A stretch of 48,695 nucleotides of DNA from a virus, in the IMG/VR virus record IMGVR_UViG_3300009605_000032, positions 1 to 48,695 of that record, one strand, 5' to 3'. The notes beneath the pieces are model-generated. The model made no database searches, was not told where the DNA came from, and saw only the letters and a program-made list of their open reading frames with translations. Numbering within the stretch: position 1 is the first letter of the stretch; every line of letters begins with the position of its first letter. The translations under genes and the position numbers were made by a program. Shown one piece after another: positions 1-48,695 of this stretch.

Positions 1-648
1 CTGTGTTATCTCGTAATTATATTCTTTTGTGGCGCCGGTTGCTTTGCGGAACTGAGAAATTACCTCATCTTGGGCTACGGCGAGAGCTATGGTTTGCGAA
101 ACCAATAGTTCGAATGGCTTCATAAGAGCCCGGGCGCCGAGGGATTTAGCTACGCCTCCAAAGGTTTTAACAAGACTGCCGCCGGATGAACGAACGTTTG
201 CCATATCTTGACCAAGCTTTACAAATTTCTCACTTGTTGAGTCAAGAGTTAATCCAGTTGCCTTCTGGGCTGTCTGGGTTAGTTGTGACGCTGCAGATGT
301 TTGGGCTTCCAGTGCCTTATATCGATCAGTTAGTTTTTTAATTTCGGCGGCGCTCTTGCCGTCGGCAGTCGCTTTGGCTATGGCTAATTCTATTTCCTTT
401 TCACGAATGTCATTACCCTGACTGATACTTCTGTAGAGTCCGTCATAGGAGCTTTTGAGTGACTTAAGTTCTTCCTCTAATTTTGCGGCTTCGAGGCGGG
501 CTTCAGCGGCGTCCATCCCTTCCAGACCAGCGCTGCGTCTCTGAGCGGCGCCGGAGCCGGAAGCTCCATCACCACCAGAACCCCCAGATTGCGCGGCGGT
601 ATTGGCTTCTAAGGCTGCTATGAGCTTGTTGAGTGTGGCTGCGTCCAT
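1..648 (-). CDS. Tail tape measure protein, N-terminal part (runs off left edge)
   Basis: The reading frame opens with ATG at 648 and stays open to base 1, so only about 216 N-terminal residues are visible. The product starts MDAATLNKLIAALEANTAAQ, followed by a Gly/Ser/Ala-rich linker and a long heptad-like helical stretch with many Lys, Glu and Ala. It continues into a more hydrophobic part (SLVKTFGGVAKSLG). A long coiled-coil protein as the last gene after sheath, tube and chaperone genes is the classical position of the tape measure, which sets tail length and is wrapped by the tail tube. It begins 13 nt after the preceding stop. I cannot see the hydrophobic and C-terminal regions that would confirm it, so the call rests on composition and gene order. 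Confidence 0.7.
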   Translation of the reverse strand, partial: MDAATLNKLIAALEANTAAQSGGSGGDGASGSGAAQRRSAGLEGMDAAEARLEAAKLEEELKSLKSSYDGLYRSISQGNDIREKEIELAIAKATADGKSAAEIKKLTDRYKALEAQTSAASQLTQTAQKATGLTLDSTSEKFVKLGQDMANVRSSGGSLVKTFGGVAKSLGARALMKPFELLVSQTIALAVAQDEVISQFRKATGATKEYNYEITQ

Positions 649-661
649 TAGCTAACGACCT

Positions 662-991
662 CTAGTTTTTAAATGGCCACTTTAAGCCAGTTTCCATTTC
701 AAAGTTGCGGACGGATCGGTCTAGATCATATTTGGATGTCATAGCACCTGCACTATCCAAGCCATGACGCATATAGGAATCCATATAGCGCTTCTCACTC
801 TGCAGTGCCTTAAAGAATGCCATGATTTGATCGGGGCTTCCCGAGAGTTGAATCTTAGCGCTAGCTGCTGGTCCCATATATAGGGATCTCATAATCCAGT
901 TAACGTCCACAGCAAAATCAGTGTATGCATCTTCCTTAAGAAGTGCGTCGTTCTTTTGGTTTAGTTTAAGGTGAATCTTCTTTTCGTCCAT
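662..991 (-). CDS. Conserved-looking small tail-module protein, function unknown
   Basis: This is a 109-residue soluble protein, mixed in charge, with no signal peptide, membrane segment or cysteine motif. It ends in FEMETGLKWPFKN, an aromatic-rich terminus that looks like a conserved block. It sits between the tail-assembly chaperone ORFs and the tape measure, 13 nt ahead of the latter, so a role in tail or baseplate assembly is likely by position only. The ATG at 991 follows a purine-rich site (GGCAGAGGAT). A hairpin terminator and a CTATTTATA motif lie just upstream, so this gene and the tape measure may form their own transcription unit. Confidence 0.7.
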   Translation of the reverse strand: MDEKKIHLKLNQKNDALLKEDAYTDFAVDVNWIMRSLYMGPAASAKIQLSGSPDQIMAFFKALQSEKRYMDSYMRHGLDSAGAMTSKYDLDRSVRNFEMETGLKWPFKN

Positions 992-1011
992 GGGATATCC
1001 TCTGCCAGCAA

Positions 1012-1020
1012 TATAAATAG
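1012..1020 (-). promoter_or_regulatory. Candidate late promoter motif AGACTATTTATA
   Basis: Read on the minus strand the site is AGACTATTTATA (1023 to 1012). The same 12-mer occurs upstream of the 36107 gene, and its AGACTATTTA core also occurs upstream of the tail sheath. It lies 20 nt before the ATG at 991 and 11 nt after a hairpin terminator with its T-rich tail. The position suits a -10-like element giving a very short leader. The role is inferred from recurrence and position. Confidence 0.5.
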
Positions 1021-1030
1021 TCTGTTATAG

Positions 1031-1057
1031 CAAAAGCCGCAACTAACTGCCGCGGCT
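1031..1057 (-). terminator. Rho-independent terminator after the chaperone ORF
   Basis: On the minus strand AGCCGC (1057-1052) pairs with GCGGCT (1040-1035) across an 11-nt loop, and the stem is followed by TTTG. The stop codon of the frameshifted ORF (1045-1043) lies in the loop, so the hairpin overlaps the end of that gene. Confidence 0.6.
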
Positions 1058-1228
1058 TGCTCTTTCTAATTCTTCATTTTGTTTCTTATACTCTTTTACG
1101 ATTCTCTCAACAAACCAGCGTCTTAGGGGGACGGGCAAATTATATGCCTCTACAAATGACCATCCACCATAGTGTTTAAGCGTAAAGAACTCTTCGTAAA
1201 CGCCTGCTTGATAACTATCGCTTAGGCC
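1043..1228 (-). CDS. Tail-assembly chaperone-like downstream ORF reached by frameshift, no start codon of its own
   Basis: This 61-codon frame ends at TAG 1045-1043. It reads like real protein: EEFFTLKHYGGWSFVEAYN, then LPVPLRRWFVERIVKEYKK. The upstream in-frame stop (TGA) lies shortly before the end of the preceding gene. Between that stop and the well-formed protein there is no ATG or GTG, and the first TTG falls in the middle of the conserved-looking part. The frame is +1 relative to the 281-residue upstream gene, and the two overlap at a run of seven T. A +1 slip on TTT-T (or -2, or transcriptional slippage) would give a fusion of about 338 residues. Pairs of this kind between tail tube and tape measure genes are typical tail-assembly chaperones (lambda G/GT type). 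The alternative is a homopolymer length error in the sequence. Confidence 0.6.
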   Translation of the reverse strand, partial: GLSDSYQAGVYEEFFTLKHYGGWSFVEAYNLPVPLRRWFVERIVKEYKKQNEELERASRGS

Positions 1229-2060
1229 AAAAAAAGTCTGCCGTCAAGGGCATCGTCACCTCCCCGTCATAGGAGCACTTAGAGCAGTTAAAGGGTAGGG
1301 ACATATCCACATCTGGGCGGAGCTGCTGATACATGCCACGAATGTGTTGTGCATCTTGCAAAGGCATCACATCGGCAAAGCGTGTAAGCTGAGAGGGATC
1401 CGTGATTCCGTTAGCCGAAACAACCAGAGCTTTAAGTAAAAGTGTACTATTGGTCTCTGGAAGGTTATTCTTCTTACGGTTTGCAACGGTCTGAGTAATC
1501 CTTGTCTCGTCTCCGGAAGTCAAGAGCTTAATCTCAATATCGACTCCCGTCACGGGAAGTGGGAAGATATAGGTACCTTCGGGCGTAACCTCTGCTCCGG
1601 TGGTATCAACAGTCTTATTTTGGATTGCTCCAAGATCAAACGTCTCTGTCTGTTGCTCCAGGCACTCAGGGCATCCTACAGTGGCGTCGTAAATAGTGCC
1701 AAAGCCAGTGATTCGTGAAGCAACCAAGATAGCGTTCTTATCTCCGACTAAAAGCGTGGAAGGGTGTAAGCTCTTATCAACCAAAACAGACTCAACCAAT
1801 TTATCAATGGCCAGTCCTCTGCGCAACAGAGTCTCCGAAGTAAGGATATCCTCCTCCTTGGCTGTCATGTGGCGAATCTCTACTGTTTCAACATTATGTA
1901 GGGGATGCCCACTAGGATACAATGTACCGCCGCTGGGGAGGTCCACAAACTCTGTGGGATTAACAAAGGAGAAGAGATCTCCGCCTGTGGTCTGTGTTGG
2001 GGGTGTTGGCGCGTCGGGGTGCGGTGCGCCAAGCCGCTCATCATTATTTCTTCTGGACAA
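1215..2060 (-). CDS. T4 gp26-like baseplate hub / tail-assembly chaperone protein with Cys4 site
   Basis: The 281-residue product has a Pro/Thr-rich N-terminus, a central helical part (MTAKEEDILTSETLLRRGLA) and two CxxC pairs (C130/C133 and C259/C262) likely to bind one zinc. The layout 'acidic T(A/V)KEE ... CPxC ... CxxC' resembles the gp26 family of T4-like phages, involved in baseplate hub and tape-measure assembly. It lies between tail tube and tape measure, where tail chaperones sit. The start is TTG at 2060: an in-frame TGA lies one codon further upstream, and AAGAAGGTGA forms a good ribosome site just before it. It ends in a T7 run that may shift ribosomes into the next ORF. The family call is from memory of the family pattern and is moderate. 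Confidence 0.6.
   Translation of the reverse strand: MSRRNNDERLGAPHPDAPTPPTQTTGGDLFSFVNPTEFVDLPSGGTLYPSGHPLHNVETVEIRHMTAKEEDILTSETLLRRGLAIDKLVESVLVDKSLHPSTLLVGDKNAILVASRITGFGTIYDATVGCPECLEQQTETFDLGAIQNKTVDTTGAEVTPEGTYIFPLPVTGVDIEIKLLTSGDETRITQTVANRKKNNLPETNSTLLLKALVVSANGITDPSQLTRFADVMPLQDAQHIRGMYQQLRPDVDMSLPFNCSKCSYDGEVTMPLTADFFWPKR
1229..1235 (-). other. T7 slippery run, candidate programmed frameshift site
   Basis: The minus strand reads GAC TTT TTT TGG in the upstream gene, a run of seven T (A on the plus strand). Phe-tRNA on TTT can re-pair with TTT after a +1 or a -1 shift. The +1 frame continues into the 61-codon ORF, while the -1 frame stops within two further codons (GCC TAA). The zero-frame stop is only five codons downstream, so all three products would differ only at the C-terminus. 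Confidence 0.55.
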
Positions 2061-2079
2061 AAGTCACCTTCTTTCGATC

Positions 2080-2655
2080 TTAGAGTTCCGTAGCTGCTGC
2101 AACTGCAGGACCAGAGACATACTCAGCCCAATCATACCGGAAAGTCAGATCAATGTTAAGTAAATCATCATTATCATAGTTAAGATCGCCAAACTTTGCG
2201 TCTGTGATGAATGCGTTCTGCAGGGTCCAGGTACCAATGAGTCCGCCGTCACCATTTAGCTCTTCAATAATCACGTTACCAAGTGCACGCACTGCATCTG
2301 CCTTGTTAACGGTACCGGGAGCCTGAGCAGCGTTGTCAAAGACTTCCTGCTGGGTGGTGGGCATGAGATATCCTGACTTCTCTAGAGCATCATAGATAAC
2401 CTTATTACCATCTGGATTGACTGCATTAACAATCACAGCCGAAACTGTCTGCCATGTAACAATACCTGGATAGTAATATGTGTTACCAAGGAACTTGTGG
2501 TCCTTGTCACTCACCTGGAAAGAAGGCTTGGTAACCGACTTGGCGAGATACTGCTCGTATGCCTGACTCTGGTCGGCTGAGGTTAGGTTTGGAAGAGAAA
2601 GCAAAAAGCGATGCGATCTCCGTGGTTCTGATAGTGCGCTTGTCCAAAATGGCAT
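2080..2655 (-). CDS. Tail tube protein (T4 gp19-like)
   Basis: The 191-residue product polymerises into the inner tube of the contractile tail. The segments PRRSHRFLLSLPNL, KSVTKPSFQVSDKDHKFLG and YYYPGIVTWQTVSAVIV are characteristic of gp19-like tubes of marine T4-type phages, and the C-terminal region (DLNYDNDDLLNIDLTFRYDW) fits the last beta strands. T4 gp19 is 163 residues, so this one is slightly longer. It follows the sheath gene, as in T4. ATG 2655 has the site TAGGAGAT. A hairpin and a TATAAT-like element sit between it and the sheath gene, which suggests separate dosing of the two. Confidence 0.9.
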   Translation of the reverse strand: MPFWTSALSEPRRSHRFLLSLPNLTSADQSQAYEQYLAKSVTKPSFQVSDKDHKFLGNTYYYPGIVTWQTVSAVIVNAVNPDGNKVIYDALEKSGYLMPTTQQEVFDNAAQAPGTVNKADAVRALGNVIIEELNGDGGLIGTWTLQNAFITDAKFGDLNYDNDDLLNIDLTFRYDWAEYVSGPAVAAATEL

Positions 2656-2680
2656 TTAAGTAATCTCCTAATGATCTTAT

Positions 2681-2689
2681 ATTATATAG
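2681..2689 (-). promoter_or_regulatory. Possible promoter element before the tail tube gene
   Basis: Directly after the hairpin, the minus strand reads ACTATATAATATAAG. It resembles both a TATAAT box and the CTATTTA motif used elsewhere (CTATATAAT). It is 25 nt from the tube start codon. The evidence is sequence resemblance and position only. Confidence 0.3.
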
Positions 2690-2690
2690 T

Positions 2691-2712
2691 GAGGGAGGCG
2701 TAAACCTCCCTC
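2691..2712 (-). terminator. Hairpin between tail sheath and tail tube genes
   Basis: A perfect 8-bp inverted repeat, GAGGGAGG / CCTCCCTC, has a 6-nt loop and begins 7 nt after the sheath stop codon. On the minus strand it is followed by an A/T-rich stretch rather than a clean T tract, so it may be a partial terminator or an RNA-end stabiliser. Confidence 0.6.
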
Positions 2713-2718
2713 ATTTTC

Positions 2719-5643
2719 TTAATCCTCGAACGCTGCTCCAGTACGGGAGATATTGAAATCAATAGCAATGTACTCAATAGCTCGGGTTGGCTTCAAGAAA
2801 ATCTGTGCATACATGATATTTCTGTCTACCAACTCTGGCGTGGTTGTTGAGCTGTCAAGGACAACCTTGAAGTCCGACAAACCAAAGTTTGTTTTCACAT
2901 CGGCCAAGAATGGGTTGACCTGTGCTGTAAAGCGCAGCCATGTCTGCTTGACGTTTGGATCAAAGAGCAAGCCAGATGCAATCTGGGAAATGCGCTTCTT
3001 CACGAAGATCATCAAGCGGCGAACGTTAATACGGTCAAGTGCGGAAGGAGTAACCTGCAGGGTCTTCTGACCGAAGATTACGATACCCTCTGCTGGGAAC
3101 TTGGCGATTGGGTTGATGTTCGCTGTGTAGAGGTCATCACGGTCCTTGCGGCGCAGCTGGTGAGCTACGTCTACGACTGGGATGCCGGCGGAACCTTCTG
3201 TCAGACCACCGCGGTTGAAGCCGGCTGGTGCGAACCAGACCTGCGTCTTACGCTGGGAGCTAGAGAAAGTACCCAAAGCAGGGATGGATGGTGGGAGCCA
3301 TACGTCAGCGCCGTTCAGGGTGTCGCGTCCGCGAACCCATGGGTAGTAGGTGCAACCGTAGGAGGAGTTGAGTCCTCGCGAACGGAGACCGTTTACAGCC
3401 TCTGTAACGGAGGTAGCCGTGTTGCCGCGGCGTGATGCAGCGGACGCGTTGCTCTGTGCTCGTGGGATATAACCCTGTGGCAAGTCAATGATTGCCAGAG
3501 CATCTGCACGGTCCTCGCAGGTATTAATCAGCTGCGTGGTAAGGCTCTCTTGGCGCAATCCTGGGACTGTTGCCAAGTTCATCTGTACAACCTCAGGATC
3601 CGCGACTGCATCAATTGCGCGGCGGAGGGTATTGAAAGCGTAGCTGCTCTTGTCCGTCGCGTCTGTTGGCAATGTGCGCGTGCTGCTGTTGAAGGGGTCC
3701 ATCTCGGTGATGTTAACGCCGTCAAAGCCACCGTATACGGGCACCGTAAAGCGGTCAAAGCCCTGGTCCAGAACGCCACTGATGGCGCCATTGGCGCGAG
3801 TAAGTGAGCCGCCACCGGTGCCGCCGATAGCCAAGGCGTGCGAACCACTGATCCAGATACCGTCAGATCCCGAGATATCATCAAGAGTGAATTCTACGGA
3901 TTCCTCACGCAGACCAGCTGATGCGCCGGCAAACATATCGCTAACCATACCGCCACGTGGACGCAGAAGGTCAATATTTGACTTATCAAATACTGTGCCG
4001 CCAGCAGTCTGAGTGGTCTGATAGCCGAAGTAAGCATCTGTTTGGTTGCTTAAGTTACCGGCCGAAGCGCTGACGCGGAGTTCAGGAGCAGGATACAAGG
4101 CTTTGACCTGTGGTGCTCCGGCGCCTGCGAGCCAAGCAGCGTCGCCAGTGAGAGCAAAAACGGAGCCCGAAGACCAAGACAGATCCGGGCGCGGTGTTGG
4201 GAAGAAACCAGCGTCCATGGAACCACTTGCCCAATTGCCTACGCCAGCGTCGGCTTTTACCGTTTCTTCATCATCATACTTAACCATTCCTTGGAAGCCG
4301 AAAGGCACCAAGGAGGGGTTGGTGAGACCAGCATCAACGTTAGAGTTCATAGCAACGCGGATGTACTTGGAGTTGTTAAGGTAGTCACCCTTCTCAATGT
4401 AGCGGCGCTCGTCTTCGTTCCAGTCCTGATACTTGTCGCCGATCTTGCGGGCAACATAGTTAAGGGAATCTGGGTTGAGATCGCACTCGTCAAACTGCTC
4501 AATGACACGTACCACATTATCAGAGTCACTCAGGGCGCGAACGACAACACTGAAGGATCCATAGGTATTCTCATTATTGGTGGAACGCTTGATATCCTGA
4601 ATGGAGACCTTAATATTGCGGTTTGTCCAATCTCCGGGGATGTTTAGAGCGTGAATTGTAAACAGGCTCGTAGGACCATCCGTAGGGGAAAGGCGGCTGG
4701 AGATAATAGTAGGCGATTGAGCCGACTGCGCTGAATGTCCTGCGAAATCTCCGCCGTCGGCGTCGGAGTTGGCAATAGGGCAGGTGGCGCCTAGGGTGCG
4801 ACCGGTGGCGGATGCAGCAATATCGGCTGCCGATACATTAGCCTTGAGGTGGCGATCAAATGTTTCACCCAAGAAATACTGGAGCGCTGTGCCCTGGGCT
4901 GCAACGTTTGGATTAGTCTTCTGTGGATTCGTATTGAATACCTTGCGGATATAGCGGGAGGAGTTCTCATTGAAGTTACAGGTATAGCTCGTGATGGCGT
5001 CATCGCTGCCACTAGCGTTCGTTATAGCTACCTTGAACTCATAGTCTGTCCCAGTATCGCCGACCACAATGCGGGAGTCCTGGAAACTAGAAGCACTGAG
5101 TTGGACGCCGGTCAGACCCGCGTATGAGGCGGATGTTGCTACCGCGCCGGAGAGCATTACCTCTGTGCCAGCGTTGCAGTAGAAGATGGCTGCAAGCGCG
5201 CCGCTCAACTGCGAGCTGCTGGAGCCCGAGGCGTCTGCAAAGATATACAGACCATAAGCCGTTGTCTTACTCCAACCTGCTTCGCCGTCGCTGTCGGCAG
5301 CAGGACCACCGTTGGCGGTAGTCTGGGCGCCCAGGAGGCGAATATATGTTAGAGGGGCGCTGTTGCGCAAGTATGCTTGTGCAGCATATGCGCCATAAGT
5401 AGGAGCAGATTTGTTCGTGCCTTCTCGCCATACATCGTCGCCGGCGCCACCAGGAGCAGGAGTTCCGAATACATTGACGAATTCTTCAAAAGAATTAACT
5501 GTAGTGGGGCGAAGGGAGGGTCCTTTCTCGGCCGTTCCGATGACGACGGGTCCGAGACCTGCAGGGGAGGCTGGGACTTGGGAGTTATCAATCTCGCTGA
5601 CAAAAACCCCGGGGGATACGAATCTGTACTTTTTAACTGACAT
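2719..5643 (-). CDS. Tail sheath protein (T4 gp18-like), enlarged
   Basis: The protein forms the contractile sheath around the tube. The N-terminus (RFVSPGVFVSEIDNSQVP, then GPVVIGTAEKGP) and the C-terminal block (DRINVRRLMIFVKKRIS, LRFTAQVNPFL, FDPNVKQTWLRF) are diagnostic of T4-type sheath. At 974 residues it is about 300 longer than T4 gp18 (659). The extra length lies in the middle, in Gly/Ser/Ala-rich beta-like sequence, so surface insertion domains are likely. ATG 5643 follows the site TGTAGGAGA. Two CTATTTA motifs 10 bp apart sit upstream, and a hairpin separates it from the tube gene downstream. Confidence 0.92.
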   Translation of the reverse strand: MSVKKYRFVSPGVFVSEIDNSQVPASPAGLGPVVIGTAEKGPSLRPTTVNSFEEFVNVFGTPAPGGAGDDVWREGTNKSAPTYGAYAAQAYLRNSAPLTYIRLLGAQTTANGGPAADSDGEAGWSKTTAYGLYIFADASGSSSSQLSGALAAIFYCNAGTEVMLSGAVATSASYAGLTGVQLSASSFQDSRIVVGDTGTDYEFKVAITNASGSDDAITSYTCNFNENSSRYIRKVFNTNPQKTNPNVAAQGTALQYFLGETFDRHLKANVSAADIAASATGRTLGATCPIANSDADGGDFAGHSAQSAQSPTIISSRLSPTDGPTSLFTIHALNIPGDWTNRNIKVSIQDIKRSTNNENTYGSFSVVVRALSDSDNVVRVIEQFDECDLNPDSLNYVARKIGDKYQDWNEDERRYIEKGDYLNNSKYIRVAMNSNVDAGLTNPSLVPFGFQGMVKYDDEETVKADAGVGNWASGSMDAGFFPTPRPDLSWSSGSVFALTGDAAWLAGAGAPQVKALYPAPELRVSASAGNLSNQTDAYFGYQTTQTAGGTVFDKSNIDLLRPRGGMVSDMFAGASAGLREESVEFTLDDISGSDGIWISGSHALAIGGTGGGSLTRANGAISGVLDQGFDRFTVPVYGGFDGVNITEMDPFNSSTRTLPTDATDKSSYAFNTLRRAIDAVADPEVVQMNLATVPGLRQESLTTQLINTCEDRADALAIIDLPQGYIPRAQSNASAASRRGNTATSVTEAVNGLRSRGLNSSYGCTYYPWVRGRDTLNGADVWLPPSIPALGTFSSSQRKTQVWFAPAGFNRGGLTEGSAGIPVVDVAHQLRRKDRDDLYTANINPIAKFPAEGIVIFGQKTLQVTPSALDRINVRRLMIFVKKRISQIASGLLFDPNVKQTWLRFTAQVNPFLADVKTNFGLSDFKVVLDSSTTTPELVDRNIMYAQIFLKPTRAIEYIAIDFNISRTGAAFED

Positions 5644-5680
5644 TAGTTATGTTCTCCTACACATTAAGAAATGTTCAAAA

Positions 5681-5698
5681 GTAAATAGTGTTAAATAG
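5681..5698 (-). promoter_or_regulatory. Tandem candidate late promoter motifs before the tail sheath
   Basis: The minus strand reads AGACTATTTAA (to 5691) and then CTATTTAC (5688-5681), two copies with a 10-bp period, 37 and 47 nt upstream of the sheath ATG. This is the only tandem copy in the window, and it precedes one of the most abundant virion proteins. Confidence 0.45.
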
Positions 5699-5709
5699 TC
5701 TGAATGGTA

Positions 5710-6657
5710 CTATTCTCTATAAAATCCGTCTTTAATCGTGTCGGGTATATCTCCAACGATTGTTCTTTCGCGAGCAAACTGAAAATCAACTGCGTTTTCG
5801 CGCTTCACAATCTTGGGTTTTTCTTGGTTTTCGCCGTCTCCGATCAAATAACCCAGCGTTTCGATATTGATGGTAGTTTCGTAATTGCGTTGCTCCATGC
5901 CTAGATTAGCCTGATTAGAGGTGTCTGTAAAATTACCATCGATGAAGATCTCGTAGAAGTGTCCTTCGTTGGTAATACGGCGCGGGGTTCGGGAGTTGCC
6001 CGAAATTGTCATAAATGGAGTAATCATTGTGTTGAGTTGCTGCTGATATTCTGATCTCACAGTAATCTCATATACAATCTTAACCCAAGTAGGAATAGGA
6101 ATAGTAATGGTCTCGTAGACTGTTTTGGCAGCAGACATGTTGCGTTTGTTTGTATTCTTCATCTTGCTGGCGACCTTGTTGCCTCCGGCGCCGCGTCGAC
6201 GATTAGCTTGCGCATTCTGAAATTCTGCTGTCTTCTTCTGATTTATTTGTCGGGCTATAGTGATCGTGCCCCCTTTAGCATCCGGTTCGGGATAAAGATT
6301 AGCCCAGACTGTACCTTTAAAGAGTGGATCTTTAATAACGCTCGCCCTGTTAACTGTAATCAGAGGAAGGACGAGGGTTTCTTCTTTGTCTCGCAGGTCT
6401 TTATTGTGCTTAATTTGGTAAGCGCGTTCTGCTGTTACCCATAAGACTGGGACTTTTTCAAATCCATCGTTAGTTGTCGTGGAAATATTAAGTGTCTCAT
6501 CAATAAATTGAAGCATTGCTGTATCAATTGTCTCTAGCGTGGAGGATGGGAACTCAATCTCATGCAGGTGAGCTTCCACCTTAGGATCACCGATGTAGTC
6601 ATACTTTGTGGCTTCTGTATTTTGGATCTCTTCCTGTGTTCTTTTGCTTCGCGTCAT
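5710..6657 (-). CDS. Tail sheath stabiliser / tail terminator (T4 gp15-like)
   Basis: The 315-residue protein probably caps the sheath and tube and joins the tail to the neck. The C-terminal half (WVKIVYEITVRSEYQQQLNT, then MITPFMTISGN, RRITNEGHFYEIFIDG and ETTINIETLGYLIGD) follows the gp15 pattern: a strand typed as mechanical interface, a stretch around 'Q..T.ITPF', and a 'Y.TT..I...GYL' end. T4 gp15 is 272 residues. A basic segment around residues 140-175 (RRRGAGGNK, MKNTNKRNM) looks like a flexible insert. It is 5 nt downstream of the gp13-like neck gene and 66 nt upstream of the sheath, matching the order of neck, terminator and sheath genes in T4 relatives. Confidence 0.75.
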   Translation of the reverse strand: MTRSKRTQEEIQNTEATKYDYIGDPKVEAHLHEIEFPSSTLETIDTAMLQFIDETLNISTTTNDGFEKVPVLWVTAERAYQIKHNKDLRDKEETLVLPLITVNRASVIKDPLFKGTVWANLYPEPDAKGGTITIARQINQKKTAEFQNAQANRRRGAGGNKVASKMKNTNKRNMSAAKTVYETITIPIPTWVKIVYEITVRSEYQQQLNTMITPFMTISGNSRTPRRITNEGHFYEIFIDGNFTDTSNQANLGMEQRNYETTINIETLGYLIGDGENQEKPKIVKRENAVDFQFARERTIVGDIPDTIKDGFYRE

Positions 6658-6662
6658 TATTG

Positions 6663-7931
6663 TTACCCTACAAAGATGCCGGTGGGCACATTTTCAGTAA
6701 TCTTCTTGGTGGAGTCTTGCAGCGATGCGTCCAGAATTGCCAAATTGGCGTAGGTAGTCTCCTCCAAAATAGCTTTCAGCTCAGTTCTTAAGTTGTCCTG
6801 TTCTGTTCGGGCTTGCCCCAACAATTCACTAGCATTGAGGGTAACACTCTCGCCGGGGATCGGCACAGTGGAGAACTTGCCGCGGACCTGTCCTAGCATC
6901 TCTTTAGTAAGAGCTAATGCAAAGCGCCGGATCCACTGTTTACCAATTGAGTTAATCTTTTCATAAGGAATATTCTCAAAAGGAAGTGTATTAAGATTGT
7001 TGATCCCTTTAGCACCATTCTCGCCGCGGCCGGTTTCATCCCAAGGCTCATACTGGTTTTCAATTGTAAATTGGACCCAGTATTTGTCGGGACTAGTACG
7101 ATCAGGCTGAGGATATATACGGAGCATATTGTCCTTGATCTCATAGGAGTAATGAGAGACGCGCGTATAGAGGGCGTCCTCGTATGCCATGGCTTGAAGC
7201 TTGTTCTGCCATGTTGGGACAATCTCAAAGGTTGAATCGTCCGCGTACTGCCCATACGTTCGCAGGTTCCCTACAACTGAGAATCCCCCATAGTAGCCAT
7301 AAAAACGCCACATGGCTCTTGGCGTTCTAAAGAAGACTTTTCGTACAATAATACGTTTATCTTGAACTTGCTGATAGTATGGGAGCGACGAGCTGTTGGC
7401 GGAGGATGCTGAAATGAGTGATTGAAGGTCATAATCCTGCTGTCCTGTCACTCTATCCACCGAGGCAGAGTAAATCGGCACAGTACCCCCCATGCCGGCT
7501 TCGGTGGACATCTGTTCTGTGACTCTCCGGACATATCCGTACTCAAATCGAGGGTACCGCAAAGCGATATCCGAACCAGAGAGCGCAGAGCCGGATTGGA
7601 TTTGTCCGTCTTGATCAAAGGATCCTGTGCTAGATCCTAGATATGACGACAGACTATTCTTTGTTTGGTGAAGATTAACAAGATACGAATACTCTAGTAC
7701 GGCTTCCTCGTAGGCAGCATACACATTCCCCTCAGTTAATTCAATGTCTAAGACGTCGCCGCCGAGCTTCTTATATGTATAGGCTACTTGGTCTGAGGCG
7801 CCGGAAATGAAATAGGGAGAAGCATCATACACCCCAAATGGTAGAGTTGCAACAACGTTAACGGTAGAGCCAGTGGCTGGCAAGATATTGGTGTTCGATG
7901 TCGAAGCGGGGTTAAGATTAGGGATGGCCAT
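6663..7931 (-). CDS. Neck / head-tail connector protein (T4 gp13-like)
   Basis: The 422-residue protein likely sits under the portal. The early segment ELTEGNVYAAYEEAVLEYSYL and the late block RRFALALTKEMLGQVRGKFS with VPIPGESVTLNASELLGQAR, ending in a helical tail, match the gp13-like neck proteins of T4-type phages. T4 gp13 is 309 residues, so this has insertions in the N-terminal and middle parts. The start ATG 7931 follows AGAGGAAC. A terminator for the capsid gene and a CTATTTAG motif lie immediately upstream, so this may be the first gene of a neck-sheath transcript. Confidence 0.75.
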   Translation of the reverse strand: MAIPNLNPASTSNTNILPATGSTVNVVATLPFGVYDASPYFISGASDQVAYTYKKLGGDVLDIELTEGNVYAAYEEAVLEYSYLVNLHQTKNSLSSYLGSSTGSFDQDGQIQSGSALSGSDIALRYPRFEYGYVRRVTEQMSTEAGMGGTVPIYSASVDRVTGQQDYDLQSLISASSANSSSLPYYQQVQDKRIIVRKVFFRTPRAMWRFYGYYGGFSVVGNLRTYGQYADDSTFEIVPTWQNKLQAMAYEDALYTRVSHYSYEIKDNMLRIYPQPDRTSPDKYWVQFTIENQYEPWDETGRGENGAKGINNLNTLPFENIPYEKINSIGKQWIRRFALALTKEMLGQVRGKFSTVPIPGESVTLNASELLGQARTEQDNLRTELKAILEETTYANLAILDASLQDSTKKITENVPTGIFVG

Positions 7932-7956
7932 CTAAAGTTCCTCTATTAATACATTA

Positions 7957-7964
7957 CTAAATAG
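7957..7964 (-). promoter_or_regulatory. Candidate late promoter motif CTATTTAG
   Basis: CTATTTAG is directly attached to the capsid terminator stem and lies 25 nt before the ATG of the gp13-like gene. The T-rich part could equally serve as the tail of that terminator, so this copy is less certain. Confidence 0.35.
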
Positions 7965-7994
7965 AAAGCCCCGCCTCAAAAGAGACGGGGCTTT
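7965..7994 (-). terminator. Terminator after the major capsid gene
   Basis: AAAGCCCCG (minus strand, 7994-7986) pairs with CGGGGCTTT (7973-7965), 9 bp, and part of the loop can extend the stem. CTATTT follows. It begins 29 nt after the capsid stop codon. Confidence 0.85.
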
Positions 7995-8022
7995 AACTAT
8001 TTTGACCTTACGTCAGACTTTA

Positions 8023-9804
8023 TTAGCCTGTTACCATGTCTCCACAGATAACAAGACCGTACATGTCTGGACGAACCATCTTCTTGGCATAGCGGGTCAT
8101 GACACCCTTACGAGGTACAAAGTCCTCTACACCGAAGATAGTAGGTGTGGTCTGCAGCGGCACATAAGGTGCATACACATAACCACTCTCAAGGAAGGAA
8201 CTTCCGCGGCGACCAACGAGGATCACGTTACGCATGAAGTATGGATCGACAAAGATGTCGAGCTTCTTGGAGAGGGAACCAACCTTAACAGCACCCGCGT
8301 CACCGCGGTCGCTATCAGCAGTTACGTTAGCACGGAAACCAGCTGTGAACTCAAGGATGTTAGCAACTTCTGGTCCGCAGACGATGAAGTTGGCAGCACC
8401 ACGCAGAGTCTTGCGGTGGATCTGTGCAGAGACGTCATTGATGGTCTCAATGAGAGTCTCGTACCACTCGGACACGTTACCAGTGAAGTCTGGAGCGCCA
8501 GAAGCACCGATCTCGGCACCTGTCTCGCGGTTAACAAACTTACCTGGGGAACGCGACCAGTACCGGATTCCGGCACGGGCGTCAACTACGAGGTCCTCAA
8601 GGATCTCGCGGTCAATCTCAAGAGCGATCTGCTCAGAAAGGATCTGAGTAAGCTCAACCTCAGCATCCAAGTTGTGGTATGCGTTGAGGTCCTGACCCAA
8701 TTCTGGGGTCCACTTAGCCTTGAGCTTCTTGGTGACAGCTGTGACAGCCACGGAGTCGACCTTGATGTCGATCTCTGGGATGCCGGCGGCGCCTTCAAGT
8801 CCCCAGACCGGATCACCCTGAACCGAACCGAGTGCACCACCGTTGACGAAATCGTCATCGATAGCGATCGAGAGGGTAAAGTTATCGAGGAATTCCTCGG
8901 CCTCTATCGCGGAACCGGTTGTAACAACAACAATTCGTGCAAGGTCGGAATCAACTGTATCTGGATCATCAAAGGATCGGCTGAGAGCGCTCAAACGAGT
9001 GATAAGATCACCCGCGGAAGCGAGGTAGCCGGCGCCTGGAGTAGCAGACATAGCTGTAAGATCCATGCGGTTAAACTGGGAAGTAGCCGTAGAGATATCA
9101 ACCTCTCCGATGCAGAAGCTAGAACCAGATACGAGATCGGGGTCGAAGCGTAGGACCTGATTGATCTCTGCGGCAGTAAGGTCAGCAAAGCCCGTGTTGG
9201 AGCCGGCTGCACCTGGGACCGTGGATACGGATGTAACCTGTCCGCCTGCGCCGAGGGTACCGGAGCAAACTGGAGCAATGTCCCCTGTGGTCAAAGATCC
9301 TGTTGGCGACGCGTAACCGTTGCGTAAGTTGTATGGTCCCTGGGCAGCTGTGCCATTGTTACCATCCAAATTAACACCACCAGTGATCTGGGAACCGACC
9401 ACACCACCACCATAGAGGGAAGTGTTGGTGTCGAAACCAAGACGATTAGCTGTGCTGTTAGCGTTACCACCGAACTCAAAATCAAGGAAGAAGATGAGGC
9501 CAGAAGGTAAGCTCATGGGCTGAACGCTTACGAGTTCGTTAGCGATCAAGTTGCCGAATACTCGGCGTACAAGTGGGAATGCAACTGCTGCAAAACCCTG
9601 GACGTCACCAGCACTCATGCTGGAAGACTCACGGAGTAGCTCTTTTGCTTGGTTCTCAAGCAAACGCGCCATTCCATTCCGAACGGTATCGTCACCTAGA
9701 CCCTCAAGAAGACCTGTCTGTTCCCACTTATTAATGAGAGCAGCACCTTCAGCTGAGAGATCACGGTTCACGATGCCTTCGGTCAATTTCTCGACGATAG
9801 ACAT
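8023..9804 (-). CDS. Major capsid protein (T4 gp23-like)
   Basis: The 593-residue precursor forms the head shell. The segment GFAAVAFPLVRRVFGNLIAN, continuing ELVSVQPMSLPSGLIFFLDF, is the hallmark of gp23 (T4: MVRRAIPNLIA...VQPM..P.G). The C-terminal part (DPYFMRNVILVGRRGSSF, then LESGYVYAPYVPL) also fits. Residues 1-59 form a helical, charged pro-region, and an L-R-E at 57-59 gives a likely cleavage site for the gp21-type protease (consensus L/I-x-E). Other possible sites are LLE at 48-50 and LTE at 7-9. The ribosome site TTAGGAGG is the strongest in the window, as expected for the most abundant protein. The scaffold gene is 36 nt upstream and a strong terminator follows. Confidence 0.95.
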   Translation of the reverse strand: MSIVEKLTEGIVNRDLSAEGAALINKWEQTGLLEGLGDDTVRNGMARLLENQAKELLRESSSMSAGDVQGFAAVAFPLVRRVFGNLIANELVSVQPMSLPSGLIFFLDFEFGGNANSTANRLGFDTNTSLYGGGVVGSQITGGVNLDGNNGTAAQGPYNLRNGYASPTGSLTTGDIAPVCSGTLGAGGQVTSVSTVPGAAGSNTGFADLTAAEINQVLRFDPDLVSGSSFCIGEVDISTATSQFNRMDLTAMSATPGAGYLASAGDLITRLSALSRSFDDPDTVDSDLARIVVVTTGSAIEAEEFLDNFTLSIAIDDDFVNGGALGSVQGDPVWGLEGAAGIPEIDIKVDSVAVTAVTKKLKAKWTPELGQDLNAYHNLDAEVELTQILSEQIALEIDREILEDLVVDARAGIRYWSRSPGKFVNRETGAEIGASGAPDFTGNVSEWYETLIETINDVSAQIHRKTLRGAANFIVCGPEVANILEFTAGFRANVTADSDRGDAGAVKVGSLSKKLDIFVDPYFMRNVILVGRRGSSFLESGYVYAPYVPLQTTPTIFGVEDFVPRKGVMTRYAKKMVRPDMYGLVICGDMVTG

Positions 9805-9840
9805 ATTAAAACCTCCTAATATTGTTATTAATGAATGTCA

Positions 9841-10953
9841 TTATTTATTCAAACCTGCTAAACGCAGCATACGACCCATATTTGGGTCTTTAGTAGCCTC
9901 GTTGTTTTTTCGGGAGTTGAGTAATAAGGATGTAGGTCTCTGAACCGCTTCACGAAGTGTCTGTGGTCGTGTGCGCTGATCTGGCGCGGACCCCACTGCG
10001 TTTTGAATCGTTTCAAAAATCATACCCGTTTCTTCAACAGAATTGGCAGATTGAACAGCTTCGACAATTTGTGTTTTTTGTCGCTCATTCAAGGAGGCGC
10101 TATTCAAAGCCTTGTTTTGATAAACAAGCTTGGCGTTATCCAAGTTCAGCTTCATGAGCTGATCCTTGGCTTCCATAACGAGAGCACGTAGCTCTCTGTT
10201 AGAATCTGTAAGTTCTGAGATCTTTGTCTCAAAGAGGGCGGCGTCAGAAACTGTATCGACAGTCTGTACCTCTTCCTCTACTTCCTCTTCTTCATCGAGG
10301 GCATTGGCGGCTGCAGCTGCCATGGCTTGATCATTAGCCTGTAGTACACTGTTATAGGCAGAGTTGCCGGATGACCATCCCTGCGGGCGTGGCGTCATAT
10401 CAACAGTGAGTTCTTCTATAAGGTCTGCGATCATATCTTCTGTAAGGTTAATCTCTTCATCTTCACATGCTTCTTCGACGGCGGCATCTTCAATATCTTG
10501 ATCGTCGACGGAATTGCCGTGCACTGCCGCTTGATCCATGGGGGATCCCTCTTCAGACGCGACGTCAACGCTAGGGTCTACTTCCATGCTACCCTCTTCA
10601 AGCTCGTCGGCCATACCGAGGGCATCATTTAGGGCGTCTTCCTCTACAACTTCATCTTCCTCTTCTAGACGAGCTTTAAGAGCATCGAAATCAATCTCTA
10701 CGATTTCTTCTTCAGCAATTCCATCGACCTCTTCGTTTGCAAAAGCAAATGGGAGGTCCTCAGTGAACTCCATGAGATCTTCGCCGTCCGTAGAATCTTC
10801 CTCTAATCCCACCTCATCTTGCTCCAGAAGAGTGTCAAGTGCTCGCTTGACTTCTCCTGAGTATTTGTTTAGGACAGCATCTTCTGCATTTTTTAATGCG
10901 GCTTCCTTGAGGGCTTTAGCGTCTACGATTGCTTCTTCTAATAGTGAAGACAT
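9841..10953 (-). CDS. Prohead core scaffold protein (T4 gp22-like)
   Basis: The 370-residue product is very acidic (long Glu/Asp runs around residues 45-180). It then has an Ala-rich linker and a coiled coil (FETKISELTDSNRELRALVM, then EAKDQLMKLNLDNAKLVYQN). The C-terminus is basic (SRKNNEATKDPNMGRMLRLA). Acidic, coiled-coil composition and the position just upstream of the capsid gene are those of gp22, the internal scaffold that the prohead protease degrades. It contains several L/I-x-E tripeptides that could be cut. T4 gp22 is 269 residues. The ATG at 10953 is preceded by CTGGAGT, a 17-bp perfect palindrome and a CTATTTATT motif. Confidence 0.75.
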   Translation of the reverse strand: MSSLLEEAIVDAKALKEAALKNAEDAVLNKYSGEVKRALDTLLEQDEVGLEEDSTDGEDLMEFTEDLPFAFANEEVDGIAEEEIVEIDFDALKARLEEEDEVVEEDALNDALGMADELEEGSMEVDPSVDVASEEGSPMDQAAVHGNSVDDQDIEDAAVEEACEDEEINLTEDMIADLIEELTVDMTPRPQGWSSGNSAYNSVLQANDQAMAAAAANALDEEEEVEEEVQTVDTVSDAALFETKISELTDSNRELRALVMEAKDQLMKLNLDNAKLVYQNKALNSASLNERQKTQIVEAVQSANSVEETGMIFETIQNAVGSAPDQRTRPQTLREAVQRPTSLLLNSRKNNEATKDPNMGRMLRLAGLNK

Positions 10954-10967
10954 AAGATTACTCCAGA

Positions 10968-10984
10968 TCTGATAACTTATCAGA
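10968..10984 (-). promoter_or_regulatory. 17-bp perfect palindrome in the scaffold gene leader
   Basis: TCTGATAACTTATCAGA (plus strand) has 8-bp arms around one central base. It lies directly downstream of the CTATTTATT motif and 14 nt before the scaffold ATG. In RNA the stem has to open within its arms to form a loop; it would sit just upstream of the CUGGAGU ribosome site. It could be an operator or a leader stem-loop that affects translation or RNA stability. Confidence 0.5.
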
Positions 10985-10993
10985 AATAAATAG
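10985..10993 (-). promoter_or_regulatory. Candidate late promoter motif CTATTTATT before scaffold-capsid
   Basis: CTATTTATT is 31 nt upstream of the scaffold ATG and about 55 nt downstream of a strong terminator, in an otherwise empty 167-bp gap. Here the motif cannot be explained as a terminator tail, which makes it one of the better copies. Confidence 0.5.
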
Positions 10994-11048
10994 TGCTTAG
11001 GATGCCGAAATGACTAATAGATGATTATTTCCGTCTTATTCTCAAACT

Positions 11049-11082
11049 AAAAAGGGTGCCCCCCAAAAGGAGGACACCCTTA
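11049..11082 (-). terminator. Terminator after the repetitive fibre gene
   Basis: On the minus strand AAGGGTGTCCTCC pairs with GGGGGGCACCCTT (with G-T pairs) around a TTTT loop. The 13-bp stem is followed by TTTAG. It separates the fibre gene from the scaffold-capsid unit. Confidence 0.85.
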
Positions 11083-11120
11083 GATAGTTAGAAACTATCC
11101 CAAGCTAAACTAGGTTCGGC

Positions 11121-13625
11121 TTAGTAGAGTCTCCAAAGATCACTAGCGACATTGATGCAGATCAAAGATACTGCGGCGTATGGGGACTCAAGGACCACAG
11201 AGCCTGCACCGTCAATTGTACCGCCAGAGACAGTAATTGTTAGTGAAGAGCTGCAGTTTTCTGGAGCCTTAACGTGAACGATGTCACCCACTTCCGATGG
11301 AGCTGGCAAAGACCAGACCCGTGCGGATGTGAGATCAGCGTTACCGTAGTTGAAACCTTCTGCCAATGTTGCAGCTTCATCGCCAATGGCGTTTGGAGTT
11401 GCAGCGGAATCAGCGGAAAGAACACCGTTGGTTGCAGTGAGACCAGCACCTGCCATGGCAGTTACGAGGTCAGCAATGCTTTCCTTCTTGGAACCGTTGT
11501 CATCAGCGTCGACAATAGCAATGCTATCAGCGGCAACGTTGACAGCTGCGCCAGCGAGATCGTTAAGGTCAAGACCGAGACGACCAGCTGTGGAAGAAAG
11601 ACCTTCGTTAGCACCAGCTGCGAGAGCTGTTGCATAGTCAGCAAGACTGGAAATCTTGATAGCACCAGAAGCGCCATCATCAATCACCATCAAGTCAGCC
11701 GTGAGGTCAATTGCAACCGCAGCCAAGTTGTCAGCACTCAAAGTACCACCGATCGAGAAGTTACCCGAAGCCGAGAGAGCCGAATGAACTCTCACTGCAG
11801 TGTCAGCGGCAATATCTAGATAGCCAGTCGCGTCCGAGCAGACGTTGATACCACCCTCACGGAAGCTAAGTCCCATGCCCTCGTTTAAACGAAGACCGGT
11901 ATCCGGAATATGCAGGAGTCGAACATCGTCGTCGAGACCAAAGTAGACCGACAGGCTGTCACCGTACATCATCAAGTCGCCGCCGAAGTTAACTTCGCCG
12001 CCGGCGCTGAGAGTTCCGGAACCAGACATGTTACCATTGCTTTCCATCTTGACAACAAAATCGCCGGACGAGCCAACGTTAATGTGCCCAACTGCAGTAA
12101 TCGATGCACCACCGGTCATCGTACTGTCGACGGAGAGACCTACGTTCGAGGCACCAGAAATGCTGGTGTTAACACGGGAGCGCACAGAAGCGGCAGACGC
12201 ATCAAAGACCATGTCCGATGAAGTGTCATACACAGAGAAGTAACCATCCATGAGATAGCTACTACCACTAGCAGATGACGAAACGATAAGTCCATCGTAG
12301 CCGCCGAGATTTACATCGCGGGAATCAGAATATGTAAACTGAGCATTGTCCTGAAGTAGACCAGATGCACCGACAAGCGCGATGCGGTTGTCAGAAAGGT
12401 CACTCAAGGTTACACTAGCAGCCGAGACATCATTGAGACCAGCGATATCTTTGGATGCATCCAAGACGACAGCCTTGGAGGCTTCGGCAGTACCGGCAGC
12501 AGCAACATTAGTAAAGTTGAGATCTGCAGCAGATGCATTAACAAGAACGCCACCGAGCAACAGACCATTAGTGCCATCGTGAGAAGCAATATCAAAGTCA
12601 TATGCTCCGTCTTTGATGATAATATCACCATCAGCTTGAAGCTGTATTAGGTCAGTAACTGAGTCTGAGCCAATATAGCTGTCGTCGTCAACTCGCAACG
12701 ACTTAAGGTTGGTGTCACCATCAGCGTCGACAGCAAAACCTGTCATTGTGATGGTGCCCATTGTAAGGTCACCGGAACCGTCAATGGTGGTTGCAGAGCT
12801 AATCGCTCCGCCAGCAACAACGCCTACAGCGGTTAAAGAACCGCCGAGGACGGCAGCGCCATCAGCAGCGAAAGAAGCAGCTGAAACTGCTGCGGAAGCG
12901 GAGACGGCAGCCGAAGAGAGCTTCACCGAAGTTGCAACCGAACCTGTACCATCAAATGTAAAGCCAGCGCTAGCGCCAAACTCACCATTATCATTGTACT
13001 GGACCCAGGTGTCTGAACCAACAGCATCAAGGTTAGAAACATTGATGTTGGTGATGCCGGAACCGTCGCCCTTGAAGTAGGAAGCGGTCAGGTTATTGAT
13101 ACCTGTAATATCCTTGGACGCGTCGAGAACGACGGCCTTGGAAGCTGCTGCAGTACCATTGGTGATACCGTCGAGCTTTTCCATGTCGGCTTCGTTCAGG
13201 TCGGCAGAACCGATGATGAACGAAGTGCCGGCTGTAACGGAAGTGCCGAACTGGGCAGCTCCGTCAGCTTCGACAGCCGAACCGTAAACAACACCGGAAC
13301 CACTGACTGTGGATGTGGATATGAGCGACTTAGCGCTGAGATCACCATCTGCGTCAACAGAGAAACCGGACATTGTGATTGTGCCCATTGTAAGGTCACC
13401 AGAACCGTCAATACTCGTGACGTTAGCGACTGCGCGAGCAGACGAAATAACTTCGGTACTGTCGATCTGAAGTGTCTCAAACTTACCAGCAGCGGAACCA
13501 GAAACAATACCGGACTGTAATACAGACGCGACTTCGCTTCCCGCTTCGTTGTGGAGCTTAAAAGCACCTTCTTGTGTAAGGGCGCCACTCATTTGAGCGA
13601 GACCCGATTGATATTTATATGCCAT
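11121..13625 (-). CDS. Repetitive fibre-like virion protein
   Basis: The 834-residue product is rich in Ala, Ser, Gly and Asp, with beta-prism-like repeats. IDGSGDLTMGTITM(S/T)GF occurs at residues 72-88 and again at 281-297, each followed by VDADGD. ASKAVVLDASKDI(T/A)G occurs near residue 161 and again around 390. Such sequences are typical of phage fibres and collar or head appendages. The last 40 residues (TIDGAGSVVLESPYAAVSLI ... LWRLY) resemble the end of the next upstream gene (TIDGLSNAIIESPHGSVFLY ... WFIY), pointing to a shared C-terminal trimerisation or attachment module. The start ATG 13625 follows TATAGGAGG. A role in adsorption or decoration is inferred from composition; no receptor-binding domain was recognised. 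Confidence 0.7.
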   Translation of the reverse strand: MAYKYQSGLAQMSGALTQEGAFKLHNEAGSEVASVLQSGIVSGSAAGKFETLQIDSTEVISSARAVANVTSIDGSGDLTMGTITMSGFSVDADGDLSAKSLISTSTVSGSGVVYGSAVEADGAAQFGTSVTAGTSFIIGSADLNEADMEKLDGITNGTAAASKAVVLDASKDITGINNLTASYFKGDGSGITNINVSNLDAVGSDTWVQYNDNGEFGASAGFTFDGTGSVATSVKLSSAAVSASAAVSAASFAADGAAVLGGSLTAVGVVAGGAISSATTIDGSGDLTMGTITMTGFAVDADGDTNLKSLRVDDDSYIGSDSVTDLIQLQADGDIIIKDGAYDFDIASHDGTNGLLLGGVLVNASAADLNFTNVAAAGTAEASKAVVLDASKDIAGLNDVSAASVTLSDLSDNRIALVGASGLLQDNAQFTYSDSRDVNLGGYDGLIVSSSASGSSYLMDGYFSVYDTSSDMVFDASAASVRSRVNTSISGASNVGLSVDSTMTGGASITAVGHINVGSSGDFVVKMESNGNMSGSGTLSAGGEVNFGGDLMMYGDSLSVYFGLDDDVRLLHIPDTGLRLNEGMGLSFREGGINVCSDATGYLDIAADTAVRVHSALSASGNFSIGGTLSADNLAAVAIDLTADLMVIDDGASGAIKISSLADYATALAAGANEGLSSTAGRLGLDLNDLAGAAVNVAADSIAIVDADDNGSKKESIADLVTAMAGAGLTATNGVLSADSAATPNAIGDEAATLAEGFNYGNADLTSARVWSLPAPSEVGDIVHVKAPENCSSSLTITVSGGTIDGAGSVVLESPYAAVSLICINVASDLWRLY
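12714..12785 (-). repeat. Internal coding repeat, copy 2 of fibre gene
   Basis: This 72-bp block encodes residues 281-304 (IDGSGDLTMGTITMTGF, then VDADGD) and is a close DNA-level copy of 13341-13412. Most codons are conserved, including the shared stretch CCCATTGTAAGGTCACC. Confidence 0.75.
13341..13412 (-). repeat. Internal coding repeat, copy 1 of fibre gene
   Basis: It encodes residues 72-95 of the fibre-like protein (IDGSGDLTMGTITMSGF, then VDADGD). It is paired with 12714-12785 at a distance of 627 bp. The conserved nucleotides suggest recent duplication or gene conversion. Confidence 0.75.
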
Positions 13626-13805
13626 TTTTTAAAATCCTCCTATAGATTAATGACTGAGACTGTGTTTTACCAAAATTGTTTGAGGGGTACCACTATCGGA
13701 GGGAGGAGTTGCTAAAATTCTATACCCACATATGTCTCATACACATATAGGTCTTTAGACGACAAGAAGACAGAAATATTTTATATTTTATTATATTTTT
13801 TTACT
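13626..13805. other. 180-bp gap, A/T-rich, no gene seen
   Basis: This is the longest gene-free stretch in the window. Its high-coordinate end is almost pure A/T (13770-13803). It contains a 6-bp inverted repeat (ATATGT/ACATAT near 13735-13750) and ends with the ribosome site TATAGGAGG of the fibre gene. No CTATTTA motif, clear sigma70 promoter or strong terminator was found. It could hold a promoter of another class or a small RNA, but nothing in it proves either. Confidence 0.4.
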
Positions 13806-15407
13806 TTAGTAAATGAACCAGTTTGTACCATTTGAGTATAGAAATACTGAGCCATGTGGGGATTCAATAATTGCGTTTGATAATCCATCTATTGTCTGCG
13901 ATGCGGAGGGGACCAAAGTTATAGAATTAGTAGCGGATGCCGCGCCGCTCTCGTCTTTAATTACGAGCCCTTGTCCGTCTGAGAATAATGTAGCATCAAA
14001 CAGAATTTCTGTGGGGACCGCGGTGACGCCCAAAATATAATTATTCACGGACGCTGTGTGTACGGTGGAGATGGCCGTTCTATTAAATGTAAGCCCTCCT
14101 CCAAATGAAAGGCGATTATTGGTGATATCATAAAGTATTTTACTACTTCCACTAATCTCGCCAGAGACGGGAGTGTCGATGCGGAATTGCAAGGATCCCA
14201 CTGGTCCGTCCGCCACCTCGACAGCGCTGGCTGTAATCCCTGTGAGATTGGACCCATCGCCATAGAAGGCGGAAGCCGATACATTAACTGAGGCGGAGAG
14301 CGAGCCACTGATTGACATTCGATGATCTGGGGTTGTTGTGCCGCCGATCGTTAAACTACTTGTCACATAAGCATTGGAAACATCAATGACGGTAAAGATA
14401 CCGTCCCCGGTGCCTCCGCCACCAATGGATGAGGTTATGATAAGATTATTACTCGAATCTAATGCCAGGAAGCTACCGGGTCCTCCCACAGTACCGGAAG
14501 TTGGAAGCAAATTAAAATACGAAGAGGATACCGTGGTGCCAAAAAAGGCGGATGAGGATATGTGGCCCGAAGCCGTAAGATATCCACTCAGCGAGAGAGT
14601 ATCACTGGCGGTCAAATAAACAAATGTCGAGTCGCCGTAAAAGGATCCGGAAATATCACCGAGATTAATTTGAATTGAGCCCGTTGGACCGACCGCAGCG
14701 TTGGCGGTATTATCAATAGTAACGGCGCCGCCGGCACCGCCATCCGTAATGGTGATACCAATACCCGCCGTAAGGATCCGCTCATTGGGCAATTTACCCT
14801 CGGCGGTCATTGTCACATAACTAGCCGCCAGCGGGGGGTAGGGAGCCGGGCGGGGCGCGGGATTGTCGACTTCGCCCGCCTGTTCCGCAGGAGTAACCGG
14901 TCGGTCGACTGCGGGCATAACACGGAATGTGCCCTTGCGAGCGCGCACACACTCTGCGGCGATCTGGAATTTATGCTCTACTTGTCCAAAGTAATATCGA
15001 GTATCATCAAAGGTCTTGACGATTTCATAGAAGAACTCACCGTACTGGATGAAGTCACCGACTCGAACGTAGAGGTTCTGATCCTCTGTAATCCGCCGTT
15101 CACTAAAATATACAGTTAGTTTGGTCTGATATTCATATCCAAACTTTTCGTTACTTTGTTCGTTCGCCACATCAACGTATGCATATACACGTATCGGTGG
15201 CAGAGAGACCTTTTCAATGGCCTCACCATATGTTTCGTTAAAGTTAGACTCTTCAGTGCTTATGGGGTAATAAGCAATTGGTTGTCCGATGACCCTTTCG
15301 GAAAGTTCATCATTAACCTGCTTTACTAAATCACGTTCTTTTTTCCCGAAGAACATCGGGGCTGGGGGAGCCGCCGGTTGATTCCACTTGTTTTTTGGAT
15401 CTGACAT
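13806..15407 (-). CDS. Neck protein (gp14-like) fused to a fibre/whisker-like C-terminus
   Basis: Residues 1-165 of this 533-residue product resemble the gp14 neck protein of T4 relatives: ERDLVKQVNDELSERVIGQP with IAYYPI, KFGYEYQTKLTVYFSERRI, VRVGDFIQYGEFFYEIVKTF and YFGQVEHKFQIAAECVR. A Pro-rich linker (residues 165-195, with APRPAPYPP) leads to a Ser/Gly/Thr-rich fibre part (residues 196-533) with SGSLSASVNVSASAFYGDGS and a C-terminal module shared with the next gene. T4 gp14 is 256 residues with no fibre. Physically this would tether a whisker-like fibre to the neck in one chain. The N-terminal assignment is from pattern similarity, not a search. ATG 15407 follows TATAGGAGGG. Confidence 0.6.
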   Translation of the reverse strand: MSDPKNKWNQPAAPPAPMFFGKKERDLVKQVNDELSERVIGQPIAYYPISTEESNFNETYGEAIEKVSLPPIRVYAYVDVANEQSNEKFGYEYQTKLTVYFSERRITEDQNLYVRVGDFIQYGEFFYEIVKTFDDTRYYFGQVEHKFQIAAECVRARKGTFRVMPAVDRPVTPAEQAGEVDNPAPRPAPYPPLAASYVTMTAEGKLPNERILTAGIGITITDGGAGGAVTIDNTANAAVGPTGSIQINLGDISGSFYGDSTFVYLTASDTLSLSGYLTASGHISSSAFFGTTVSSSYFNLLPTSGTVGGPGSFLALDSSNNLIITSSIGGGGTGDGIFTVIDVSNAYVTSSLTIGGTTTPDHRMSISGSLSASVNVSASAFYGDGSNLTGITASAVEVADGPVGSLQFRIDTPVSGEISGSSKILYDITNNRLSFGGGLTFNRTAISTVHTASVNNYILGVTAVPTEILFDATLFSDGQGLVIKDESGAASATNSITLVPSASQTIDGLSNAIIESPHGSVFLYSNGTNWFIY

Positions 15408-15438
15408 TCCGCAGCCCTCCTATAGAGTAATTACCTCC

Positions 15439-15855
15439 TTACCCTACAAGAGCCCCTAAAGATCCAGACCAGTTGGAGCCGGAAGGAGAAACATTGGGAT
15501 TGTTGATAGCTGTGTTGGGGATTCCTGTTAAGCCGGCTACGACACCAAAGGCAGAGATTGAGCCTGTGTAATAAAGCTCTGTAACCTTTAGCTCTAGTTG
15601 GAGAGTTTGTCCCCCTGGAACTACAAACACATTAGTTAGCTCACTAAGTCCCAGAGAGGAGAATCCGCACAGCAACTCGGTGTCGGTGGCGTCTGTGTTC
15701 GTTACCGATATAAACTTGGTTACTTGTGGAAACGTAAGCTTAAACGGACCGCCGCCTGTCGACGCGTTGGTGATGGGTCCTTTAACGTAGGGTATGCCGG
15801 AAACCTGATATGATCCTACGCTGCCCAATCCTGGTTTATAATTATAAGTTGACAT
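15439..15855 (-). CDS. Small virion protein, possibly head decoration
   Basis: The 138-residue product begins STYNYKPGLGSVGSYQVSGI and has alternating strands (FKLTFPQVTKFISVTNT, then LQLELKVTELYYTGSISAFG), ending in a Gly/Ser/Asn-rich tail. The 'GLGxVGSYQVSG ... FPxVTK' pattern is familiar from structural proteins of uncultured T4-like phages. The beta-rich composition and the position among virion genes suggest a capsid surface or fibre-associated protein. There is no signal peptide or membrane segment. ATG 15855 has GACGGAGAT upstream, directly following a CTATTTATT motif. Confidence 0.6.
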   Translation of the reverse strand: MSTYNYKPGLGSVGSYQVSGIPYVKGPITNASTGGGPFKLTFPQVTKFISVTNTDATDTELLCGFSSLGLSELTNVFVVPGGQTLQLELKVTELYYTGSISAFGVVAGLTGIPNTAINNPNVSPSGSNWSGSLGALVG

Positions 15856-15870
15856 TCTTTATCTCCGTCT

Positions 15871-15879
15871 AATAAATAG
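15871..15879 (-). promoter_or_regulatory. Candidate late promoter motif CTATTTATT within a palindrome
   Basis: CTATTTATT lies inside CGTCTATTTATTAGACG (15882-15866), 6-bp arms with a 5-nt loop, 15 nt before the start codon. A weak hairpin precedes it. The spacing is the tightest of all copies, leaving room only for a minimal leader with GGAG. Confidence 0.4.
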
Positions 15880-15894
15880 ACGCCACCTGGGCGT
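15880..15894 (-). terminator. Weak hairpin after the bS21 gene
   Basis: ACGCC / GGCGT, 5 bp with a 5-nt loop, followed by CTATTTATT. It starts 1 nt after the stop codon of bS21. It is short, so it may only partly reduce read-through. Confidence 0.35.
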
Positions 15895-15895
15895 T

Positions 15896-16117
15896 TTATC
15901 TAAACAATTTTTGTTGTTTCTTTCTTTCTAGTTTGCGGCGCGCTCTTCGGGCAGCTTCAGACTTAAGTTTTTTACTTATTGAAGGCTTAATATAATGATC
16001 TGTTTTAGAGCGATAGAACTTTACAATACCTTCCTTTTTACATTTACGATTAAAGCGGCGGATTAATCTCTCAGATGTTTCGCCGCGTCGTAGATCTACT
16101 TTCACATTTACTGGCAC
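15896..16117 (-). CDS. rpsU: Phage-encoded ribosomal protein bS21
   Basis: The 73-residue, strongly basic protein matches bacterial bS21: PVNVKVDLRRGETSERLIRR, then FNRKCKKEGIV and a long Arg/Lys helix. bS21 binds the 30S platform near the anti-Shine-Dalgarno sequence and helps initiation. Phage copies are known from pelagic phages and may exchange into host ribosomes to favour phage mRNA; here that is inference. The start is GTG 16117-16115 with the site AGTAGGT upstream. It lies inside the head module, 3 nt after the preceding gene, so it would be made late, with the virion proteins. Confidence 0.9.
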   Translation of the reverse strand: MPVNVKVDLRRGETSERLIRRFNRKCKKEGIVKFYRSKTDHYIKPSISKKLKSEAARRARRKLERKKQQKLFR

Positions 16118-16120
16118 AAC

Positions 16121-16570
16121 TTACCTACTTTCTTTCTTTACATTATTCATGTGGGCGCCCCAATTACGACCGACACTTCCAAACAAATTACCAATATCTA
16201 CACCTGGGTCCGTGGGACTCTGTCCAGACATAGGGCTTGATTGTTGGGTTGGCGTCGTTTGCCCTGGGGCTGGCGTAGTGCCCTCAAATAGATTAACTCC
16301 ATTATAAGCGCTGCCGCCGATTGCAGACATTAGCTTTGTCCTATGCTCATGAAGCTTAGAAGTTTGCTGCGCACTAAATGCATTTTTCTTCAGGCGCTCT
16401 AGTTCGGGGTCAGCTGCTTCCACTCTCTGTTCTACTATGGGCTGAACAGTAGCCATCCCTCTTACGACCTCAGCAATGATACCTGAGATCATCCCATCTT
16501 CCATAAGAGACTCTTTGATGCACTCATTGACGATTGGCTTGATTAGTTTCTTAAAATCTGACTTCTTCAT
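16121..16570 (-). CDS. Small head-module protein, possibly prohead core, function unknown
   Basis: The 149-residue product has an N-terminal amphipathic helix (KKSDFKKLIKPIVNECIKES) and a second helix (DPELERLKKNAFSAQQTSKL). The C-terminal half is disordered and rich in Pro, Gln and Thr. The N-terminus resembles the 'MKI.K.RL..IIKEEL' leader of the five-gene family at 29.5-31.2 kb, which hints at a common targeting signal. It overlaps the prohead protease gene by 4 bp and precedes bS21. The position suggests a prohead core or maturation role; nothing catalytic is visible. Confidence 0.6.
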   Translation of the reverse strand: MKKSDFKKLIKPIVNECIKESLMEDGMISGIIAEVVRGMATVQPIVEQRVEAADPELERLKKNAFSAQQTSKLHEHRTKLMSAIGGSAYNGVNLFEGTTPAPGQTTPTQQSSPMSGQSPTDPGVDIGNLFGSVGRNWGAHMNNVKKESR

Positions 16571-17169
16571 TTCTCACCGACGATCTCGTTCATTAGCGTA
16601 ATAATCTTATTGTTCTTCTCGACTTGCTCATTTACTAGCTTACCTTCAGATAAGGCAATGAATGCATTGGGCGTGGAGGGCTCTGACACAATATCAAAAC
16701 AGATGAGCTGAAAATCATCTTCAACGATTGTCTCACCCATTCTTTCACTTACGGATCCCATGCCGCGGGAGGAGATGCCGATCTTAACGCCAGCATCCAC
16801 TAGCGAGCGGAGGATCTGTCCTGCGGGGGTGTCCAATACTTTGCACTTGCCCATTACCTTTGGACCTTCCATCCAAATATCAACTACCATATGCGACACA
16901 TTGGCTAGGTTAACAATAGAAGAGTCGGGGTGGTCAAGCTCACCGAGGGCACGATTGTCATCTACGATTTGTTTATACTTGCCGACTTCGCGCTCCATTA
17001 CACCCATGGGGTACTTGCGCTTGTTTCCATTGGGGCGATCTGCTTCCTGCAGTTTCCCAGTTAGAATCATACCGCCCTCTTTAACAAAGCGCTTCTCGGC
17101 TTCCGTCAGTAAGTCCTGACAGACGCCGCCTTCGCATAGTTCATAAAATTCTCGTAGTAGTTGTGCCAT
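16567..17169 (-). CDS. Prohead maturation protease (T4 gp21-like, U9/S78 type)
   Basis: The 200-residue serine protease cleaves scaffold, capsid and internal proteins during head maturation. GELDHPDSSIVNLANVSHMV carries the catalytic His80, and IGISSRGMGSV carries Ser133/Ser134. The N-terminus (LLTEAEKRFVKEGGMILTGK, then QEADRPNGNKRKYP) also fits gp21-like proteases. T4 gp21 is 212 residues, so the gene is full length. Consensus cutting in T4 is after L/I-x-E, and such sites are abundant in the scaffold, the capsid pro-region and the five-gene leader family. It lies between portal-side genes and the capsid, as in T4. Confidence 0.88.
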   Translation of the reverse strand: MAQLLREFYELCEGGVCQDLLTEAEKRFVKEGGMILTGKLQEADRPNGNKRKYPMGVMEREVGKYKQIVDDNRALGELDHPDSSIVNLANVSHMVVDIWMEGPKVMGKCKVLDTPAGQILRSLVDAGVKIGISSRGMGSVSERMGETIVEDDFQLICFDIVSEPSTPNAFIALSEGKLVNEQVEKNNKIITLMNEIVGEK

Positions 17170-17180
17170 TGTTTATTCTC

Positions 17181-17267
17181 TCATTTTAACGTGGGGATCC
17201 TCACCCCCACATAAAGTATGCTACCCGAGCAGCAACGTCGGACAGGCTGGATTAACCATTTTTTCAT
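17181..17267 (-). CDS. Possible 28-residue basic leader-type ORF
   Basis: A 29-codon frame starts with ATG 17267 preceded by AAAGGAGGTGAATC, an almost perfect ribosome site. The ATG overlaps the stop of the upstream gene as ATGA. The product starts KKWLIQPVRRCCSGSILYVG and ends before the protease start. A GTGGGG/CCCCAC hairpin lies in its last third. It may be a real small protein or only a coupling or leader peptide for the protease gene. There is no known family. Confidence 0.35.
   Translation of the reverse strand: MKKWLIQPVRRCCSGSILYVGVRIPTLK
17191..17210 (-). terminator. Hairpin upstream of the protease gene
   Basis: GTGGGG / CCCCAC, 6 bp with an 8-nt loop, has no T tract after it. 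It may be an RNA processing or attenuation element rather than a terminator. Confidence 0.35.
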
Positions 17268-17581
17268 GATTCACCTCCTTTGTGGATCACGCGGATCCCA
17301 TAATCATCCACTAACATACTAAGAAAGTAGGATGTTCCAGCGCTAACACACCCATATAGAAATGCATCTACGAGCGTATAGTCAAAGTTAAATAGTTCTG
17401 TATAGGGACTAATGCCCCACAGAAAGACACCAACCCAGAATCCCATGCATAAATGGCAATGAAATAAACGACCGAAGCCACCCATTGATTTACAGGGTGG
17501 TCGGATCTTATTGAAAATGTGTCCATGAATAATAATAAACGTCATGCCGTAAGCGGCAAGTATAAAATGTAGCAGTTCCAT
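17264..17581 (-). CDS. Small membrane protein with CxxC motif, function unknown
   Basis: The 105-residue protein has three to four hydrophobic segments (residues 3-20, 42-60, 68-92). FHCHLCMGFWVGVFLWG carries a HCHLC motif at the edge of a membrane segment, and Cys29 lies in RPPCKS. Membrane proteins with a 'C..CMGFW.G' signature occur in T4-like phage genomes near head genes, without known function. The start ATG overlaps the preceding stop as TAATG, so translation is coupled. A lysis role cannot be excluded, but the place in the prohead module argues against it. Confidence 0.6.
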   Translation of the reverse strand: MELLHFILAAYGMTFIIIHGHIFNKIRPPCKSMGGFGRLFHCHLCMGFWVGVFLWGISPYTELFNFDYTLVDAFLYGCVSAGTSYFLSMLVDDYGIRVIHKGGES

Positions 17582-18132
17582 TAAATCTTTTTTCTTTCTT
17601 GGAGAGCCTCGATGGCTTCCGTTCCCATATCAGCTATTGCATCGCCAAGGGATTCCGGGGTTACTGCGCCACTTACCAGTTTGCTCACTGTCTTCAGGGC
17701 TCCTGGCGTGATTTCGCCTCCCTGAATCATTATGGTGCCGAGTGCCAACCCTAGAGCTGCTGGGGCAGCTTTTGCCAGGAGGCGCCCGGCATTGGATGAG
17801 TTTAGAAATTTTTCTATCTTGGCGCTAGCGTCTAGCCCTAGTCCTGCCACTGAGCGCCCCAGGTCGTCTAGACCTTCTTCAATATCAACTTCCACCTCTT
17901 CATCGCCGGTGACTTCTTCAAACATATCCGAAAGCGCGCTCATGAGCGGACCGATCTCAGTGTCGGTGGCGATTTGTTGAATAACCTTCTCTACTCTCTG
18001 CTGATCGGTTTCGCTCGCAAGTGCCTTCAGCAAAGCCATAGCGTCTTGAGGATCCTCTTTATACTGAGGGGCTTCTTCCTCTACCAAGCGGAAGGCTCTC
18101 CAACTCTCCATGATGAGTTTCATATCGCCCAT
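17581..18132 (-). CDS. Hypothetical head-module protein
   Basis: The 183-residue product starts MGDMKLIMESWRAF. It has an acidic middle (EEVTGDEEVEVDIEEGLDDL) and an Ala/Gly/Leu-rich segment around residues 115-140 (LAKAAPAALGLALGTIMIQG) that could insert into a membrane or pack as a helix. The MKLIMESW start after a short extension suggests Met4 as an alternative start; neither ATG has a strong ribosome site. It lies in the portal-protease block and may be a prohead core component, by position only. Confidence 0.55.
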   Translation of the reverse strand: MGDMKLIMESWRAFRLVEEEAPQYKEDPQDAMALLKALASETDQQRVEKVIQQIATDTEIGPLMSALSDMFEEVTGDEEVEVDIEEGLDDLGRSVAGLGLDASAKIEKFLNSSNAGRLLAKAAPAALGLALGTIMIQGGEITPGALKTVSKLVSGAVTPESLGDAIADMGTEAIEALQERKKI

Positions 18133-18135
18133 TGT

Positions 18136-18648
18136 TTAGTACCGGTTTCGTAATGGATAGTAGTAGTAGCCAGGGCGCATTGATCCCTTCTCGGCATACT
18201 GCGGAACCTCTCCGAACTCTGTTGAATCGCGATCGGAAGGATGCACAAACATATCTTCCAGGTTCTTTTCATACTCGTCAGCAATGCGCTCGTGCTCGGA
18301 TTCAGTTTGAATAAACTCTGCGATCACAAAGGTAGCTGCTTGTAAAGAATTAACCTGATCATTTTCAAAGACTTTAGCTTCAAGGGAACGGAATACGTTA
18401 CCGCCCTGGATGGTAGCACGATCAATAATTCCTTTGTCGGCCAAAAGCTCTAACAGACGATTTTGAAAATCATAAACATCTTCTGTTGCTGTTGTCTTAG
18501 GAAACGTAGTAATCTTCATGGAAGATGGAACAACAGCGATATCGATCTTCTGATGGTCCATGATAAGGAGCGAACCATCAAGTCCTCGTCGTGCTTTAAG
18601 TTCTACTGTTGCGTGGGCTGCGGGCTCGCCGATCTGGATCTTAATCAT
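18136..18648 (-). CDS. Hypothetical protein of the portal-protease block
   Basis: The 170-residue soluble protein has a beta-rich N-terminal half (ATVELKARRGLDGSLLIMDH), a helical part (FQNRLLELLADKGIIDRATI) and a Tyr-rich C-terminus (MRPGYYYYPLRNRY). It overlaps the upstream gene by 8 bp and precedes the next by 3 nt. I do not recognise a family. The conserved position between portal and protease suggests a role in prohead assembly. Confidence 0.55.
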   Translation of the reverse strand: MIKIQIGEPAAHATVELKARRGLDGSLLIMDHQKIDIAVVPSSMKITTFPKTTATEDVYDFQNRLLELLADKGIIDRATIQGGNVFRSLEAKVFENDQVNSLQAATFVIAEFIQTESEHERIADEYEKNLEDMFVHPSDRDSTEFGEVPQYAEKGSMRPGYYYYPLRNRY

Positions 18649-19447
18649 GTGCTGAAAGCTCCTTAACTAATTCTTGTGTTTTGAGGACCTTGTTGAGATC
18701 TCTATCTGTAAAGTCCCTCTTTCGGAACTCTTCAAGATATTCGTTTACACTGTCCAGCTTCTGAACGATTAGAGCTTCTTCTGTGGTCTTCTTAGCGGCT
18801 GCTACCAGGGATTTCAGCCGGCTGAGTTCCTCATTAAGATAGACGCGAAGCTCAAACCCCTCATCAGCAAAGCTGGTGATGTAGCGATTCAGAAGATCTT
18901 TTTGCTCCTGAAGCAGATCGGTGTATTTGCTATTAAATTTCTTAATGAACGAGTGGTATGTAATGTTGTCAATGGTTTTGAGATCTTCATTTAACTCATT
19001 GGTAGCTGTCATCTTCTCGATGATCTGCTGCTCAAAAAGTACTTTTGTCTTAACAGGCATCTTTGTGTTGAAGATCGCATTAACCGAAGCCAGAGACTTA
19101 AAGTTAGGTACAAAGTTGGACCAAACATGTTGTCCGAGATTCTTGTTGATTGTGGCAATGATTCGGGACTGTGCATCAAAGACAGCTTTATCATCAAGCT
19201 TAGAGTAAGCAAATTTAGTTTCCTGAAGCATGCGGTCGGCAAGGTTCTCTGGAATACTCTGCGACTCAAGTAATACCTTATAAAGATTCAGTTCGGCTGT
19301 AAGTGGAGAATCCGGAGTGAAGTGCTCTTTCACAATTGAAATCACCAATGCCTTTTGTTCAGATTCCTTCTCTACGATAGCCTTCGTTAGCTCTCGCGAA
19401 AGGGTTTCATAAATAAAGGCGGTGTTTCTTTTCTTATTATGTTTCAT
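18641..19447 (-). CDS. Hypothetical helical protein downstream of portal
   Basis: The 268-residue, almost entirely helical protein starts with a basic KHNKKRNTAFIYETLSREL and is rich in Lys, Glu and Leu throughout (LLNRYITSFADEGFELRVYL). It overlaps the portal gene by 11 bp and so is translationally coupled to it. Coiled-coil proteins here may act as prohead core or portal-vertex initiation factors (compare T4 gp40, gp67 or gp68), but I see no specific match. Confidence 0.55.
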   Translation of the reverse strand: MKHNKKRNTAFIYETLSRELTKAIVEKESEQKALVISIVKEHFTPDSPLTAELNLYKVLLESQSIPENLADRMLQETKFAYSKLDDKAVFDAQSRIIATINKNLGQHVWSNFVPNFKSLASVNAIFNTKMPVKTKVLFEQQIIEKMTATNELNEDLKTIDNITYHSFIKKFNSKYTDLLQEQKDLLNRYITSFADEGFELRVYLNEELSRLKSLVAAAKKTTEEALIVQKLDSVNEYLEEFRKRDFTDRDLNKVLKTQELVKELSAHD

Positions 19448-21389
19448 CTTTCTTTACCTCTTTGCGCTCCATCTCTTCTACTAAGCGTCTGACCTTCGTA
19501 GTGTTCTCAAACAAAACCGACTCGTCATTAGTATAAGTAGGTCGCTTAGATTCCTCTAGACCTATGTTGCTGCGAAGGGATGCTATTGTCACCTTACCCG
19601 GATGTTTGGTTCGGGCGGTGGTTCCCATCTCAGGTCCCTTAATCATTCTCTTCATTTCTCGGCGCATTGGTCCTGCGGAGTGTTGTGTGGCACTGCCCCG
19701 GCGCATATCAACTGCTACCGGCGTATGGGGGGCGCCCTGGTGTCTTGTCGGATTGTCTTCTCGGCGCCCGGGTGTTGCCAGAAGCGCAGACTCATCGCCA
19801 GCTGCTTCCTCGCCTCCGAGGTCTCCGCCGAGGTCCAGGTCTCCGCCGAGATCGCCGCCGCCGAGATCATCTAGTCCGCCCATGTCGCCGCCTAGGTCGC
19901 CCAAGCCTTCGCCGCCGGCTTCTTCCATCGCGCCCTGTTCTGCCAAGGATTCTAGATCCTGTTGGTACTTGCGATCATAGAATGTCTCGCGCTGATTACG
20001 CAAGAACTCTGTGTCTGTCATTCCCAGAATGTTCCGGGCGACCCAGCGTTTGCTATATACTCCCTCAGGGACTCCCGTTGCTGTATCGAACTTAGTCTTC
20101 ATATATTCAAGCTGCTGCAGTTCTGCAAGTCGGGATGGATTGTTGAGTGTAATTTTAAAGGAAAGAAGATCCTGACCGCGGTAGCCTAGAGTATAAAGGT
20201 GAACAATGGCCATCTTCTCAAGCTCTGCGATAATGGATCGCTGGAGTCGGTGAATGGTGCGCGCAAAACGAATGTCCTTCTGGGCTAATGTGGTTTTGTC
20301 TTCACTTCCGCCCTCTAGGTTTGTCAAATATGCCTGGGGGATCTTGATTGCTGCAAAGAGTTTGTCTCTCAGGTACTTAACATCTTCAATATCGTTAAGA
20401 CTAGCTGCACCCGGGAGAGACTGGATGTCTGACCCGACTCCTCCGCGCATTGGAATGAAGTAGTCCTCTTCTAGAGAGAGTGGGTTGTAGCGCAGATCCA
20501 CGCGACCGGTGTTGGCATCAACCAGAGAGTTTCGTTTCATCTCTGTCTTCACCTTCTCCATATACTGAGCTACATCTTGAGGCGGAATGTTGCCGACGTC
20601 AATCTTAAACATGCGTCGCTCAGGTGCACGCACAACGCGATAAGCAATCATGGCATCCTCAAGCAACACAAGCTGACGCCAAATACGGCGGGCTGGGTCT
20701 AGGACCGATGTCCCATAAGGACTGTATTTGTCGTTACCAAGAATACGGAAATGGGCAACCTGCCAGTTCTCAAAAGTCATTCCGGCGCCATTCCACTGAT
20801 ACTGAACATAGTTGGGGTTGGAGGCGTCCTGTCCTTCAAGGCGCTCAACCTCGTTGTTGGGCATTCCAATTACCGAGGTGATTCCCAGCTTCTCATCAAT
20901 ATCCAAGTACAAGAAGAAGTCTCCGTACTTGCACATGGACCGTGCCCAACCAAAGCAGTTGAACTCAATGTTAAGTGCGTCGTAGAACAAGGACTCAAGG
21001 ATAGTTTTGATCTCGTGGTTCAGGCAGTCAATATTAAGGAGACGATCAAACTCATTGGAAGTCGTCATCTCATCTGCATAAATATCAAGTGCCGAGGCAA
21101 TCTCTGGCATATACTCCATCTGCTCAAAATCTACATAACGTTCGGCGCGGTTCTGGTTACGGAACGCGGCCGAGGTCATCATGTTATAGTTCTGCGAGTA
21201 CTGGCTATCGGAGCGCTTGAACTCTTGTCCGCTCATTGAACGGAATCGGAATCGATACTTATCTAGGTTATTGCGTCGGTCCTGGCGGGCGACCTGTGTT
21301 CGGTAGTTAACAATCGGACCCGACAAGAGGCGTGTGAGTCGCTTGAATAATGGGGATGCCGGGTTTCTTGTGTTGTCTTTCTTAGCCAT
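19437..21389 (-). CDS. Portal protein (T4 gp20-like)
   Basis: The 650-residue protein forms the dodecameric DNA-entry vertex. RAERYVDFEQMEYMPEIASA, with LDIYADE, is the typical portal block. QVAHFRILGNDKYSPYGTSV leads into LDPARRIWRQLVLLEDAMIA, YRVVRAPERRMFKIDVG and LRDKLFAAIKIPQAYLTN. T4 gp20 is 524 residues. The excess is a C-terminal tail that starts near residue 500 with a Gly/Asp/Leu-rich repeat (GGLDDLGGGDLGGDLDLGG) and ends in a basic part. It lies 3 nt after the terminase gene, as expected for a packaging unit. Confidence 0.92.
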   Translation of the reverse strand: MAKKDNTRNPASPLFKRLTRLLSGPIVNYRTQVARQDRRNNLDKYRFRFRSMSGQEFKRSDSQYSQNYNMMTSAAFRNQNRAERYVDFEQMEYMPEIASALDIYADEMTTSNEFDRLLNIDCLNHEIKTILESLFYDALNIEFNCFGWARSMCKYGDFFLYLDIDEKLGITSVIGMPNNEVERLEGQDASNPNYVQYQWNGAGMTFENWQVAHFRILGNDKYSPYGTSVLDPARRIWRQLVLLEDAMIAYRVVRAPERRMFKIDVGNIPPQDVAQYMEKVKTEMKRNSLVDANTGRVDLRYNPLSLEEDYFIPMRGGVGSDIQSLPGAASLNDIEDVKYLRDKLFAAIKIPQAYLTNLEGGSEDKTTLAQKDIRFARTIHRLQRSIIAELEKMAIVHLYTLGYRGQDLLSFKITLNNPSRLAELQQLEYMKTKFDTATGVPEGVYSKRWVARNILGMTDTEFLRNQRETFYDRKYQQDLESLAEQGAMEEAGGEGLGDLGGDMGGLDDLGGGDLGGDLDLGGDLGGEEAAGDESALLATPGRREDNPTRHQGAPHTPVAVDMRRGSATQHSAGPMRREMKRMIKGPEMGTTARTKHPGKVTIASLRSNIGLEESKRPTYTNDESVLFENTTKVRRLVEEMERKEVKKDET

Positions 21390-21392
21390 TTG

Positions 21393-22976
21393 TTAGCCCT
21401 TGATTAAACCTAAGTATTTGTCATTGAAGCTAGTTGCTTCTCCGACCCTTTGGTTTTCCTTTGTGATTTTGTGTCCGGACATACCCGGAATAGTGGTAGA
21501 AATAGTTGTAGAAGCTGTACTGATGCCGGCAATAAAGCTCTTACTATATTCAACATTCTTTTGACTTTCGATGATCACAGTATCTCTCACCCAACAACCA
21601 ATTGCAAACGACATTACCAAGTCGTCATTATAACTTCTCATCGCTTGAGGTCGGCCATGATGCCAGATAAAGGTTTTCATTTCTGATAACAGGCGATTAG
21701 AGTTGATAGTAATTAGTTTGTTTCTCATAAACTCTTCCATCTTCGCAACAATCAGTGGTCTTGTTTTAGAAGATGTGGTGAATCCAGGTATCGCATTGGA
21801 TTGCCATTGCGCGGTTACTGGGTCGATATACTGGTGATCTCCCTTAGTAGAATAGTATAGGTTAGGATACTCTTTATCCTGGAGTTTTTTAAGTACCGCG
21901 AAGCCAATATTGTTGTTTTCTATTACTAACATAGGATTATTGTACTCTGCGGCTATACTATAGAGTATATCAGCAAAGTCATCAGGTGTCGGCTTGCCGA
22001 TGTATTCCCCAACTTGTTTCATGTCGTCCAACTGAATAATATGAAAGGCGCTGTTATCTTTACCATCGCCGCGTGCAACATCAGCCACAATCAGATAGGA
22101 TTTCTCGGGGTCATACTTTTCCCAGATCCAGTAGTTGCGATCAAATCCTGTTCTGTATTCGGGGCTTGTGATCCGCTCCAGAAACCACTCTAGATCCTCA
22201 GGATGGATTACTGTCTCTCCTGAAACATTAAAGTTGCATTCAAGCTCTTGGGCAATTTGCCGCTTGGACATATTCCTGGTTTCTTTTTCAAACCATTTCT
22301 TATCTCTGTCGGGGTGGGCATCCCACATCAATGTGGTCATGTGGAAATCGTTTGTTCCGGTCTCCGCTTCTACGCAGTTCTGGTGGAACCAATTACCTAC
22401 ACCATTAGGGGTGGACAAAGCAATACATCGACCGCCTGTTGATAGAGTAGGATAGAGAGCAGTCCAGAGTTCATCTAGGCGCTCCACATGAGCAGCCTCA
22501 TCGATAATGAGAAGCGAGAGAGCTTCGGAACGACCAGCGTCTCCTGATGTCGAGGAGCCCTTAATTTGTGAGCCATTGCCAAGTTCGAAGGAGGTACGAT
22601 TATCCACTGTGATGTCGGAAATCTGCATCCAGGGTGGCAGATTCTTGATAATCGCTTTTACTTTTTTAACAAGGTTAGTGGCTGTCTGCAGTTTGGTCGC
22701 AACTACGAGGATATTCTTATCCTTGTGAAAGAGCATTAGCCATGCTACATAAGCCGCGCTAATGGTGGAAATACCCAGCTGCCGCGCCTTGAGAATAATA
22801 TTGAAGCGATAATCTCGGAAATCTTTAAGGAGTTCTTTCTGATAATCATACGCCTTGAAAGGAATAAGACCCTTTTGCGGATGGGAGATGCGACAGTAGT
22901 TTATGGTAAAATATACCGGGTCTTTGCCGGCTTTAACAACTTCCTTTAATATCTCTTTCTTGGTAAGAGCGGCCAT
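21393..22976 (-). CDS. Terminase large subunit (T4 gp17-like)
   Basis: The 527-residue packaging motor and nuclease has an adenine-binding Q region (KAYDYQKELLKDF), Walker A KARQLGIST (residues 63-71) and Walker B LSLLIIDE (residues 153-160, catalytic Glu160). The coupling motif is IALSTPNG. The RNase H-like nuclease has Asp299 (LIVADVARGDGKD), Glu353 (LVIENNN) and a late acidic pair (YNDDLVMS). T4 gp17 is 610 residues; the shorter N-terminus is common in relatives. No small subunit is recognisable by sequence, so one of the two genes just upstream could fill that role. Confidence 0.93.
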   Translation of the reverse strand: MAALTKKEILKEVVKAGKDPVYFTINYCRISHPQKGLIPFKAYDYQKELLKDFRDYRFNIILKARQLGISTISAAYVAWLMLFHKDKNILVVATKLQTATNLVKKVKAIIKNLPPWMQISDITVDNRTSFELGNGSQIKGSSTSGDAGRSEALSLLIIDEAAHVERLDELWTALYPTLSTGGRCIALSTPNGVGNWFHQNCVEAETGTNDFHMTTLMWDAHPDRDKKWFEKETRNMSKRQIAQELECNFNVSGETVIHPEDLEWFLERITSPEYRTGFDRNYWIWEKYDPEKSYLIVADVARGDGKDNSAFHIIQLDDMKQVGEYIGKPTPDDFADILYSIAAEYNNPMLVIENNNIGFAVLKKLQDKEYPNLYYSTKGDHQYIDPVTAQWQSNAIPGFTTSSKTRPLIVAKMEEFMRNKLITINSNRLLSEMKTFIWHHGRPQAMRSYNDDLVMSFAIGCWVRDTVIIESQKNVEYSKSFIAGISTASTTISTTIPGMSGHKITKENQRVGEATSFNDKYLGLIKG

Positions 22977-22978
22977 TA

Positions 22979-23524
22979 TTAGATCTTCACATTAGAAGGC
23001 TTTTTGGCTTTGTCTCTCCCCATTGAAAGAAAATCACGAATGGAGGAATCAAGTCGTTCCTCATCAGTTCCGCCATTAACTTCAAGAACGTCTGTGAGAC
23101 CACCGATGCGGTAGTCACAGTGCGCCTGAACGTCAGTGCGGTAGTTAGACATACGCTGAACTAGGATGGAGGAGTCTCCCTCTTTCGTTAGTGTAAGTGT
23201 GTTGCCCGTGATAGCTTTGTATTCTTTCTTCAGGAACTTTACGATTTCCTGAATCTGGTTTTCGATGTCACCTTCAAAACCTTTGTCTTGGACTTCTTTG
23301 ATTCTTATTTCGGACTGGTATGTAACCCGGAGGATGGGTCCATGGAACTTGACGCCAAAACCATCAATAACTCGACGGTCATTAATAAAGTGTCCGTTTG
23401 CTCGCTTAAGACCAGCGTCGCGGGCTTTGCCATCGGCAGCTAAGTCTGCGGAGTGGGCGCCATCCCATGCGCCATTAGCGGCTGCTTGGTTAATTCCCTG
23501 GATGATTTCGTATACTGTTGCCAT
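22979..23524 (-). CDS. Hypothetical protein next to terminase
   Basis: The 181-residue soluble protein starts ATVYEIIQGINQAAANGAWD. It has a region of alternating strands (GVKFHGPILRVTYQSEIRIK), a helix (IENQIQEIVKFLKKEYKAIT) and a basic end. It is 2 nt upstream of the terminase gene in the transcript. It may be a terminase small subunit analogue or virion protein, by position only. No DNA-binding helix-turn-helix is evident. Confidence 0.55.
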   Translation of the reverse strand: MATVYEIIQGINQAAANGAWDGAHSADLAADGKARDAGLKRANGHFINDRRVIDGFGVKFHGPILRVTYQSEIRIKEVQDKGFEGDIENQIQEIVKFLKKEYKAITGNTLTLTKEGDSSILVQRMSNYRTDVQAHCDYRIGGLTDVLEVNGGTDEERLDSSIRDFLSMGRDKAKKPSNVKI

Positions 23525-23525
23525 G

Positions 23526-23909
23526 TTATTCTTCCTCGTTAGGTCGCCAGCCTGTTGCCCATCTTTCTTCTCTGTGCTGAATGTATTGTATATAGCACCC
23601 GAAGCATGCTTCGAATTTATTCATATACAAATCATCCCGAGGGTGAAAAGAATATCGCGAACAAACAGGACAAGTCCTATTATGATCTCTAGTAAGTAGT
23701 TTTTTGTTTATTAAAAATCCGTCTTGTTCTACTTTGTCTTGGGATTCGGCCAGTTTAGCAAACTTGCGTTGCTCTTCTTGTGACTGAGCAATGTAGTTCT
23801 TTTCTTTCTCATCATCCCAAAATCTCTTCGGATTGTTGATTGCTTCGGTGCCATACTTTTGAGATATGGCTTTCTCTAAATTGGCTATGTATTCTTGGTT
23901 GTCGCTCAT
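23526..23909 (-). CDS. Zinc-ribbon-like protein, function unknown
   Basis: The 127-residue protein has a charged helical N-terminal half and a four-cysteine site: C80/C83 (RTCPVCSRYSF) and C102/C105 (EACFGCYIQYI). This spacing fits a zinc ribbon that could bind DNA or a protein partner. It overlaps the C1q-like gene by 4 bp and sits 2 nt before the next gene. The position upstream of the terminase genes leaves open a role in packaging or late gene expression. Confidence 0.6.
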   Translation of the reverse strand: MSDNQEYIANLEKAISQKYGTEAINNPKRFWDDEKEKNYIAQSQEEQRKFAKLAESQDKVEQDGFLINKKLLTRDHNRTCPVCSRYSFHPRDDLYMNKFEACFGCYIQYIQHREERWATGWRPNEEE

Positions 23910-24448
23910 CCTAACATATATCCACTAAAAAAATTATATCTTGTAGTTGCTGGGGAGCTGCCTACCTCCATCTTTGCAGTTCCAGCCTTAACAAAAGCCT
24001 GAAAATCTACTTGATCACTGGCAGCCAGAGAGAGTATTACAGAGCCGCCCACTGTCCAATAATCCACAGTCTGATTGTCTAGCTCATAGATCCCTACACG
24101 ATAATTCTTTGACTGAGTGATATTCCGGAACTGACCCCATGAGTACTGCGTTGCTGAACTATCAATACTATCCATTCGGAGGTTCGCTGTAAAAACATAC
24201 GTCCCTGCTTGGGGTGCCGTGAACACATAACTTGCAAAATCACTATTATTATCAAAATCTGCAGTATCAAATTGTACCGTAGTCCAACTATCTGCACTCA
24301 AAGACTGGTCCGTCGCAAGGTAATATAAGAATCCCGGCTGTGAGGGGGCGCGGAAGAACCCTCTTATAAGTAGCGAATCAATCTTTCGCAGATTCTTCTG
24401 CAGGAAAGATAGGAGGCGGTTTCTAGAGCTAACCTCTGGTATGCTCAC
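23906..24448 (-). CDS. C1q/TNF-like jelly-roll virion protein
   Basis: In this 180-residue protein, residues 1-38 form a basic helical lead and residues 39-180 look like a C1q domain. TVQFDTADFDNNSDFASYVF is followed by TAPQAGTYVFTANLRM, YRVGIYELD, GGSVILSLAASDQVDFQAFV and the closing FSGYML, the positions where C1q proteins have 'F..P..G.Y.F' and 'FSG.L'. C1q-like domains form trimers and bind ligands, and in phages they cap fibres or spikes. The isolated position between lysis-type and packaging genes is unusual for a fibre gene. Confidence is moderate, from motif order only. Confidence 0.6.
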   Translation of the reverse strand: MSIPEVSSRNRLLSFLQKNLRKIDSLLIRGFFRAPSQPGFLYYLATDQSLSADSWTTVQFDTADFDNNSDFASYVFTAPQAGTYVFTANLRMDSIDSSATQYSWGQFRNITQSKNYRVGIYELDNQTVDYWTVGGSVILSLAASDQVDFQAFVKAGTAKMEVGSSPATTRYNFFSGYMLG

Positions 24449-24912
24449 GGCTTGACTATCTCCGTTGACAGAGCAAAGATTCCTAGCGATGTAAGCGTTC
24501 CAATTCCAAATCCTAAAGCCACCATAAAAGGCTCGCTTCCAGGCTTTGTCTTAGTTACGAGGTCATATAACCTCTCATTCTCTGTCGTCTTTAGAATCAT
24601 CATAGCCTCGTACTTGTCGGTCCATGAGGCAATCTCAATATCTTTATAAGACAGAAGCAGCTCATAGTTGTCTTTCTGAATCTGGAGTTCATATTCTAGG
24701 CGCAGATCACATTCAACGTCCTCGTACTTCTTCTCTGTAAGGATCTTGGCGGCTGCGTCCAATGAGAGGAGTACTCCCTCAAACGGTACCGTGTCTCCTG
24801 CTTCAACTGGCAGGACCACATAGTCTGGAAATGTCTCAACCTCTTCAGCCATCACCACAGCAGGTGCGGCAAGCCAAAGGGCTAGATAGAGTGCTATTAA
24901 TTTTTTAACCAT
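24445..24912 (-). CDS. Exported membrane-anchored protein of the lysis-type cluster
   Basis: The 155-residue protein has a signal peptide (MVKKLIALYLALWLAAPAVV, then MA before EEVE). A periplasmic part follows, with LPVEAGDTVPFEGVLLSLDA, one Cys (DVECDLRLEY) and a coiled coil. Near the C-terminus there is a hydrophobic segment (PFMVALGFGIGTLTSLGIFA). I prefer the ATG at 24912; a TTG 12 nt further upstream is possible. It overlaps the spanin-like gene by 8 bp. Anchoring at both ends and the periplasmic helix suggest an envelope function during lysis, perhaps an outer spanin partner, but there is no lipobox. Confidence 0.6.
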   Translation of the reverse strand: MVKKLIALYLALWLAAPAVVMAEEVETFPDYVVLPVEAGDTVPFEGVLLSLDAAAKILTEKKYEDVECDLRLEYELQIQKDNYELLLSYKDIEIASWTDKYEAMMILKTTENERLYDLVTKTKPGSEPFMVALGFGIGTLTSLGIFALSTEIVKP

Positions 24913-25324
24913 TTTGTATCCCAAACGCTTCAGCTAGTTCTCTAGCAAGCTTTTCAGGATTATTATAGCTTTCATCTACGATTCTTTTAAGTTCTGCTTC
25001 TTTTTCTTTGTCGAGCGACTCGCCTCGTTTCTTAAATTCTTCTTCAATTTCGGCTCGTCGCTTGAGGTGTTCTTGTAACCGTGCATTCTTTTCCGCTATT
25101 TCGGTATTGTGAATATGTGCAAGAGTTTCCATCTCTTGATCGTGCTGGTCTCTCCGAGACTCCATAAGGTCCAGGAGTCCAGCTACAAACGCGCCGTTGC
25201 GAGTAAGAAGATATATAAGAAACGCAATAATTAGCCCAAACCCAAGGACGAGTACCCACCAAAACTTCTTAGCGGCGAGCCAGATCTTCTTAGATAAAGT
25301 TCGTAGGCGCAATAAAGTTATCAT
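24905..25324 (-). CDS. Spanin-like membrane protein with periplasmic coiled coil
   Basis: The protein has 139 residues from ATG 25324, which overlaps the upstream stop as ATGA and follows AAGGGGCTGG. A longer frame exists to 25399 but runs through the holin-like gene. A basic N-terminus precedes one membrane helix (WWVLVLGFGLIIAFLIYLLT). After it comes a charged coiled coil (MESRRDQHDQEMETLAHIHN ... LKRRAEIEEEFKKRGESLDK). N-in anchor plus coiled coil is the design of inner-membrane spanins (Rz). The function is inferred from topology and from its holin-like neighbour. Confidence 0.6.
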   Translation of the reverse strand: MITLLRLRTLSKKIWLAAKKFWWVLVLGFGLIIAFLIYLLTRNGAFVAGLLDLMESRRDQHDQEMETLAHIHNTEIAEKNARLQEHLKRRAEIEEEFKKRGESLDKEKEAELKRIVDESYNNPEKLARELAEAFGIQNG

Positions 25325-25506
25325 TCCAGCCCCTTCAGGCGTGCCACTGTGTCCACCACAGTCTGACCACCAATATATACACAAGTGATTATAACCCAAT
25401 CGCTGGATGCCAAATCAGCGAACATCAACAGACACGTAGCTGTTCCCCAGGCCATTAGTTTTCGGGAAATAAGTTTATTCAGTCCTTTATCAATAATATG
25501 TCTCAT
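25321..25506 (-). CDS. Holin-like small membrane protein
   Basis: The 61-residue protein starts MRHIIDKGLNKLISRKLMAW. Two hydrophobic segments (GTATCLLMFADLAS and WVIITCVYIGGQTVVDTVA) are typical of class II-type phage holins, which often carry 'SRK..A' and 'YIGGQ..VD'. ATG 25506 follows AGGAAGGTAG; a GTG directly before it is also possible. It is the first minus-strand gene after the divergent J-domain gene. No endolysin is found next to it or elsewhere in the window. Confidence 0.55.
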   Translation of the reverse strand: MRHIIDKGLNKLISRKLMAWGTATCLLMFADLASSDWVIITCVYIGGQTVVDTVARLKGLE

Positions 25507-25547
25507 CACTACCTTCCTCTCTCACTAATTAGCCCCAGGAGTAATGT

Positions 25548-26267
25548 ATGTCGAAACAAGTTAAGCTTAAATTTAAAAAATTGTTAAAAAAAGCAGAGTT
25601 CGTTCATGCTGACTTAGAATATCACGAGGAGTTAATACCAGAAGCAAAACAAGAATTCATGGCGATTGTCAATGAAATATTTCAGAGACTACCAATTGAA
25701 GAAAAAAAGAAGATTAATGAACTACGTGAGCAAAGACTAAGAGAAGAAACCGAAAGACTTGCGCAAGAGTCTACAGATCCAGAAGAAGAGTCCGAGGAGG
25801 AGACAGAGATCTCTCATACGCCAGATAAAGGTGATGAAATCGATGATCTTCCAGAAATAGAAAACCCTGACGTTAGTCCGGTGAAGGGTTCCGAGCTAAA
25901 AAAGCTCTATTATAAAGTGGCCGATAAAACTCATCCCGATAAGGTGCTAGCCAGAGGTGCTTCGGCGACTGAAGCCAAACGTCTAGAGAAAATGTTTATG
26001 TCAGCTCAGGCAGCTTATAAGGATGCGAACTGGTATATCTTGTACTCTCTCGCCATGGATCTAGATATTGAAGTTGCTGATCCTACGAAAGAAACACTTC
26101 ATTGGCTAGAGGAGGACATTAAAGGAACAATGGGTAAAATCTCACACATTGCCTCTCTTATCACTTGGTCATGGTATGTTGGCAATGAAGATGTGAAGGA
26201 TCACGCCATCAAAAGTTATTTCCTCCAAGCTTATGACTATAGGCTTGAAAGCACATCTATTGACTAA
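25548..26267 (+). CDS. J-domain (DnaJ-like) protein
   Basis: This is the only plus-strand gene. The 239-residue product has a Lys/Glu-rich helical N-terminus and an acidic linker (residues 75-110). The J-domain is late: ELKKLYYKVADKTHPDKVLA with HPD at 129-131, then KRLEKMFMSAQAAYKDANWY, the usual helix III. J-domains stimulate DnaK, so this protein may direct host Hsp70 to a phage substrate (head assembly or replication). The J-domain is in the C-terminal half rather than at the start. Start ATG 25548 follows CCAGGAG. It is divergent from the holin-like gene (about 40 bp apart) and converges with the gp47/46 gene with an 11-bp overlap. Confidence 0.8.
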   Translation: MSKQVKLKFKKLLKKAEFVHADLEYHEELIPEAKQEFMAIVNEIFQRLPIEEKKKINELREQRLREETERLAQESTDPEEESEEETEISHTPDKGDEIDDLPEIENPDVSPVKGSELKKLYYKVADKTHPDKVLARGASATEAKRLEKMFMSAQAAYKDANWYILYSLAMDLDIEVADPTKETLHWLEEDIKGTMGKISHIASLITWSWYVGNEDVKDHAIKSYFLQAYDYRLESTSID

Positions 26268-29200
26268 CTGAGGCATAGCCCTTAACTTTATCAATAGTAA
26301 TTTCCATATCAACGATATCCTTGAGCGAGTCTAGGTGAGAAATAAGAATCACAGTCTTAAAATACATCTTGATCAATTGAAGCATGCGAATGAATCCTTC
26401 CATGTTCTCCGCGTCCAAGGCAGTTCCGGGCTCGTCTAGAATAAAGATGTTACCCTTAGGTAGTGATGATATAGACAATAGTGCGAGGCGAATACCCATA
26501 GAGGCTATGGTCTTTTCTGCACCAGAGCCCATCTCAATGGGGCGTTCTTCGTGCTTGGGGTGCTTAAGTAGGACATTCAGTTTCCTACCGTCTTCTTGGA
26601 AAAATACCTCAAAGTCTACAAGATTTGATAAGACCTTGGCAATCTCTGCATTAATGACGGGGAGTCTCTTTTTGATAATATCGTAAGCAATACCGTTTGA
26701 ATGCATACATCGCATAAACAAATCATAAGCCGCATACTCAGCACGAATGTCTAAAACTTCCTGCTCTTTCTCCCTAAGGTCTGTGAGCTTTTGCTCAAGA
26801 GAGCCAAGAAGGCGATTGGAGCGATTAAGGGTTTCATCGCCTTTTTCAATAGCCTTCTTGATCTTACCAATAGTTGCACCGACCTGATCACGAGAGTTTA
26901 AGAGCTTTTCAATATTCTGAATGAGTTCTTTCTTCTCTTCATAGAGGTCTATCTTTTCTTGGGTTGCGGCTAGGTCAGTCTTAAGATTCTTAATCTTTCC
27001 GTAGAGAACCTCAATAGAAACCTTGTTGTCCCTCTTTTCAAGTTCCACATTATTCTTTTTAACTATGGTCTCGTTGTATCGGTTGATTAACTCAATCATT
27101 TCAACTGTATCAACAGAAGCAATCTTGGTTTTATATGTCTTGGCGTCCTCAATCTCGGTGATAATGTCCATCTCTAACGAGGGTAGCTCAACGGTGGCCA
27201 AGTGAGCATCACTAATAAAACGACAGGTAGGATAGTTATCTCCGCACGGAGCCTCGTCTAAGAGTCGGAGTTTCTTACTCATTGACTTATACTCAGTGTC
27301 CATGACTCGGGCACGATTTACTGTGTCATCGTACTTCTGCTTAAACTCGTCATACTCTTTCTTTTGTGAAAGAAGATCTTCAATATCCATTCCCATCAAA
27401 AATTCATCATACTCTGTGAGCTGGGCTTCAAACTCTGCATTCTCATCCTTCAGTTCGCTGATGTTGGTATAGGAGTTTTGTATTTTCTTTTCTAGTGTAT
27501 TACGGCTTTCAACCATCTTTTTGATATCTAGGCGCTCTGCGGGTATAGAATCAATCTTTGTTGTAAGGGTGGCATACTCTTCTTCTGATGTCTGTAGCTT
27601 TTGTCGGAGGACGTCGGTAGCCTTTGTCTCGCTTGCTAGCTCGGCAGTAGCTTCATCTAGCTGAACTTCTGCAACAGCGATGTCAATCTTGTAGTCCGTC
27701 TCTCCGAGGCGTCGCAGGACGCCCTTTAAGTCCGAAGAGTCTTCTTTTGCAAGATTAAACTTTTTCTCAAAGATGTCTAAATCTAAGAACTTAGCTAAGA
27801 TTTCCTTGCGTTTTGTAGAACCTTCCTTAATGAAGGATAAACTATCTAGCTGACTTGCCATCGATGTAAGCAGGAAGTCCTCTACTGTACCAAATCTTTT
27901 CCGAATATGCGCATCGGTCTCAGTGCGAGTAGTACCATTAAGGCTTGCACCTTCGCCTAAAACGGGGTCTGAACCCCTGAAGTCTAGGAACGTTCGTGCT
28001 TCATTTGTAACCTCACCCTTGAGCTTCTTAACATACTTCTCGGATGTGCGCTCAATCGTATAGACTTTATCGCCCACCTGCAACTCTACTGTGCCGCGGC
28101 AATCTGGCTTGTGCTGATTAATAATGTTATAGTTCTTGCGCTCGTTCTTAGAGGTCGTATTGAACATAGTGTAAAGCAAGCCATCAATAACACTAGACTT
28201 GCCCGAATAGTTCTTGCCGAAAATACCAACAATACCATTAAGTTCATTAAAGTTTAGGGAGTTTCCTTCTCCGTAGTTGAAGAGATTGTCCCATTCAAAG
28301 CTGTTGATATTCCAATTAACGTTGCGAGCGATCTCTTCAGTCTCTTCAATCTTAGAGTTATACTTCCGATTGAGTTCAAAAACACGAGACAATGTTTCCT
28401 CAGTGGGCTGATAGTCAGTTAGGTACTCGCGAATAAGGTCCTCTTGCACGCCCTTGTCGCGGAGATTCTCCACCTTAAATCCAGAGCCAATCTCAACGGT
28501 GCCCGTTTCACCAGATGCACGATTAAGAAATGTAATACTCTCAGGCTTAAAGCGATGCTTGGCCACTTCCACAGCCTTACGCATAACGTCAAGGGGCAGA
28601 TTGTTATTACTTACAAGACGCAAGCGCGCTCCTGCGGGGATACTGGTACCCTTAGGCATCCTACCCTTAGGAGTAAGTTCTATAGTCACAAACGGCTTGG
28701 GGTTCAAAAGAACGTGATGTTTTACTGTAAAAGTATTCTTGTCTTCAATGTCCCATATCAAGAAGCCCTTGTCATTAGTCTCACCATGATTCTGTTGTAC
28801 AGTTGAGCCACAGTAGCGTACCCGTCCTTCTGTATCAAGAATCTGATTAGTCTTGTGAATGTCCCCGAGCATTGCGAAGTCGTGACCGGCGAAGACGCCA
28901 ATGTCATGGTCGCCATGATCCATCACCCAGCCAGTGTCAGTCTTGACGCCAGAGACGGCGCCATGATACAGAGCAATATTAATACGCGAGTCATCACTAG
29001 GTGCCACCCAGTTGTCCTCATCAAAGACCGATAGCACGTTGAGCGCGAGATCGGGCTCTAGGACGGTTTCACCTGCGTTCTTGAGTAGATGTAGGTCTGG
29101 TAGGTCCAGAGCCTTCACAATGGGCGACAGCGCGTCCTGACGGGTACTGTTCTTTAGGTTGCCGTCGTGGTTCCCCAGAATGATGTAGGTTGGTGCGATT

Positions 29201-29412
29201 TTCGCTAGATTCGAAAAGAAGTCGGAGCAAAGCTCAACGAACTCTGGTGAAATCTGTGTCTTGGTGTGGGCGATGTCGCCGCAGTGTACGATGTAGTCTA
29301 CGTTTTCTTTTCGTAGTGCTTCATATAATCGATCGAATACGATCTTATACTCGTAGTGAAACTTAAGATTTTTGATGTGCGTGTCCGCAATGTGCGCTAC
29401 CTTATAACTCAA
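26257..29412 (-). CDS. Single-chain gp47-gp46 (SbcD-SbcC / Mre11-Rad50 type) recombination nuclease
   Basis: The 1051-residue protein joins two T4 proteins. Residues 1-340 form the calcineurin-like nuclease: Asp10/His12 (ADTH), Asp46 (CGD), GNHDG at 80-84 and later GHDFAMLGDIH. From residue 375 comes the SMC-type ATPase: Walker A GKNYSGKSS (399-407), long coiled coils, and a hook with two Cys as CGDNYPTC (CxxxxxxC rather than CxxC). Signature GSGAEK and Walker B IFILDEPGTALD follow. It resects DNA ends for recombination-dependent replication. The start is TTG 29412 with GGGGAT upstream; a sigma70-type promoter ends 26 bp before. In T4 the two proteins (339 and 560 residues) are separate. Confidence 0.92.
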   Translation of the reverse strand: MSYKVAHIADTHIKNLKFHYEYKIVFDRLYEALRKENVDYIVHCGDIAHTKTQISPEFVELCSDFFSNLAKIAPTYIILGNHDGNLKNSTRQDALSPIVKALDLPDLHLLKNAGETVLEPDLALNVLSVFDEDNWVAPSDDSRINIALYHGAVSGVKTDTGWVMDHGDHDIGVFAGHDFAMLGDIHKTNQILDTEGRVRYCGSTVQQNHGETNDKGFLIWDIEDKNTFTVKHHVLLNPKPFVTIELTPKGRMPKGTSIPAGARLRLVSNNNLPLDVMRKAVEVAKHRFKPESITFLNRASGETGTVEIGSGFKVENLRDKGVQEDLIREYLTDYQPTEETLSRVFELNRKYNSKIEETEEIARNVNWNINSFEWDNLFNYGEGNSLNFNELNGIVGIFGKNYSGKSSVIDGLLYTMFNTTSKNERKNYNIINQHKPDCRGTVELQVGDKVYTIERTSEKYVKKLKGEVTNEARTFLDFRGSDPVLGEGASLNGTTRTETDAHIRKRFGTVEDFLLTSMASQLDSLSFIKEGSTKRKEILAKFLDLDIFEKKFNLAKEDSSDLKGVLRRLGETDYKIDIAVAEVQLDEATAELASETKATDVLRQKLQTSEEEYATLTTKIDSIPAERLDIKKMVESRNTLEKKIQNSYTNISELKDENAEFEAQLTEYDEFLMGMDIEDLLSQKKEYDEFKQKYDDTVNRARVMDTEYKSMSKKLRLLDEAPCGDNYPTCRFISDAHLATVELPSLEMDIITEIEDAKTYKTKIASVDTVEMIELINRYNETIVKKNNVELEKRDNKVSIEVLYGKIKNLKTDLAATQEKIDLYEEKKELIQNIEKLLNSRDQVGATIGKIKKAIEKGDETLNRSNRLLGSLEQKLTDLREKEQEVLDIRAEYAAYDLFMRCMHSNGIAYDIIKKRLPVINAEIAKVLSNLVDFEVFFQEDGRKLNVLLKHPKHEERPIEMGSGAEKTIASMGIRLALLSISSLPKGNIFILDEPGTALDAENMEGFIRMLQLIKMYFKTVILISHLDSLKDIVDMEITIDKVKGYASVSQ

Positions 29413-29437
29413 AACTTATCCCCTAGTCTATGATACT

Positions 29438-29465
29438 AGTATACAGGATGTGTAGGTGGTGTCAA
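29438..29465 (-). promoter_or_regulatory. Sigma70-type promoter for the gp47-gp46 gene
   Basis: The minus strand has TTGACA (29465-29460), 16 bp, then TATACT (29443-29438). The -35 is perfect and the -10 differs from TATAAT at one position. Transcription would start near 29431, leaving a leader of about 20 nt with GGGGAT before the TTG start. It lies in the 65-bp gap after the small-gene array and suggests expression by host polymerase early in infection. Confidence 0.75.
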
Positions 29466-29477
29466 GTGTTATTTTTA

Positions 29478-29885
29478 TTATTTAGAGAGCACTGGCTTCG
29501 GGTTATCAACGGGGCTACCGTCATACACATTGACGCGGCCGGAAGTGCCGATATCTTTCGCAACTTTTGCCAACGCTTCCTCTGGAGTCTTAGCATCAGC
29601 TTTTGAAACCTTATCAACACCCATGTCGCTACCCACATACCAATGTCCGGTGCGGAGCGTCTCGCGTGCACCGATCTCTTGCTCTTCGCCAGGAAGAGGC
29701 GGTGTGATGCGCTTAGACTGATCCGTGGGGCGGGCGCGCTTAGGAGTGCGCACGGTCTTATCTAAAGGAACATTGATCTTCGTGGTTTGGCGGCCGCGAG
29801 GGGCTATCACTGTTCCTGTGCCGTACTCATAGTCTCGGATCACTTCTTGGAAGATCTCTAGTAGTTTTGCTTTTGAAATCTTCAT
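29478..29885 (-). CDS. Leader-family protein 5 (MKISKAKLLEIF...), possible internal head protein
   Basis: This is a 135-residue protein. Its first 17 residues (MKISKAKLLEIFQEVIRDY) belong to the leader shared by five consecutive genes and include L-L-E, a possible prohead protease site. The remainder is basic and Pro-rich (RGRQTTKINVPLDKTVRTPK), then a small compact domain (KTPEEALAKVAKDIGTSGRV) that resembles the C-terminal region of leader protein 3 (KGALAAVAKELGTDP). It is the last gene of the array and 4 nt behind its neighbour. The function is unknown. Capsid targeting is a hypothesis based on the leader. Confidence 0.6.
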   Translation of the reverse strand: MKISKAKLLEIFQEVIRDYEYGTGTVIAPRGRQTTKINVPLDKTVRTPKRARPTDQSKRITPPLPGEEQEIGARETLRTGHWYVGSDMGVDKVSKADAKTPEEALAKVAKDIGTSGRVNVYDGSPVDNPKPVLSK

Positions 29886-29889
29886 TTTA

Positions 29890-30402
29890 TTATCCTCTGT
29901 ATCCCAAGTTCAGCATACGCTTGATTTCACTCGCACGATGGCCATTACCGGCGAGTTTCTTAATCTTGGCTGCTGCGTGGGGGTAGTGCTTCATCAACTG
30001 CTGTACTCCGGGAGTGATGTTCTCCTCAAGTTCTGTGTCGCGTTTCTCGGGCGCCCAAGGTCCGGTAGATGTGACGCTCTGTGTTTTAGCATACATTGGG
30101 TTGGCGAGGAGGTGCTGCAGCCATCTGGTAGTTTCGCCGTCTAGACTAAGACTGAGTTCTTCCAAATCTTCCTCGCTCATTGCCGCAAGAACCTCTCTTG
30201 CTTTCATAAGTGTGAGCAGGCGTTCTTCAGGGGAACCGCCGGTGAACTTCTCGTCCGACTGAAGGTCTCCCAAGCCAGCTTGGCTGTCGGCATACTTCCT
30301 GTCTGCCCGCGTCTCGTTTTCATCATCATACCAGTCGCTCTCGCGGACTGTGGATATCTCTTCCTTGATAATCTCTTTAAGTCTTTGTTTGGTGATTTTC
30401 AC
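29890..30402 (-). CDS. Leader-family protein 4 (GTG start)
   Basis: This is a 170-residue protein when started at GTG 30402, one nt after the previous stop; a longer frame without that start makes no sense in this context. The leader is (M)KITKQRLKEIIKEEISTVRE, with L-K-E and I-K-E tripeptides. An acidic part follows, then helices (RLLTLMKAREVLAAMSEEDL) and a C-terminal basic helix (KIKKLAGNGHRASEIKRMLN). The DNA of the leader is 43/44 identical to that of the next gene upstream, indicating recent duplication or conversion of this segment. No known domain. Confidence 0.6.
   Translation of the reverse strand: MKITKQRLKEIIKEEISTVRESDWYDDENETRADRKYADSQAGLGDLQSDEKFTGGSPEERLLTLMKAREVLAAMSEEDLEELSLSLDGETTRWLQHLLANPMYAKTQSVTSTGPWAPEKRDTELEENITPGVQQLMKHYPHAAAKIKKLAGNGHRASEIKRMLNLGYRG
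30358..30401 (-). repeat. 44-bp leader-coding repeat, copy A
   Basis: This block encodes the start of leader protein 4 and matches 30704-30747 at 43 of 44 positions. The identity stops sharply on both sides, so it is the leader, not the whole gene, that was copied. Confidence 0.85.
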
Positions 30403-30403
30403 T

Positions 30404-30748
30404 TTACTGCTCCGCTCGGGGGAATACGTTGGCGCGTCTGACTGCATCAAGGATCTTTTCCCAGAGGGACGGATCTTTTGGGTCTGTTCCTAGTTCTTTA
30501 GCAACTGCGGCTAGTGCGCCCTTCGCATTCTCTGCTCCTAGATCATACTCGCCGAAGGGTTCGCCTTCCCAAGTCGGCTCGTCAGGCTCGAAGTCATCGT
30601 CGGATAGAGCGGGCATCGACATACGTGTTCGTTTGCCTTGGTGGTAATCGTCATCGGATAGAGCGGGCATCGACATACGTGTTCGTTTGCCTTCACGAGC
30701 AAGCTCTTCCTTGATAATCTCTTTGAGTCTTTGTTTGGTGATTTTCAT
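30404..30748 (-). CDS. Leader-family protein 3, with tandem GKRTRMSMPALSDDD repeat
   Basis: This is a 114-residue protein. The leader MKITKQRLKEIIKEELAREG is followed by two copies of GKRTRMSMPALSDDD (about residues 21-35 and 39-53), an acidic linker and a helical C-terminus (KGALAAVAKELGTDPKDPSL). The repeat is exact at DNA level for 39 bp. It is coupled to both neighbours (TAATG overlap upstream, one-nt gap downstream). The basic-then-acidic repeat could bind DNA or another capsid component. The function is unknown. Confidence 0.6.
   Translation of the reverse strand: MKITKQRLKEIIKEELAREGKRTRMSMPALSDDDYHQGKRTRMSMPALSDDDFEPDEPTWEGEPFGEYDLGAENAKGALAAVAKELGTDPKDPSLWEKILDAVRRANVFPRAEQ
30601..30693 (-). 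repeat. Tandem 39-bp direct repeat (54-bp period)
   Basis: The copies at 30601-30639 and 30655-30693 are identical over 39 bp. They encode the GKRTRMSMPALSDDD repeat of leader protein 3, with a period of 18 codons, so copy number can change without breaking the frame. Confidence 0.85.
30704..30747 (-). repeat. 44-bp leader-coding repeat, copy B
   Basis: This block encodes the start of leader protein 3 and is the partner of 30358-30401, with one mismatch. More diverged copies begin the other three genes of the array. Confidence 0.85.
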
Positions 30749-31053
30749 TAGTTTTTATACCTTAGTTTCTTTTGTCGCTCAAGGTCGCTAGCGCGTCGCT
30801 TCAGACCCTGTCGCGATTTCTGCACGCGAGAGCCAGCAGTGCGATTGAAAGCATCCTTGTAGGCTCTCATATAGTATTTTGATGCAAAGCTGTGGGGTGG
30901 CGTTGGCTCTCTACCAGCTGCACCATCAGCTTCGCCGTCAAGAGTAGCTTCTTCGATCTCGTGGTCACGTTCCCAGTCAGCATCAAAAGCCTCCTCGAAA
31001 GTGGATAGCTCCTCTTTGATGATCTCTATTAGTCTAGCTTTTGAAATTTTCAT
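30748..31053 (-). CDS. Leader-family protein 2, basic C-terminus
   Basis: The 101-residue protein starts with leader MKISKARLIEIIKEELSTFE (L-I-E and I-K-E), then an acidic part (DADWERDHEIEEATLDGEAD). The C-terminus is strongly basic (RTAGSRVQKSRQGLKRRASD, then ERQKKLRYKN), which would suit DNA binding inside a head. It overlaps leader gene 1 by 20 bp and gene 3 by one base. No known family. Confidence 0.6.
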   Translation of the reverse strand: MKISKARLIEIIKEELSTFEEAFDADWERDHEIEEATLDGEADGAAGREPTPPHSFASKYYMRAYKDAFNRTAGSRVQKSRQGLKRRASDLERQKKLRYKN

Positions 31054-31249
31054 TCTGTGTTTCCTTGTTAGTCCGGCGCTTCATGTCTCTCAACAAATCC
31101 TCACCCATATCACGTATCTCATACACCATCTTTGCTCGCATATCTATGGCTTTCTGAGTCTCTTCTGGTTCTTGATCTTCGCGATAAAAGTCGCGATAGA
31201 AGAGTTCTTCCTTGATAATTTGCTTTAAGCGAGCGCTTGGGATTTTCAC
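31034..31249 (-). CDS. Leader-family protein 1 (GTG start)
   Basis: This is a 71-residue, highly charged protein. It begins (M)KIPSARLKQIIKEELFYRDF from GTG 31249, in the same position as the other leaders, so the start is fixed by homology. The rest is a charged helix (RAKMVYEIRDMGEDLLRDMK). It opens the array and lies 8 nt after the primase stop. A CTATTTATT motif lies 33 nt upstream, inside the end of the primase gene. No known family. Confidence 0.6.
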   Translation of the reverse strand: MKIPSARLKQIIKEELFYRDFYREDQEPEETQKAIDMRAKMVYEIRDMGEDLLRDMKRRTNKETQNENFKS

Positions 31250-31257
31250 GAGAACTC

Positions 31258-32193
31258 CTAGAGTGACATAGCTAGTGTCAACAATAAATAGTTATCTGAT
31301 GTGATAAGAGTAGCATTTTCCAAGCATTTCTGAAAGTCGTCTTTTTTCATTGACCCTACGTCCTCGTGGTCTCCGATATTTACTTTCCAAACTTCAATAT
31401 CAAAATCCAATAGTGTTTTAATAATCTCTAGTTCTTTCTTTGTAGCGTCGGGATCTAGTGCAATGTATACGCCGGCGTCTTCTTTGACGATCTTGCGCAA
31501 CAGAACCGAGTATTCGTTTAGCGTGGATCCCAGGATGGGCACAGCATTACGTCCCGCCAGAATCGCATCAAAGACCCCCTCCACCAAAATGATATCTGAT
31601 GTCCAATCAACGAACAAATCATTAAAAACAACATTCTTGCTAGCTGGCGGATTCTTATACTTTGGATATGCCTTGTTATCGTACGACCGAGAGATGAAAT
31701 AGTTTAAGTCCCCCTCGTCATCAAAAGAAGGAATAATGATGCGACCTTCATAATCGCCCTGAGAACAATAACCCATCTTCCACCATACGATGTCTTGCTT
31801 GCTGATTCCTCTTTTGCGAAGGTAGTTCCGCGCTGCGAAGCCTGTCGGTGGAATGTCCTTGGCGGCCAAGGAAATAAATCCTTCTGGCATATCCAGGATC
31901 TGCTTTTCTTCTATCTTCTCGCCGAAGAGATCTTCTAGCTGATCGAAATTAATCTCAGTTGTTAGCTCACGCCACTGTGACTTGTCGGTGTTTGTCCCGA
32001 AGCGTCGGATGACGCGATAGATGTTTTTGCCGCGGGTGTCGCAGACCCAGCACTTGTAGTAGCCTTTGTCTACGTTGACAGAAAACTTACGCTTGTGATG
32101 CTTGCAATAAGGACAAGCAAATAAATACTCATTGTTGGATCGGTAAGAATGTCCGAGAACATTAGTTAATATCTTGAGTTTCTTCGTTTTCAC
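31258..32193 (-). CDS. DNA primase (CHC2 zinc finger + TOPRIM, T4 gp61-like role)
   Basis: The 311-residue primase synthesises RNA primers for lagging-strand replication. The zinc site is C27/C30 (FACPYCKHH) and C48/C51 (YKCWVCDTRG). The TOPRIM domain has Glu205 (IILVEGVFDAILAG) and Asp246/Asp248 (VYIALDPDAT). The part between (ARNYLRKRGISKQDIVWWKM) fits the DnaG-like catalytic core. No helicase domain is fused, so a separate helicase is expected elsewhere. It overlaps the resolvase gene by 32 bp and precedes the leader-family array. Confidence 0.88.
   Translation of the reverse strand: MKTKKLKILTNVLGHSYRSNNEYLFACPYCKHHKRKFSVNVDKGYYKCWVCDTRGKNIYRVIRRFGTNTDKSQWRELTTEINFDQLEDLFGEKIEEKQILDMPEGFISLAAKDIPPTGFAARNYLRKRGISKQDIVWWKMGYCSQGDYEGRIIIPSFDDEGDLNYFISRSYDNKAYPKYKNPPASKNVVFNDLFVDWTSDIILVEGVFDAILAGRNAVPILGSTLNEYSVLLRKIVKEDAGVYIALDPDATKKELEIIKTLLDFDIEVWKVNIGDHEDVGSMKKDDFQKCLENATLITSDNYLLLTLAMSL
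31283..31291 (-). promoter_or_regulatory. Candidate promoter motif CTATTTATT before the leader-family array
   Basis: CTATTTATT occurs in the last codons of the primase gene, 33 nt upstream of the GTG of leader protein 1, the same arrangement as upstream of late genes. It is coding sequence, so chance is possible. Confidence 0.3.
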
Positions 32194-32695
32194 GGATCCA
32201 GCCTGCCCTTGCTATGACATAGCTATCCGACCGGTCAGCGTAGCCAGCCTTTGGATTTCCATATCTAGTGTATTCTACCTCAAAGCCGGGCACGTTGTCA
32301 AGCACAAACTGCAAAGAAACAGCTTTTGCCTTCTGTCCCTTAGGAACCTTGATTCCACAGAGTTTCCGAGCAGAGGTGGCAGCAAGATACTTGGGCGCCC
32401 CATAAAACATATTATAACACAACCAAGAGATAATGCCATTTATTTTTGATAAAAGAGATAAGGTTTGGGCTGATGAGAATCCCGAACGGAACGACTGAAG
32501 AGATTGTTCGACGTATACCTGCTCTATGTCATACTCCTCGTTTATCATCTCAAGGCGAGTATTCACGATTTCTATTTTCCTGAAGAAGTTCTTTTCTTTT
32601 CGCAGATCGATGTGGTCGCAGGCAAGAATATTGCCTTCATAGTCCAGCACTGTGTAGCCAGTGATACTGGTTGAGATATCAAGTCCTAAAATCAT
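32162..32695 (-). CDS. RuvC-like Holliday junction resolvase / RNase H-fold nuclease
   Basis: The 177-residue RNase H-fold protein has acidic residues Asp6 (LGLDISTSITGYTVLD), Glu63 (VYVEQSLQSFRSGFSS) and Asp154/Asp157 (YADRSDSYVIARAG) in the order of RuvC. A basic, Gly-rich segment (KVPKGQKAKAVSLQFVLDN) precedes the last site. It may resolve branched DNA before packaging, replacing T4 gp49 (endonuclease VII), which is unrelated. The gene sits with primase and gp47-gp46, fitting recombination-driven replication. Confidence 0.82.
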   Translation of the reverse strand: MILGLDISTSITGYTVLDYEGNILACDHIDLRKEKNFFRKIEIVNTRLEMINEEYDIEQVYVEQSLQSFRSGFSSAQTLSLLSKINGIISWLCYNMFYGAPKYLAATSARKLCGIKVPKGQKAKAVSLQFVLDNVPGFEVEYTRYGNPKAGYADRSDSYVIARAGWIRENEETQDIN

Positions 32696-32707
32696 GGGAG
32701 TATATTA

Positions 32708-33997
32708 TCAGAGATCTAGCTTAATCTTAAAAGTAAAATCTCTTTCAACTGTTTTTCTGATGGGCGTGGCCAACTTAGCGATCGCAATCAAGTTCTTATG
32801 GTCATCATAAATCCCAACTTTAGAAATATATGTAGTCTTCTCAAAAGACCCCGTAGGATCCGCATATGCAGAACTAACTACATTCTTAATCTGTAGTTGA
32901 TGATTTTCTATATACGATTGGGATCCAGTGCCCGCGTAATTACCGGTGGAGAACTGCAAAAAGGTAGGATTATTAGATTGATTTAGAGTGCCCTTATTGG
33001 CATTGGCAAATAGGGTTAACGCCTGAGTATTGGTTGTGCCACTCATATCCATTATAAAAGATGCGCTTGCAGCTGCTGGGCGATAGGCTGTGTCTACTAC
33101 CGGACCTCCAGTCGTTGCTGAGGATGTCAGCAGGGACGTCGCAGTTTGTCCAAAGAATGTCCATCTAGGGCTTGTGCGCCCAGCGGAGCTGGTATAATAA
33201 TCTTTATGAGGGGCGGAATCAGGAGTAAGGTTTGCGGAGCTAGTGAGAAGCAACAAACCTTCACTATAGAGTGCCAGCCCAATAACTCCTCCTGACATCT
33301 CCCCATAGGTAGAATACAGCAAACCATTTTGGTTTGTATCTTGAGCGCGAGCTAGCAGTGTCCCTGTAATATAATATTTGAGATCAATCGTTCCTTTTTT
33401 GATTGACGAGCCGTAGAAAATTGTGGGAATATTAACAAGACCTAGATCTATAGAATTAAAATCCCTTACGGAGCTGGAGTATTGAAACTCTGGATTAATA
33501 TAGCGATAATGGTTTATGGTATTTTTTAACGCCAACAGGTGTGAAACGCCGCCGGCAGTCTGGCTGGTGGCATATCTTGGAGTCTCTGCGTTATAAAACT
33601 CCATGGAAATACTGGAGGTGTAGGGGAAGGTTCCAAAAAGAACTTCTCCATAGGATGCTTCATCCCACGATGCTGTTGTGGCCAAAGTTCGGAAACCCAT
33701 GCGAGTTCCGTTCTTGACCATAAAAGAATAAATAAGACCATTATCTGGTATGGCTGTTGGACCTGCTGGGGCGGATCCGATGAACCGCCCAGTAGAAGAA
33801 CTTACTCTGTCTATGTTCATCTCATAGAGAGAAATATGTCCAGAATCAGTTAGTCGAATAGGGGTGGCAAAAGCGCCGGCAAGATTGGGGACATTGTTAT
33901 AATATGACGAACCACTATAGGTTATGTATTTAATACTAGGATAGGTCTTTAGAGTATTTCTATAGATCTCATTTTTCTTAAACTTATAGTACGGCAT
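32708..33997 (-). CDS. Virion protein, paralogue of the next gene upstream
   Basis: The 429-residue protein starts with basic PYYKFKKNEIYRNTLKTYPS. It is Ser/Thr/Gly-rich and ends in YISKVGIYDDHKNLIAIAKL, then RDFTFKIKLDL. The end is like that of the 34018-35145 product (YVTAVGLYSADNELLATAKL ... TEFTIRVRLDY), so the two share a C-terminal domain. Such 'VGLYD..NNL.A.AKL' domains occur in structural proteins of uncultured T4-like phages. A baseplate or fibre-anchor position is likely. No enzymatic motif. Confidence 0.65.
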   Translation of the reverse strand: MPYYKFKKNEIYRNTLKTYPSIKYITYSGSSYYNNVPNLAGAFATPIRLTDSGHISLYEMNIDRVSSSTGRFIGSAPAGPTAIPDNGLIYSFMVKNGTRMGFRTLATTASWDEASYGEVLFGTFPYTSSISMEFYNAETPRYATSQTAGGVSHLLALKNTINHYRYINPEFQYSSSVRDFNSIDLGLVNIPTIFYGSSIKKGTIDLKYYITGTLLARAQDTNQNGLLYSTYGEMSGGVIGLALYSEGLLLLTSSANLTPDSAPHKDYYTSSAGRTSPRWTFFGQTATSLLTSSATTGGPVVDTAYRPAAASASFIMDMSGTTNTQALTLFANANKGTLNQSNNPTFLQFSTGNYAGTGSQSYIENHQLQIKNVVSSAYADPTGSFEKTTYISKVGIYDDHKNLIAIAKLATPIRKTVERDFTFKIKLDL

Positions 33998-34017
33998 GCC
34001 ATGACCACATCATCTTG

Positions 34018-35145
34018 TTAGTAGTCTAAGCGAACTCTAATAGTGAATTCGGTTGTTGGATCCTTCTTCAAGGGCTCAGACAATTTAGCTGTAGCTAGTA
34101 ACTCGTTATCTGCAGAGTAAAGTCCGACAGCTGTCACGTATGATACCGGGACGTCGGCTGAATCTGTTTTAACTACGATCTTGCTCTGGCTCAAATATGT
34201 TGGGTTACTAGAGTAGTTGAAGTCCGTATTGTTAACCCGGCAGAAGTAAACTGTGGAGTTTAGTTCTGTAGAGTTGTTGAACGATACATTCTGAATGCGG
34301 TGGCGGAGGTTGTCACAGTTGCCGGAAATTGACGAGCTGATAAAGTTACCGTCGATGCTCGCGCTGTTATGTGTTGGAGTTCCGGGATCCGATCCTGCGC
34401 TCATGCTCACCGAAGAAGAGAGCAAGCTCCCGAAAGCGGAGGAGGAGAGGACCACAATACCGGCTTGATAATAAATCAGACCGACCTTCGCATAACCTTG
34501 GTCCCATTCAGTTCCATAACCTCCGGCGCTGAAGTTTGCTGCAGCCCCGGATCCTGTGGCATATAGGATACCATATTCGCCGGCTGGGGAGTTAACCTTG
34601 TAGCCATTGGAACCACTCTTGTCAGTAATTGTCAGTGTGTCGCCGGCAAGGGGCGTCTCGTACCCAGATGCGCCGGGGGCGCCCACATTAACCGTAAGAC
34701 TAAAACTACCCTTGTTTATCTCATCCTTGGCAAGCAATCGCGTGAAGTTGATAAAATATGCTTCATCGATTTTGGTACCCGAGGAAAGATCGCCGTCTTC
34801 GTCAAATCGGCGGATGGCGCCATCGGCGTCATAGCCAGCGAGGACCTGCGCCATCTGGTTATAAATATTGATTTTCTTTGCCTGTTGGGTTGTTGTGCCG
34901 TAGGAGCGTGAAAGAGAAGATACAGCTGGAAAGCCGCATGTGAGGTCAAAGATATGATTGGCGGATGAACTAAGATAAGGATAATCGTAGACGGACTGGA
35001 ACATACCGTGAGTGTAGTTCTTAATATTAGCATCTGCGTATGTACCCGAGACAATAGTGCCCGTTACAGGAATCGCTTCGTGAAGAAGGTTCCGGGTTAC
35101 AACTGAATCTTTTGTTGTGTCAAAAGTTTTGAATGAGGTGGCCAT
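34018..35145 (-). CDS. Virion protein, second copy of the shared C-terminal domain
   Basis: The 375-residue protein has a helical N-terminus (TSFKTFDTTKDSVVTRNLLH) and a Gly/Ser-rich middle. The C-terminal domain is shared with the neighbouring gene: SNPTYLSQSKIVVKTD, YVTAVGLYSADNELLATAKL and TIRVRLDY. It lies 20 bp from its paralogue and 14 bp from the upstream gene, in a block of structural genes. Likely baseplate or tail fibre attachment. Confidence 0.65.
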   Translation of the reverse strand: MATSFKTFDTTKDSVVTRNLLHEAIPVTGTIVSGTYADANIKNYTHGMFQSVYDYPYLSSSANHIFDLTCGFPAVSSLSRSYGTTTQQAKKINIYNQMAQVLAGYDADGAIRRFDEDGDLSSGTKIDEAYFINFTRLLAKDEINKGSFSLTVNVGAPGASGYETPLAGDTLTITDKSGSNGYKVNSPAGEYGILYATGSGAAANFSAGGYGTEWDQGYAKVGLIYYQAGIVVLSSSAFGSLLSSSVSMSAGSDPGTPTHNSASIDGNFISSSISGNCDNLRHRIQNVSFNNSTELNSTVYFCRVNNTDFNYSSNPTYLSQSKIVVKTDSADVPVSYVTAVGLYSADNELLATAKLSEPLKKDPTTEFTIRVRLDY

Positions 35146-35159
35146 TATTATTTCCTTTA

Positions 35160-36107
35160 TTAAACCGTCTTCTTAATGAAGCGGACTGGGATGTCCAATG
35201 TATAACCAGTCGAAACTCCAGAAATTCTAACTGTTGAATCGATGAATTTATAATTGGCTGCGCTCAGCGTCTTAGTACCGCTAGTAATATCCGCGGTGCC
35301 CGTAGTTCCTAGTTGGTCGAACAAGAAGGTACTAGTTCTAAGGCTAAGAGATGATCCCACCTTGAGGCGTACGCGGGAGCCGCGGGGACCTTGAATCTGT
35401 GATGCTGCATTGGGCTGTAGAGGGACAACCACATCGTTGCCGCCAGTTCCTTCGGTGAAAACATATGTCGCGATGTTGTCGTCGTCAATTGAAGTAGGGC
35501 TAAACTGACCTCCGGTAGTGGCAGTCGAGGTACCAGTGCGGGGATAGAGAAAACCAAGACGATTGTCTACTTGAACAAAATACTGAGTTTCCAGCAGATT
35601 TGGGTTAATAACAGACTCTGGAGAGAGCTGTGATGTGTCTAGTCCTTGGTCCGCTCGGACGAAGTTGTTTCCTAGGTCTGGACGGAACCCGTTGAAAATT
35701 CCGTCGTCGAGCGAATTGTTGTCTGTGGTAAGAGCATCAACAGTACTCTGATCAACAAGAATAAGATAACTGGATGTGTCGGTGTAAAGCGCGGAGACGC
35801 CACTATTCCAGATAGCGATCGTGGGCAAGTAGAGTAAATCATTTTCAGAATACGACATGAGCCTCGACTTCATGCTCGACATATTATTAGTGAATGCTTC
35901 AAGAACTGGAGTTTGAAGTATACTAATATCATAGTAGGCTGAGCCGCTGGTGTTGTTTTTGTCGTACAGTCCGTAGTCGATTTCATCGTCGCCTAGTGCA
36001 AACTTTGCAATACTAAACCGACCGTTGCCTTCGGCTAGTCGCTTACGACCTAGGTCGGTTAATACGGCGTCCAAAATAATGTCGCCAGAGTTATCTAAGA
36101 ATCCCAT
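35160..36107 (-). CDS. Baseplate/tail structural protein with LTDLGRKRLAEG motif
   Basis: The 315-residue protein starts MGFLDNSGDIILDAVLTDLG and continues RKRLAEGNGRFSIAKFALGD, then DEIDY, a pattern often seen at the start of phage baseplate and fibre-connecting proteins. The rest is beta-rich with 'QGPRGSRVRLKVGSSL' near residue 240. The product of 41598-42530 begins with a related 'ELTEYGEYLLAIG' segment, so both may belong to one superfamily. ATG 36107 follows AGAGGACA, with the AGACTATTTATA motif just upstream. Confidence 0.65.
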   Translation of the reverse strand: MGFLDNSGDIILDAVLTDLGRKRLAEGNGRFSIAKFALGDDEIDYGLYDKNNTSGSAYYDISILQTPVLEAFTNNMSSMKSRLMSYSENDLLYLPTIAIWNSGVSALYTDTSSYLILVDQSTVDALTTDNNSLDDGIFNGFRPDLGNNFVRADQGLDTSQLSPESVINPNLLETQYFVQVDNRLGFLYPRTGTSTATTGGQFSPTSIDDDNIATYVFTEGTGGNDVVVPLQPNAASQIQGPRGSRVRLKVGSSLSLRTSTFLFDQLGTTGTADITSGTKTLSAANYKFIDSTVRISGVSTGYTLDIPVRFIKKTV

Positions 36108-36123
36108 GCTATTGTCCTCTTCA

Positions 36124-36132
36124 TATAAATAG
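36124..36132 (-). promoter_or_regulatory. Candidate late promoter motif AGACTATTTATA
   Basis: The same 12-mer as at 1012-1023, 16 nt before the ATG at 36107, in a 37-bp gap between two structural genes. It has no hairpin beside it, so it is not a terminator tail. Confidence 0.5.
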
Positions 36133-36144
36133 TCTTAAATGTCT

Positions 36145-38952
36145 TTATTCGCTAGGATTTACTATCCCAGTGTTCTTAAAAGTTATATTTAGATCCAGTT
36201 TTCGTCCCGTCTTCGTGCTTCTTACTCGGATTTTGAATGTCTCATCCCATACTTTAGAAATTGAGGGGGCGCCAAGTATTGAAGAATTCGGCGGATTATT
36301 AACGTTGGGCATTCCGGCAGATGCGGGATCTTCCAATGCAAGTTGCTGAAGTCCTGGTTCTATATAAATGAATCTTCTTCCCTCCGTGGTATACTTTGGT
36401 TTTGCTGATTCAAAAGTAAATACTTCTTGTCTTAAAAATATCTGTCCCGCGTTATCAATCATTTCTAATTCAAAGATGTGAGTAGGGTTAGAAATATTTC
36501 CGTTGATGTCGACAGCTCGGGCACAATAATAATAAATTGTGTTGGGTCGAATATAATCGTCATATGAGCCGGCGCGCCCAAATTGCGGGTCGACAGATAT
36601 TACTTGTCCTGCGAAATCGCTATAAGCCGTTGGCTTGGTTGTTGTTTTAAATAACTGATATGACTCTACGGGATCGTCCGATCTAAATTCAATCTTGTCA
36701 ATCTCATTAATGGTTGTTACCTGTTGTCCAGTCTGGGCTTCATACTCTGCTATAAAGAAATCTACATCAGTGTTCTGAATTATTATGGGCTTTTCTTCAA
36801 AGATGCCGGTCTGTGGTTGCAAAAGAATCTTAACCTTGTTGTTTACTCCCTTTAAAGGATAAAAGGATATACCGGGGGCGACTGGTGGTTTATCATCCAC
36901 CATAACACTGATCCCGCCCACTACATGGGGGACCACAAAGACCTGCATATACTCGGGCGACATCATGTACGGCAGGGTTGCTTGGTAGGAAGGAAAGGTT
37001 CCAATTGCATTGTCGTCTACCGTAGGAACTGTATTAAAAAGCAACGATCCCTCATTGTTGGCCGGGAGAGTGTAACTATATTTACTTCCAAAAACTATAA
37101 TTACCTTTTGTATATCATAGCGATATTTTTGCTTGGTTTTAATTTGGGAGTCATAATATATGATGTCACGGTTATCAAATCGATTCGTAAAGTAAAAAGT
37201 CTGTACTAAGTCTTCGCCATTTGTTCCTACTTTGTATTTCTTCACTAAATACATAAGGGTTTCGGTGTGGCAGAATTCGCCGTTTAAGACGTCCTCGAAG
37301 GGGCGCGTGACTTCTCGCGCATCAGATAAAATATTGAGGCACGTATCTAGTGACGGGTTAATATCGATTACCTGGGTTGGCATATTAAGTCTGCGCTTAT
37401 GTAGGGATGTGGCTTCATTGACGCCCACAGGAGCATCGTCCTCAATGGCTTGAGCAATGATCATGGAATTTTCTAACATTCCAGATTCTGGTACGGTCGC
37501 TGGATTCTCTTGCGACGCTGGGGGAGGCGTTAGTCCCAAAAATCCATTAACACTCTCCTTCACGTTATAAACAGCTGTGTATGTCTTTTCTTCTAAAGAA
37601 TATGTAGCATCGGGACTATTGTCATTATTAACTCGTTTAAGAGTCTGGGTAAATGGAACTCCCTGGACCGGTCCTTGCAACCGTTGGATGGCTGTATATT
37701 GAAGAAGATCAATGAGATTATTATTATTGATCTCTGCTTGTTCTGTAATATGTCCCAATATCGACACATCCGACTTATACCCCTCTGATTTGGCGCCTGG
37801 GATTCTGAGGGTGTTATAAAACGGAATCGCAGAGGGGTTTATGGCATCCCCATTGAGAACGTCTCTGTCTGCGTGGAGAACAAAAAGCTCTTTATTGGAG
37901 GCTAGTTCACTTTTTACTACATCGATAGTATTTGTTATTATTGTCTTGTTAAGTGCTCGGGCATACTCTTCATAATAGCGCTTACGATTATTCTCTGTTA
38001 GTTGATTGGTACGAGTGCTAAACCAATCCACCCGCGAATTGAGGGTCATAGATTTAGCGTATCTCCCGTTTGCTAATCCTACACCACCTGTATTTTGAAG
38101 TTCTAGTTGAAGATAATATGCATTGGGAATTAAATCTTCGCTAACACTATCAGAAGAAATCACATCTTCGAATGCCGGTCGGGAATCAACGTACTGAACA
38201 TATGTTGATTCAATTTTTAGCCGCTCGTCCGCTTTAGTGCGGATTTTAATGTCGGAGGAGGGAGTTGATAGCTGAAAGGTGTAGTCAATAAATTCGCCGG
38301 AGCCCGAGAGGATACCCTTAATGGGTGTGCCGACGGGGGAACGATCTTCCAAAATTGCGGTTTTTACACTTGCAGGGTCTGAGCCGATGCGCGCATGAGG
38401 AATAGCGTTAGAGGACTGACCCATATAGCGTGAAAGTCGGTTAGCTATGGTTTCCCACCAATCCTCGCGGGTTTCCTGGAGTTCTCCGAAATAGTATTCT
38501 GCCGGAGGATAGGTTAGGTTGTAACCCGGACTATACCAGCCGGCTGGGGAATAGGTGAGTGTAATTACGCCGTCCACATTTCCTGTCCCTAATCCGGGGG
38601 ATTGGGGTTGTGTCTGGATGGTGTAGTCAAAAATTAGGTTCGTTCCTTGATTTGTTCCGACTGCCTGAGTGCCTAAAACTACGTTTTGGTTTATATCTTG
38701 AACAAATGCATATGGTAAGGGGTTGGTATAAAGATCTGTATAGTTTAGGAGTACAACCGAGGGTAGATCTGAAACATTTGTAGGGTAAATGGGAGCATAA
38801 TATTTACCCAGAAGCCCGCGGAGCTTATCTGCAGTACCCCAATCATTTCGCACCATTGGATGGAATTGACTGGGGTTGCTTACACGGTCAGCTATGCCTA
38901 CCATTGAGGTGTTTACAAAAGTGAGCTTATCTTGGTATGCTGGGTTGGCCAT
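36145..38952 (-). CDS. Large virion protein with FN3-like part, probably baseplate
   Basis: The 935-residue protein starts ANPAYQDKLTFVNTSMVGIA. It has segments of mixed fold (REDWWETIANRLSRYMGQSS; TRTNQLTENNRKRYYEEYAR) and a region near residue 780-850 resembling a fibronectin-III domain (VESYQLFKTTTKPTAYSDFA ... NTIYYYCARAVDINGNIS). The C-terminus (DETFKIRVRSTKTGRKLDLN) looks like a beta domain. No enzymatic motif. The size and gene neighbourhood suggest a baseplate, collar or long-fibre scaffold component. I do not recognise a T4 counterpart. Confidence 0.6.
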   Translation of the reverse strand: MANPAYQDKLTFVNTSMVGIADRVSNPSQFHPMVRNDWGTADKLRGLLGKYYAPIYPTNVSDLPSVVLLNYTDLYTNPLPYAFVQDINQNVVLGTQAVGTNQGTNLIFDYTIQTQPQSPGLGTGNVDGVITLTYSPAGWYSPGYNLTYPPAEYYFGELQETREDWWETIANRLSRYMGQSSNAIPHARIGSDPASVKTAILEDRSPVGTPIKGILSGSGEFIDYTFQLSTPSSDIKIRTKADERLKIESTYVQYVDSRPAFEDVISSDSVSEDLIPNAYYLQLELQNTGGVGLANGRYAKSMTLNSRVDWFSTRTNQLTENNRKRYYEEYARALNKTIITNTIDVVKSELASNKELFVLHADRDVLNGDAINPSAIPFYNTLRIPGAKSEGYKSDVSILGHITEQAEINNNNLIDLLQYTAIQRLQGPVQGVPFTQTLKRVNNDNSPDATYSLEEKTYTAVYNVKESVNGFLGLTPPPASQENPATVPESGMLENSMIIAQAIEDDAPVGVNEATSLHKRRLNMPTQVIDINPSLDTCLNILSDAREVTRPFEDVLNGEFCHTETLMYLVKKYKVGTNGEDLVQTFYFTNRFDNRDIIYYDSQIKTKQKYRYDIQKVIIVFGSKYSYTLPANNEGSLLFNTVPTVDDNAIGTFPSYQATLPYMMSPEYMQVFVVPHVVGGISVMVDDKPPVAPGISFYPLKGVNNKVKILLQPQTGIFEEKPIIIQNTDVDFFIAEYEAQTGQQVTTINEIDKIEFRSDDPVESYQLFKTTTKPTAYSDFAGQVISVDPQFGRAGSYDDYIRPNTIYYYCARAVDINGNISNPTHIFELEMIDNAGQIFLRQEVFTFESAKPKYTTEGRRFIYIEPGLQQLALEDPASAGMPNVNNPPNSSILGAPSISKVWDETFKIRVRSTKTGRKLDLNITFKNTGIVNPSE

Positions 38953-39006
38953 AGTTAGTATCCGACTCCAAGTTTAATTTTGAAGCAGGGTGCAGGATCG
39001 AAATAA

Positions 39007-41595
39007 TTAGTATTCTCGATCATATCTCCTCCCTGTTGGAATATTCTTTGCATATAGAATAACAGAACTATTCATATATGTTAATGCCTCTCTATTGGAT
39101 ATGGAGATCCTATCACGAATATTTGTAAACGTTTGTGCCGGCGTATTTGAGACCGGTGCGGAAGGCTCGGGGCCCAGAATAAATAACGAAGCTAATGGTT
39201 GAAGACTAACAATGACCGGAGCATTCAAAGTTTCGCTCATTAGAACAAGACGGCACAATAAGGATTTCCCATGGGTGATGGTGCTGCTATATGTCTCCGG
39301 AGTAAGCAATGTCCAATTCTGAGGCTGTACACCCAGTGTACCGTCATACGGTGCCAAATACTGAACTTGTACAATTGATCCAAAGTTTACTAAGTTCGTC
39401 ATCGCATCAGAGTTTGCAATTATGTGGGCGCTTTGTTGCGCGCTCGCAAGGGGAATCGAACCCATGATATTGGCTTGATTCGATACGCCTGTAACATTGG
39501 AAAAACCCGTGACCGTCTGGTTAACCATTGACTGCAGCAGGGGGGATGCTGCCAGCCGATTCGAAGCCACGTTTGAAATAGCCACGCTGTCTGTTGAGCC
39601 TGTTACCAGGGATTCTTGGGGGGTATTTACGGTAGCAAAGCCTGAGCCTGCGGGGACGTAATTCTCCGAATCGATTCGGTCTATGGCTGCTGTTTGAGTA
39701 TTGTTGGCCATTTGAACGATATTGGTAGTGTTGAGTTGGGCTCCGATTCCCGCTTGTGCGAGGGTCTGAACCATATTCGTGCTTGTTGTGTTCGCCGGTT
39801 CAAGCGAAAGAACTGTGTTTGTTTGTGCGGTACTTCTAATGATACCCATAAAATTAGCGTTGCTGTTCTCCATTGTTGTAGTGGGGACCGCGACCGGGTT
39901 AGCTCGGAGGTGGACCGAAACTGGGGTTAAGAATCCATACTGATTTATGCTGCCGGCATTAGGGTTATTAATGGCATATTTTTGTACCTCCACAAGCGCG
40001 CGGGCGTCCATATTAGCATAACTAATAGAGGGAATCGGAGTGGAGGGATTTAGAATACTCGCGTCCACATATTCAAAGCCGACGCTTTTGGGGTAGGAGA
40101 TGCGGAGCTTTTCTGCAAATATCCGCGTGAGGCGCGCGGTGCGGTCTACGTCGGAACGATATATTGTAGAATGAAAATTGCCGACTCCGGAGGATATATT
40201 TCGCGTAGGACTCATGGCCTCGTTCACTCCCACAGAGAAATTACGAATCAACTCAACAACTCGGAGTTGGTCTTCTTGGGAGCCGCTTATAAGAGCCAGG
40301 AGGTTCTGTTGCCACGAACTTGCCGAGCGAGTCGCGAAAACAGAATCGCCGAGGAGAAAAGCGACAGAGGATATATAGGAATCCACGAGAGCCTTTAGTT
40401 GCTCAGGAGATTGAGAATCCTGAGCTGTCTCCCAGTTAGTGAGCGCGCTTGAAAGGCGGTCGGTCACTAAGGACATCACCTCTTTTGTTTGGTCGCCAAG
40501 TAGAAATTCTACCTTATACTCTAACATGTTGGACTCAAGATCTTGAGTAGTTTCGTCCAAAAATGCAATATTTAAAATTTTATTATTATTAAAACCATTA
40601 ACTATTCGAAGACCATTGTTAAGAGAAGCTACTCTCGTAAATGTACTAACCTCCCCTATGGCACACCGCGACGGGCGCCCGGGAGTCAAAGAGTTCCCGG
40701 CTGAATCTTCTTTCACCACTCTTTGGTAAATAATAATATCCTCTATTGAGGCAGCCGATAATAAAGTTATGCTGCTCTGAATACTCCTCCCGAAGTTTGT
40801 ACTCTCCTGTGCAAACGTAAGATGATCAAACGAAAACATACCGTGTACGTTTCCTTGTAGGTTACGAGATAAGGTGAGTGCGGAAAGATATGGAGTAGCG
40901 GTATTTAGTGGCTGTGTGACAACTGAAAAAGCCTGAGCTTCCCTAAGAACTCTCATATCTTTAGTTTTAAGATTCGTGACGACTTCCTTAGTTAAGGTAG
41001 GATGTCTCTCCATAATATGCATATTTCCAGCCATCAAGCTATCGTTGTGACGATGAACGGCGCCTGTCCAGATTGATCCTTCACTACCAAAGCCGGGGAC
41101 TGTATCATCAATTCTATAGATGTCTGATTGTGAGGGGGTTTGTCCCTCTGACATGATTATCTCTTTGGTAATATTACCTATAATAATCTGCCCAGCATGA
41201 TGATAATATGATACTACAACAGCAAACAGGTTTTTTGATTTGGGAACGGTTCGTACCACTCTATACGTATTATTATAGATACTTGTTCCTTCATCGAGGT
41301 TCAGGGCAGTTTTTAGCTTAAAATCTTGTCTGTGCAAAATAAATGAGCGCGAATCATCTCCCTCTTGTATTCTATCGATTAAGAGCGTGGGGTTGCTGGT
41401 TAGCTTGTTCATATATCTGCGGTCTGATGTAAGAAAACATACATTAGAAAACGAAACCTGGGATGGAGGGGTCATGACCTCATTTGAAATGAGCAGAGAA
41501 ATATTTAATGTGTCTGCGTCAACATTTGTGTCAACACGGATTTCCTGTAAATTAACAAAGGGAACTATTTTTTTATAGGGTCCAGATGCGTACAT
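39007..41595 (-). CDS. Large virion protein of unknown fold
   Basis: The 862-residue protein starts YASGPYKKIVPFVNLQEIRV and is beta-rich over its first 350 residues. It then has a helical block (QSPEQLKALVDSYISSVAFL) and an Asn/Thr/Ser/Ala-rich C-terminal half (LEPANTTSTNMVQTLAQAGI). It ends YAKNIPTGRRYDREY. Neighbours on both sides are structural genes with short gaps. A tail, baseplate or fibre role is inferred from the context; no known domain was recognised. Confidence 0.55.
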   Translation of the reverse strand: MYASGPYKKIVPFVNLQEIRVDTNVDADTLNISLLISNEVMTPPSQVSFSNVCFLTSDRRYMNKLTSNPTLLIDRIQEGDDSRSFILHRQDFKLKTALNLDEGTSIYNNTYRVVRTVPKSKNLFAVVVSYYHHAGQIIIGNITKEIIMSEGQTPSQSDIYRIDDTVPGFGSEGSIWTGAVHRHNDSLMAGNMHIMERHPTLTKEVVTNLKTKDMRVLREAQAFSVVTQPLNTATPYLSALTLSRNLQGNVHGMFSFDHLTFAQESTNFGRSIQSSITLLSAASIEDIIIYQRVVKEDSAGNSLTPGRPSRCAIGEVSTFTRVASLNNGLRIVNGFNNNKILNIAFLDETTQDLESNMLEYKVEFLLGDQTKEVMSLVTDRLSSALTNWETAQDSQSPEQLKALVDSYISSVAFLLGDSVFATRSASSWQQNLLALISGSQEDQLRVVELIRNFSVGVNEAMSPTRNISSGVGNFHSTIYRSDVDRTARLTRIFAEKLRISYPKSVGFEYVDASILNPSTPIPSISYANMDARALVEVQKYAINNPNAGSINQYGFLTPVSVHLRANPVAVPTTTMENSNANFMGIIRSTAQTNTVLSLEPANTTSTNMVQTLAQAGIGAQLNTTNIVQMANNTQTAAIDRIDSENYVPAGSGFATVNTPQESLVTGSTDSVAISNVASNRLAASPLLQSMVNQTVTGFSNVTGVSNQANIMGSIPLASAQQSAHIIANSDAMTNLVNFGSIVQVQYLAPYDGTLGVQPQNWTLLTPETYSSTITHGKSLLCRLVLMSETLNAPVIVSLQPLASLFILGPEPSAPVSNTPAQTFTNIRDRISISNREALTYMNSSVILYAKNIPTGRRYDREY

Positions 41596-41597
41596 AA

Positions 41598-42530
41598 CTA
41601 GCAGGGCTCCTCATTGTCAGTTACATAGAGATTACGATTGAGACGAATGCGACTTGCGTTTGTGTTAACCACTGTATCTGATATATTTAGTTGTTCAAGG
41701 ACTTCTTGCGGGATATCTCCATCAACTAAAACATTCATAAAGTATTCTACGTCGGAATCTGTGGAGGTGGCAAAGTCAGCCCCCTGATCGGTTTGAATAA
41801 ATTGCTTCTGTGTGAACACCCCGATACCGTTCTCGCCGGATGCTGAATGATATACCTCTATTTCAAAGTTCTCTTTTTCAAAAACTGTATTGTTTTCAAT
41901 AAGTTCTATCATCAAATAGTCTTCTTTCAGTGAGAGATATATATTGCTATCTCCCAAATAGGGAGTGATCGAAGTCTGGCTCATATCACCGGTGCGGAAA
42001 CACATTTGATAGTCCACTGTAATATCAAGCTGTGGGATATTCTCGAGTGGACCGTCTGGTTCTGGCTGATAGTTGCGCGATGCGGTCAGGATCTGAGGTA
42101 GCGACAGGACTTCCAGTTGCCATGATGCATTGTAGGGCGTTGTCAGCATGGACGTCCCAATAGGATGAGCTGCCATCTTGCCGTTATCGGTGAAAGACTG
42201 TTGTGCGCGGAATATCTCAGTATAGGAATCTGTAGTAGAGTTCTGGGTTAGTGTCCCTACCGACGAGGAAACCTTATTAAGATAAGTTTCCACTCGGGTC
42301 TCGGCGCCGCTACGGCTCCGGAGGATCTTAAGTTTGGGGGTCTCATATTGAATACGATTAGCAATATCGTTCTGTGTCTCGGTATACCCCGATCCAGATG
42401 TGTCATATTGTACATCGTCGTCAAAGAAAGCATAGTAGGTAGGATTAAGCTTTCCGATGGCCAATAGGTACTCGCCATATTCAGTCAGCTCTACATTGAG
42501 AACTTCTTCTTTTTTGTTAAAGAATTCCAT
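41598..42530 (-). CDS. Structural protein with ELTEYGEYLLAIG motif, probably baseplate
   Basis: The 310-residue protein begins MEFFNKKEEVLNVELTEYGE, then YLLAIGKLNPTYYAFFDDDV, an arrangement related to the 35160-36107 product and to known phage baseplate or tail-hub proteins. The remainder is mixed alpha/beta with acidic parts (DQGADFATSTDSDVEYFMNV). Its ATG overlaps the stop of the giant gene as TAATG, so both are translated together. Confidence 0.6.
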   Translation of the reverse strand: MEFFNKKEEVLNVELTEYGEYLLAIGKLNPTYYAFFDDDVQYDTSGSGYTETQNDIANRIQYETPKLKILRSRSGAETRVETYLNKVSSSVGTLTQNSTTDSYTEIFRAQQSFTDNGKMAAHPIGTSMLTTPYNASWQLEVLSLPQILTASRNYQPEPDGPLENIPQLDITVDYQMCFRTGDMSQTSITPYLGDSNIYLSLKEDYLMIELIENNTVFEKENFEIEVYHSASGENGIGVFTQKQFIQTDQGADFATSTDSDVEYFMNVLVDGDIPQEVLEQLNISDTVVNTNASRIRLNRNLYVTDNEEPC

Positions 42531-45500
42531 TAGTTATTTCCTCCGCGGCGGCGAGGGGGCGTTAGTCCGGGTTTGCCTGCAGCAAAGAGGTCCGCGGCAG
42601 CTTGCCCCACAGCCGAACGTTGTGGTGTGCTGCTGAAGTCTTCTCCGGCTTGTCCGGCTCCGCGTGAGGGACCTTGTCCCGGACCGGGTCCAGCAGGCTG
42701 TGGTGGCGCCTGAGCGTCAGTTGGCGGCGTAGGTGCTGGCGGATTAAGGTCCTGAGATGTGTATTGTACCTGTTCGTCCATCTGTGCTAGCTCAACCAGT
42801 GAGAAATAATCATGTGGCCAGTTATAGCTGTACGGACTCGTAATCGTATCAGGGAAAGCACTCAAATCAGCTGTCGATACGAGGGATCGACGATATTTCT
42901 CGTAGTCCTTGATTCCTCGCTTCTTCACCTTAAAGACCATCCAACGAGTGTTGGCATCGCGATCTAAAATAAGATCTAATAGTTCTTTTTCTTCTACCTC
43001 AACAACAGGGTCGTCAAATTTCTCACCAATACTAGGAGGCAGGTTTTGCCAAATATCAGCAAGATCCTGCTGTGATAGCTTGGCACTAAATTCAAACACA
43101 TACATGAGGATGGGGTCCACAGTATTAAATTGTAGGAAGTCAAACCGTGGGGGGAAAATGTACTTCTGCATTGCGGCTGTCAGCTTCTGATATGTGTCGG
43201 ACTGTTGTGTTTCATTTGTGAATTTAATGAAGTCGCGGCGATTCTTGCCGGGCTTGTAGGGGATGGCAATAATAGCTTCTTCAAGTAAATATTCTTGATT
43301 AATGGAGCCGACGCGCTGTGGGACTCCCGTGGGGAAACCAACCACACTCGCGAGAGAGGGAAGGGCAGTGCCAGCTTCATTCACGAGTTCCGCAAACACA
43401 CCTCTTGAGGATCCCGTAGGAATTTGACCGTATTGATGCCACATGCCGCGGGTGACTAATTCGGAGGCGTCGACGGATCCGACCGATGGCACCGTGGCAG
43501 GGGGGACAGATTGACTCACCGTAGCAAAATTTAAAATCGGGCACTCAAACTTTGACTGTATCAGCCACTGATTGGATTGTTGATTTGTATTCAGCGGCAC
43601 GGTGGGAATGTTTTGGAATAAGTTATAGGACTGATCTATCTGCATTGTGCGGTCGCTTACGGGATATGGTGTGGGGGTGTTGTACGATGAATCAAACTGG
43701 TTTGTCGTTCGTAGGGTTCTATTAAACAAGGTATTGATGTTTGAAAAGATTTCATCCAGGGTTGGCTTGCCGGTGTAGCTGGCTGTGTAATGAAAGGTCA
43801 CACTAGCGTCCCCATCATAATATGGTGGTGTTAAATGATCATAGGTCGGCGACGCGTCGGAGCCAGTCGGTTGCGATGCTAAAGGGGTACCAAATGCTGT
43901 CAGATTTGAATACATATCAAACTTGTCTATGTCTGGGATCGGTGTCGCGGGAGTGAGATCTTGAGTCCGATGTAACTTAAGGGTCATCGAGTAGACGGTA
44001 CCAGATTGCACAGTGGCAAAGTTTTCTTCTCGTTGAGACACAAAATTTGTTAGACTACCCATAAAGATTTCGTTTGATTCACATAGGAAGTTATCCATGG
44101 CTAGTTCATACAGCTCTTCGCCGGCGGCTTGACCCAACCTAGGAAGAACCTGTGATGTGCTGGTGGTACCCCCAAGAGATGAGGAGAAAATTCCGGTGTC
44201 ATAAATGTATCCATAAGACGAAACAGAGCCTGAGGTGCCTAGGGCGCTCAAATTAGTCTCATTAAAGAAAGTAGCTGGTGTTGCGAGGGCTTCGAATGGC
44301 ACGCGCGTTATTTGCCAGCCGGCTGAATTTATGGGAACCTGAAATTGAGGACCGGTACCTGAGATTGCCAATTGAGGTCCTATATTCAAATTGTAGTAGG
44401 GGTTGCCGGAGGGGCCGAACAAGTCGTTACTTATCGAACACGATGGCGGGAGTCCTGGGACGCCGGTGCCGGCTCTAGTAACTACAAAGTTGCTAACTGC
44501 CAATCCGGACTTAATGGTATTAAACATAATTCCTGGGGAGTATAGTGGTTCTAAAAGTGTGCGGAAAAGCCTTGGGTTGTTGGAGAAGCGATTATAGACA
44601 GCATTTCCATAGGACTGAGAGAACAAAGTAGATAATTCCTGTGTTCTCTCCGCTGGATAGAAGCCCTTATAAGGCAAAAACTTAACAAGAGCATTGCACC
44701 TTAAGGTAACTTTATTACGAGTGATCTTCATGTCGCCCGGGCGTTGATCGTTCAAATCATCGTCAATAACACCAAAGTAGCGTAGGAAGTCTCCATTTGT
44801 ATATGTTTGGTAGAAGCTGCGCTCGGAGGAGTTTGGTGTTGCAGCACCTGTTAGATCAAACACATTGCTTATATTTGCCAGGAAGTCTCCACCATTAGCA
44901 GTCACATAAGTCTCCATGAGTTCACTTATGCGGAACTCAGGCAGGATTGAATAATCCTTTCCGACTAGGCGCATGCGTTCAGCGTACGTAGTATAGTTTT
45001 CGTACGGGTTCTTGCCGGATTGTAATGGTGCAAGCCACTCCGCATCGCCGGCGAAAACTGAGCGTCCGCCGATAGAGCCCACAGGAATGCGTTGAACATA
45101 TGTAGGAGCAGCCTGGATTTCTAAGGTTTTGCCGTCCTCCGCAAAGCGGCTATACGCATTTTGCAGGATACCTGCTCCATCGGACGCTGTTATGGATGAG
45201 GTGGCGGTAAAGCTTAGGTGCCCATCCATTGGCCAAATACTCGATGATGCAATTGCTCCCATACCAAAGACGTTTTCTTTGCCCCCCAAGGGGGTACTAC
45301 GTGTCGTGCGGTCATTATTCCAGATATTATTGATTGTATAATTTTGACGACCGCGAACTGCAGGCTTGTAAGTGTTTATTGTAGAAGGATAAATTCGCTC
45401 GGCATAGTTAACAATAACACTCAAGGAGCTGCTGAGAGTGAAATCAAGAGCTGAGTTGTATGCTCTTCTAGTATCAGTATCAATCGTTAGTCCCAACCGA

Positions 45501-46063
45501 TTGTTGAGTCCGTTGTTGGAGAAGTAGTCTAGTTGATTGCGGAAAGAAGGTACCGTAAGAGTAATAAAGTTTGCTGGATCGGGTTGATCACTGTTATCCT
45601 CAAAGTAGAAATATATTGGAGAGGCATTCTTCGCCGGCGGCGCTTCGAAGTAGTCCACAAAAGTATTTGGCTGGGTGGGCTGTATGAACCCGCTCGTTGT
45701 CCGTATGGCAGGCGGGGTCTTAACCGCACCGATCTTGTTAGTCTCTCGCAGGGAGCGGGCTACAGGACCGTCGCCTTGGCGGACTTGTTTCCAGCTAGAG
45801 TATCCATATACTCCGCCGCGGTTATTAAGCACAGTGTTGAGATATGTAGACCCGGCGATGGCTGCATCTGTAGCAGGCGCCATCAGCTCACCTAATGTGA
45901 GGTTATAATATGAGGAACTCGCTGGTACTGTCAGAGGGAATCCTAGAATGTGAGTGGAAGAACTCACAGGATCCAGGACGTAGCGACGGAGACCTACAAA
46001 GTCTGCATTCGGGACAGCGCCACTTGTGACCACTTCATAAAGTGTGGAAGCACTAAAGCAGAG
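42530..46063 (-). CDS. Giant virion protein, C-terminal part (after frame change)
   Basis: About 1,177 codons continue the giant gene in the shifted frame, starting LCFSASTLYEVVTSGAVPNA with DFVGLRRYVLDPVSSST. The frame also extends upstream to a TTG at 46117, but the residues read there (NCRQSDSRLSRP) are out of keeping with the protein, so this is not a start. The middle is Tyr/Asn/Pro-rich with repeated 'YN..' segments (KPAVRGRQNYTINNIWNNDR). The last 100 residues are a disordered Pro/Gln/Gly-rich tail (PAGPGPGQGPSRGAGQAGED) ending in PPRRRGGNN. Probably a baseplate, collar or fibre-like shell component. Confidence 0.65.
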   Translation of the reverse strand, partial: LCFSASTLYEVVTSGAVPNADFVGLRRYVLDPVSSSTHILGFPLTVPASSSYYNLTLGELMAPATDAAIAGSTYLNTVLNNRGGVYGYSSWKQVRQGDGPVARSLRETNKIGAVKTPPAIRTTSGFIQPTQPNTFVDYFEAPPAKNASPIYFYFEDNSDQPDPANFITLTVPSFRNQLDYFSNNGLNNRLGLTIDTDTRRAYNSALDFTLSSSLSVIVNYAERIYPSTINTYKPAVRGRQNYTINNIWNNDRTTRSTPLGGKENVFGMGAIASSSIWPMDGHLSFTATSSITASDGAGILQNAYSRFAEDGKTLEIQAAPTYVQRIPVGSIGGRSVFAGDAEWLAPLQSGKNPYENYTTYAERMRLVGKDYSILPEFRISELMETYVTANGGDFLANISNVFDLTGAATPNSSERSFYQTYTNGDFLRYFGVIDDDLNDQRPGDMKITRNKVTLRCNALVKFLPYKGFYPAERTQELSTLFSQSYGNAVYNRFSNNPRLFRTLLEPLYSPGIMFNTIKSGLAVSNFVVTRAGTGVPGLPPSCSISNDLFGPSGNPYYNLNIGPQLAISGTGPQFQVPINSAGWQITRVPFEALATPATFFNETNLSALGTSGSVSSYGYIYDTGIFSSSLGGTTSTSQVLPRLGQAAGEELYELAMDNFLCESNEIFMGSLTNFVSQREENFATVQSGTVYSMTLKLHRTQDLTPATPIPDIDKFDMYSNLTAFGTPLASQPTGSDASPTYDHLTPPYYDGDASVTFHYTASYTGKPTLDEIFSNINTLFNRTLRTTNQFDSSYNTPTPYPVSDRTMQIDQSYNLFQNIPTVPLNTNQQSNQWLIQSKFECPILNFATVSQSVPPATVPSVGSVDASELVTRGMWHQYGQIPTGSSRGVFAELVNEAGTALPSLASVVGFPTGVPQRVGSINQEYLLEEAIIAIPYKPGKNRRDFIKFTNETQQSDTYQKLTAAMQKYIFPPRFDFLQFNTVDPILMYVFEFSAKLSQQDLADIWQNLPPSIGEKFDDPVVEVEEKELLDLILDRDANTRWMVFKVKKRGIKDYEKYRRSLVSTADLSAFPDTITSPYSYNWPHDYFSLVELAQMDEQVQYTSQDLNPPAPTPPTDAQAPPQPAGPGPGQGPSRGAGQAGEDFSSTPQRSAVGQAAADLFAAGKPGLTPPRRRGGNN

Positions 46064-46066
46064 GGG
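46063..46066 (-). other. Frame change in the giant gene at a C4 run
   Basis: In the minus-strand frame of the N-terminal part, GTA GAC CCC TCT reads on as VDPSALVLPHFMKW and stops at 45994. A -1 shift at the C run, equal to one extra C, reads VDP-LCFSASTLYEVV and opens the 1,177-codon C-terminal part. The joined sequence makes sense as protein and the unshifted tail does not. It may be a homopolymer deletion in the assembly, a natural mutation or a programmed -1 shift. Confidence 0.7.
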
Positions 46067-48695
46067 TCTACTAAGCCTAGAATCGCTTTGCCTGCAATTA
46101 GCGACCCAGTTACCCAACTGTACTGTTGAGTGGACTGTGGGATCGCGTGCTGGACGTAGAGGTTATCGTAGACCGATGCCGTGTGGTTCCCGGCTGCCAT
46201 GGCAGTCTCAAGTGCATTATTCTGCATGCGGCGGCGTCGGTTTCTATTTGTCTTATTCCACGAGGGAAGTGTTACATATCCGTCAGCTGGAACCGAACCA
46301 TATGCTGCGTCGGAGCCAAAGGGTCCGCAGTGGAGGGTGGCGCGCTGGTCAAGACCGCGGTTCTTTCCGATTTGGTCAACAACCGTAATCGTCTTGGCCG
46401 CTAGAGGGTCAACTGAGGCAGAGCCCGAGAGTCCATAATCTATAATAGAGAGGTTGTGGTAGGGCGCTGCATTGTAAACTGACAACTCTTCGTGTGCTGG
46501 ATCCATATAACCGAGAGACATCACTTCGTAGCCGCTGCCAGCGAAGCGGTTGACGATTACGGTCTCTTGAGATGTAGAGCCAGTTCGTGGAGGAATGGCG
46601 TAATTGAGGTTGCCGCCGGGGTTTGCGGTTGGCTTTTGTAGTGGACCGATGATAGCGGGGAAGTCGTCAGCCGAAAGGGTGCTGGGTGATTGGTCCGTGA
46701 TTCCGTTTGTGGTGGCGCTCGTAAAGTTGGCCGGTGTAGCGTTGGGAATGTCATTATCCACCACTGAATTATAGATTACGCCAGAGGTTGAATCGACATT
46801 CCCCTGTACACTTTTATTGCCTAGGCGATAATACGCGGCAAGATTTGCTCCGAAACCGTCTAGGGCAATATTTGTTCTCTCTCCGCTATTATAGAGCAGC
46901 GCGCGTTCGGCAGGAGATAGGGATTTGTTAATAATAGCTACGTCACATAAATAGCCATCGTAAGGATCGGGGAGGTAGAAGTGATCACCCAAACTGATGC
47001 CTTTGTCGAGGTTGTCGAGGACCGCCCAGTTTGCGCGACCGTCAGAGCCGGCTAAAACTTCAAGTGAGTTATCAATATAGAGTGCTGGTATTTCCGCGTC
47101 TGTGCCGTCCAATGCGCCGGCTGGGAAGTCTACAATAGCATGATACCAAGTATCTGCAGAAAGGTTTGTGGAACCCTGCGCGTAGGAGCTGGCGCCCGTA
47201 TCGTCGCGGAGTTCGGCATAAAGATTAATTTTGGTGCCAGTGTCGTATAAAAAGATGGAAAATCCATCGAAACTGAAGATGGTGAATTGAATGGTGCCCA
47301 GGTTAACCATTCGTGGGGTGCCGGTGTGCGAGCTATAATTAAACCAGAAGGAAATGCTAAGTCCGTCGGTGGAAACATCACTTAGTGCAGACTCCCAGGC
47401 TTCAGGCTGTGTATCACTAATCATAGTATCGATGCTGGCGTCGAACAATATCGACTTGGCGACGACAGGTTCGGGCTCATAAAGTGGGAATCTACCTCTG
47501 GTTGCCAAGGTCTCAGGATAAAGAGCAAATGGGAATGATTGGTCCTTAAAGAATGGATCGTTAATAGTTCTTCCCCCGGTACTAATAACTTGATAGTTCT
47601 TTTGATAGTTCCCGATAGAGGATGTTGTCATCAAAATGTTTTTGATGTTGATTGGACGCTTCGCCGTCTCTTCGCGCATGCGGTTTGCCGTGGGTATATC
47701 GGCGTTATAACCAGCGGCGTCCACAGAGTCATAGTTTGGCGGCAGGACAGCAAGAGTGTCCGTCATACCCGCAGGCTGTGACAAATCAATTCTAAAGCCT
47801 TCTGCTCGGTCTGAGCGAGTGTCTGTCCCAGCATTCAGTTCAGTGTGGCGATAGAAGCGTCCGCCAACGAACTTCTCGGGGAAAGGACCTTGCATTGGAA
47901 CGTCGTGAGCCTGAACATAATCATTGTGGAGGTTTGTTAAGATAGAGCCCGTTTTGAACTTAGTTTCAATCTCGGCGTTATAGCCAGTCGTAACGGAGCC
48001 ACTATAGATACTAAACGGTGCGTAGTTGTTGCCGTCCAGTTTGCGTGCTTGGTCTGTGCGGTGACTTGGGTCCATGCCAAAACCTAGGCGCTGCTTAAAT
48101 GTTGGGAAGTAGACATCCGTCGTAGGAATCAGCTCTTCCACATCGGCGCCGAAGGCGCGCATTTCATTTATAGGATCATTGGTTCCGGCAACAACGGGAC
48201 CAAACGGTTGTGTTGCAGCAAAAGGATAGTTTGGCCGGTTGTTAGGGTGACGTCCCACACCGCCAAAAGTTATCTGCCCTTCTGCGTTAAAGCGAACTGG
48301 AGATCCAATGCGGCGATTGTAGGTCTGCTGAATGGCATCAACTAGTTTCTGACGGACTGGTTCGGATGGCTCTTCGCGGAGGCGGTGCCAGAAAAGGTTT
48401 TTATTTGCATCTGCATCGACCGGAGCATGGAGGCGCTTCCAGTTGGTCTGAGGGAGTGGATTGGACGTACCTATCTGGCGTCGTGTAAAGATTTCATTGG
48501 AGGTAATACCGGTGCCTGCGGGGAAATCGTCAGGGGATGTATTCGGACCGATAGGCGTGTTAGAAGGGGCGATAGTGGCGATGGGGTCTTGCTTGCCGAT
48601 TTTTTCAAGGAAGGGAAACTTGCGACGATATTTGGGGCGCTCTAAAATATGGTTCTCAACTACATTAAGAATATTGTCGGCAAAATCTGCCGAAG
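46063..48695 (-). CDS. Giant virion protein, N-terminal part with LamG-like domain (runs off right edge)
   Basis: The frame is open from the right edge, about 877 codons, through the C4 site. It is preceded by more coding sequence beyond the window (visible start SADFADNILNVVENHILERP), so GTG 48258 is not the true start. A concanavalin/LamG-like domain lies at about 47460-46830 (DGLSISFWFNYSSHTGTPRM; NLSADTWYHAIVDFPAG; FYLPDPYDGYLCDVAIINKS; LSPAERALLYNSGE). It is inserted between two parts of an otherwise typical large structural protein (NLNYAIPPRTGSTSQETVIV). LamG domains often bind sugars, so host-surface attachment is plausible. Joined to the C-terminal part it exceeds 2,050 residues. Confidence 0.7.

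Follow-up and report, generated by a model that had tools for sequence, protein, structure and literature searches.

Among the systems closest to the locus described here is the capsid targeting sequence (CTS) of phage T4 (MKTYQEFIAE↓A, the arrow marking the cut), a short N-terminal leader carried by the otherwise unrelated small proteins IPI, IPII and IPIII and ending in an aliphatic-x-Glu cut motif. The leader of IPIII has been experimentally proven to be a targeting sequence, and Asp at the cut residue stops processing but not targeting (PMC9026906). Besides these three internal proteins T4 has Alt, an ejected enzyme which is an ADP-ribosyltransferase (PMC5512222). A related case is that of gp53 and gp54 of phage SPN3US, diverged internal head proteins with identical N-termini which a gp21-type protease removes (PMC5694885). 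No description of the leader reported below was found in the literature searched.

The window analyzed in this study is the whole of IMG/VR virus record IMGVR_UViG_3300009605_000032, a stretch of 48,695 nucleotides from an uncultured T4-like phage. Five consecutive ORFs of 135, 170, 114, 101 and 71 amino acids were listed on its minus strand at 29478–31249, between genes for a primase (31258–32193) and an SbcD/SbcC-like nuclease (26257–29412; Table 1). The original prediction had held that these five tandem genes share one leader with bodies that diverge after it, and this was borne out, with four strong copies of the consensus MKI(T/S)KxRLKxIIKEEL and a divergent copy in gene 1. A strict DNA pattern for the leader was matched by the four genes with a chance expectation of 0.00 in 100 shuffles. 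A 16-residue leader profile scored 33–47 bits for these four and 11 bits for gene 1; as background, reversed sequence (1.84 Mb) reached -4.4 at best and random viral contigs -10. No 5-mers were found in common between the window bodies in the pairs listed. The claim that each leader carries an L/I-x-E tripeptide also held, with at least one per leader: gene 1 has LLE at residue 10, and the other four have IKE at residue 14. An LxE at residues 21/22 is absent from all five. Searches of the array DNA against phages gave no matches, and PHROG and Pfam searches with the five window proteins returned nothing useful.

Table 1. Leader genes and head-module genes of the window, followed by body families found behind both the leader and the T4-type targeting sequence.
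Feature	Position	Strand	Details
Leader gene 1	29478–29885	-	135 aa; divergent leader MKISKAKLLEIFQEVI at 29885–29838; LLE at residue 10
Leader gene 2	29890–30402	-	170 aa; GTG start at 30402; leader MKITKQRLKEIIKEEI at 30402–30355
Leader gene 3	30404–30748	-	114 aa; leader MKITKQRLKEIIKEEL at 30748–30701; internal 17-aa tandem repeat
Leader gene 4	30748–31053	-	101 aa; leader MKISKARLIEIIKEEL at 31053–31006; basic C-terminus
Leader gene 5	31034–31249	-	71 aa; GTG start at 31249; leader MKIPSARLKQIIKEEL at 31249–31202; IKE at residue 14
Major capsid protein	8023–9804	-	phrog_138, E 5e-71; LLRE↓SSS aligned with T4 gp23 cut FLTE↓AEI
Probable prohead scaffold (gp22 position)	9841–10953	-	adjoins major capsid protein gene; LxE 20 vs ExL 7; family z 3.6
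Probable prohead core protein, no leader	16121–16570	-	LxE-richest family of the window, z 6.6; leader profile score -55
T4 gp21-like prohead protease	16567–17169	-	phrog_207, E 3.5e-56; family LxE-rich, z 4.0
Shared body, L318 (MKTFQEFILEA..)	L098:48–437		E 5e-20
Shared body, L373 (MKTYREFVTEA..)	L209:9596–9907		E 5e-16
Shared body, L332	L048:5070–5759		E 1e-8
Shared body, L333	L006:383–772		E 1e-4

Past its leader, the gene 2 product consists of a variable-length linker and then a helical body which it has in common with proteins of four other records (L058, L090, L050 and L039). Its structure model, of low overall confidence, shows a helix at residues 5–21 and then a low-confidence region to about residue 57, and is merely compatible with a free leader helix and linker. 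An ortholog of gene 5 with a different tail was found at L090:2743–2955. In gene 3 the repeat has a unit of GKRTRMSMPALSDDD(Y/F), present in two tandem copies shortly past the leader. Elsewhere in the window, most of which is coded on the minus strand, a plus-strand gene at 25548–26267 is weakly DnaJ-like (E 4.5e-4, below the cut-off).

A single scan of IMG/VR with the leader pattern returned more than 230 leader proteins, and together with eight longer records this gave a set of 317 proteins. Past residue 24 their bodies fall into about 228 clusters, 200 of them singletons. A check put forward with the original prediction, namely whether many bodies unrelated to one another carry the leader, therefore came out positive, and the leader is modular. 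The bodies have a median size of 120 amino acids and are on average slightly acidic; as net positive charge was found in 31%, the suggestion that strongly basic, possibly DNA-binding parts are typical of these proteins failed as a rule. Within the GTDB genomes (257 billion bases) only six stretches matched, all in MAGs, and may possibly come from binned phage; a gp21-like protease was present in both of the GTDB genomes whose records were searched.

Each of the nine long records has between 4 and 10 strong leader genes, whose arrays occupy several locations. The large terminase (TerL) of leader records is mostly 58–87% identical to that of the window, with some at 35–48%. In two relatives with TerL 83–84% identical the gene content of the array partly differs: gene 2 is retained, gene 5 keeps its start with a changed tail, and others have been gained or lost. 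Of the 29 leader records with a length of 60 kb or more, 21 have a gp21-like protease, vs one of 20 random contigs, and the gp23-like major capsid protein family shows a similar association with leader records. The link between the leader and phages of the gp21 type is thus shown, with the caveat that it is due in part to a single phage clade. Among the eight records without the protease, truncation was shown only for two (G026 and G027), which stop short of the head module. A leader-only tblastn search against annotated phages gave a single weak match, to a 484-kb uncultured phage. The cultured relatives immuto, Mel-JY01 and RM378 possess the head module and lack the leader in a leader-profile scan, and the idea of a leader universal to T4-like phages was rejected on this ground.

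The tandem arrangement, and the near identity of the leaders of genes 2 and 3, could also be explained by recent gene duplication and fast divergence without any targeting function. This is all but excluded, as residues 8, 11, 12 and 14 of the leader are kept across contigs whose TerL is as low as 35–48% identical, and the bodies are unalignable, with unrelated folds among them that have homologs outside the set.

Leaders for composition tests were selected on residues 1–8 alone. Residue 14 is Glu in 96% and residue 12 is I, L or V in nearly all, with Asp at residue 14 in none of 217; an [LI]xE at residue 14 is present in 208 of 212 representatives and one ending at residues 18–24 in 112 of the 212. 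In residues 17–24, which lie outside the selection, 129 of 280 leaders have an LxE, where shuffling gives 46 (z 13.8), while the reverse order ExL gave 47 vs 47 (z 0.1); in residues 29–40 LxE is depleted (z -4.6). The nine long genomes repeat the excess at 17–24 (30 of 62 vs 9.5), as do leaders that the scan pattern misses (53 of 118 vs 19.7), and the P1' position after LxE shows a preference for A, G and Q. Position-independent selection for LxE in residues 17–28 was not shown, since away from 21/22 its enrichment is no greater than that of ExL, and the LxE at 21/22 may be an inherited consensus, the leaders being related by descent. The leader core LKEIIKE↓E resembles both the capsid-protein ELLRE↓S and the start of T4 gp24, INELLRE↓S.

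The head module of the window contains the homolog of the T4 prohead protease gp21 that had been predicted (Table 1). With the 42 window genes pooled with their orthologs and ranked by [LI]xE excess, the top five were all head genes, namely 16121–16570, the capsid protein, 18641–19447, the protease and the scaffold. T4 gp22 is likewise LxE-rich (16 vs 6 expected). When ten capsid proteins of the group were aligned with T4 gp23, all 11 proteins held [LIV]xE at the cut place. In the clade the residues there are LLRE↓S, LLRE↓Q, LLRE↓T, LLKE↓Q or LLRE↓A, and the cultured relatives have ISE, VSE or LME. From the LxE at this place and the LxE excess in head genes it can reasonably be inferred that the protease of the clade has LxE specificity, the cut itself being an inference. 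The original prediction of a faint leader in 16121–16570 failed on the profile score, and this gene looks like one for a prohead core protein. The head-module protein of 18641–19447 (minus strand), of unknown function, is given as a side observation, being a candidate for a core protein of the prohead or for a protein that is processed (LxE excess z 4.5). It should also be noted that a ribosomal protein S21 homolog (15896–16117, minus strand; PF01165, E 5e-13) lies within the head module and occupies the corresponding position in Microcystis phage Mel-JY01.

Most bodies behind the leader are unknown. Those recognized include Sigma70_r2 (residues 56–113), an AAA_33 kinase (28–212), a GNAT acetyltransferase and pentapeptide repeats. 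The body of L012:842–1492 is ADP-ribosyltransferase-like, being homologous to proteins with Pfam ART-PolyVal. An ART fold was not supported by AlphaFold and Foldseek, where the model (pLDDT 53) was too poor and gave no match, so this call rests on sequence homology only. In two further records (L445 and L446) the ART-PolyVal domain belongs to polyvalent injected proteins and is homologous to this single-domain leader protein.

The T4-type targeting sequence, scanned as MKT[FY]xEF[IL]xE, yielded another full protein set, with a gp21-like protease in 10 of the 15 long records that carry it. Four body families occur behind both this sequence and the leader (Table 1), and in sipho- and podophages (Kolga, HTVC026P and CRP-901) the L373-type body has no leader at all. 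The leader therefore behaves like a detachable module that occurs where a T4-type prohead exists. On other contigs (L326 and L343) the T4-type sequence precedes ADP-ribosyltransferase-like starts (YYHGTPES and AHYTSASN) which have no Pfam match. For the T4-GC 119 cyanophage bodies, the sole evidence found of their being virion proteins is the annotation 'structural protein'.

Of 1980 residue-pair/spacing features, none is more depleted in the leader bodies than L..E at i,i+2 (118 vs 201, z -5.8), and MxE and IxE also rank near the bottom. The bodies thus avoid LxE, with an observed/expected ratio (o/e) over all leader bodies of 0.77 (bootstrap by locus 0.66–0.89) vs 1.21 in a control set of conserved ORFs of the same phages. 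The depletion is weaker in the nine long genomes alone (o/e 1.03, LxE/ExL 76/112). Bodies behind the T4-type sequence gave 0.88 and those behind an immuto-type leader (see below) 1.02, which is no depletion; the internal proteins of T4 with Alt tend towards depletion, on small counts (7 LxE vs 14 ExL). These values bear on a second alternative, in which the leader proteins are prohead-targeted structural elements of the core, like T4 gp67/gp68, with incidental or degraded bodies. In its favor, the core-like 16121–16570 is LxE-rich and adjoins the protease, and the leaders, being amphipathic helices, could pack in a core. This explanation is nevertheless very unlikely, as core proteins of the window are LxE-enriched (o/e 1.7–3.4) whereas the leader bodies are depleted, as expected of proteins that survive the protease, and there are intact enzyme domains among the bodies.

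A role in DNA metabolism had been raised as the alternative to capsid loading on account of the neighboring replication genes. In this form the leader would be a docking helix, never cut, for some other phage-made assembly (the replication/repair machinery or a membrane site), with products that work beside the primase and the SbcC/D-like nuclease. The array begins 8 bases past the primase stop and is not preceded by a late promoter of the T4 type: TATAAATA gave four matches vs 1.7 expected, none of them upstream of the array. Arrays in relatives also often flank an SbcC-like gene. Other arrays, however, are distant from replication genes or lie just before the protease (G016:130496–131078), and the bodies include a sigma factor, a kinase and ART-like proteins rather than replication factors. 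The docking helix also leaves unexplained both the LxE avoidance and the bodies shared with the T4-type targeting sequence, and it is considered unlikely. Location beside replication genes does not count against capsid loading, because the head cluster of T4 likewise does not include ipI, ipII and ipIII.

The preferred reading is that the common N-terminus is likely a lineage-specific, unrecognized variant of the T4 capsid targeting sequence, a propeptide cut by the gp21-like protease. The modular capsid-loaded set of the original prediction, with one targeting peptide cut at LxE, is thus supported by the tests run, with loading and cleavage still inferred in the absence of virion data; there is no virion proteomics for any leader phage, and the structure models are of low confidence. 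As proposed, the amphipathic helix (about residues 1–16, often to 22) would dock the protein on the prohead core, the presumed receptor being the probable scaffold. The gp21-like protease, the presumed leader-removing enzyme, would then cut after [LI]xE, either IKE at 14 or, where present, the LxE at about 21/22; both the docking and the actual cut position are inferences. The mature body would remain in the head with the DNA and be ejected into the host, packaging and ejection being likewise inferred, and the five window genes would be exchangeable cargo genes of one set.

A bolder reading, towards which the evidence tips only slightly, is that every T4-like lineage uses an address peptide of its own that fits the core scaffold of that lineage (MKTYQEFIAE in T4, MENFDLKKFLxE in the immuto type, MKITKxxLKxIIKEEL in the clade). 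Each peptide would load fast-changing, mostly unknown injected effectors, with bodies swapped between lineages through leader exchange, and the leader would be a sequence-only label of the proteome that uncultured marine phages inject. The injected proteins of an uncultured phage cannot normally be read from its sequence. Should the leader prove to be a capsid address, injection could be predicted at once for hundreds of so far unknown marine phage proteins, among them sigma-factor, kinase, acetyltransferase and ADP-ribosyltransferase-like bodies. Given this inferred function, a new capsid-loading tag would also be offered, and a common leader combined with bodies that avoid the protease motif would provide a general screen for other phage groups.

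Comparison with known systems shows likenesses of varying depth. The encapsulation peptides of bacterial microcompartments similarly bring unrelated cargo into a protein shell by means of a terminal amphipathic helix of about 18 residues and a disordered linker (PMC12339742). They are not removed by a protease, and no shell gene was recognized in the window, so that the likeness is an analogy of mechanism only. Polyvalent phage proteins were found to have a domain (of the ART-PolyVal type) in common only with L012:842–1492, and the short leader proteins do not share their build of two or more disparate domains in a long polypeptide. The SPN3US proteins share with the leader proteins the common N-terminus on diverged bodies and the gp21-type protease, but their propeptides are of 124–127 residues, the cut is at AxE and there are only two paralogs.

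A de novo search for common N-termini on different bodies was run on T4 as positive control, where ipII/ipIII ranked first (49 vs 18 in reversed sequence). As a side observation, T4 gp61.1 (NC_000866, 18969–19130) starts with MKTFKEFIKED, like the targeting sequence of the internal proteins, and is possibly an unrecognized internal protein. In immuto the same search gave MENFDLKKFLVEN on two genes (L293:1803 and L301:441, immuto 2-6A), and a scan for this leader type returned 43 IMG/VR stretches (L274–L316), with MENFDLKK[FY]LxE on 25 clusters of 30 bodies. This leader of Flavobacterium-type phages is comparable in being common to many bodies, in its LxE end and in the gp21-like protease of 12 of 14 long records; it has no sequence similarity to the clade leader, and no depletion of LxE was seen in its bodies.

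The closest comparison remains that with the T4 CTS. The clade leader (MKITKxxLKxIIKEEL...) is not homologous to it, with only M-K and the hydrophobic-hydrophobic-x-E end in common. It is longer (16–22 residues), has an E14–E15 pair and often a second LxE at 21/22, and is carried by about 4–10 cargo genes per long genome or fragment vs three internal proteins and Alt in T4. Targeting is proven by experiment for the T4 IPIII leader, whereas both targeting and cleavage are inferred here. The two are alike in consisting of a short N-terminal leader on unrelated small proteins with an aliphatic-x-Glu motif, in cargo genes that lie outside the head cluster of phages with a gp21-type protease and a gp23-type capsid, and in the body families that are found behind T4-type leaders too.
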